In this document: positions 1-33,741 of the stretch, one piece after another | How the letters are laid out: each line of letters begins with the position of its first letter | How positions within the stretch are numbered: position 1 is the stretch's first letter | From: a virus | Reading direction: 5' to 3' (one strand) | Length of the DNA stretch: 33,741 bases | Virus record (IMG/VR): IMGVR_UViG_3300042523_000080 | Span: 1 to 33,741 of that record | Notes under the pieces: generated by a model | The model's input: only the letters and a program-made list of their open reading frames with translations | Databases searched by the model: none | Told to the model about the DNA's origin: nothing | Made by a program: the position numbers and the translations under genes

Positions 1-36
1 GAAAAGACCTTGATGTTCCGTAAGGGAGAACTATCC
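1..36. repeat. Terminal direct repeat (left copy), circular overlap
   Basis: The first 36 bases are identical to bases 33706-33741 at the other end. The repeat lies inside a single open reading frame that is continuous across the join. This is most simply an assembly overlap of a circular or circularly permuted molecule. A short true terminal repeat cannot be excluded from one sequence. Confidence 0.9.
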
Positions 37-111
37 ATCTTGACTTGGCTGAAAACCTTGAAAGAGGTCAGCGAACGAGCCTACGAGGAATTGAATGAAA
101 AGAATGTATGA
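1..111 (+). CDS. Hypothetical protein, 3' part of a gene that spans the window ends
   Basis: Codons 1-36 read EKTLMFRKGELSIL and onward, ending at TGA 109-111. They are the C-terminal part of the reading frame that starts at 33577. Joined through the 36-base overlap the protein is 79 residues, acidic, mostly helical in appearance, with no signal peptide or membrane segment. I do not recognise a named family. Its end overlaps the start of the zinc-ribbon gene at 95 by 17 bases, which suggests translational coupling in the packaging-to-capsid operon. Confidence 0.75.
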   Translation, partial: EKTLMFRKGELSILTWLKTLKEVSERAYEELNEKNV

Positions 112-322
112 TTTTGTCTGTGAAAACGGACACAAGATTGAGCGGTATTGTGTTTATGAGATGCAATCTGTTCAGTGTGAGTGCGGTGGTTTAGCCAATC
201 GCACAATCTCTGCGCCAAGCATTAACTTGGAAGGGTGGTCAGGGAGTTTCCCTGGTTCGGCAATGAAATTTGACCGAAAACACCGTGAAAAGTTAGCGGC
301 TGAACGCAAAACCACAACATAA
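95..322 (+). CDS. FmdB-like zinc-ribbon protein
   Basis: This 75-residue protein has an N-terminal metal-binding knuckle with C9, H13, C19, C28 and C30, the last two as CECGG. The rest is a basic tail (MKFDRKHREKLAAERK). The pattern matches the small FmdB-family zinc ribbons that many phages carry beside head genes. The molecular role of phage copies is unknown; a virion assembly or regulatory role is inference from position only. Its ATG lies inside the end of the preceding 79-residue gene, and the scaffold gene follows. Confidence 0.7.
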   Translation: MKRMYDFVCENGHKIERYCVYEMQSVQCECGGLANRTISAPSINLEGWSGSFPGSAMKFDRKHREKLAAERKTTT

Positions 323-378
323 GCATTTATGCCGTTGTGTCTCCTAGAACCCAAAAGTGGCAGGAAAAAGGAAAAACA

Positions 379-1140
379 ATGTTGATTGATAACCCAGACG
401 AGATGCAAAGTGAGTTAGAAGTCGTTGAAAAGCAACAACTTCACACCACAATTGAGCAAGATAGCAATGACATTCCCGACAAGTATCGGGGCAAAGAACT
501 GTCAGACATTATCAAGATGCACCAAGAAGCTGAGAAGCTGATCGGGAAGCAAGCCCAAGAGGTTGGTGAAGTACGCAAATTGGCAGACGAACTCATCAAG
601 CAAAACCTTGCGGGAAAGCCTCAACCTGTTAAAGAGGACGAGCCAGAAGTAGATTTTTTCGAGAATCCACAGGCGGCTGTTCGTAAGACTGTTGATAACC
701 ATCCTGATGTTCTTGCGGGTCGCCAAGCGGCTTTAGAGTTCAAAAAGATGCAGATTCAGCAAAAGCTTTCTAGTGAACACCCTGATTTTGGTCAGATTGT
801 TCAAGATACAGACTTTGTGAATTGGGTGAAATCTTCTCCTATTCGCCTTGGTTTGTACGCTAAAGCTGATGGTGAATATGACTATGACAGTGCTAACGAA
901 CTGCTCAGTACCTACAAGCAATTGAAGGGTGTTAAGGCTAAACAGACAAGTGACGCAGGGGAAACTCAGCGTAAGACTAATCTCAAAGCCGCATCTGTAG
1001 ATAGTGGTGGTACTGGTGAATCAGGAAAACGAGTCTATCGAAGGGCTGACCTTATTCGGCTGAAGATGCAAGACCCGAACCGCTACGATGCTTTGAGTGA
1101 TGAAATCATGCAAGCATATGCAGAGGGACGAGTCAAATAA
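379..1140 (+). CDS. Head scaffolding protein
   Basis: A 253-residue, highly charged, helical protein directly upstream of the major capsid gene, the classic scaffold position. The segment DIPDKYRGKELSDIIKMHQE at about residues 32-51, followed by AEKLIGKQAQEVGEVRKLAD, is typical of scaffold-type proteins in T7-like and P22-like podoviruses. The C-terminal 40 residues are basic (YRRADLIRLKMQDPNRY), as expected for a coat-binding tail. The ATG at 379 is preferred over the GTG at 337 because an AAGG ribosome-binding site sits 6 bases upstream and family members begin with a short acidic N-terminus. It should assemble with the capsid protein and leave the prohead. Confidence 0.8.
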   Translation: MLIDNPDEMQSELEVVEKQQLHTTIEQDSNDIPDKYRGKELSDIIKMHQEAEKLIGKQAQEVGEVRKLADELIKQNLAGKPQPVKEDEPEVDFFENPQAAVRKTVDNHPDVLAGRQAALEFKKMQIQQKLSSEHPDFGQIVQDTDFVNWVKSSPIRLGLYAKADGEYDYDSANELLSTYKQLKGVKAKQTSDAGETQRKTNLKAASVDSGGTGESGKRVYRRADLIRLKMQDPNRYDALSDEIMQAYAEGRVK

Positions 1141-1170
1141 CTTAACTTTTGATTTTATTGGAGAGACAAC

Positions 1171-2121
1171 ATGGCAACATCATTTTCCCCCACCAATTCG
1201 GTGACAGTAACAACCGCTGAAAAATTTATCCCTGATATTTGGTCAGATGAAATCGTAGCGGCTTATAAGAAAAACTTGGTTCTTGCGAACCTCGTTATGA
1301 AGATGAACTTTAGGGGCAAGAAAGGTGACACCATTCACATTCCCGCACCTACTCGTGGTTCTGCTACTGCTAAAGCCGCTGAGACAGCAGTCACTTTGAT
1401 TGCCGCTACTGAGTCTGAAGTGCAAGTGTCCATCAACAAGCACTATGAATATAGCCGCTTGATTGAAGACATCGTTGAAGCCCAAGCACTGAACTCTATG
1501 CGTCAGTTCTACACTGCTGATGCTGGTTACGCTTTGGCTCGTCAAGTTGATACTGACTTGGTGCAGTTGGGCCGTTCTGCCAATGGTGGTACTGCTGGTG
1601 CAGCCGCTTATGCTGCCGCTTACGTTGGTGGTGACGGTACAACAGCTTATGTTGCCGCAAGCAACAATGAGTCTGCTTTGACTGATGCCGCTATTCGCCG
1701 CACTATTCAGCGTTTGGATGACAACGATACTCCTATGGACAATCGTTTCTTCCTCATCCCTCCATCAAGCCGTAACACCCTGATGGGCTTGGCTCGTTAC
1801 ACCGAACAAGCATTTGTCGGTACTGGCGATGCTATCCGCACAGGCGAAATCGGCAACCTGTATGGTATCCCTGTGTTCACTTCCAGCAATGCTGACACAA
1901 CTTCTGGCTCTAATTCCGCTCGTGTCTGCTTGATGGGCCACAAGGACGCTATGGTTCTGGTTGAGCAAGTTGGTGTTCGTTCACAAGTGCAATACAAGCA
2001 AGAATATTTGGCAACACTGTTTACAAGTGACACTCTGTATGGCGTAGCCGCCCTGCGTAGTGCCGCTTCTACTGGTGCTGCTAAGTCTTCTGCTATGTTT
2101 GCTTTGGCAGTTCCAGCCTAA
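1171..2121 (+). CDS. Major capsid protein
   Basis: A 316-residue protein with the N-terminal pattern of HK97-fold coat proteins in this phage group: IPDIWSDEIVAAYKKNLVLA, then a conserved KKGDTIHIPAPTRG stretch and an INKHYEYSRLIEDIVEAQ spine-helix-like segment. The C-terminus is alanine- and serine-rich. GGAGAG lies 8 bases before the ATG. A terminator follows immediately, consistent with a very abundant product needing its own transcript end. It sits after the scaffold gene and before a decoration candidate. Length and motifs support capsid rather than tail tube. Confidence 0.88.
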   Translation: MATSFSPTNSVTVTTAEKFIPDIWSDEIVAAYKKNLVLANLVMKMNFRGKKGDTIHIPAPTRGSATAKAAETAVTLIAATESEVQVSINKHYEYSRLIEDIVEAQALNSMRQFYTADAGYALARQVDTDLVQLGRSANGGTAGAAAYAAAYVGGDGTTAYVAASNNESALTDAAIRRTIQRLDDNDTPMDNRFFLIPPSSRNTLMGLARYTEQAFVGTGDAIRTGEIGNLYGIPVFTSSNADTTSGSNSARVCLMGHKDAMVLVEQVGVRSQVQYKQEYLATLFTSDTLYGVAALRSAASTGAAKSSAMFALAVPA

Positions 2122-2132
2122 TTGCAGTTGCG

Positions 2133-2163
2133 CCCCCTGCCCTAGTGGTGGGGGGACTTTTTT
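2133..2163 (+). terminator. Intrinsic terminator after the capsid gene
   Basis: A 9-bp GC-rich stem (CCCCCTGCC with GGTGGGGGG, two G-T wobbles) closes a five-base CTAGT loop and is followed by AC and six T residues. It begins 11 bases after the capsid stop codon. Geometry is that of a rho-independent terminator, possibly partial so that downstream genes are made at lower level. Confidence 0.85.
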
Positions 2164-2185
2164 AACTTAATTAGGAGAAATCAAA

Positions 2186-2509
2186 ATGGCAACCGCTTCA
2201 GCAGTAGTTTCACGCCGTGGTAATGACCAGTTTCGGGGTTTGTTCTCCGATACTTGGGCAGTTCGTTGCACCCTTGACGCTGGCTCTTTAGTCGATGGCG
2301 CTGGTGAAACAGATGATGTAACAGTGGCTGGTGTCGCCTTGGGTGACATGGTTATTGGTGCATCTTTGGGTGTGGATTTGGTTGGTTTGACAGTTACTGG
2401 CTATGTCAGTGCTGCCAATACTGTCAAGTTCCGCATTCAAAACGAGTCAGGTTCTACAGCAGACTTGGCATCTTCTACCTTGCGTCTCGTTGTTGTTCGC
2501 ATGGTGTAA
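2186..2509 (+). CDS. Probable head decoration (capsid-stabilising) protein
   Basis: A 107-residue, beta-rich, soluble protein with no membrane segment. The middle carries a pattern common in small capsid-surface proteins: VTVAGVALGDMVIGASLGVD followed by VTGYVSAANTVKFRIQNESG. It lies directly after the capsid gene behind an AGGAGA ribosome-binding site, and is bracketed by two terminator-like hairpins, so it may be made as its own abundant unit. The decoration role is inferred from fold-like pattern and position; no catalytic residues are visible. Confidence 0.6.
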   Translation: MATASAVVSRRGNDQFRGLFSDTWAVRCTLDAGSLVDGAGETDDVTVAGVALGDMVIGASLGVDLVGLTVTGYVSAANTVKFRIQNESGSTADLASSTLRLVVVRMV

Positions 2510-2513
2510 GGAT

Positions 2514-2536
2514 AGGGGGGCTAGTCCCCCCTTTCT
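2514..2536 (+). terminator. Terminator-like hairpin after the decoration gene
   Basis: A perfect 7-bp stem (A plus six G, pairing six C plus T) encloses a CTAGT loop, the same loop as in the hairpin at 2133. The downstream tail is only TTCTC, so termination would be weak. It begins 5 bases after the stop codon at 2507-2509. Confidence 0.6.
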
Positions 2537-2551
2537 CACTTGAGGGGTTTT

Positions 2552-2770
2552 ATGGCTACTTTTCGTTGTCTCCAGTCTGGCAGTACCGTGACTTTCACCT
2601 TGCAACATGACATTGACTCCATGAAGGGTCATCAAGGTTATGTGAGGGTAGATGAACCAGAAGTAACCATAGAGTCTCATGATTCTGTGCGTACAGATAC
2701 CGCCTTTCGTGCGCCTGTCATCCCAACAATCAAACGCATGGGTAGACCCCGAAAGGTAGCAAATGTCTGA
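2552..2770 (+). CDS. Small hypothetical protein with AT-hook-like C-terminus
   Basis: A 72-residue protein starting MATFRCLQSG and ending in IKRMGRPRKVANV. The GRPRK core resembles an AT-hook minor-groove DNA-binding motif, although one copy is weak evidence. The rest is beta-like with no cysteine pair or membrane segment. ATG 2552 is chosen over TTG 2540 because GAGGGG lies 4 bases upstream. Its end overlaps the next gene by 8 bases. Function unknown; it may be a minor virion protein that contacts DNA. Confidence 0.6.
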   Translation: MATFRCLQSGSTVTFTLQHDIDSMKGHQGYVRVDEPEVTIESHDSVRTDTAFRAPVIPTIKRMGRPRKVANV

Positions 2771-2966
2771 TATTGATGCCAGAGATTTCGGCAAACTAGA
2801 AGCTCAAGTCGAGGCTCTCCAGAAGGAGATGCACCAATTGAGTGCTGATGTCAAATCCCTGTTGGAACTTGCCAACAAGGGTAAAGGTGGCTTCTGGGGC
2901 GGCATGATGGTCGCTTCTGCTGTTGGTGGCTTGTTTACATTCATCATTGATCGTATCTGGAAATAA
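2763..2966 (+). CDS. Small coiled-coil protein with C-terminal membrane anchor (XhlA-like)
   Basis: Of 67 residues, about 8-37 form a heptad-rich helix (KLEAQVEALQKEMHQLSADV). A glycine-rich hydrophobic segment at about 44-63 (FWGGMMVASAVGGLFTFII) ends in a short basic tail DRIWK. That layout is the one seen in XhlA-type haemolysin or holin-accessory proteins, with the helix facing the cytoplasm. It sits among head genes rather than in the lysis block, so a role in membrane attachment or early entry is equally possible. Start overlaps the preceding gene. Confidence 0.6.
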   Translation: MSDIDARDFGKLEAQVEALQKEMHQLSADVKSLLELANKGKGGFWGGMMVASAVGGLFTFIIDRIWK

Positions 2967-2976
2967 GGAGAAAACT

Positions 2977-3165
2977 ATGCCTATGGTCGGAAAAAAGAAG
3001 TTTCCCTACTCTGAAAAAGGCGAGAAAGAAGCCAAAGAGTATGGCAAGAAAAAGGGTGTCCCTGTGACTGTCATGATTGCTGTTGGCAAGCCAAAAATGG
3101 GTATGCCCATGCGTGGTGGTCGTACCGCTACAAACATGATGAAAAAATCTTCAAGAGGTAAATAA
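2977..3165 (+). CDS. Small lysine-rich protein
   Basis: A 62-residue strongly basic protein (GKKKFPYSEKGEKEAKEYGK near the N-terminus, MMKKSSRGK at the end). There is no cysteine pair or membrane segment. AAGGAG lies 6 bases before ATG 2977, which is why this start is preferred to the upstream-extended frame. Similar KKFPY-type micro-proteins occur next to phage head genes; their role is not known. The stop shares a base with the next start. Confidence 0.6.
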   Translation: MPMVGKKKFPYSEKGEKEAKEYGKKKGVPVTVMIAVGKPKMGMPMRGGRTATNMMKKSSRGK

Positions 3166-3482
3166 TGTCTACTTTCCAACTCGACCCTAATCAAGTTGCT
3201 TATGGTGTTGCCGCCATTGGCACAACCCAAGTTTTCTCAGTGACTAACTCAAGCGTTGCGTCTACTGCTTTTGGTGCTAATACCACCATGATTCGTATTG
3301 CTTGCTCTTTGGGACACTGCCATTACCAAATTGGCTCTGCTCCAACTGCAAACCTTACAACTTCACCCATGATTCCCAACAATTCTATTGAGATTATTAG
3401 GGTCAACCCTGGTCAAAAGATTGCGGTTATTAAGGATTCTGGCGTTACTTCTTCAACAATTTCTGTGACAGAGTTGGTATGA
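3165..3482 (+). CDS. Small beta-rich structural protein, hypothetical
   Basis: A 105-residue protein dominated by S, T, V, I and N, without charged clusters or membrane segments. It reads like a beta-sandwich: QVFSVTNSSV, IRIACSLGHCHYQIG, SIEIIRVNPGQKIAVIKD. Such proteins downstream of capsid genes are commonly minor head or head-fibre proteins. The ATG overlaps the upstream TAA by one base and the TGA overlaps the next ATG, so it is translationally coupled on both sides. Confidence 0.55.
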   Translation: MSTFQLDPNQVAYGVAAIGTTQVFSVTNSSVASTAFGANTTMIRIACSLGHCHYQIGSAPTANLTTSPMIPNNSIEIIRVNPGQKIAVIKDSGVTSSTISVTELV

Positions 3483-3643
3483 AAACCAAGGCTCAAAAGA
3501 AAATTAGCAAGGTAATGACCGAGTACGGCAAAGGGGAATTGCACTCTGGTAAGGGTGGCCCTGTTGTCAAGTCTCAAAAACAGGCTATTGCCATTGCTTT
3601 GAGTGAAGCTGGTAAGGCCAAGCCCAAGAAGAAGATGAAATGA
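3479..3643 (+). CDS. DUF6496-like lysine-rich micro-protein
   Basis: A 54-residue basic protein: MKTKAQKKISKVMTEYGKGE, then LHSGKGGPVVKSQKQAIAIA and LSEAG followed by a lysine-rich tail. The KVM-(short)-G-L-SG then K-Q-AIAIALSEAG pattern is that of DUF6496, a family found in bacteria and phages with no assigned function. It falls below common ORF length cut-offs. It starts ATGA-coupled to the preceding gene, and its own stop overlaps the next ATG. Confidence 0.7.
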   Translation: MKTKAQKKISKVMTEYGKGELHSGKGGPVVKSQKQAIAIALSEAGKAKPKKKMK

Positions 3644-3798
3644 AGCAGGGACTTTATTCAAATATTCGGGCCAAACAAGCTCGTATCAAGGCTGGTTCTG
3701 GCGAGAAGATGAACAAGGTAGGGTCTAAAGCCGCACCTACAGCCGCTGACTTCAAACAGGCGGCTAAGACTGCAAAGAAGCCCAAAAAGGTGAAGTAA
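3640..3798 (+). CDS. Small basic phage protein, hypothetical
   Basis: A 52-residue protein beginning MKQGLYSNIRAKQARIKAGS and ending in AADFKQAAKTAKKPKKVK. The GLY-NI-AK-RIKAGSGEKM then APTA-FKQAAKTAKK pattern recurs in many phage structural blocks, function unknown. It is ATGA-coupled to the gene before, and the next start follows its stop with no gap. Composition suggests nucleic-acid contact, which is inference. Confidence 0.7.
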   Translation: MKQGLYSNIRAKQARIKAGSGEKMNKVGSKAAPTAADFKQAAKTAKKPKKVK

Positions 3799-4107
3799 AT
3801 GAAGACTCCAACTTGGCAGACAAAAGCTGGTCAAAATCCAAAAGGCGGCTTGAATGCCAAGGGCAGAGCCTCTTATAATGCGGAAACTGGTGGCAATCTG
3901 AAAGCACCAGTGAAATCAGGGGATAATCCCCGCAGAGCAAGTTTCTTGGCTCGCATGGGCAATATGGCTGGTGCAGAGTACAAGGATGGTGAACCGACAA
4001 GACTGCTTCTTTCGCTAAAGGCTTGGGGTGCTAACTCCAAATCTGACGCAAAGGCAAAAGCTCAAGCTATCTCCGCAAGGAACAAAGCAAAGGCAAAAAG
4101 CAGATGA
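3799..4107 (+). CDS. DUF6321-like small protein
   Basis: A 102-residue basic protein with the family pattern W-x-KAGQNPKGGLNAKGRASYNA (residues about 5-26), then LKAPVKSGDNPRRASFLARM and ending in an alanine- and lysine-rich helix. This is recognisable as DUF6321, a family seen in phage head-gene neighbourhoods with no known activity. It is the last of a run of four very basic micro-proteins and overlaps the adaptor gene by 4 bases. Confidence 0.7.
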   Translation: MKTPTWQTKAGQNPKGGLNAKGRASYNAETGGNLKAPVKSGDNPRRASFLARMGNMAGAEYKDGEPTRLLLSLKAWGANSKSDAKAKAQAISARNKAKAKSR

Positions 4108-4751
4108 CATACCTAGAACTTGTTAATGATGTCCTTGTAAGGTTGCGTGAAACAACAGTTTCAACCGTTACCCAAACATCTTATTCATCTTTGATTGGCA
4201 AGTTTGTCAATGATGCAAAACGTCAAGTTGAAGATGCTTTTGCATGGAATGTGCTTGGCACTACCGTTACCCTGTCTACAACATCAGGCACATACTCTTA
4301 TGCTTTAACTGGCGCTGGTCAGAAGTTCCAAGTGCTTGATGTACTGAATGTAACTAGCAATCTCCGCATGAGAAATGTGGACTTTGCTACGATGAATCGT
4401 TATCAGAACTTCTCTACTCCTGTTAATGGAATTCCCGCCTATTACGCCTTTGATGGCGTAGATGGTAGCTATGACACCAAGGTAACGATTTATCCTCGTC
4501 CTGATGGTGTTTACAGCATCCCATTTAGCCTAACAGTGCCACAGGCAACATTGTCTAGTGACGCTACTGTTATCAAAGTTCCTGACACCTTGGTATCTCA
4601 GAATGCTTATGCTCGTGCTTTGGTTGAACGTGGTGAAGATGGTGGCATGAGTTCATCTGAGGCTTATGCCCTGTACAAAACAATGTTGTCTGATTACATT
4701 GCTTTGGAAGGCACTCGTTATCCTGAAAATCAAGAATTTTTGGCGGTGTAA
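4104..4751 (+). CDS. Head-tail adaptor protein (P22 gp4 / T7 gp11-like)
   Basis: A 215-residue protein with the N-terminal helical pattern of podovirus adaptors (YLELVNDVLVRLRE, then FVNDAKRQVEDAFAWNVL) and a beta-rich centre. It sits between head genes and the tail hub gene, as expected for the ring under the portal (P22 gp4 or T7 gp11 role). Start is ATGA-coupled to the previous gene and its stop overlaps the hub gene start by one base. The exact family is uncertain because sequence conservation among adaptors is low. Confidence 0.7.
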   Translation: MTYLELVNDVLVRLRETTVSTVTQTSYSSLIGKFVNDAKRQVEDAFAWNVLGTTVTLSTTSGTYSYALTGAGQKFQVLDVLNVTSNLRMRNVDFATMNRYQNFSTPVNGIPAYYAFDGVDGSYDTKVTIYPRPDGVYSIPFSLTVPQATLSSDATVIKVPDTLVSQNAYARALVERGEDGGMSSSEAYALYKTMLSDYIALEGTRYPENQEFLAV

Positions 4752-6310
4752 TGGCAACAGGACTTGAAATAGCTTCAATTAGTGCGCCAGGATTTTTCGG
4801 CCTCAACACACAAGATAGTCCATTGGATTTGTCTTCTGGCTTTGCTTTGATTGCTTCAAATTGCGTTATTGACCAATATGGTCGTGTTGGCTCTCGTAAA
4901 GGGTGGACTCCACTCAATTCATCTACTGGAAACCTTGGCTCAAATGATGTGACTGTCATGCACGAATTGGTGCAAGCTGATGGCACTTTGACTGTATTGT
5001 TTGCTGGCAACAACAAGTTGTTCAAACTTGATGGCTCTAATGCTGTTGTTGAATTGACCTATGGGGGAGGGGGGTCTGCTCCTACCATTACAGCTAGTAA
5101 CTGGCAATGTGCTTCTTTGAATGGAATAACTTACTTCTTCCAATCAGGTCATGACCCACTAATATTTGACCCTGCTGTATCTACAACCACATATCGCCGT
5201 GTTTCAGAGAAGACTGGCTATGTGGCTACAGTTCCTAACGCCAACATCTGCATTTCTGCTTATGGTCGTTTGTGGGCTGCTAACACCACCTCTAACAATG
5301 CTACTGTTTACTACAGTGACTTGATTGCTGGTCATGTGTGGGCAACAGGTAGTTCTGGCAGTCTGAATGTCAACAATGTTTGGCCTAGTGGCGCTGATGA
5401 AGTCACTGGTTTAGCGGCTCATAACGGCTTCTTGTTCATCTTTGGCAAACGTCAAATCTTGGTTTATAAGGATGCAACTAGCCCATCAACCATGTCATTG
5501 AGTGACACTGTTGAGAGTATTGGTTGCATTGCTAGGGATAGCATTCAGACAACCAGTAGCGATGTTGTGTTTTTGTCTAATGGTGGTGTTCGTTCATTGA
5601 TGAGGACTATTCAAGAGAAGTCTGCGCCAGAGCGTGACTTGTCTAAGAATGTTCGTGATGATCTGACTCAGAAGTTGAATAGCGAGACATTAGCAAACAT
5701 CAAGTCTGTCCATTCAGAAAAAGAAGCGTTTTACTTGTTGTCTTTGCCTGTCAATCAACAAGTCTATTGCTTTGACACAAAGGCTGCATTGCAAGATGGT
5801 TCTTACCGTGCAACGACATGGGACTCCATACTTCCTAAGTCTTTCTTGTCTAAGCGCAATGGTGACGTTTTGATTGGGAAGACTGGTTATGTTGCTCAAT
5901 ACGCAGGGTATAAAGACGATACGGCTTCATATCGTATGGCGTATTACACAAACCATGCCGACCTTGGAAACCAGTCAAGAACATCAATTATCAAGAAGAT
6001 TTCTGTTGTGATTATTGGTGGCAGTAACCAGTATGTGACTATCAAGTGGGGGTATGACTTCCTGACAAACTACTTGTCTGAGAACGTCTTGATTCCAGCG
6101 CAAGGTGTTTCAGAATATGGAATAGCTGAATATGGTGCAAATGCCACTATTGTTGCTTACTATTCTGAAGGTGTTGCATTGCAAACATTGGTTGCCAATG
6201 GTGGTGGCTCTGGAAAGATTGTTCAAACTGGTTACGAAATGGACATTAACGGTTCTCAACTTTCCATTCAAAAAATTGAAATTCAATCTAAACAAGGTCG
6301 ATTGACTTAA
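4751..6310 (+). CDS. Tail hub / nozzle protein (P22 gp10-like, packaged DNA stabilisation)
   Basis: A 519-residue, beta-rich protein. The N-terminus (GLNTQDSPLDLSSGFALIAS and then NCVIDQYGRVGSRKGW) is the hallmark of gp10 or tail-tubular-B type hub proteins in podoviruses. Repeated short beta blades follow (LFKLDGS, YFFQSGHDPLIFD, GRLWAANTT, GFLFIFGKRQILVYK), as in a propeller-like body. It would close the portal channel after packaging and form the tail nozzle. It is coupled to the adaptor gene by a one-base overlap, and the tail fibre gene follows. Confidence 0.8.
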   Translation: MATGLEIASISAPGFFGLNTQDSPLDLSSGFALIASNCVIDQYGRVGSRKGWTPLNSSTGNLGSNDVTVMHELVQADGTLTVLFAGNNKLFKLDGSNAVVELTYGGGGSAPTITASNWQCASLNGITYFFQSGHDPLIFDPAVSTTTYRRVSEKTGYVATVPNANICISAYGRLWAANTTSNNATVYYSDLIAGHVWATGSSGSLNVNNVWPSGADEVTGLAAHNGFLFIFGKRQILVYKDATSPSTMSLSDTVESIGCIARDSIQTTSSDVVFLSNGGVRSLMRTIQEKSAPERDLSKNVRDDLTQKLNSETLANIKSVHSEKEAFYLLSLPVNQQVYCFDTKAALQDGSYRATTWDSILPKSFLSKRNGDVLIGKTGYVAQYAGYKDDTASYRMAYYTNHADLGNQSRTSIIKKISVVIIGGSNQYVTIKWGYDFLTNYLSENVLIPAQGVSEYGIAEYGANATIVAYYSEGVALQTLVANGGGSGKIVQTGYEMDINGSQLSIQKIEIQSKQGRLT

Positions 6311-6319
6311 GAGGTACAA

Positions 6320-7735
6320 ATGACTGCATATACAAAATCAACCAACTTTGCGACTAAGGATACGCTGACATCTGGCGACCCTTTAAAGATTGTCAAAGGT
6401 ACAGAGATCAACACTGAGTTTGACAACATTCAAACTGCTGTTAACTCTAAGGCTGATACAGCATCTCCTACATTTACTGGAACTGTAACCATTCCATCGT
6501 TGTCGTTATCTGGCTTAACTGTTTCAAGTGCAGTTGCTACTAATGCTTCAAACGCATTGGTTAGTGTGACAAATACAGGTACAGGCAACAATGTATTGGC
6601 AACTAGCCCAACATTGGTAACGCCTATCCTTGGTACACCACAAAGCGGAACATTGACAAATGCCACAGGATTGCCTTTAACTACTGGTGTAACAGGTGTT
6701 TTGCCTGAAGCCAATGGTGGCACAGGCACAACCACTGGCTACTACGGGTTTAAATCAAGAATCATCAACGGCTCAATGGTTATTGACCAGAGGAATGCGG
6801 GGGCTGAAGTTAACCCTGCTGTAAACGGAGCGTACTATACTGACCGTTGGAGCGTGATTGCTACGCAGACTTCAAAGTTTAAGATTGGTCAAAACGCTGG
6901 CGCTGTCACACCGCCTGTTGGATATATTAAATATCTTGGCATTACCTCTCTTTCTGCATACTCAGTAACTTCTACCGATGTATTTGAAGTTCGTCAAAAC
7001 ATTGAAGGATTAAATGTTGCTGACTTGGGTTGGGGTGCGGCTGGTGCGGCAACCGTTACATTGTCGTTTTGGGTTTATTCAAGCCTGACAGGAACTTTTG
7101 GTGGCGCTTTGCAAAATACTGCTTACACCCGAAGCTATCCTTTCAGCTACACAATCAGCGCAGCAAATACATGGGAACTGAAAAGCGTAACTATTGCTGG
7201 TGACACAACAGGAACTTGGCTAAAAACTAACGATACTGGCGTTCGCGTGGTATTTGGTTTGGGTGTTGGCTCAACATATAGTGGCACAGCGGGGGCTTGG
7301 GCAGCATCAGAACTTCATTCAGCTACAGGCGCAACCAGCGTAGTCGGCACAAACGGAGCCACGTTCTACATCACAGGTGTCCAGCTTGAGAAAGGCTCAA
7401 CAGCAACGAGCTTTGACTACAGGCCGTATGGCACTGAGTTGGCTTTGTGTCAGCGTTACTTCCAGCTTATTGACTACTCCACCAACAACGGCGGTCTCCC
7501 GGCCAATTGGTATCAATTTAGTGTGCCGTTTTTGGTGGCTATGCGAGCGTCACCAACTATGGTTGCTTCAACTATTGGCTCTAACACAGGGTCTGCCCAA
7601 ACCTTTCAAGACGCTGGAACTGTTAACGGGTGGACACTAGACAACGCATATACAAACTCAGCAACAATTCGCGGGCCAAATGTTAATTTGAGCCGTGGCG
7701 TTACTGGCCGTGGTCAATTTAGTTCGGAGCTTTGA
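6320..7735 (+). CDS. Tail fibre / receptor-binding protein
   Basis: A 471-residue protein. An N-terminal attachment region is followed by low-complexity fibre repeats (SPTFTGTVTIPSLSLSGLTV and TPILGTPQSGTLTNATGLPL), then the junction EANGGTGTT at about residue 130. The C-terminal two thirds from about residue 145 (RIINGSMVIDQRNAGAEV) are a carbohydrate-binding-like jelly roll ending at TGVQLEKGSTATSFDYRPYG. That final motif is common in phage fibres with sugar-binding domains. No protease or lyase signature is evident. It follows the hub gene and precedes a small fibre-associated gene. Confidence 0.82.
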   Translation: MTAYTKSTNFATKDTLTSGDPLKIVKGTEINTEFDNIQTAVNSKADTASPTFTGTVTIPSLSLSGLTVSSAVATNASNALVSVTNTGTGNNVLATSPTLVTPILGTPQSGTLTNATGLPLTTGVTGVLPEANGGTGTTTGYYGFKSRIINGSMVIDQRNAGAEVNPAVNGAYYTDRWSVIATQTSKFKIGQNAGAVTPPVGYIKYLGITSLSAYSVTSTDVFEVRQNIEGLNVADLGWGAAGAATVTLSFWVYSSLTGTFGGALQNTAYTRSYPFSYTISAANTWELKSVTIAGDTTGTWLKTNDTGVRVVFGLGVGSTYSGTAGAWAASELHSATGATSVVGTNGATFYITGVQLEKGSTATSFDYRPYGTELALCQRYFQLIDYSTNNGGLPANWYQFSVPFLVAMRASPTMVASTIGSNTGSAQTFQDAGTVNGWTLDNAYTNSATIRGPNVNLSRGVTGRGQFSSEL

Positions 7736-7737
7736 TC

Positions 7738-7920
7738 ATGTACCAACTTCTTCCCGACACCATGATGGGTGCAGCGCAGGTCATCAAACGCCTATCAGAC
7801 AACGCCTTCATCCCATTCGACCTTACCAACACCGACTATCAAGCCTTTTTAAAGTACCAAGCTGAAGGTGGCAAGGTCTATGGCGCAGATGAAGAGATAC
7901 CAGCAGAGGAGAACACATAA
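7738..7920 (+). CDS. Small tail-fibre-associated protein
   Basis: A 60-residue acidic protein (MYQLLPDTMMGAAQVIKRLS then FIPFDLTNTDYQAFLKYQAE). The segment I-R-L-x-D-x-AFIPFD...N-x-DY-x-AFL-x-WxxEG is often seen in small genes after phage tail fibres, where they are annotated as tail proteins or fibre chaperones. ATG 7738 lies 2 bases after the fibre stop codon; GGAG is about 10 bases upstream. The function is inferred from position. Confidence 0.6.
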   Translation: MYQLLPDTMMGAAQVIKRLSDNAFIPFDLTNTDYQAFLKYQAEGGKVYGADEEIPAEENT

Positions 7921-8201
7921 TGGCAACATCACAAGAAGTAATGCAGGTTAAGCAAATGGTGAAGGAGTCTATCCTTGAAGAAGGACTAGACCCTAATATC
8001 TTTGTACGTCTTGGAGAGATGGCTAAAGCTGTTTTGGAAGATAAGTCTATGTATCCTCAGTTTTTACAAGCTGTTGTTGACAGTGGCTTGGCTGAAGAAG
8101 CAGATATGTCTGGTGAGATTGATTATCAGGTTATTGGTGTATTTGTTGCCGCTGGTGAGATGGTCAAGGAAATGCTTGCATCTGGCGAATTAGGAGCATG
8201 A
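7920..8201 (+). CDS. Acidic helical protein, hypothetical
   Basis: A 93-residue acidic all-helical protein (VMQVKQMVKESILEEGLDPN ... VVDSGLAEEADMSG). It has no membrane segment or cysteine. Its ATG overlaps the preceding stop by one base and the next gene starts 1 base after its stop. Position between fibre-associated and ejection-protein genes suggests a structural or chaperone role, but nothing in the sequence proves it. Confidence 0.6.
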   Translation: MATSQEVMQVKQMVKESILEEGLDPNIFVRLGEMAKAVLEDKSMYPQFLQAVVDSGLAEEADMSGEIDYQVIGVFVAAGEMVKEMLASGELGA

Positions 8202-8202
8202 T

Positions 8203-9627
8203 ATGGGACTGAGAAAACTTGGTAATTGGTTAAAGAAGAACATTAAGCCTATTGCGGCAGTTGCGGCAGTTGTCTTTCCTCCTTTAATCCCTGCTATTGG
8301 TACGGCTCTTGGTGCTACTGGTGCGGCTACTGCTGTTGTTGGTGCAGCGGCTCTTAGTGGGGCGGCAAGTGCAGTTGCGGGGGATTCAACCCAAGATATT
8401 CTCAAGAATGCAGCCTTGGGAGGCGCAGCGGCTGGAGTTACGCAAGCTGTTTCTGGTAGTGGTTTGTTTGGTGGGACTACCACTCCAACAACTGCAATTT
8501 CTGGAAACTATTCTGCTGTTTCTCCCACTCAACTGTCTGCTACTGTGGCCTCACAAGGCTTGATTCCTAGCGTTCTGTCTTCTGTTTCTAACTTTACTGG
8601 ACTGAGTACAGATACCCTTGGAAAACTTGGTTCTGCTGGTGTCCAGGCATTGCTTAGTAGTGCTGGTGCTAGTCAAATTGCAGAACAGGGTAGAGAAGCG
8701 GCTCAAACACAAGCTGATGCTCAAGTTCGTGCGGCTCAGATTGCCGCTGATGCCGCTAAGTTCCGTCCTGTTGGCGTTACAACTCGTTTTGGTCAATCAG
8801 CCTTTGCTACTGATGCACAGGGCAATGTGATTGGTGCTGGTTACTCTGCAAGTCCTGAGATTCAAGGTTATCAGAATCGTCTGTCTGCTTTGGCTGGTCA
8901 GGGTTTGACACAAGCAGAACAAGCTGCTACTGCCTATCAACCTTTGACTGGTGCGGCACAGAGTTTGTTTAGTTTAGGCCAAGGTTATCTTGCTAAATCT
9001 CCTGAACAAGCGGCGGCTGATTACATCAGTAAGCAACAGGCTTTGCTTGCACCTAGCCAAGAGAATCAGTTGGCATTGTTGCAGAACAAGTTGTTCCAAC
9101 AAGGTCGTACTGGTGCGGCTACGGCTCAAGGTGGAAACCTCATGGCTACCAATCCTGAAATGGCGGCTTACTACAACTCGATTGCTCAAAGTAACTTAGC
9201 ATTAGCGGCACAAGCTGACCAAGAGGCTAGAAACCGCATTACTTTTGGCGGTGGATTGTTTAATACTGGTGCGGGACTACAAAATCAGTTTTATTCTGGT
9301 CAGACTGCGGCTTATGCTCCATTTGCCACTGCTATGGACACAAGTTCAGGACTTGAGAGTCTTGCACAGCAACCTATGAACTTGGGTACTTCTATTGGTG
9401 CTAAGACTACGGCTGGTACAGCAGAAGCTGGCAGATTGTTGAGTGGTGGCATTACACAAGCTGCGGCTACTATGGCTCAACCAAATGCTTATTCTGCAAC
9501 TGGCAACTTGCTGTCTGGTGTTGCTCAGAATCCAATGGTTACTGGTGCTATTAACAATGCGTTTGGCGTTCAATCGTCAGCACCCAAGTATCAAATCATC
9601 AATGGTCAACTTGTTCAAGTTGCGTAA
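8203..9627 (+). CDS. Probable DNA-ejection (internal virion) protein
   Basis: A 474-residue protein with a basic N-terminus (MGLRKLGNWLKKNIK) followed by a hydrophobic, alanine- and glycine-rich stretch at about residues 16-60 (AAVAAVVFPPLIPAIGTALG) that could insert into membrane. A central alanine/glutamine-rich helix (EQGREAAQTQADAQVRAAQI at about 165-185) and further Q/A-rich helical segments follow. Length, composition and position between tail and lysis genes match the first of the three ejection proteins of P22-like phages. No lysozyme or transglycosylase motif was seen. Confidence 0.65.
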   Translation: MGLRKLGNWLKKNIKPIAAVAAVVFPPLIPAIGTALGATGAATAVVGAAALSGAASAVAGDSTQDILKNAALGGAAAGVTQAVSGSGLFGGTTTPTTAISGNYSAVSPTQLSATVASQGLIPSVLSSVSNFTGLSTDTLGKLGSAGVQALLSSAGASQIAEQGREAAQTQADAQVRAAQIAADAAKFRPVGVTTRFGQSAFATDAQGNVIGAGYSASPEIQGYQNRLSALAGQGLTQAEQAATAYQPLTGAAQSLFSLGQGYLAKSPEQAAADYISKQQALLAPSQENQLALLQNKLFQQGRTGAATAQGGNLMATNPEMAAYYNSIAQSNLALAAQADQEARNRITFGGGLFNTGAGLQNQFYSGQTAAYAPFATAMDTSSGLESLAQQPMNLGTSIGAKTTAGTAEAGRLLSGGITQAAATMAQPNAYSATGNLLSGVAQNPMVTGAINNAFGVQSSAPKYQIINGQLVQVA

Positions 9628-9639
9628 AGGGGAAACAAA

Positions 9640-11100
9640 ATGGCAACAAGTCAAGTCTTAGGGTTGTTTACATCTCCTGAACAGTATCAGGCCAATCAAA
9701 TGGCGCAGTTTCGCCAACGTGCGGCTAATGAAGTCCAGTTGAATCCTTTCCAGCAAGCGGCTGTTGGTATGCGCCAAGCTGGTTATCAGTTGGGTGGTGG
9801 CATTGGTGGTGCTATGGGTGGTCAAGACCCACAGTTGCAGAAGATTGCTCAACGTCAAGCCATCCTTGGCCTGATTGACCCTGCAAATCCTGATTCTTAT
9901 GCTCAAGCCATTCAGGTTGCATTGCAATCTGGAGATCAGGAAGCCGCTTTTATATTGCGTAATGAAATGGGTCGGGTTAGACAACAAGCCCAAGAACAGC
10001 AACTCAATACTCTCAAGACTCAAGACTACTTGACTCAACGTGGTCAAGGTATGCAAGCCGCTGGTCTTACCAACATGGCTAATGAGTTGGTTGGTCAACT
10101 CAAGAACCCTGATGGCACTATCAATGAGGATGTCAAAGCTAAGTTGCTTTCATTCCCTCAAGGTCGTGCGGCCATCTCTGAACAAGCCAAAGTCTTGCCT
10201 GACTTGCGTCAACTTGGTGCTTCTGGCACTCCTGAAGTCAATCCATTTGATTTGTTCATTAACGACCCAACAGTTCCAGCACCACTTAAGACAACTGCTA
10301 AACAATACCAAAGCAGTTTTGCCAAGGGTATTTATAGCACTGAGCAAGCCGACAAGTTGGTTGAAAGACTGGCTACTGCAACTCAAAAAGCTACTGAGTT
10401 CCAACAAACTCAATCTCGTCTTGAGCAAAACCAACAAATGTTGGACTCTTACAGACAGCAAGGCTTGGCAAATTCTCAAGCATCTTTGGCTCTTCAGGCT
10501 CAACAGGCTCAACTCAATGCTGACTTGAAGCGTCAAGATGCAGAGCGTAAGGCTGAAATCGCTAAGAACAAGCCTTTGCCAGCAAATTTGGCGAAAAGTG
10601 AAGAAGATGATTACGACATTGCGACATCAGCAACTAACCTTGCTACTGACGCAAATGCATACATCAACCGCATCAAGTCTGGCGACATCAAGTTTGGCTT
10701 GAAAGATAAGGCGAGCATTGCTACTCGTGGTGCATTTGGTTCTGAAGACCCTGATGTTATTGCTCGTCAAGACTTTGACAAGTTCATTGAACGCATGACT
10801 TCTGAGAATTTGCGTCTGAATAAAGGTGTTCAGACTGATAAAGACTTTGAGCGTGAATTGAGATTGCTGAAGTCTGCTGAGTCTGCCGCTAGTGCCGCAC
10901 AAATCATGCAGAATCTTGTCAAGATTAACGTTCGTAAAGTTCAGGATGCAAAAGCAAGCATTGAAAGACGTAGGGTAAATGCTGGTTTAGGAATGCCAGT
11001 AGTGCCAATCGCAATCCCTCAATTTGGTGAAAGACCACCTTTGTCAAATTTTGAGACTACAAACACTAATCCAATGGGTACAACTGGCGGTAGGAGATAA
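9640..11100 (+). CDS. Probable DNA-ejection (internal virion) protein
   Basis: A 486-residue, glutamine- and alanine-rich, mostly helical protein. There is a short glycine-rich linker near residues 50-62 (GGGIGGAMGGQD), a long coiled-coil-like region at about 250-310 (TATQKATEFQQTQSRLEQNQ) and a charged C-terminal third. It starts MATSQV, like other products of this operon, with GGGGAAAC upstream of the ATG. It is the second of three consecutive large genes that fit the ejection-protein slot. No enzyme motif was found. Confidence 0.6.
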   Translation: MATSQVLGLFTSPEQYQANQMAQFRQRAANEVQLNPFQQAAVGMRQAGYQLGGGIGGAMGGQDPQLQKIAQRQAILGLIDPANPDSYAQAIQVALQSGDQEAAFILRNEMGRVRQQAQEQQLNTLKTQDYLTQRGQGMQAAGLTNMANELVGQLKNPDGTINEDVKAKLLSFPQGRAAISEQAKVLPDLRQLGASGTPEVNPFDLFINDPTVPAPLKTTAKQYQSSFAKGIYSTEQADKLVERLATATQKATEFQQTQSRLEQNQQMLDSYRQQGLANSQASLALQAQQAQLNADLKRQDAERKAEIAKNKPLPANLAKSEEDDYDIATSATNLATDANAYINRIKSGDIKFGLKDKASIATRGAFGSEDPDVIARQDFDKFIERMTSENLRLNKGVQTDKDFERELRLLKSAESAASAAQIMQNLVKINVRKVQDAKASIERRRVNAGLGMPVVPIAIPQFGERPPLSNFETTNTNPMGTTGGRR

Positions 11101-11102
11101 AC

Positions 11103-13013
11103 ATGGCAGTAGATCGTGTAGCAGCTAAAGCGGCAGGGTATACAGATGCTGAGATTGACGCTTACGAGCGTCAACAATCCATGCCATCAACTCCACAGGC
11201 ATCAACATCAGTCTTAGAACCTAAAGTCCCATACAACGCACTTGCTGAGTCTGCAAGGGCTTTTGGTCAAGGTTTGACCTTTGGCACTTTGGATGAACTT
11301 GAAGCGGCTTTGAGGACTGGTTCTATTAGTGGTGCTGACTATGAGCGTCAACGCAATCTGTTGCGTGAACAGCAAAAGCAGTTTGGCATGGATATGCCAC
11401 TTGTGAAGACTCCATTGGAGTTGGCTGGTGGCTTTGCTGTTCCATTGGGTGTGGCTGGTCAGGTTGGTAAGTTAGCCCCTGAGACTCAGGCTTTAATCAC
11501 TGGCACATCTACGCTTGGAAGAGTTGGTCGTGGCACTGTTGCTGGTGCTACTACTGGTGCTTTGGCTGGTTATGGCTATGCTGAGAAAGACTCAGGCTCT
11601 GAGGCCGCTATGGGCGGCATCTTTGGTGGCTTGATTGGTGGCACTGTTCCTGTGGTTGTTCAAGGTGCTGGCACTGTTATCCGCAATGTCTTGAATGCTT
11701 CTGGCATTGGTGACCAAACAACTGCCGCATCCAAGATGTTGTCTAACTACTTGGACAAAGACAATCTGACTCCTCAAGAGGCACAAGCGGCATTGGATGA
11801 GTTGCGTAAGTTGCGTGTTCCTCAACCAGTCTTAGCTGACTTGGGTAAGAACTTGCAAGACTTGGCCTACAACGCTTATATCGTTCAGTCAAAGGCTAAA
11901 GGCCCAACTCAAGCATTCCTTGAGAGCCGCATGATTGACCAGCCTAATGACATTGTTAAGGGTTTGGTTGAGAAGGCTGGTCTGGCTAAAAACGTCAATG
12001 GCTATGAGTATTTGACTGCATTGACACAGAGTCAGGCTCAAAAAGCTAGTTTGGCTTATCCAAAAGCCTATTCAATGGACATTGATGCTCAACCATTCAG
12101 GCAGTATGTTGATCGTCCTGTATTCATCAAGGCTTATGAGGAGGCTCAGAAACGTGCTTCTGTTTACGGTGAAACATTGCCAGACTTGAGTGCCATTAAG
12201 AATGCCCAAGCAGTTCCTACTGATTTACTGCACAAGATCAAGATTGGTCTTGACCGAGTTATCGGTGCAGAGACTGACGCTTTGACTGGTAAGACTACTG
12301 GTTATGGTCGTGACGTTATCAACATCAAGAATGAATTCAACGACAAGATTAAGTCATTGAACAAAGACTACGCAAAGGCAAATGCTGAATTTGCTGATGA
12401 AGAACGCATCAGAAGTTCATTTGAGATGGGTCAGAAGTACCAGCGTCTTGACTCAAAAGAAGCCGCCGCCAAAATCAAGAAGATGAACTCTGACGAGAAA
12501 GAGGCATTCAGGCTTGGAATGATGGCAGACATTAACAAGCGTGTTGGAGACTTCAAGGGTGGCGACTTTACTCGTCAAATCTTCAAGTCTGACAATCAAA
12601 AGATGTTGGTGCGTTATGCCTTTGACGATCAAAAAGCCTATAACGACTTCTCTCAATTCGTGAAAGGCTTGGAGAAGCAGAGCCAGACTGCCAAATCTTT
12701 AATTGGCGGCTCTAAAACTGGTGAACGTCTGGCTACTCAAGAGCAAGCTGGTGAACTTGGTCAGATAGCGCAATCTGCCGCTACTGGTGATGTCTTTGGC
12801 ATGGCAAAGGCGGCTGGCGCAACATTGCTCGCAAGAACTAAGGGCATCAGTTCTGAGACTTCAGAAGCTTTGCAACAGCGTTTGTTTACGACTGACCCTA
12901 TCGAGCAGCGTTTGATTCTGACTGAACTGAACAAGAGAGCCAAGAGAAGGCCCACAGGCTTGCTATCTGGTGCGGCGGCACTTGGCACTGCCACAGGTAT
13001 CTTAGGAGACTGA
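11103..13013 (+). CDS. Probable DNA-ejection protein with hydrophobic centre
   Basis: A 636-residue protein. The N-terminal 40 residues are charged, then FGQGLTFGTLDELEAALRTG and a glycine/alanine-rich hydrophobic region at about 100-195 (TVAGATTGALAGYGYA, GGIFGGLIGGTVPVVVQGAG) that could cross a membrane. The C-terminal half is helical and charged (SKEAAAKIKKMNSDEKEAFR). This combination is characteristic of phage injection proteins that leave the capsid before the genome. GGAG precedes the ATG, which lies 2 bases after the previous stop. A TAGGAG near its 3' end serves the next gene. Confidence 0.65.
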   Translation: MAVDRVAAKAAGYTDAEIDAYERQQSMPSTPQASTSVLEPKVPYNALAESARAFGQGLTFGTLDELEAALRTGSISGADYERQRNLLREQQKQFGMDMPLVKTPLELAGGFAVPLGVAGQVGKLAPETQALITGTSTLGRVGRGTVAGATTGALAGYGYAEKDSGSEAAMGGIFGGLIGGTVPVVVQGAGTVIRNVLNASGIGDQTTAASKMLSNYLDKDNLTPQEAQAALDELRKLRVPQPVLADLGKNLQDLAYNAYIVQSKAKGPTQAFLESRMIDQPNDIVKGLVEKAGLAKNVNGYEYLTALTQSQAQKASLAYPKAYSMDIDAQPFRQYVDRPVFIKAYEEAQKRASVYGETLPDLSAIKNAQAVPTDLLHKIKIGLDRVIGAETDALTGKTTGYGRDVINIKNEFNDKIKSLNKDYAKANAEFADEERIRSSFEMGQKYQRLDSKEAAAKIKKMNSDEKEAFRLGMMADINKRVGDFKGGDFTRQIFKSDNQKMLVRYAFDDQKAYNDFSQFVKGLEKQSQTAKSLIGGSKTGERLATQEQAGELGQIAQSAATGDVFGMAKAAGATLLARTKGISSETSEALQQRLFTTDPIEQRLILTELNKRAKRRPTGLLSGAAALGTATGILGD

Positions 13014-13014
13014 A

Positions 13015-13701
13015 ATTGACCCAATCAGTATCTGTCTTCTTGCGGCTGGTCTTGTCAAGAACATCCAAGCTGGCTGTGATCTTTACAAGCAAGCTAAAGA
13101 GTCTTTTGTCGAGATTAAAGCCAGTGCAGATGAAGTTATCGCTATTGGTAGAGAGGTTCAAGGTTTCTGGTCGAAACTTAGCAGTTTCTTTGGCGCTAGT
13201 CCCAAGCCTAAAGCTGTTCAGCCTGTTTCAAAAGCTAAAAAGTCTGACTATGTTGCTGTTAACGAAACTCAAGTTAAAGTTGACATCGTTAAAAATCTCA
13301 CTGAGTTCTTCAAACTTCAAGAACAGTTGGAAGCACATATTAGAGAAGAAGAAGAAAAGTCAAGAACAGTTTACGACCCAGATCAAAACCACATGGAGGC
13401 GGCACTCAAACGAGTGATGGCTCAACAGGAGATGGACAGGTTGATTGTCCAAATCAGGGAGACTATGGTTTACCACAGCCCTCCTGAGATGGGCGCTTTG
13501 TACAGTTCAGTCTTTGAGATGCGTGACATCATCAAAAAGGAGCAAGAAGAAGCCAGGCTGATTGAGGAGTCCAAAGAGAGGTACAAGCAATGGCGGCGGC
13601 GGGAAGCAAAACGAAACCTAATGCTAAAAGAAGCGTACCTAGCGGGAACGGTAATCCTCCTCCTTTACATATGGATGTGGTTTCTGTTCGTCAGGAGATA
13701 G
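13015..13701 (+). CDS. Helical protein with C-terminal membrane anchor, apparent AUU start
   Basis: The frame is open from 13006 to the TAG at 13699-13701. It encodes 228 residues if translation begins at ATT 13015: (M)IDPISICLLAAGLVKNIQA then CDLYKQAKESFVEIKASADE. No ATG or GTG is available before the middle of the gene, and the first TTG is codon 105. AGGAG at 13004-13008 is ideally placed 6 bases before the ATT. The protein has an N-terminal amphipathic region, a lysine/proline linker (about residues 63-77), long charged helices (about 95-200) and a C-terminal anchor (AYLAGTVILLLYIWMWFLFV). Function unknown; position between ejection and lysis genes suggests entry or lysis. A one-base error changing ATG to ATT is the alternative. 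Confidence 0.65.
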   Translation: MDPISICLLAAGLVKNIQAGCDLYKQAKESFVEIKASADEVIAIGREVQGFWSKLSSFFGASPKPKAVQPVSKAKKSDYVAVNETQVKVDIVKNLTEFFKLQEQLEAHIREEEEKSRTVYDPDQNHMEAALKRVMAQQEMDRLIVQIRETMVYHSPPEMGALYSSVFEMRDIIKKEQEEARLIEESKERYKQWRRREAKRNLMLKEAYLAGTVILLLYIWMWFLFVRR

Positions 13702-13712
13702 GAGAGGAAATC

Positions 13713-13973
13713 ATGGGGTGGGTTGCTTGTTGCGTACTGATCGCTCTATTGCTTCCTATGGCTGGAATGCTGTACTTGGACATCTTGGAAGCAAAGAATG
13801 AGACAAAGCGTGTTTTGCAGAAGTTAGAGAAGATTGAACAACGCATTGAAAGGAAACAGCGTGACAAAGACCGTAAAGAGCCTGATTCTTTTGCTGACAA
13901 TCCTGTTTTTGACAGGGTGCGAAGACCGTTTTCGTTATCCTTGCCAAGACCCACTGAATTGGGCAAAAGATGA
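13713..13973 (+). CDS. Inner-membrane, coiled-coil protein; i-spanin-like
   Basis: An 86-residue protein with one N-terminal membrane segment (GWVACCVLIALLLPMAGMLY, residues about 2-22) and then a charged coiled coil (EAKNETKRVLQKLEKIEQRI) facing the periplasm. This is the topology of a short i-spanin. The start at 13713 has AGGAGAGGAAATC upstream; an in-frame ATG at 13590 with its own GAGAGG would add 41 residues but overlap the previous gene by 112 bases. A lipoprotein gene begins inside it in another reading frame, the architecture of nested Rz/Rz1 pairs. Function is inferred from topology and context. Confidence 0.6.
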   Translation: MGWVACCVLIALLLPMAGMLYLDILEAKNETKRVLQKLEKIEQRIERKQRDKDRKEPDSFADNPVFDRVRRPFSLSLPRPTELGKR

Positions 13974-14046
13974 ATGTAAGCCACCGATTTGTACCGCTAC
14001 AGGTACTTGTCCTGAAATGTTAGTCAAACCAGAGGAGAAAAAGTAA
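13861..14046 (+). CDS. Small outer-membrane lipoprotein, o-spanin-like, overlapping the previous gene
   Basis: A GTG start at 13861 (AAGGA 7 bases upstream) gives 61 residues: MTKTVKSLILLLTILFLTGC, a basic n-region, hydrophobic core and LTGC lipobox, so the mature protein would start at C20. The rest is short and cysteine/proline-rich (YPCQDPLNWAKDECKPPICT). The first 113 bases lie within the 13713-13973 gene in a different frame. An in-frame TTG at 13834 is a possible alternative start. The FRYPCQDP-NW-K-ECKPP-C pattern recurs in phage lipoproteins. A spanin partner role is inference. Confidence 0.65.
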   Translation: MTKTVKSLILLLTILFLTGCEDRFRYPCQDPLNWAKDECKPPICTATGTCPEMLVKPEEKK

Positions 14047-14369
14047 TGGCAACCATTGGATACAAGCAAAACAACCGTTTGACCGCAGACGAGATTGAAG
14101 TCAGGGTATGGGCATTCGTTATCGTAGTCTTGGTGACAATTCTGTTGGCTTCTATGGGTATGTTCCTGTACTCAGTCTCCTTTGTCACTCAGCCTATGAA
14201 TGGTGCTATGGCGGCAATTGACAAGGTTTACACGCAACAGATCAGCACCATCATGGTATTTATCACTGGTGTCTTGGGTGGTGTAGCTGGTCGTTCTGGT
14301 GTAAAGGCTATTGCCAATGCCAGTGCTAAGGCTGAAGCCACTGACAACGATGAGCCACCTACGCCATGA
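14046..14369 (+). CDS. Holin candidate, two membrane segments
   Basis: A 107-residue protein with a charged N-terminus and two hydrophobic segments, about 21-45 (VWAFVIVVLVTILLASMGMF) and 65-82 (ISTIMVFITGVLGGVAG). The C-terminus is hydrophilic with an acidic end (EATDNDEPPTP). Size, topology and location between spanin-like genes and an endolysin gene fit a class II-type holin that would permeabilise the inner membrane. The start shares one base with the preceding stop; the gene end overlaps the Rz-like start by 4 bases. No family-specific motif was recognised. Confidence 0.6.
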   Translation: MATIGYKQNNRLTADEIEVRVWAFVIVVLVTILLASMGMFLYSVSFVTQPMNGAMAAIDKVYTQQISTIMVFITGVLGGVAGRSGVKAIANASAKAEATDNDEPPTP

Positions 14370-14854
14370 GTATCTTTAACCCTTGGGTAATCTTGGGGTT
14401 TGTCTTGTCTGTAACCATTTCTTTTGGGAGTGGTTACTTCAAGGGCAAGCATGATGAGAATGTCTCTCAACAACTAGAGATTGCTCGTTTAAATGCGGTT
14501 GCAAGGACAAAAGAGGCTGCTTTGGCAACAGCAGTGACATCAACAGCTACGGCACTAAGGACATCAAATGAGAAAGCAAGACAGATTTCAAAAGAGCGTG
14601 ATTTGGCTATTGCCTCTGGCGCTCTCAAGTTGCGGCTTCCTGTCAAAGCCCCCAACTGCACCGTATCAACCCCCGACAATCCCACCGCTACCAGCGGAGA
14701 TAGCGTTCAAGCAACAGCCGAACTTGACAGAGAGGTTGCTAAATCTCTTGTCGCCATCACAGACCAAGGAGATGCCAACACCAGACAACTCAACGCCTGT
14801 ATTGATGCCTACAACGCCGCCTATCAAACCATAACCAAAGGAGTCCCACAATGA
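14366..14854 (+). CDS. Rz: Rz-like inner-membrane spanin (i-spanin)
   Basis: A 162-residue protein with one N-terminal membrane anchor (about residues 7-24, WVILGFVLSVTISFGSGYFK) and a periplasmic helical region (LEIARLNAVARTKEAALATA). The C-terminal part has VKAPNCTVSTPDNP and finally NACIDAYNAAYQ, typical of Rz/LysB-type proteins. A full lipoprotein gene is nested inside it in the +1 frame at 14568-14834, as in the lambda Rz/Rz1 pair. The endolysin gene follows with an ATGA overlap. It would span the periplasm with the nested lipoprotein and disrupt the outer membrane late in lysis. Confidence 0.85.
   Translation: MSIFNPWVILGFVLSVTISFGSGYFKGKHDENVSQQLEIARLNAVARTKEAALATAVTSTATALRTSNEKARQISKERDLAIASGALKLRLPVKAPNCTVSTPDNPTATSGDSVQATAELDREVAKSLVAITDQGDANTRQLNACIDAYNAAYQTITKGVPQ
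14568..14834 (+). CDS. Rz1: Rz1-like outer-membrane lipoprotein (o-spanin), nested inside the Rz-like gene
   Basis: An 88-residue frame wholly inside 14366-14854, one frame over. It starts MRKQDRFQKSVIWLLPLALS with a basic n-region, short hydrophobic core and lipobox LSSC, so C22 would be lipidated. The mature part is strongly proline-rich (PPTAPYQPPTIPPLPAEI), the hallmark of Rz1. A nested, proline-rich lipoprotein within an Rz gene in the +1 frame is the textbook embedded spanin arrangement. Length is slightly more than lambda Rz1 (60 residues). No independent strong ribosome-binding site is visible. Confidence 0.8.
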   Translation: MRKQDRFQKSVIWLLPLALSSCGFLSKPPTAPYQPPTIPPLPAEIAFKQQPNLTERLLNLLSPSQTKEMPTPDNSTPVLMPTTPPIKP

Positions 14855-15315
14855 ACCTGTCAGCAAACTTCAAACTCTCAGAGCTAATTAAGTCAGAGAC
14901 TGCAACACGCCTAGACATTGACAACACGCCAAACGAAGAACAGATCGAATCATTGCGTTTGCTTTGCGAAAACATCCTACAGCCAGTGCGTGACCACTTT
15001 GGCAAGCCTGTCAAGATCACATCTGGGTTTAGGTGTCCAGCCGTTAACCAAGCCACTGGAGGCTCGGCAACCTCAGACCATTGCAAAGGCCAAGCTGTTG
15101 ATTTTGAAATTGATGGTCTTCCAAACCCTGATGTGGCTCAGTGGATTATGGATAACCTTGACTACACCCAACTTATCCTAGAGTTCTACACACAAGGACA
15201 ACCCAATTCGGGCTGGATTCACTGTAGCTTTGACCCATCTAATCTTAAAAATCAAGAACTCACAGCCGTTAAGGTGGCGGGAAAGACTCAGTACTTGCAA
15301 GGACTACAGGCATAA
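14851..15315 (+). CDS. Endolysin, peptidase M15 family (peptidoglycan L,D/D-Ala peptidase)
   Basis: A 154-residue zinc peptidase of the M15A-like kind. Visible zinc ligands are H77 and D84 in SGFRCPAVNQATGGSATSDH then CKGQAVDF, and H124 in GWIHCSF. E111 (ILEFY) is the likely catalytic base. The family cleaves peptide cross-links of peptidoglycan, and many phage endolysins of this size consist only of this domain. There is no signal peptide, so release would depend on the holin. It is ATGA-coupled to the Rz-like gene. The last 47 bases overlap the convergent - strand gene. Confidence 0.9.
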   Translation: MNLSANFKLSELIKSETATRLDIDNTPNEEQIESLRLLCENILQPVRDHFGKPVKITSGFRCPAVNQATGGSATSDHCKGQAVDFEIDGLPNPDVAQWIMDNLDYTQLILEFYTQGQPNSGWIHCSFDPSNLKNQELTAVKVAGKTQYLQGLQA

Positions 15316-15472
15316 GCGGTCTTCTGCAATAGTGTTTAGGGGTGAGGTGTTCATGCAAGATCACCTCACCACACTTCTGGCATAACCAAGCCGTACCCAT
15401 TACAACATCAGTCTGGCGGTCACCTCTGACCCCTTTAGTTCTGCCATAAAAGGTGCGGATTTTTACTATCAT
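15269..15472 (-). CDS. Small putative zinc-binding protein
   Basis: A 67-residue protein with a possible metal site: WLCQKCGEVILHEHLTPKHY followed by C (C31, C34, H42 or H47, C49). The N-terminus is basic. It is the distal gene of the leftward operon and its ATG overlaps the stop of the gene before it by ATGA. Its final 47 bases overlap the endolysin gene on the other strand, which is unusual and lowers confidence that the last 15 residues matter. Confidence 0.5.
   Translation of the reverse strand: MIVKIRTFYGRTKGVRGDRQTDVVMGTAWLCQKCGEVILHEHLTPKHYCRRPLMPVVLASTESFPPP
15341..15370. repeat. Perfect 9-bp inverted repeat between converging operons
   Basis: GGTGAGGTG (15341-15349) and CACCTCACC (15362-15370) are separated by 12 bases. 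Outer AGTGT and ACACT arms can extend the stem with a bulge. It lies 25 bases after the endolysin stop and inside the last gene of the leftward operon. There is no T-run, so it is not a classic terminator. It could slow converging transcription or protect mRNA 3' ends. Confidence 0.55.
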
Positions 15473-15654
15473 TTCGAGACTCTGGCCTTGCTGTAGGTCG
15501 TGAAGTTCTCACGCACATTTAAAGTCTCAGTAAGTCTCATTTGCTCTCTACGCTTTGAACCGTTGATTTTGCCATTGTTAATCTGAACAAGCTCCTTGTC
15601 CTTAGTCCAGATTGATGCGCCAGAGAAGTCAAATGCGTTTTTTGGTGGGTTCAT
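15469..15654 (-). CDS. Hypothetical small basic protein
   Basis: A 61-residue hydrophilic protein (MNPPKNAFDFSGASIWTKDK at the N-terminus, RLTETLNVRENFTTYSKARV near the end). No membrane segment or cysteine. Both ends are linked to neighbours by 4-base ATGA overlaps, the main reason for believing it is a gene. Family not recognised. Confidence 0.55.
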   Translation of the reverse strand: MNPPKNAFDFSGASIWTKDKELVQINNGKINGSKRREQMRLTETLNVRENFTTYSKARVSK

Positions 15655-15854
15655 TTCAGCCCCCGAATGTAAATTGCAAAGCTGTGCAATGTGTCCTTGC
15701 CAAACCCTTCCATCTTTAGGATGGCTTGTGCAACTTCTTCAATGACTTGGCTACGGTATGGGTTAAGTGTGATGGCAGCTTCTACCGCACGTTTACGCCA
15801 TAGGCTTTTGCGCTCAATCTCGTTAAATGCTTCGTCTTCAGGTTCTTCAATCAT
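15651..15854 (-). CDS. Hypothetical helical protein
   Basis: A 67-residue, acidic then basic helical protein (EEPEDEAFNEIERKSLWRKR, then NPYRSQVIEEVAQAILKMEG, then DTLHSFAIYIRGLK). The order E-x-W-RKR...YR-QVIEEVA...F...FA-x-IRG recurs in small early-region phage proteins of unknown role. ATGA overlaps at both ends place it firmly in the leftward operon. Confidence 0.6.
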   Translation of the reverse strand: MIEEPEDEAFNEIERKSLWRKRAVEAAITLNPYRSQVIEEVAQAILKMEGFGKDTLHSFAIYIRGLK

Positions 15855-16099
15855 GCAACCGCCTTTTTAATTTGAGCCTTTGCGTCATCAAGAATCTTCT
15901 CAACTGACGCAATGAGTTCTTTGTTTGATTTTTTAGGTATTGGTTTTGGAGTCATCTTTACCCCTAGCACCCTACCCATTTCCATAGTCCGATCATCTTC
16001 AATCTTTTGGCAAAGATATTCACGCAACCACTTTGCGCCACCAAGTTCTTTCCACTTTGCTTGCTGGCTTAATGTCAACTTCACACCTACGTTAATCAT
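15851..16099 (-). CDS. Hypothetical basic protein with LTLSQQAKWKELGGAKWLRE motif
   Basis: An 82-residue protein. Residues about 8-27 (LTLSQQAKWKELGGAKWLRE) look like a ribbon-helix-helix-type N-terminal unit, as found in small phage DNA-binding proteins, followed by a basic linker and a C-terminal helix (ASVEKILDDAKAQIKKAVA). A DNA-binding role is inference. ATGA overlaps at both ends. Confidence 0.6.
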   Translation of the reverse strand: MINVGVKLTLSQQAKWKELGGAKWLREYLCQKIEDDRTMEMGRVLGVKMTPKPIPKKSNKELIASVEKILDDAKAQIKKAVA

Positions 16100-16413
16100 T
16101 TCTTCTTTCGTTCAGTTACAAGAATAATTCTTTCAATCTTGCGGTCACTACCGCATCTGTATTGCATTGCACTATTCCTAACCCACTGGTCACAAACTGG
16201 ACATTTCACTATCTTTCTTCCCGCTCGTCCCGATTTACTAGGTACAACGCAAACCCGATACACACTGAGATTCCCAATATCGAGCCGAAAATCCCTGCTA
16301 AGAGAACGTAAAGCACTGTTTCCAACATCTGATTTCTCCTTTTCTTCTGAATCAAAGTACATGAGAGCCAATGCACAAAGCACCGCAATCATGATGGCAT
16401 TCCAGACTTTCAT
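16096..16413 (-). CDS. Small protein with N-terminal membrane segment and C-terminal zinc knuckle (composite frame)
   Basis: This 105-residue frame has an N-terminal hydrophobic segment (MKVWNAIMIAVLCALALMYF) and a C-terminal cysteine site (VKCPVCDQWVRNSAMQYRCG). The middle (ALRSLSRDFRLDIGNLSVYR) has the look of a shadow of another gene, and a convincing membrane micro-ORF (16209-16328) lies there in another frame. The real genes may therefore be an N-terminal membrane peptide, the nested ORF, and a separate 37-residue zinc-knuckle protein starting at GTG 16209, which overlaps the nested stop by one base. Both ends show ATGA coupling with neighbours. Confidence 0.5.
   Translation of the reverse strand: MKVWNAIMIAVLCALALMYFDSEEKEKSDVGNSALRSLSRDFRLDIGNLSVYRVCVVPSKSGRAGRKIVKCPVCDQWVRNSAMQYRCGSDRKIERIILVTERKKK
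16209..16328 (-). CDS. Nested small membrane protein
   Basis: A 39-residue frame, MLETVLYVLLAGIFGSILGI then SVCIGFALYLVNRDEREER, inside 16096-16413. It has AAGGAG 7 bases upstream, one long hydrophobic segment (about residues 4-30) and a charged cytoplasmic tail. Its composition is that of a real single-pass membrane protein, more so than the overlapping frame. Too short for most gene callers. Function unknown. Confidence 0.5.
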   Translation of the reverse strand: MLETVLYVLLAGIFGSILGISVCIGFALYLVNRDEREER

Positions 16414-16673
16414 TTTGTTGAGGCGATCAGTTCAAGCTCAAGGTCTTTGATTCTGTCTTTCAAAATCTCCACCTCTTGCTCAAGATTGATGACTTTCTTG
16501 TCCAGGCGCTTGCGGCTCATGGACTCACCCTTTGCCCACCCGATCAAGGCAGCATCATCAGCCACCTTGTTGATGAGTTGGATGATGTCATTGCGGGACA
16601 TGAAGCCACCAGCAATGTCCTTGGATGGCGCAATCCGATTGACCAACTCTTGAATTTCTGCTTGCATACTCAT
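16410..16673 (-). CDS. Hypothetical coiled-coil protein
   Basis: An 87-residue protein with helical N-terminal part (MSMQAEIQELVNRIAPSKDI) and a C-terminal coiled coil (KRLDKKVINLEQEVEILKDR). No membrane segment. The start at 16673 rather than 16700 is supported by AAGGA 8 bases upstream and an exact ATGA overlap with the preceding stop. Function unknown. Confidence 0.65.
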   Translation of the reverse strand: MSMQAEIQELVNRIAPSKDIAGGFMSRNDIIQLINKVADDAALIGWAKGESMSRKRLDKKVINLEQEVEILKDRIKDLELELIASTK

Positions 16674-16915
16674 GTTGTTATTCCTTGTGGTTGATGCCAT
16701 GCAGATTGCAAGGCGGTGAAGTTCATAGGCGCAATGGTGACTGTTGACAGGAACAAGCCCTTAGTCTTGATCTTGCGCCCCCAATCGTCTGTAGCCTTGG
16801 TGTTGATGAGTTCCTTACGCTTAACAGCGTTATAGACGCTATGAGGCTTAAAGCCAGCCTCTACAAGCTCCTCCATTGTTCTGGCTTCTTGGCAGAAGTC
16901 TTGGAGTTCGGTCAT
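16670..16915 (-). CDS. Putative small helix-turn-helix DNA-binding protein
   Basis: An 81-residue protein. TMEELVEAGFKPHSVYNAVK then RKELINTKATDDWGRKIKTK reads as a winged-helix or HTH unit: a helix, a turn with Gly, a recognition-like helix, then a beta wing. Such small proteins in phage early blocks are often regulators. ATGA overlaps link it to both neighbours. Without a structural search the fold is a suggestion. Confidence 0.55.
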   Translation of the reverse strand: MTELQDFCQEARTMEELVEAGFKPHSVYNAVKRKELINTKATDDWGRKIKTKGLFLSTVTIAPMNFTALQSAWHQPQGITT

Positions 16916-17112
16916 GCTTCCCTCGCTTTCAACATTGCGTCTGCCATTTCATAGGCTTCTTTTGCTGTATCCAACATAATTCCTGTTGGAAAAGAACCGT
17001 TTGCATACATACATTGCATAGCCTTTGCCGCAAAGTAATCACGCAAGGTCATGCCTTGTTCCGTAATATGCGCTACACCTGCTGGTGCTGGAAATGCTGG
17101 TGGGTTGTTCAT
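16912..17112 (-). CDS. Conserved small phage protein (GMTLRDYFAAKAM motif), function unknown
   Basis: A 66-residue protein starting MNNPPAFPAPAGVAHITEQG, followed by MTLRDYFAAKAMQCMYANGS and ending in EAYEMADAMLKAREA. The GMTLRDYFAAKAM motif and A-x-ADAML-AREA ending are very common in small phage proteins of proteobacteria; no function is known to me. ATG 17112 is preferred over 17124 because its ATGA overlaps the stop of the preceding micro-gene. Confidence 0.75.
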   Translation of the reverse strand: MNNPPAFPAPAGVAHITEQGMTLRDYFAAKAMQCMYANGSFPTGIMLDTAKEAYEMADAMLKAREA

Positions 17113-17195
17113 GATGACCACCATGCAACCAAAAGAACAGCAAAGCCGATACCGATAGCGATAGCCGCTAAGACATCAAGAAGTTTCTCATTCAT
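17109..17195 (-). CDS. Micro-protein with a single membrane segment
   Basis: A 28-residue frame, MNEKLLDVLAAIAIGIGFAV then LLVAWWSS, almost all of it one hydrophobic helix. Three ATGs occur in a row (17201, 17198, 17195); the last has GAGGAGA about 6 bases upstream. Its stop overlaps the following ATG as ATGA. The correct-frame hydrophobic design and coupling support translation. Function unknown. Confidence 0.55.
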   Translation of the reverse strand: MNEKLLDVLAAIAIGIGFAVLLVAWWSS

Positions 17196-17343
17196 CATCA
17201 TTCTCCTCATCATCTTCACAAAGTTCACAGCCATCATGGGCAGGGTCACGGCAATCTGGGTGAGCCGCAAGGTTTGACTGGTAGCGGCGGCGGTAGAAGT
17301 CCTCCGCTCTCATGTAGTCAAGGTCTGATTCGTCTAGTGGCAT
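17188..17343 (-). CDS. Small acidic cysteine-containing protein, hypothetical
   Basis: A 51-residue protein: MPLDESDLDYMRAEDFYRRR then YQSNLAAHPDCRDPAHDGCE and a C-terminal acidic tail (LCEDDEENDDE). Cysteines C31, C39 and C42 with H28 and H36 could bind zinc. AAGGAG is 7 bases before the ATG. The DLDYMRAEDFYRRRYQS...HPDCRDP-H-GCE-C pattern resembles small proteins of Burkholderiales phages. The end overlaps the next micro-gene. Confidence 0.65.
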   Translation of the reverse strand: MPLDESDLDYMRAEDFYRRRYQSNLAAHPDCRDPAHDGCELCEDDEENDDE

Positions 17344-17361
17344 GGGGTTCTCCTTAAAGTT

Positions 17362-17375
17362 GGGGCCGAAGCCCC
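17362..17375. repeat. UUCG-loop hairpin between leftward genes
   Basis: GGGGC and GCCCC (5 bp) enclose a four-base loop; on the - strand RNA the loop is UUCG, an unusually stable tetraloop. It sits between the first and second genes of the leftward operon. The tail AACTTT is too poor in U to be a clear terminator, so attenuation or mRNA processing is more likely. Confidence 0.5.
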
Positions 17376-17382
17376 TTGGGTT

Positions 17383-17655
17383 TTACTTGCGTTCTACTGT
17401 GCCAACCAATTCGCCGTCCATGATCAGAAACAAAATGTGCTTGGCAATGTTGAGTGTTTGACGGCTGCGGTTTTGTGCGCCACCGGCAATCAATTCTTGA
17501 GCATCAGACATCAGGCCAGCCACAACCATGTTTGCGCCTGTGAATTGGTATGTGATGGATTCTTTGACAGATTCCACATAGGCATCAATATCAGCAATGC
17601 CATACATGTTGATGTTGCGTTCTTCTTGAGCAGTTGTTTGTGTTGCGTTTGTCAT
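17383..17655 (-). CDS. First gene of the leftward operon, hypothetical
   Basis: A 90-residue, mostly helical protein (YGIADIDAYVESVKESITYQ then FTGANMVVAGLMSDAQELIA, ending in ILFLIMDGELVGTVERK). It has no clear membrane segment or metal site. AAGGAGA lies 8 bases before the ATG. As the promoter-proximal gene of the divergent early block it may be an anti-host or regulatory protein, but no family is recognised. Confidence 0.7.
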   Translation of the reverse strand: MTNATQTTAQEERNINMYGIADIDAYVESVKESITYQFTGANMVVAGLMSDAQELIAGGAQNRSRQTLNIAKHILFLIMDGELVGTVERK

Positions 17656-17693
17656 TTAAAAATCTCCTTGGGGTTGCGTTGTTGATGGGTCTA

Positions 17694-17721
17694 ATCATAC
17701 ATGAGTTGACTACATAGTCAA
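17694..17721 (-). promoter_or_regulatory. Leftward promoter
   Basis: On the - strand a TTGACT -35 box (17716-17721) and TATGAT -10 box (17694-17699) are 16 bases apart. Five of six -35 bases and five of six -10 bases fit the sigma-70 consensus. The start of RNA would fall near 17687, about 30 bases before the ATG at 17655. The -35 box is one arm of the dyad at 17706-17721, so a repressor bound there would block it. Confidence 0.65.
17706..17721. promoter_or_regulatory. Operator-like palindrome TTGACTACATAGTCAA
   Basis: Two perfect 7-base arms (TTGACTA and TAGTCAA) flank two bases. It overlaps the -35 box of the leftward promoter. The half-site TTGACTA occurs again at 17775-17781, where it forms the -35 box of the rightward promoter. 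This is the expected arrangement for a regulator that controls both directions; the HTH protein at 17813 is the natural candidate. Confidence 0.6.
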
Positions 17722-17730
17722 ACAGCCATG

Positions 17731-17764
17731 ATTTAATCCCACACACTCCAGTGGGTTATTAAAT
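17731..17764. promoter_or_regulatory. Large imperfect dyad in the divergent control region
   Basis: ATTTAATCCCAC (17731-17742) and GTGGGTTATTAAAT (17751-17764) are inverted copies that differ by a two-base insertion, with an 8-base centre. It lies between the two divergent promoters. It could be a second operator or a hairpin; neither transcript is expected to cross it, so an operator is more likely. Confidence 0.5.
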
Positions 17765-17774
17765 CAATTACCAC

Positions 17775-17804
17775 TTGACTAATCAATCCAAAGTCCTATA
17801 GAAT
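17775..17804 (+). promoter_or_regulatory. Rightward early promoter giving a near-leaderless transcript
   Basis: TTGACT (17775-17780) is followed by TATAGAAT (17797-17804), read as -10 TATAGA at 16 bases or TAGAAT at 18 bases. RNA would begin between about 17809 and 17813. The ATG of the HTH gene is at 17813 and no ribosome-binding site is visible in CCCCACCC upstream. The first message is therefore expected to be leaderless or nearly so, as for lambda cI from PRM. Confidence 0.6.
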
Positions 17805-17812
17805 CCCCACCC

Positions 17813-18043
17813 ATGAACACACAAACCATGCAACTTATTGATTCCATTAGGGAAAAGGCTGAAAAGGCTGGCTTCACCATCACGGATGTAGCTCGTCAAG
17901 CTGGCCTCGACCCCTCTCAAGTCTCCAGATACGCCACAGGTAAAACCATACCACTGGTAACCAGTATCAAACGGCTAGAAGAATCGGTAGATTCCCTCAT
18001 CCAGAGCCGCTTACAAGCCCTGCAAGGGGGTCAAAATGACTAA
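17813..18043 (+). CDS. Small HTH (Cro/CI-type) regulator
   Basis: A 76-residue protein with a helix-turn-helix at about residues 21-42 (FTITDVARQAGLDPSQVSRY then ATGKTIPLVTSIKRLEE). This resembles the xre/Cro-CI N-terminal domain; there is no C-terminal cleavage or dimer domain, so it is Cro-sized rather than CI-sized. It begins directly at the expected RNA start, without a ribosome-binding site. It is divergent from the leftward operon with dyads between them. Probable role: early switch regulator acting on both promoters. Its last 8 bases overlap the RuvC-like gene. Confidence 0.75.
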   Translation: MNTQTMQLIDSIREKAEKAGFTITDVARQAGLDPSQVSRYATGKTIPLVTSIKRLEESVDSLIQSRLQALQGGQND

Positions 18044-18509
18044 GCGTACCTTGGGTATTGACGTTGGTCTTAACGGTGCTATCGCCCTTGTGGTGGATGG
18101 TGAACTGATTAGTGTTGTAGATATGCCAACAGTCACCCTAGACCGCAATGGCAAAGCCAAGCGTCAGGTGTCAGTGCCTGAGTTGGTAGACATCATCAAG
18201 CAGTTTGACCCTAATGAAGCCTATGTAGAGAAGGTCTTTGCAATGGCAGGGCAAGGCGTTACATCTGTATTCTCTTTTGGTCGTTCTCTTGGCGTAGTCG
18301 AAGGAGTCCTCACAACCATGAAGATAAAGACTACTCTCATCACCCCGCAAACATGGCAAAAGGGAATAGGCGTAACTGGCGGTAAAGACGGTTCAAGAGC
18401 CAGAGCAATGGAGTTGTTCCCCGAACAAACTGCACTGTTCAAGAGGGTCAAAGATGATGGTCGTAGTGATGCCGCACTCATCGCATTGTGGGGGTCAAAG
18501 AATGGATGA
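18036..18509 (+). CDS. RuvC-like Holliday-junction resolvase
   Basis: A 157-residue protein of the RNase H-like RuvC superfamily. It has GIDVGLNGAIA with D9, a second acidic strand AYVEKV with E65, and a final acidic helix KDDGRSDAALIALW with D140/D141 and D145. These carboxylates would bind two metals for junction cleavage. Length matches RuvC (about 160-175). It would cleave branched replication or recombination intermediates before packaging. Its start overlaps the HTH gene, and a helical gene overlaps its end. Confidence 0.85.
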   Translation: MTKRTLGIDVGLNGAIALVVDGELISVVDMPTVTLDRNGKAKRQVSVPELVDIIKQFDPNEAYVEKVFAMAGQGVTSVFSFGRSLGVVEGVLTTMKIKTTLITPQTWQKGIGVTGGKDGSRARAMELFPEQTALFKRVKDDGRSDAALIALWGSKNG

Positions 18510-18726
18510 CAAAGAACGTCAAGTGATGCGTGACCACATTGTTTGGTTGTCTGTGCAGCTTGAACAGGAACGCAAGCAAAACCAATCAACAGTCGTATTC
18601 CTCAAAAGAATCCTAGACCCTGAAGACTTGGGTCATGCAGTATCAAACGAAACAAGGCAACTCGCCTACCAATTACTCATTAACCATCATCACATTGAGA
18701 GAGCATCATGGCAACAAAGCAACTGA
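18502..18726 (+). CDS. Hypothetical helical protein
   Basis: A 74-residue protein starting MDDKERQVMRDHIVWLSVQL. It is helical and charged, with the mid-portion KRILDPEDLGHAVSNETRQL. ATG 18502 is chosen because it overlaps the RuvC-like stop by 8 bases; upstream codons in the same frame lie inside that gene and read as shadow. It overlaps the nuclease gene by 19 bases. Function unknown. Confidence 0.6.
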   Translation: MDDKERQVMRDHIVWLSVQLEQERKQNQSTVVFLKRILDPEDLGHAVSNETRQLAYQLLINHHHIERASWQQSN

Positions 18727-19796
18727 ACCTTAGAGCATCAGCATCATCACGCTGGATAGCCTGTCCCGCCTCTGCCAAGTTGTCAGCACAAATGCCCTAT
18801 GTGGAAGGTGGCGAAGCGGCGAAGATAGGCACAGCGATTCACTCACTTGCCGAACACTGCTTCAAAGGTGACCTAGACCCTACAAAGTTTGAAGGCCAAG
18901 TCTTTGAAGGCATCACCATGACTGAGGAGAACTGTGAGTTTGCTCTTGAGCATCTCAAAGCCATCTGGAAGATTGAAGATGAATTGGGTGCTGGCAGTGT
19001 TCAAGTTGAGCAATTCATTCCCTATCAAGACACACAAGTTTGCAAAGTAGGCGGTACGACTGATGTGATCGGCATCAGCAAAGAGAAGCGCAAACTCATC
19101 ATTGCGGACTTAAAGACTGGTCGTGGATATGTGTCTGAAGACAGTGACCAGTTGAAGCTGTACGCCCTGTCAGCCCTGAACGCTAACAACTTGTATAAAG
19201 ACATCTCGACTGTCGAGTTGTGGATTATCCAGCCGCATCACGGTGAGACTCGCAAGCACACAATGACAACTCAAGAACTTGTTGATTGGGAACACTACAT
19301 TCTTTCTCCCGCAATTGAGAATGCACTGAACCCTGCATTCCCACCTGTGCCTTCAGACTCTGCTTGTCAGTACTGCCCTGCTAAGACTATCTGCCCTGCA
19401 CAGCAACAGATTGTTGAAGTGGTTGCATCTGCGCCACCAATATCAGTGCTGACAGAGCAACAGATTAGCGTCTTGCTGACGCAATTCGATATGGTTGAGG
19501 ACTACATCAAGGCCGTGAGAGATCACGCCTTAAAACGCATGGAATCAGGTGCTGTCATTGATGGATGGCAACTTACTCCTAAGAGAGCATTACGTTCATG
19601 GACAAAAGAATCAGATGTTGTCCCTGCACTCTTAGGGATGGGACTCACCATAGATCAGATCGTGAAACAAGAACTGGTGACTCCCGCACAAGCGGAGAAA
19701 ATGTTACCGAAAGACTTGAAGCAATCTATTGAACCGTTAACTTCCCGCATATCTTCAGGATTAACGCTTGCAAGAGACAAAGGTTTGACTCAATAA
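18708..19796 (+). CDS. DUF2800 nuclease, Cas4/AddB-like PD-(D/E)XK with iron-sulphur cysteines
   Basis: A 362-residue protein of the DUF2800 type. Nuclease residues: H45 in GTAIHSLAEH, D119 in VGGTTDVIG, D134-L-K136 in IIADLKTGRG, and Q148 in DQLKLYALSA. Four cysteines, C19, C220, C223 and C229 (CQYCPAKTIC), are spaced as in the iron-sulphur nucleases Cas4 and AddB. The expected activity is a DNA exonuclease that processes ends. It stands between a resolvase and an SSB-like gene, consistent with phage recombination. No CRISPR array is nearby, so a Cas role is not suggested. Confidence 0.85.
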   Translation: MATKQLNLRASASSRWIACPASAKLSAQMPYVEGGEAAKIGTAIHSLAEHCFKGDLDPTKFEGQVFEGITMTEENCEFALEHLKAIWKIEDELGAGSVQVEQFIPYQDTQVCKVGGTTDVIGISKEKRKLIIADLKTGRGYVSEDSDQLKLYALSALNANNLYKDISTVELWIIQPHHGETRKHTMTTQELVDWEHYILSPAIENALNPAFPPVPSDSACQYCPAKTICPAQQQIVEVVASAPPISVLTEQQISVLLTQFDMVEDYIKAVRDHALKRMESGAVIDGWQLTPKRALRSWTKESDVVPALLGMGLTIDQIVKQELVTPAQAEKMLPKDLKQSIEPLTSRISSGLTLARDKGLTQ

Positions 19797-19818
19797 TCGA
19801 CCCCCCGAATCCCCCAAC

Positions 19819-19839
19819 GTGATGCAAATCACATTTTTT
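19819..19839 (+). promoter_or_regulatory. CRP/FNR-like palindrome, or weak terminator
   Basis: GTGAT (19819-19823) and ATCAC (19828-19832) flank GCAA and are followed by A and six T. As DNA the site matches the CRP-type symmetry (GTGA-N6-TCAC) with flanking ACATTT. As RNA it is a 5-bp hairpin with a GCAA tetraloop and a T-run, so it could terminate transcription weakly. It lies between the nuclease stop (19796) and the SSB-like start (19863). Confidence 0.45.
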
Positions 19840-19862
19840 AAACTTTAAACAGGAAACTTCAA

Positions 19863-20450
19863 ATGAACTTAAATCTCTCAGGCGGCGGTAACGGTAACTA
19901 CATCCGATTCAGCCCACAAGCAAACGCATGGTCAAATCAAGATGGTGAATTCCAAATGGAAAAGTTTGTTTTCGACATCGAGAACATTCAGACTGGTTGG
20001 ATGCTCATCGCAACTGGCATCTTTGAATTTGCACCAGATGACTCTTTGGGTCGTAAAGGCGCACAACCAACTCCAGAACACAAGCGTGGCTTCAAGGTGA
20101 CTTTCTACAACAAGTCTATGGGTATTGCAGAGTGGAGCGCAAATGGTGCAGGCTCAAACATGGGACTTGAAGCCTTGTACAAGCAGGCAGAATCACAAGC
20201 CGCAGCCAATGCCGGTAAGTTGCCAGTCGTGGAGTACAAGGGTTCACGCCCCGAAAAAGTTGGTAAGGGAAGCACACGAGTGCCGATCTTTGAGGTGACA
20301 GGTTGGGTAGCTCGTCCCCCTGCATTGGCAGACGGTGGAGGTGCAGAGCCTGAGTTCTCAGCGCCAGCACCAGTAGCCAAACCAGCACCTACACCAGTTG
20401 CCAAACCCGCACCATCACCAGCAATGAGTGATGACGAGATGTTCAGCTAA
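19863..20450 (+). CDS. Phage single-stranded DNA-binding-like protein
   Basis: A 195-residue protein: glycine-rich start, a beta-rich OB-like core (about residues 20-155), a proline/alanine linker (APVAKPAPTPVAKPAPSPA) and an acidic tip MSDDEMFS. The core-linker-acidic-tail layout is that of SSB proteins, whose tip recruits partners. AGGAAAC precedes the ATG. It lies after the nuclease and before the primase-helicase, and a strong terminator ends its transcript. The OB fold is inferred, not shown by a signature. Confidence 0.65.
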   Translation: MNLNLSGGGNGNYIRFSPQANAWSNQDGEFQMEKFVFDIENIQTGWMLIATGIFEFAPDDSLGRKGAQPTPEHKRGFKVTFYNKSMGIAEWSANGAGSNMGLEALYKQAESQAAANAGKLPVVEYKGSRPEKVGKGSTRVPIFEVTGWVARPPALADGGGAEPEFSAPAPVAKPAPTPVAKPAPSPAMSDDEMFS

Positions 20451-20470
20451 ACACTGCACCTCTCACAGCA

Positions 20471-20501
20471 CCAGAGTTTCGGGGGAGACTCTGGTTTTTT
20501 T
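20471..20501 (+). terminator. Strong intrinsic terminator after the SSB-like gene
   Basis: CCAGAGT (20471-20477) pairs with ACTCTGG (20488-20494) around a 10-base loop that can add a short TC-GA pair. Seven T residues follow (20495-20501). It ends the first rightward early transcript, 26 bases before the primase-helicase gene. Confidence 0.9.
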
Positions 20502-20526
20502 GTCCCCTCAATTGGAAACGCCATAA

Positions 20527-22557
20527 ATGTCAGCACAAGAATTAGCCACTACGCTTGGAAACGCCAAGAAAGTAGGGAATGGTTACCTAGCATCTTGCCC
20601 TGTACCCTCACACGGTCAAGGCAACGGCGACAAGCATCCAAGCCTGTCCATCACAGAGTCCAGTGATGGGAACTACCTCTTTAAATGCCACGGTGGATGC
20701 GATCAGCACACTGTGTTCAACACGATCAAGGACATGGGACTTCTCCCTGCCCTACCCCAACAAGATAGACCCGAATACCTATCAAGCATCAAGCCTCTAC
20801 CTTACATCCAGACACCGACATTCCAACAGGAGTGGCATTACACCGATGAAGATGGTGTCTCCCTGTTCGTGAAGCAAAGATTCAAGACCAATGACTCTAA
20901 AGGCAAGACATACAAGACGCTGAGAGTCATGCCAGACAACACAAGGGTTGGTAAATTGGGAGATTGCAGAATCGTCCCCTACAAGCTACCCGATCTGCAA
21001 CAGGCAACAGCCGCTGGACGAGTTGTCTACATCACTGAAGGCGAGAAGGCGGCAGATGCCTTGGGCAGTCTGGGTGTTGTAGCCACAACAAGTCATGCTG
21101 GTTCAGGCAATTGGAGTCCTGAACTGAATCAATACTTCACAGGTGCAAACGTGGTAATCGTGCCTGACAACGATGTTTCTGGTTGGAGTTACGCTATCAA
21201 AGTGGTGGAGGCACTGTTACCAGTTGCTAAGAGTGTCAGGGTGCTGGATTTAGACCTTAAACATCCGAAAGAGGATGCCTTTGAGTGGGTCACTAAGTAT
21301 GGTGGTGACAGGGAAACACTAGCTTCAAGGGCTAGAGCCTGTGCGGTCATCAAGTCGGTAGATGATGTCTGGTTGCCGCAAAGATTGAAGTTAGATGTCC
21401 CTGAATCTGAAGCATCTCAATCTGAATCTACCCAAAAGTCACGGTTTCTGGTCGAGTCTTGGGATTCCATAAAGGATGAGCCAGTAGAGTGGCTCATCGA
21501 GGACATCATCCCAAAGAAGGCGTTTGTGGCTTTATATGCACCACCAGCGTCTTACAAGTCATTCATTGCCCTTGATATGGCAGAGGCGATAGCTACAGGG
21601 CGTGACTGGATGGGAAGATCAGTGAAGCAGTCAGGTGTGGTCTTATACATAGCAGGTGAAGGTCATGGAGGCTTGGGCGCAAGGATTAAGGCTTGCAAGA
21701 TTAAGAATGACAGTCCAGATGGTGCTCCTTTGTACGTCATCAGGGCGCAAATCAACCTGAGATCGAGTCAAGAAGACTTTGACAATTTAATTAGCGCAAT
21801 CAACGACTTACTTGAGACAGTTGGAGAAAAGCTACAGATAATTGTCTTGGATACCTTGATGAGGATGTCTGGAGGTGGCTTTAACGAGAACTCCTCGGAA
21901 GATATGGGCGGCTTCATCACCCAAGCAGGCAAGCTGCAAGCACTATATGAATGTGCCTTGCTGGTCATCCATCACAGTGGGAAAGATGTCACTAAGGGTC
22001 TTAGAGGCCATAGCTCTTTGCTTGGAGCCGTGGACACTGAACTTGAGATCAATAGGTTAGATAGTGTGGTGAATTCAGGGAATGAAGCCGTAAAAGGGTC
22101 AGGAACTATCACCGTAACCAAGCAAAAGGATGGGTCAGATGACATAGCGATTGGCTTTGATGTCGTGGCAATTGATGTCTCAACGTCAGCCTTGGGATTC
22201 GAGTCCACCACCTCACTGGCTGTTCAGGCCAACACTGAGATAGTCCAAACAACAAAGAAGAACGCTAAAAACAATGCTGGTAGCGGTGGAAATCAGCGTT
22301 TGGAGATGGATTCCTTGATGAAAGTGATTAAGGCTAAAGCATCATATCGTGAAGTAGATGGTACTACACGCTATGGAGTGACTTTGGAGGACTGGAAGGG
22401 TGAATTCTGGTCTATGAAAGGCTGTACTGATGACGATAAAGCGGCGTTTCAGAAGGCTTGGACACGAGCCAGAGAGAGACTTGTTGACGCTAAAAAGATT
22501 GTCATAGGGTCTGGCTTTGTCTGGTTGAAGGCTGATTCTGAGAGGTTTGGTTCATGA
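20527..22557 (+). CDS. Primase-helicase (zinc finger, TOPRIM, RepA-like AAA domain)
   Basis: A 676-residue protein with three parts. Residues 20-60 hold a zinc finger (CPVPSH with C24 and H29, CHGGC with C54 and C58). About 165-225 is a TOPRIM core (YITEGEKAADAL, VVIVPDNDVSG). From about 330 there is a RecA/RepA-like ATPase with Walker A variant APPASYKSF, Walker B IIVLDTL at about 437-443 and VIHHSGKD at about 480. It would prime and unwind DNA at the fork. No polymerase gene accompanies it, so host polymerase must extend. It follows a terminator, and an iteron-like region follows it. Confidence 0.88.
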   Translation: MSAQELATTLGNAKKVGNGYLASCPVPSHGQGNGDKHPSLSITESSDGNYLFKCHGGCDQHTVFNTIKDMGLLPALPQQDRPEYLSSIKPLPYIQTPTFQQEWHYTDEDGVSLFVKQRFKTNDSKGKTYKTLRVMPDNTRVGKLGDCRIVPYKLPDLQQATAAGRVVYITEGEKAADALGSLGVVATTSHAGSGNWSPELNQYFTGANVVIVPDNDVSGWSYAIKVVEALLPVAKSVRVLDLDLKHPKEDAFEWVTKYGGDRETLASRARACAVIKSVDDVWLPQRLKLDVPESEASQSESTQKSRFLVESWDSIKDEPVEWLIEDIIPKKAFVALYAPPASYKSFIALDMAEAIATGRDWMGRSVKQSGVVLYIAGEGHGGLGARIKACKIKNDSPDGAPLYVIRAQINLRSSQEDFDNLISAINDLLETVGEKLQIIVLDTLMRMSGGGFNENSSEDMGGFITQAGKLQALYECALLVIHHSGKDVTKGLRGHSSLLGAVDTELEINRLDSVVNSGNEAVKGSGTITVTKQKDGSDDIAIGFDVVAIDVSTSALGFESTTSLAVQANTEIVQTTKKNAKNNAGSGGNQRLEMDSLMKVIKAKASYREVDGTTRYGVTLEDWKGEFWSMKGCTDDDKAAFQKAWTRARERLVDAKKIVIGSGFVWLKADSERFGS

Positions 22558-22724
22558 CACTACTGTATGTTTATCCACTGGACAAACCGGACAAACCGGA
22601 CAAATGTCCAAATTGTCTGTCCGAGTTTATGTGGACAAACCACCTCTTGTCTATGAACAAGAGGTTTGTCCACTGTCGGTTTGTCTGTTGTCTGTTTTTG
22701 TTGATGGAGGTTAGTTATGGTTAG
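22554..22724 (+). CDS. Possible small cysteine-rich protein overlapping the repeat region
   Basis: A 56-residue frame, MTLLYVYPLDKPDKPDKCPN and on, with CPNC at residues 18-21 and HCRFVCC near 43-49, a possible zinc site. Its ATG overlaps the primase-helicase stop as ATGA and its end overlaps the next ATG by 8 bases. However, its DKP repeats simply reflect a 9-bp DNA repeat, and inverted repeats through the frame suggest DNA-level selection. Coding status is undecided. Confidence 0.35.
   Translation: MTLLYVYPLDKPDKPDKCPNCLSEFMWTNHLLSMNKRFVHCRFVCCLFLLMEVSYG
22580..22685. repeat. Iteron-like GGACAAACC repeats with a large hairpin; possible replication site
   Basis: GGACAAACC occurs at 22580, 22589 and, as GGACAAATG, at 22598 in tandem. 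A further copy GTGGACAAACC (22631-22641) faces the inverted copy GGTTTGTCCAC (22663-22673), and CCTCTTG/CAAGAGG pairs inside them. Another inverted CGGTTTGTC lies at 22677. The inverted pair forms a long hairpin of about 17 bp with a 3-base bulge. Placement directly after the primase-helicase gene fits a primase loading site or secondary origin. Confidence 0.6.
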
Positions 22725-23364
22725 AAAAGCGTCACGCAAGGAAGTTCCAGAGGTGCAAGTGCCAAGGCGCAAGGCAACGGATTTTGAGATTGCGTCGAAC
22801 TCGATTTTGGTTGAGTTGGACAAGCGCAAGGTGCAACATGAGGAAAAATGGGGTGTTGACCGATTGATTACTTTAGTTGACAGTGAGTTTAGGACGAAGT
22901 TTTGGGGTCAGATGGGTAGAGTTTGGGACTCGTTGGACTTTCAGGATGTGGAGAGATTGGGTCGAACTGTCAACGGCATGATTAAGGGATATGACGCACT
23001 GGAGAAGTGGGCTGCAGATAATGAGATTGAACCTAACCCACCAATCAGGTTTGTGGAGTGGGTGAACCAAAAGGGTATCCGCATGGCGGTTTGTCAGACA
23101 GTCAACGATGCGGTCAACTTACAGAACAAACGCAAAGACCTGACCATCTGGAGTATGGAGGAAATGGAAGTGTTCTTGAACGAGGAGATCGTTCAGGACA
23201 TCATCAAGGTCAAAGCCTTTGACCCAACAGCCAAGGTGGTTAGCTTTAAGGCTGGTGAAGGGTTTGGCAAAGGTTCAGGGTTCGAGGACTTGGAGAACGA
23301 TCTTCATGCCTTTGAAGGTGGCAGCGAGTATGTGCCGAAGTATCGGAAGATTGGAGAGGATTGA
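22717..23364 (+). CDS. Hypothetical replication-region protein
   Basis: A 215-residue protein with a basic N-terminus (MVRKASRKEVPEVQVPRRKA) and a conserved-looking central part (EEKWGVDRLITLVDSEFRTK, then WDSLDFQDVERLGRTVNGMI). The C-terminus is charged (YVPKYRKIGED). GGAGG lies 7 bases before the ATG. EKWG-DRL-LV at this location recurs in phage replication regions, role unknown; a helicase loader is possible. It overlaps the next gene by one base. Confidence 0.7.
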   Translation: MVRKASRKEVPEVQVPRRKATDFEIASNSILVELDKRKVQHEEKWGVDRLITLVDSEFRTKFWGQMGRVWDSLDFQDVERLGRTVNGMIKGYDALEKWAADNEIEPNPPIRFVEWVNQKGIRMAVCQTVNDAVNLQNKRKDLTIWSMEEMEVFLNEEIVQDIIKVKAFDPTAKVVSFKAGEGFGKGSGFEDLENDLHAFEGGSEYVPKYRKIGED

Positions 23365-23612
23365 TGAAGCGTAACGGTAGACCGCCAAGCATCAACTCCA
23401 GATGGTTTTACCGTGAACTCACCATGCCAGACAAGCTGATCTTGGCTTGTGCTGGTGATGGGAACATCTCTGATGGGTTCAGGAATGTATTGGATGCCTA
23501 CCAAATCCTATGGAATTGCGGATACAGGCCAACAATCGATTTATACGATTTCCTTGGGGTAGATAAGGATGAGATAGAAGAACGGCTTGTAGGCGATTCT
23601 GGTGAGAATTAG
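23364..23612 (+). CDS. Hypothetical small protein
   Basis: An 82-residue protein starting MKRNGRPPSINSRWFYRELT and ending in GVDKDEIEERLVGDSGEN. GGAGAGGA lies just upstream and the ATG shares a base with the preceding TGA. The N-terminal KRNGRPPS is AT-hook-like. It is the last early-region gene before the gene-free origin region. Family not recognised. Confidence 0.6.
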   Translation: MKRNGRPPSINSRWFYRELTMPDKLILACAGDGNISDGFRNVLDAYQILWNCGYRPTIDLYDFLGVDKDEIEERLVGDSGEN

Positions 23613-24291
23613 AGGCATTGCTGTGGCTAGTTTGTGTCTAGCTTTGCGAGAAAGTTAAATGTCATCAAACCCCCATCTCGATGACAATGTAATCCAAGTG
23701 CCAATCTGATGACAAAGTACCCCCAAAAAGCACCCTCCACCTCTTTCCCTCTCCACCTCCCGCCAGCCGCCGAACCGCCGACTTGCCGAGTTATCCACAG
23801 GCAATCGGCGAAGTTATGCACAATCTTGCCGACTGGTTTCAAATCGAGTTTCATTTGGTGATTGCGGTTAATGCTTTCAGATATTTTGAGTAAACATAAT
23901 GGACATTGTATAAAGCCAGATATGTCAGCCGTTTGTAAGCATACAGAAAAACATCAATAGAATCAACGACTTGCAGATGTTATCCACACTATCCACAAGT
24001 GCCTGTGGATAAGTGCCTGACTTTTTGGATGGGGGGGGAGGGGGTCGGCTCGGCTGTGATAGTTGTGGGAGCCGCCGCCCCTCACAAAAAAGCAAAACTA
24101 GAAAAAGGGCGAACCCACCACTCTCCACTACGAAAAAAAGGGGGTTGCTGGACGCAGGGAGTTCCAAGTGGGTAATTAGACAATCCAGAAGGAGCTAACT
24201 TGGTTACTTTGCGCCAGCAAGAGAAATCTACCATAGGAAATGAAAAAAAGCCATAATCCCCAACATCACGCCCACAACCACAAGGACAATC
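23613..24291. other. Gene-free region with DnaA boxes; probable replication origin
   Basis: These 679 bases have no convincing gene. They contain TTATCCACA at 23791-23799 and 23980-23988, TTATGCACA at 23814-23822, CTATCCACA (one mismatch) at 23989-23997 and reverse TGTGGATAA at 24004-24012, all fitting the DnaA consensus. GATGACA repeats occur at 23680, 23708 and inverted at 23659. An AT-rich stretch lies at about 23846-23965. A G-rich run is at 24031-24044. This is the layout of a host-DnaA-dependent origin. It also holds the leader of the packaging operon. Confidence 0.65.
23886..23914 (+). promoter_or_regulatory. Possible rightward promoter inside the origin region
   Basis: TTGAGT (23886-23891) and TATAAA (23909-23914) are separated by exactly 17 bases. 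It points toward the terminase genes and runs through the second DnaA-box cluster. It may drive the late operon or prime replication; neither is shown. Confidence 0.4.
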
Positions 24292-24717
24292 GTGAACATA
24301 GAACACATTGATGACATTCAGGATGAACAGCCAGAGCCACAAAAGAAGAAGGCCGGCAGACCCAAAGGTACATTTGGCCTAAAGCGGCAGATACAGGAAT
24401 ACGCTAGAAATCCCGCCTTGGCCTTGCCCAAGACTGACCATCAACGGCTCAAAGAGTTGAAGGATATGCTTATCAAGTCGAGTGGGAAGGATGTGGTGGA
24501 GAAGATGATTTCCATTGCGTTGAATGACAACCACCCTGCTCAAATGGCAGCTATCAAGATGTGCGTAGACAGGACACTGCCTGTTTCTATGTTTGAGAAG
24601 GATAAGAGCCAGAGGAGTGCAGTCAACATCACTATTACTGGCATTGGCGCACCTACTGTCGCCACAACGACAATTGAGCCTGAAGATATAGAAGATATTG
24701 AGGCTAAGAATGGCTGA
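24292..24717 (+). CDS. terS: Terminase small subunit
   Basis: A 141-residue protein. The basic motif KKKAGRPKGTFGLKRQ at about residues 18-33 suits DNA binding. A helical oligomerisation core follows (LKELKDMLIKSSGKDVVEKM, then PAQMAAIKMCVDRTLPVSMF, typical of small terminases). The C-terminus is acidic. It sits just upstream of and overlaps the large subunit gene by 8 bases. GTG 24292 is preceded by AAGGA at 7 bases. It would recognise the packaging site on concatemers and recruit the large subunit. Confidence 0.78.
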   Translation: MNIEHIDDIQDEQPEPQKKKAGRPKGTFGLKRQIQEYARNPALALPKTDHQRLKELKDMLIKSSGKDVVEKMISIALNDNHPAQMAAIKMCVDRTLPVSMFEKDKSQRSAVNITITGIGAPTVATTTIEPEDIEDIEAKNG

Positions 24718-25969
24718 TTTGAACTTTGCGCTATTGCCGTGGCAACAAGAAGTCTACGCCGACAAAACGAGGTTCAAGGTTGTGGTGGCTGGAAGGCGGT
24801 GCGGTAAGTCACGACTTGCCGTGACTACCTTACTGATAGAAGGCTTGAGCTGTCCCGCTGGCTCTGCTGTGCTTTACGTTGCGCCGACCCAAGGTCAGGC
24901 TCGTCAGATTGTGTGGGATGTCCTGTTGGATGTGGGGCGGGAGATTATCCAGTCTAGCCATGTCAACAATATGGAAGTGACATTGATTAACGGCGCAAAG
25001 ATATATGTTCGGGGTTCTGACCGTCCTGACACCTTGCGGGGTGTCAGTTTGACATACGCAGTCTTGGACGAGGTGGCTGACATTAAACCTGAGACTTGGG
25101 AACAGGTTATCAGAGCCAGCTTGTCCGACAAGAAGGGTCGTGCCATGTTTATTGGTACGCCCAAGGGTCGGAACTGGTTCTATGATCTGTACAACTTGGG
25201 TCAGGAGGGGGAGGATGAAGATTGGAAGTCGTGGCATTTCACGACCAAGGACAACCCTTTGATTGATGAGAAAGAGATTGAGTCGGCTAAGAAGACACTC
25301 AGCACCTTTGCGTTCAAACAGGAATACATGGCGAGTTTTGACAATGCCGGCTCTGACGTTTTCAAGGAGGAATGGATTAAGTATGGGGAAATCCCTGATA
25401 TGGGTTCTTACTTCGTGGCTGTTGACTTGGCGGGGTTTGAGGAGGTGGCTAAACAGGCCGCCAACTCTAAGAAGCGTCTAGACCAGACTGCTATATCTAT
25501 AGTGAAGGTCACTGATGATGGTAAGTGGTATGTGGAGAAGATTCTTCATGGTCGGTGGGATATTCGGACTACGGCTGTGAACATTCTGATGGCTATCAGG
25601 GACTACAAGCCTATGAGCATTGGGATTGAGCGGGGTGCGTTAAAGAATGCGGTACTTCCTTATTTGTCGGATTTAATGCGAAAATCCAACATATATGCTC
25701 ATATTGTGGATTTGACGCATGGGAACAAGAAGAAGTCAGACCGTATCATTTGGGCATTGCAGGGAAGGTTTGAGCATGGCAGAATCGTGCTTAATAAGGA
25801 TGAGGACTGGACAGAGTTCCTAGATCAACTGTTGATGTTTCCATCACAGGGGGTTCAGGATGATCTACCTGACTCTTTAAGTTATATAGACCAGTTGTCT
25901 GTAACCTCATACTTTGAGGCAGATGATGAAGACGAGTGGCAACCAATTGACATCATTAGCGGGGTGTGA
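24710..25969 (+). CDS. terL: Terminase large subunit (ATPase and nuclease)
   Basis: A 419-residue packaging motor. Walker A is AGRRCGKS at residues 27-34 and Walker B is YAVLDE with D120 and E121. A coupling-type motif FIGTPKGRNWFYDL follows at about 147-160. The nuclease domain shows FVAVDLAG with D239, SIGIERG with E307 and a final acidic DDLPDSLSYID at about 384-394. ATG 24710 is preferred to TTG 24698 since the MADLNF start fits the family and GAGG lies upstream. With the small subunit and portal it would package DNA, probably headful as in P22-like phages. Confidence 0.93.
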   Translation: MADLNFALLPWQQEVYADKTRFKVVVAGRRCGKSRLAVTTLLIEGLSCPAGSAVLYVAPTQGQARQIVWDVLLDVGREIIQSSHVNNMEVTLINGAKIYVRGSDRPDTLRGVSLTYAVLDEVADIKPETWEQVIRASLSDKKGRAMFIGTPKGRNWFYDLYNLGQEGEDEDWKSWHFTTKDNPLIDEKEIESAKKTLSTFAFKQEYMASFDNAGSDVFKEEWIKYGEIPDMGSYFVAVDLAGFEEVAKQAANSKKRLDQTAISIVKVTDDGKWYVEKILHGRWDIRTTAVNILMAIRDYKPMSIGIERGALKNAVLPYLSDLMRKSNIYAHIVDLTHGNKKKSDRIIWALQGRFEHGRIVLNKDEDWTEFLDQLLMFPSQGVQDDLPDSLSYIDQLSVTSYFEADDEDEWQPIDIISGV

Positions 25970-25972
25970 CAG

Positions 25973-28564
25973 ATGGCAAGAGAAGATAGCTTAGACATAT
26001 TTGGTAGTGACCCATTTGGGCGTGACTACTTGTATGGGCTATCTTCTGGTAATGATGGGATGGGTCTTGCGCCACCTCCGCAGGGTTTGCCTGTAGACAC
26101 CAGACCTTATGACAGGATGCAAGCAACCCCTAGAGGCTTCATCTCTGGATTGTTCTCTGATGTTTTGGGTCGTACCTTTGATATGCCAGCGTTGCCTAGA
26201 ACTGGTATTCCCGCCCTTGATTTGTTTGCGCCTAATATGAATGCGTTTAACAGGTTGTCTTTGGGTGATGTCCAAAAGACTGCTGAACGCATCTCCTATG
26301 GTGAGCCTTTGACTACTGGGGCTGGTATGACATTGCGCCCAAGGGAAGAAACGCTTGGTGCGGCTTTAACTGTTGCTCCATTTGTTGGTGATGCGGCAAG
26401 ATTTGGTGCAAGGGCTGGTCGTGCAGGTGCAAGGATGGTAGGTCAGGGCATTGCTGAGAATGTGGCGATGGGTAGACCCAATCTGCCTAGTATGTTTGCT
26501 GAACCAAGGTCATCATTGTTTGCGGTTGAACCTAGCCCGATGATGCCAAAGCCACAAGCACCAGTGTCTGAACTTGGGTTCTACTCAGCGGCTGAACAAG
26601 CCGCATTGAACTTGCCAAGGAACAAGGGTACTGGTCAGTCATTCCTCAATGACTTGATGAAAGCCCCTGACGTTAAGAAAGATGAACTGGCGTGGACTGG
26701 TTTGGATGACTTCCTTAAAGATAAACCCAATGTGACCAAGCAAGAGGTTCAAGACTATCTTGCGAACAACAAGGTTGATTTGCAAGAGGTAAGGTTGGGA
26801 GAGTCATTTACTGAAGACCCTGTAGGGGTTTCTAAGCGTCTAGCAATATTTGAAAAGTACGAGCCAGAGATACAGGCACTGTATAAGGAAATGGATAATC
26901 CTAGATATAGGCTAGTTAACAGAGGAATGGGCGCAGAAGAATACAACCGTGGTGTTGTTTTGCAAAATAGAGGCTTTAGAGGTGAGCCACTAACAGTTCA
27001 AGAGCAATCTGAATTAGATGGTATTTTGCAGCGTCTTGACCGTAATACTGTTCAAGAATTTGCTAATGCTGAAGAAGCAAGAAAAGTTTATTTGGCAATG
27101 AGTCCAGAAGAAAGACTTCAGCATTCAATCAGACCTGTAAAAAGTTCAACTGAATTGCAACAAGAAATAAATCTTCTTCAAGTGCGTAGAGATGCTGAAG
27201 CTGATAGGGCTTATGTTGTGCCAGAGACCATGCCTACCAAATACCAAAAATACCAACTTGCTGGCGGTGAGAACTATCGTGAGATTTTGCTGAAGTTGCC
27301 ATCTTCTAAAACATCAATGGAAGAATTTTTAAATGTAGTCGGCAAAAAATATGGCGGTAATACACCAAGAACTCAATGGTCGCCAGAAGATAACGCAATG
27401 TATGAAAAATTATTGCAAGAAGAACGAACACCAATTCAATCCGAATATCGTTCATCTCATTTTAGCGACCCCAACATCCTAGCCCACATACGAGTCAACG
27501 ACCGTGTAGATGCTGATGGCAAGAAGATGCTACTGGTTGAGGAGATTCAATCCGATTGGCATCAGGCTGGTCGGGAGAAGGGGTACAAAACTGGAAAAGA
27601 AAGAAACCCCGCACAAGTTGAAAAAGAATTGACTATAACAACTCAAAAAAGATCACGCTTGATTGATGAAGCGGCGGCATTGCCAGATTCAGAAATGACA
27701 AAATTTAAGGCAATGAATGAAGAAATTAAAGCACTTGGCGAGCAAGCCACAAAACTCAATGAAGAATGGACTAATCTTTTAAACAAGCCAGAAGGCGTAC
27801 CAGACGCACCTTTCAAAGACACTTGGTATCAACTTGCCTTAAAGCGTGTTATGAAGTATGCAGCTGACAATGGATATGAAAGGGTGGGGCTGACTACTGG
27901 TAAGCAACAGGCTAAGAGATATGATTTAGGCAATGAGGTTAACAGCATTGATGTTGAATCTGTTGAGGGAGTGCCAAATTTACAGCTAGTTGATATTGAT
28001 GTTATTGGCGGTCAAAAAATTGCATTAGAAGTTGAGAATGGTGTTGTCAGGGAAGGTGAGTTTGCTGGCAAACGGTTGAGTGATGTTGTTGGTAAGGAAA
28101 TGGCTGACAAGATAACAAATGTTGCTCAAGGTAAAACAAAGAGTTTGGCTGGAGAAGATTTGCGTCTTGGCGGCGAGGGGATGAAGAAATACTATGATGA
28201 GATTTACCCCAAGTTTCTAGAGAAGTATGGCAAGAAGTGGGATGCTAGTGTTGGTGAGACAAATATAATCACTGAAGATAATGCTTGGAATATGGCAGAA
28301 CAAATCAAGCAAAGAGGAATATCAGATGCACAATGGAGATCCTTAAGCGAAGAAGATAAATTAAAGTTGTGGAATGATATTAAGCAAAGCGTTGGCAGAA
28401 AACAAGAACCCATACGCTACATTGACATTACGCCTAAAATGAAGGAAGGTGTTGAAAAGGGGCAACCGTTGTTTTCTGCCGCCCCTGCTGGCACACTGGG
28501 TTTGGGTGGTCTTGAGTATGCAGACCCCTTTGCAAGCCCTTTAACAGAAGATACAACAAGGTAA
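25973..28564 (+). CDS. Large polyvalent-type protein, function unknown
   Basis: An 863-residue protein. The N-terminal 190 residues are proline/glycine-rich with a hydrophobic part (GAALTVAPFVGDAARFGARA). The C-terminal half carries motifs seen in large phage polyvalent proteins: LLVEEIQSDWHQAGREKGY at about 518-536, VPDAPFKDTWYQLALKR at about 607-624, GLTTGKQQAKRYD at about 637 and LGGEGMKKYYDEIYPKFLEK at about 730-750. A 65-residue charged helical segment separates the first two. No named enzyme domain could be assigned. It lies between terminase and portal genes, so it may be packed in the virion and injected. Composition becomes AT-richer in patches. Confidence 0.7.
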   Translation: MAREDSLDIFGSDPFGRDYLYGLSSGNDGMGLAPPPQGLPVDTRPYDRMQATPRGFISGLFSDVLGRTFDMPALPRTGIPALDLFAPNMNAFNRLSLGDVQKTAERISYGEPLTTGAGMTLRPREETLGAALTVAPFVGDAARFGARAGRAGARMVGQGIAENVAMGRPNLPSMFAEPRSSLFAVEPSPMMPKPQAPVSELGFYSAAEQAALNLPRNKGTGQSFLNDLMKAPDVKKDELAWTGLDDFLKDKPNVTKQEVQDYLANNKVDLQEVRLGESFTEDPVGVSKRLAIFEKYEPEIQALYKEMDNPRYRLVNRGMGAEEYNRGVVLQNRGFRGEPLTVQEQSELDGILQRLDRNTVQEFANAEEARKVYLAMSPEERLQHSIRPVKSSTELQQEINLLQVRRDAEADRAYVVPETMPTKYQKYQLAGGENYREILLKLPSSKTSMEEFLNVVGKKYGGNTPRTQWSPEDNAMYEKLLQEERTPIQSEYRSSHFSDPNILAHIRVNDRVDADGKKMLLVEEIQSDWHQAGREKGYKTGKERNPAQVEKELTITTQKRSRLIDEAAALPDSEMTKFKAMNEEIKALGEQATKLNEEWTNLLNKPEGVPDAPFKDTWYQLALKRVMKYAADNGYERVGLTTGKQQAKRYDLGNEVNSIDVESVEGVPNLQLVDIDVIGGQKIALEVENGVVREGEFAGKRLSDVVGKEMADKITNVAQGKTKSLAGEDLRLGGEGMKKYYDEIYPKFLEKYGKKWDASVGETNIITEDNAWNMAEQIKQRGISDAQWRSLSEEDKLKLWNDIKQSVGRKQEPIRYIDITPKMKEGVEKGQPLFSAAPAGTLGLGGLEYADPFASPLTEDTTR

Positions 28565-28568
28565 CACT

Positions 28569-30614
28569 ATGGCAACAGACAAATTAGAGCAAAACGAGTT
28601 CTACCAGCCAACAGAGGCTGACAAAGAATTAACTGGATTTGTTGTTGACCATTGCCAACGCTGGCGTGATTACCGTGATGTCAACTTCCTCCCCGATTGG
28701 CTGGAATACGAACGCATCTTCCGTGGTCAATGGGCTTCTGAAGACAAGACTCGTGAATCAGAGCGTAGCCGTATCGTCACCCCTGCCACACAACAAGCCG
28801 TAGAAACTCGCCATGCTGAGATCATGGAAGCAATCTTTGGTCAGGGTGACTTCTTCGACATTGAAGACAATATCCAAGATATTGGCGGCAACCCCATTGA
28901 TGTCGAGTTGATTAAGTCTCAACTGATGGAAGACTTCAAGAAAGACAAAATCAGAAAATCTATCGACCAGATCGAGTTGATGGCTGAAATCTATGGAACA
29001 GGTATTGGCGAGATCATCGTCAAGACTGAGAAGGAATACATCCCCACGACTCAGGCAATCCCTGGACAGATGGGTCAAGCCGCTATTGGCGTGACTGAGC
29101 GTGATCGTATTGCGGTCAAAATCATGCCTGTCAACCCTAAGAACTTCTTGTTTGACCCTAACGGCACATCCATTGATGACTGTATGGGCGTGGCTATTGA
29201 GAAATATGTCTCGATTCACAAGGTTGTTGAGGGTATTGAACGTGGCATCTACCGAAAGGTTGACATCACACCAACCTATGAAGATACCGATCTTGAGCCA
29301 ACTCAGGAAGTTAGCCAGTATCAGGACGAAAAGGTGCTTTTGCTGACCTACTACGGTCTTGTTCCTCGTGAATACCTGAATAACTTAGAAGAAAACAAAG
29401 AAATTGTCGAGTTATTCCCTGAGAATTCAGCCGCTGAAGACTATACAGACATGGTTGAGGCCATTGTGGTCATTGCCAACGATGGTTTGTTGCTGAAAGC
29501 TGAAGAAAACCCTTACATGATGAAAGATCGTCCAGTCTTGAGCTATCAAGATGACACGATTCCTAACCGTTTGTTGGGTCGGGGTACGGTTGAGAAGGCA
29601 TTCAATATGCAAAAAGCTATTGATGCCCAGACTCGTAGCCACTTGGATTCACTGGCATTGACCACTAGCCCCATGATTGCGATGGATGCAACTCGTTTGC
29701 CTCGTGGCATGAAGTTTGAGATCAAGCCAGGCAAGGCAATCCTGACAAATGGCGCACCTAGCGAGATTCTGTACCCATTTAAGTTCGGTCAGAGTGACCC
29801 CAACAACTTGGCGACTGCAAAAGACTTTGAAAGAATGCTGTTGCAAGCTACTGGCACTCTTGATTCACAGGGCATGGTTAGTAACGTCTCTCGTGATGGT
29901 GGTCAAGGCGGTATGTCAATGGCTGTTGCTTCCATCATCAAGAAGTACAAGCGCACATTGGTGAACTTCCAAGAAGATTTCTTGATTCCGTTCATTAAGA
30001 AGGCGGCTTTCCGCTATATGCAGTTTGACCCAGAGCGTTATCCTTCTGTGGACATGAACTTTGTGCCAACTGCCACCTTGGGCATCATTGCTCGTGAGTA
30101 TGAGCAACAGCTATTCATCGGTTTGTTGCAGACTCTTGGCCCAAATACACCTATTTTGCCAATCATCTTGAAGGGCATTTTGGCTAACTCTAGTCTGACC
30201 AACCGCTTTGAGTTGATTGCGGCTTTGGATGAGATGAGCAAGCCTAACCCACAAGCGCAAGAGATGGAGCAAATGCAAGCTCAATTGGCTATGCAAGCGG
30301 CACAGGCAAATATTGCTGTTAACACGACTAAGGCTGAAGAAAACAAGGCAAATGCTGTGAAGTTGTCGATGGAAGCACAGTTGATGCCTCAAGAAGTTCA
30401 GGCCAAGGTTTTGGGTGCAACTACCAAGAATTTGCCCAATGAAGATGACCTTGCTTCTCGTGAATTTGACAAGCGGGTTAAGCTCGCTGAGTTGATTTTG
30501 AAAGAATCTGACATTCAAAACAAGGCAAAGATTGTTGAAATGCAGATGATGGACAAGCAAAATCAATCACAGAAAGACAATGATTTCTTAAAAAGCATCA
30601 TTGGTGAGCAATGA
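28569..30614 (+). CDS. Portal protein (P22-like)
   Basis: A 681-residue portal. It starts with an acidic helix, then [16 protein letters not shown] and [20 protein letters not shown] at about residues 67-86, typical of the P22-type portal family. The conserved-looking core runs to about 560 ([20 protein letters not shown] and [15 protein letters not shown]). The C-terminal glutamine/alanine-rich helix ([20 protein letters not shown]) resembles the P22 barrel. It would form the 12-subunit entry ring for DNA. It is 4 bases after the polyvalent gene and overlaps the next gene by ATGA. Confidence 0.88.
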
Positions 30615-32185
30615 ATCTTAAAAAAGTCATCCTTTCAGATGCGTCAACAGAGGCGAAAGTCTCTGCTATTGCCATTCTTCTTGATAAAGAATTGCCTAAA
30701 CTTGCCGAAAAAGTTGATACTGTTAAGAAACTCAAAGGCGATCAGGGTGAGCGTGGTTTAAAGGGAGATAAAGGCGATAAGGGAAAAGACGGTAAGGATG
30801 GCAAAGATGGTCGTGATGGCAAAGATGGCCCTACTGGAAAAGACGGTAAAGATGGTGACGATGGCATTTCAGTAGTCAATGCCAAAGTAGATTTTGATGA
30901 CACGCTAGTTATTAGCTTGTCAAATGGCAAAGAAATCAATGTTGGCGAAGTTAAAGGTGAAAAGGGTGATTCAGGTCGTGATGGAAACACTGGTCTTAAT
31001 GGCATAGGTGTTCCTACAGGCGGCACTACTGGTCAAGTTCTTGCCAAAAGTAGCGATACAGATTACGACACAGAATGGGTAAATGATGGCGGTGGCGGCG
31101 GTTCTGGCACTGTTACATCGGTTAGTGGCGCTGGAACGGTTAACGGCATATCTTTGTCCGGGACTGTCACATCAAGTGGCAGCTTAACCCTTGGCGGGGC
31201 GTTATCTAACGTCAATCTTGCCAGTCAAGTTACAGGCAATTTACCAGTTACAAACCTTAACAGCGGCACAGGCGCATCAGCTACTACGTTTTGGCGTGGG
31301 GACGGCGCATGGGGGACTCCATCTGGTGGGACTGTTACATCGGTCAGCGGAACTGGGACAGTTAGTGGTTTGACGTTATCTGGGACGGTCACATCAAGTG
31401 GTAATTTGACTCTTGGCGGAGCGATAACTGGATTTGCCACTAGCGGTGCAAATACCAATTTGACATCTGTTGCCCTGACATCTGGCACGATTGCTAACGC
31501 CCCAGTCAACAACACAGATATTGTTAACAAGCAGTATGCTGATGCAATTGCATCTGGTATTCACTTCCATGAAGCGGTAGCCTTGGCAACCACTGCGGCT
31601 TTGCCAGCAAACACATACAACAATGGCACATCTGGTGTTGGTGCAACGCTTACAGGAAACGCTAATGGCGCTCTGTCAGTTGACTCAACACTCACTATTG
31701 TTGCAGAGCGCATACTGGTAAAAAATGAAGTGAATGGCGCATATAACGGCGTATATGTTGTCACGCAAGTTGGTTCTGCTGGAACTCCATACATCCTTAC
31801 CCGTGCAACTGATTTTAATACTGCTGGAACAGGCGTTAACCAGATTGATGAGGGAGATTTCTTTCTTGTCACTAGCGGAACAGCTAACGTAAACACAGCT
31901 TGGGTGCAACAAACCCCTCCACCTATTACAGTCGGAACAACGGCGCTTGTTTTCCAGCAGTTTGCCGCACCAATTACCTATACAGCGGGTACAGGGTTAA
32001 ATGAATCGCCAAGTTTCACATTTAATATTGCCAACACAGGCGTGACTGCCTCCACTTACGGTTCAGCATCATCAGTCCCAGTATTTGCAGTTAACGCACA
32101 AGGTCAGATCACAAGCGTTACCAATACGGCAATTGCAGCGTTAACATCCACGCAGGTTTATCTTCAAAATATGTTTTTTAGCTAA
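30611..32185 (+). CDS. Collagen-like tail fibre protein
   Basis: A 524-residue protein. Residues about 43-85 are Gly-X-Y repeats ([20 protein letters not shown] and on), with a shorter [16 protein letters not shown] block near 117-132. Two copies of a 35-residue GTVTSVSG repeat follow at about 166-200 and 240-274. A C-terminal fibre domain starts at about 315 ([20 protein letters not shown], then [20 protein letters not shown]). Collagen-like triple helices are common in trimeric phage fibres. It is ATGA-coupled to the portal gene, an unusual place for a fibre. Probably a receptor-binding fibre. Confidence 0.8.
31106..31432 (+). repeat. Duplicated 35-residue fibre repeat in coding DNA
   Basis: Codons 31106-31210 and 31328-31432 encode near-identical segments beginning GTVTSVSG and containing LSGTVTSSG and LTLGGA. 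DNA between copies (for example GTTACATCGGT and CACATCAAGTGG) is also largely conserved, suggesting recent duplication or gene conversion within the fibre gene. Confidence 0.75.
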
Positions 32186-32193
32186 GGCAAACC

Positions 32194-33558
32194 ATGTTAT
32201 TACTAACGTCAACATCAGACAAAATTCAAGTTGTAACTACTGCGGCTGGTTCTGTAGATATGTCTGCTGACTGGGTGGACAACACAACCAGCGCAACAAC
32301 ACCCGGACGCACTCTTATTGGTTCTGTGGCAACCGCAACCACAACAGATTTAGTAGGCTCACCTGCCGCCTCTACTCAACGTAGTGTGAAGTTCATGAGC
32401 GTGTACAACGAAAGCGCTTCAGTCACCAACGTTATTACTTTTATTCAAACTGACGGCTCAGCGTCCATAACTTTGTGGAGCGGGACGCTTTCTTCACACG
32501 AGTCGGTTATTTTTGACGGAAATAATTTTTTCCGCATTAACTCTGCTGGAACATTAGTTACTCAGGGTCTTGGCGGGCCAACTGACGTTCAGGTTTTTAC
32601 AACAATTGGTGCGAATACTTGGACTAAACCAACCTCGTTTACACCAAAAACTGTAATGGTAAAACTCTGGGGTGCAGGTGGCGGCGGCGGTGCAGGCGCT
32701 TCGCTGGCTACTGCTGTTGTTGCCAAAGGGGGTGCTGCTGGAGGTGGTGGCGCAATGGCTACCGCAACGTATGCAGCTTCTGATTTGGGGGGTGTTGTTA
32801 CAGTAACTATTGGTACTGGCGGCACTGCGGGTACTCCCGGTGCGGCTGGTGCGGCTGGTGGTGCTGGTGGTATTGGTGGCTCCACAACGTTTGGTGCTCT
32901 GTTATTTGCTGGCGGTGGCGGTGGTGGGGCCGGAGGAGCAATTTCGGCAGCAGTCTCCGGTGGCGGGGGCGGGGGCGGTACAAGCGCTTCAGGCGCAACA
33001 GGATCAACCAGCGGCGGTGCAGGCGGTGCTCCCGGAGTTTCTACTGCCACAGGGGTGGTCGGTGGATCAGGGGCTACTGGTGGCGTAGCAACCGTTGTTG
33101 CAGGCACTGCGTTAACTCAATCTGCGGAATTTGGCGGAGGCGGTGGTGGAGGCTCAACCAATGCATCACTTACTGGCGTAGGCGGCTCATCTCTTTATGG
33201 TGGCGGTGGTGGGGGTTCTGGCGGTGGGCACACTGCTACGCCTGTTTCAACTGTTGCAAGGGAAGGCGGCGCATCCGCACGAACTCTTACAGGTGGCGGC
33301 GGCACTGCGGGTACTGATGGATCGAACACAGCTCCCGGTGGCAACGGAGGCGCTGGCGCAGCAGGTGACTCTACAAAAGGTGGCGCAGGTGGTGGTGGCG
33401 GTGGAGCTACCTATCAAGCAGCGGCTGCTGGCGGCATTGGCGGTCGTGGTGGTAATAATGGCGGCGGCGGTGGCGGTGGCGGTGTTGGAATGAACCCCGG
33501 ACTTGGTGGCGCTGGTGGCGCTGGTGGAGACGGATATGCTGTTGTTTACACTTGGTAA
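32194..33558 (+). CDS. Glycine-rich adhesin / tail fibre tip protein
   Basis: A 454-residue protein. The first 145 residues are beta-rich (LLTSTSDKIQVVTTAAGSVD). From about residue 145, FTTIGANTWTKPTSFTPKTV leads to VKLWGAGGGGG and then a C-terminal domain of polyglycine runs separated by short sequences up to DGYAVVYTW. The TW-KP...V-x-LWGAGGGGG signature marks a family of glycine-rich phage adhesins related in style to Salmonella phage S16 gp38, in which loops between polyglycine helices bind receptors. It follows the collagen-like fibre and likely acts with it. Confidence 0.75.
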   Translation: MLLLTSTSDKIQVVTTAAGSVDMSADWVDNTTSATTPGRTLIGSVATATTTDLVGSPAASTQRSVKFMSVYNESASVTNVITFIQTDGSASITLWSGTLSSHESVIFDGNNFFRINSAGTLVTQGLGGPTDVQVFTTIGANTWTKPTSFTPKTVMVKLWGAGGGGGAGASLATAVVAKGGAAGGGGAMATATYAASDLGGVVTVTIGTGGTAGTPGAAGAAGGAGGIGGSTTFGALLFAGGGGGGAGGAISAAVSGGGGGGGTSASGATGSTSGGAGGAPGVSTATGVVGGSGATGGVATVVAGTALTQSAEFGGGGGGGSTNASLTGVGGSSLYGGGGGGSGGGHTATPVSTVAREGGASARTLTGGGGTAGTDGSNTAPGGNGGAGAAGDSTKGGAGGGGGGATYQAAAAGGIGGRGGNNGGGGGGGGVGMNPGLGGAGGAGGDGYAVVYTW

Positions 33559-33576
33559 CTGATTTGGAGACATCAA

Positions 33577-33741
33577 ATGACTCCTGAACTACAAAAGTAT
33601 TACGAAGAACGCTTTTCCATGATGGGAACTGATGGTTGGAAGGACTTGACTATTGACATTGACAATATGATAGAGTCACTAAATAATATAAGCGTTATTC
33701 CTGATGAAAAGACCTTGATGTTCCGTAAGGGAGAACTATCC
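33577..33741 (+). CDS. Hypothetical protein, 5' part of a gene that spans the window ends
   Basis: ATG 33577 opens MTPELQKYYEERFSMMGTDG and then WKDLTIDIDNMIESLNNISV; the frame continues to the last base and through the repeat to the stop at 109-111. Full length is 79 residues. TTGGAGA precedes the ATG by 7 bases. It is soluble and acidic, family unknown. Continuity across the join is direct evidence for circularity. Confidence 0.75.
   Translation, partial: MTPELQKYYEERFSMMGTDGWKDLTIDIDNMIESLNNISVIPDEKTLMFRKGELS
33706..33741. repeat. Terminal direct repeat (right copy), circular overlap
   Basis: Identical to bases 1-36. See the left copy. It lies within the coding frame of the junction-spanning gene. 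Confidence 0.9.

Follow-up and report, generated by a model that had tools for sequence, protein, structure and literature searches.

Positions 13713 to 15315 of a freshwater phage genome probably form one lysis cassette whose only spanin pair is Rz/Rz1. Two further genes in it, o1 and hol, appear from their sequences to make up a two-gene holin-type lysis module with o1 as the extracytoplasmic four-cysteine partner of hol. The overlapping genes i1 and o1, described in the first-pass annotation as a second spanin-like pair, are very probably not a spanin pair but two unrelated neighbours. The DNA analysed (the window) is a self-standing virus record of 33,741 bases with head, portal, terminase, tail-fibre and replication genes, in which no tRNA genes were found. 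A single scan of a genome collection returned four metagenome-assembled contigs only, so the host assignment is not firm, and a BLAST comparison of the block with isolate phages gave only short endolysin matches.

All genes of the block lie on the plus strand, and the four frames on which the earlier claims were built (i1, o1, Rz and Rz1) were confirmed in position. The gene i1 (13713 to 13973, ATG start) encodes 86 aa with a single hydrophobic segment near the N-terminus (residues 4-22), predicted to span the membrane, and then a charged coiled-coil-like stretch; the charges flanking the segment are ambiguous as to its orientation. It is overlapped by o1 (13861 to 14046, GTG start), which encodes a 61-aa lipoprotein with the lipobox LTGC (Cys codon at 13918) and is followed by hol (14046 to 14369), a candidate holin gene for a protein of 107 aa with two helices predicted as a hairpin. 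Upstream of i1 stands pre (13015 to 13701), whose 228-aa product has one C-terminal transmembrane (TM) segment (residues 208-226). At the other end, an M15 peptidase endolysin (14851 to 15315; PF08291, E 7e-20; phrog_894 endolysin, E 1.6e-43) has neither a predicted signal peptide nor a predicted TM segment. The order pre-i1-o1-hol-Rz/Rz1 is kept in 80 close IMG/VR loci, with few exceptions at contig ends, and in most of these the M15 gene then follows.

The Rz/Rz1-type pair named in the first-pass annotation is genuine and is an ordinary embedded spanin. The i-spanin Rz (14366 to 14854) has a TM segment and matches phrog_1327 (E 2.2e-13), and the proline-rich o-spanin Rz1 (14568 to 14834), with the lipobox LSSC, matches phrog_3198 (E 3.7e-5) and is wholly embedded in Rz in the +1 frame. 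Both families are Rz-like spanins in PHROGs. When both pairs were searched against spanin families, as had been proposed, only this one was recognised, and i1/o1 gave no convincing match.

The out-of-frame overlap of a membrane protein with a lipoprotein, also claimed for this lysis block, is real, and both frames are under protein-level selection. The two genes share 113 nt (13861 to 13973), where o1 is read in the +1 frame relative to i1. The synonymous-site check suggested earlier was run on o1 codons -11 to -2, counted from the RYxC motif, around the lipobox. Among 61 distinct sequences with the overlap, non-modal synonymous codons made up 16 of 556 inside it and 424 of 1085 downstream, while in 20 relatives in which i1 ends before o1 they made up 79 of 158 in the equivalent codons. 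Fisher's test gave p 4e-44, a value to be read with caution as the sequences are related. Furthermore, o1 codon -8 varies between F, C, Y and S where i1 stays V or I. Selection on both frames, and not on one only, follows from the scarcity of synonymous codons together with this pattern, and on the i1 side it acts through the motif DNPVFDRVRR in the C-terminal tail. The overlap is not universal, since the i1 of some relatives is about 50 aa long and stops at an ATGA junction before o1.

The two overlapping genes nevertheless separate freely in evolution, and it is hol that o1 travels with. The o1 set comprises 324 loci, a number of them drawn more than once from one contig, with 254 distinct o1 windows. 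At 320 of these loci hol directly follows o1, and the remaining four end at a contig edge; an independent search led by hol found o1 adjoining it in all 77 loci with enough upstream sequence. The two genes are mostly -40 to +10 nt apart, a distance compatible with translational coupling. By contrast, i1 is present at only 103 of the 324 loci and pre homologues at 105, so that about two-thirds of o1-hol loci have no i1, although i1 directly precedes o1 wherever they occur together. A search led by i1 returned 80 loci, nearly all with pre upstream. Twenty of these lack both o1 and hol (a twenty-first, L419, was excluded because its contig ends just after the o1 start), and because the two are absent jointly, o1 and hol are gained and lost as a unit that i1 does not track. 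Related phages lacking the o1 frame or its lipobox had been named beforehand as telling against the claimed pair; these 20 are phages of the first sort, and the related o1 genes without a lipobox cysteine, at least 40 in number, represent the second.

In the 20 loci without o1, i1 is always short and lacks the DNPVFDRVRR tail, and other small membrane proteins take up the slot that separates i1 from Rz or the endolysin. Most have an EF-hand-containing TM protein, which is possibly a calcium-binding holin; examples of about 109 aa stand in place of o1-hol at L423:2319-2645, L468:2322-2648 and L485:3001-3339. Homologues of this protein occur in Roseobacter phages and in Limnohabitans phage DC31, where one open frame separates the gene from a downstream L-alanyl-D-glutamate peptidase gene. 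The slot of L427 has a phrog_1544-type protein, and those of L432 and L439 have a phrog_3427 holin (E 3e-14 and 9e-14), which by eye is also the slot protein of L433, L440 and L458. As for i1 itself, no PHROG or NCBIfam match and no Pfam match above the curated cut-off was found, and tblastn in isolate phages gave chance matches only. It would, with pre, be a separate accessory unit of one lineage and not an obligate partner of o1, its 3' end overlapping o1 in most of that lineage as true dual coding.

A side finding concerns the start of pre. In the window its conserved N-terminus has no ATG, GTG, TTG or CTG, and the frame appears to begin at an ATT with AGGAG in front. The first conserved codon is ATT in 64 distinct sequences, GTG in 11, ATC in 2 and CTA in 1, and many homologues are preceded by a Shine-Dalgarno-like AGGAG or GGA, with an in-frame stop no more than 4 codons ahead of the start. 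Given this motif and the nearby stop, a conserved AUU start codon would be the simplest reading. At one locus (L017:3248-4048) a single reading frame joins pre to i1 and lacks the TM segments of both, suggesting that the soluble parts of the two proteins can share a compartment, or else an assembly or deletion artefact.

The protein o1 has a characteristic cysteine pattern and more than one kind of membrane anchor. Its mature part carries the motif RYxCQ-P...C..P.C.....C (R-Y-x-C-Q-x-P ... C-x-x-P-x-C ... C), with exactly four mature cysteines in 82 of 84 aligned members and all four columns invariant; these cysteines may form disulfides. At 40 loci or more the lipobox cysteine is absent and an uncleaved-type TM anchor is present instead, for example MEALVWVTFVAAVGAIFYLSGDGFYRYPCQDP; four further loci with the variant lipoboxes MGC or YGC were not counted among these. 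At L244:3564-3995 and similar loci, a 143-aa protein lies directly upstream of a TM-anchored o1, in the position of i1, with a hydrophobic segment, a long coil-like stretch and no detected similarity to i1. No convincing match to o1 was found in PHROGs, Pfam or NCBIfam; spanin-family similarity was limited to weak matches of 2 of the 84 members to phrog_456 (E 0.006), the o1 profile had no relative below E 0.2 among PDB sequences, and a fold search of viral models returned nothing but unnamed or uncharacterised phage proteins, all of them weak matches. Among 50,697 phage records, o1 and hol occur in only four, all of environmental or uncultured-type phages.

The distribution of o1 extends to phages of a different envelope type. 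The actinobacterial regulator WhiB was found in 15 of the 25 records tested from the group with a lipoprotein o1 and no Rz, and in 0 of 25 of the other groups; in the control set the WhiB search matched Corynebacterium glutamicum only. These Rz-less, WhiB-bearing phages very probably infect Actinomycetota, which have no classical outer membrane. The endolysins beside o1-hol are of several unrelated kinds, namely M15 in the lineage of the window, CHAP, VanY-type and GH19-type proteins, of which the CHAP and VanY types adjoin o1-hol in the WhiB-type phages.

The evidence on hol is consistent with a holin. It is a small TM protein encoded beside Rz and endolysin genes, and the only two-TM protein of the block. 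Since the M15 endolysin has no export signal a holin is needed, and hol would be the likely one to release it. The AlphaFold model is a hairpin of two helices (mean pLDDT 74), and the charges favour a predicted N-in/C-in topology, which would place the inter-helix loop outside the cell membrane. Six of eight (nearly) invariant residues other than the start Met lie in this loop (Y42, V47, T48, Q49, P50 and D59, the FVTQP...D motif), as expected for an external docking site. Searches for relatives led to phrog_25359, labelled unknown function, and to no holin family in PHROGs, Pfam or NCBIfam; a PDB sequence search with the hol profile gave nothing useful, and in the fold search the hairpin matched uncharacterised phage proteins. 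Three small TM proteins (L225:4429-4908, L433:1514-1741 and L483:2978-3217) resemble hol by eye in the TM2 region, share the stretch ..NxxIFxxIxPAFxTxVGxFxGLLxG.. and may be distant relatives. Against hol as the holin, cassettes of the actinobacterial type have a further small TM protein beside hol, and at L003 a separate protein matches a phrog_443 holin (E 1.5e-5), so that in such cassettes hol need not be the main holin.

How the module might work can be proposed from these features. The small extracytoplasmic domain of o1, tethered by lipid in the window and by an uncleaved TM segment in other lineages, would most likely dock on the conserved FVTQP loop of hol and regulate the assembly or the timing of hol, as an antiholin (for example T4 RI) or a co-holin would, with the two genes moving and being replaced as one unit. 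It is tentatively suggested, at a little under even chances, that o1-hol is an unnamed two-protein lysis-control system in which the four-cysteine domain gates a two-helix holin through its outer loop. Adjacency of the two genes does not prove that their products interact.

The reading of i1/o1 as a second overlapped two-component spanin, a specialised or spare device for outer-membrane disruption, deserves attention as the layout fits the published criteria for overlapped spanins, an inner-membrane protein with a coil and, overlapping it in the +1 frame, a lipoprotein (Kongari et al., 2018; PMC6139136). In addition, both frames of the overlap are selected, and the combined periplasmic length of roughly 100 residues exceeds the published minimum of 62 (PMC6139136); short length, considered as an argument against a spanin, was given up because spanins down to this minimum are known. 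However, each gene occurs without the other and neither has spanin homology. Spanins are defined by paired subunits, a lipoprotein as the outer-membrane subunit and diderm hosts, but o1 stands mostly without i1, the lipobox of the window is found in only part of its family, and o1 is present in WhiB-bearing phages. Because of the lipobox-less loci and the phages of monoderm hosts, o1 is not an outer-membrane spanin subunit across its family. Where enough sequence follows, loci with i1 and o1 also carry Rz, and thus i1/o1 has never been seen to replace it. The residues at +2/+3 after the lipidated cysteine are acidic (ED or DD) in the o1 of nearly all Rz-bearing phages, compared with AS, GF, GS or SF in Rz1 of the same contig set, a difference suggestive of different membrane sorting but no proof of it, as the sorting rule comes from Asp at +2 in E. 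coli. Taken together, a second spanin is very unlikely. An origin by duplication of Rz/Rz1, raised in the first-pass annotation, was rejected, as the two pairs show no sequence similarity.

Small phage lipoproteins can be exclusion proteins, and the same annotation had mentioned an exclusion function, for which nothing was found in support among i1 and o1 as a pair. In a related form, o1 with hol could be a late module for superinfection exclusion or envelope remodelling and not a lysis effector, and in PHROGs one of the 84 o1 members weakly matches Cor (E 0.007). This is distinctly improbable, given that o1-hol stands beside endolysin genes of several unrelated kinds and gives way as a pair to other membrane proteins, a holin family among them. 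It has also to be considered that i1, o1 and hol form one membrane complex in the lineage of the window, i1 having been recruited with its DNPVFDRVRR tail contacting o1 or hol. The strong selection on the tail where it is present, and the position of co-occurring i1 always immediately upstream of o1, would agree with such a complex, but about 20 distinct o1-hol sequences have a short, tail-less i1, as have all 20 loci without o1. With short i1 found both with and without o1-hol, the tail tracks the overlap itself, and a three-protein complex is unlikely.

The proposed holin-type module o1-hol, by comparison, holds together in hundreds of contigs, beside endolysins of several unrelated kinds and in phages of both envelope types. 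Such linkage marks a core lysis function, for which neither PHROGs, Pfam nor NCBIfam has a name. In uncultured freshwater phages most lysis genes lack annotation, and if the proposal is correct, lysis control by o1-hol would be widespread among uncultured aquatic phages, both in actinobacterial (monoderm) lineages and in those that bear Rz/Rz1 (diderm hosts). The overlap also carries a caution for annotation: it is real and selected, yet its partners separate freely in evolution, so a membrane protein overlapping a lipoprotein gene is by itself insufficient to call a spanin.

Compared with known systems, Rz/Rz1 of the window resembles the lambda-type embedded two-component spanins in its +1 frame, TM-anchored i-spanin and proline-rich lipoprotein, and as an ordinary member shows no notable difference from them. 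The i1/o1 layout is like that of the T5 and Jersey types of overlapped spanins, in which the 3' end of the TM protein gene overlaps the lipoprotein gene, and some of these families vary between overlapped and separated genes (PMC6139136). Unlike them, i1 and o1 are found apart, o1 is tied to hol, and o1 is TM-anchored in some lineages and present in phages of monoderm hosts. Lysis modules are known as a kind, but no description of the o1-hol module with its cysteine partner was found in the literature searched, relative to which it is new. A conceptual analogy may be drawn with T4 T/RI, where a small extracytoplasmic cysteine protein is thought to act on the holin (PMC11413866). Neither sequence nor fold similarity between o1 and RI was found in the PDB sequence search and the fold search of viral models, RI is not a lipoprotein as o1 is in the window, and hol differs from T in that it has two TM helices but lacks a large periplasmic domain. 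Similarly, LysF1a/LysF1b of the F1 cluster of mycobacteriophages are a two-TM N-in/C-in protein of 88 aa and a single-TM partner in one lysis cassette (PMC13056207), which resembles the arrangement proposed for hol and o1, except that LysF1b is N-out/C-in. Both systems could be regarded as precedents for the idea of a small partner acting beside a holin, and not as homologues of o1-hol.
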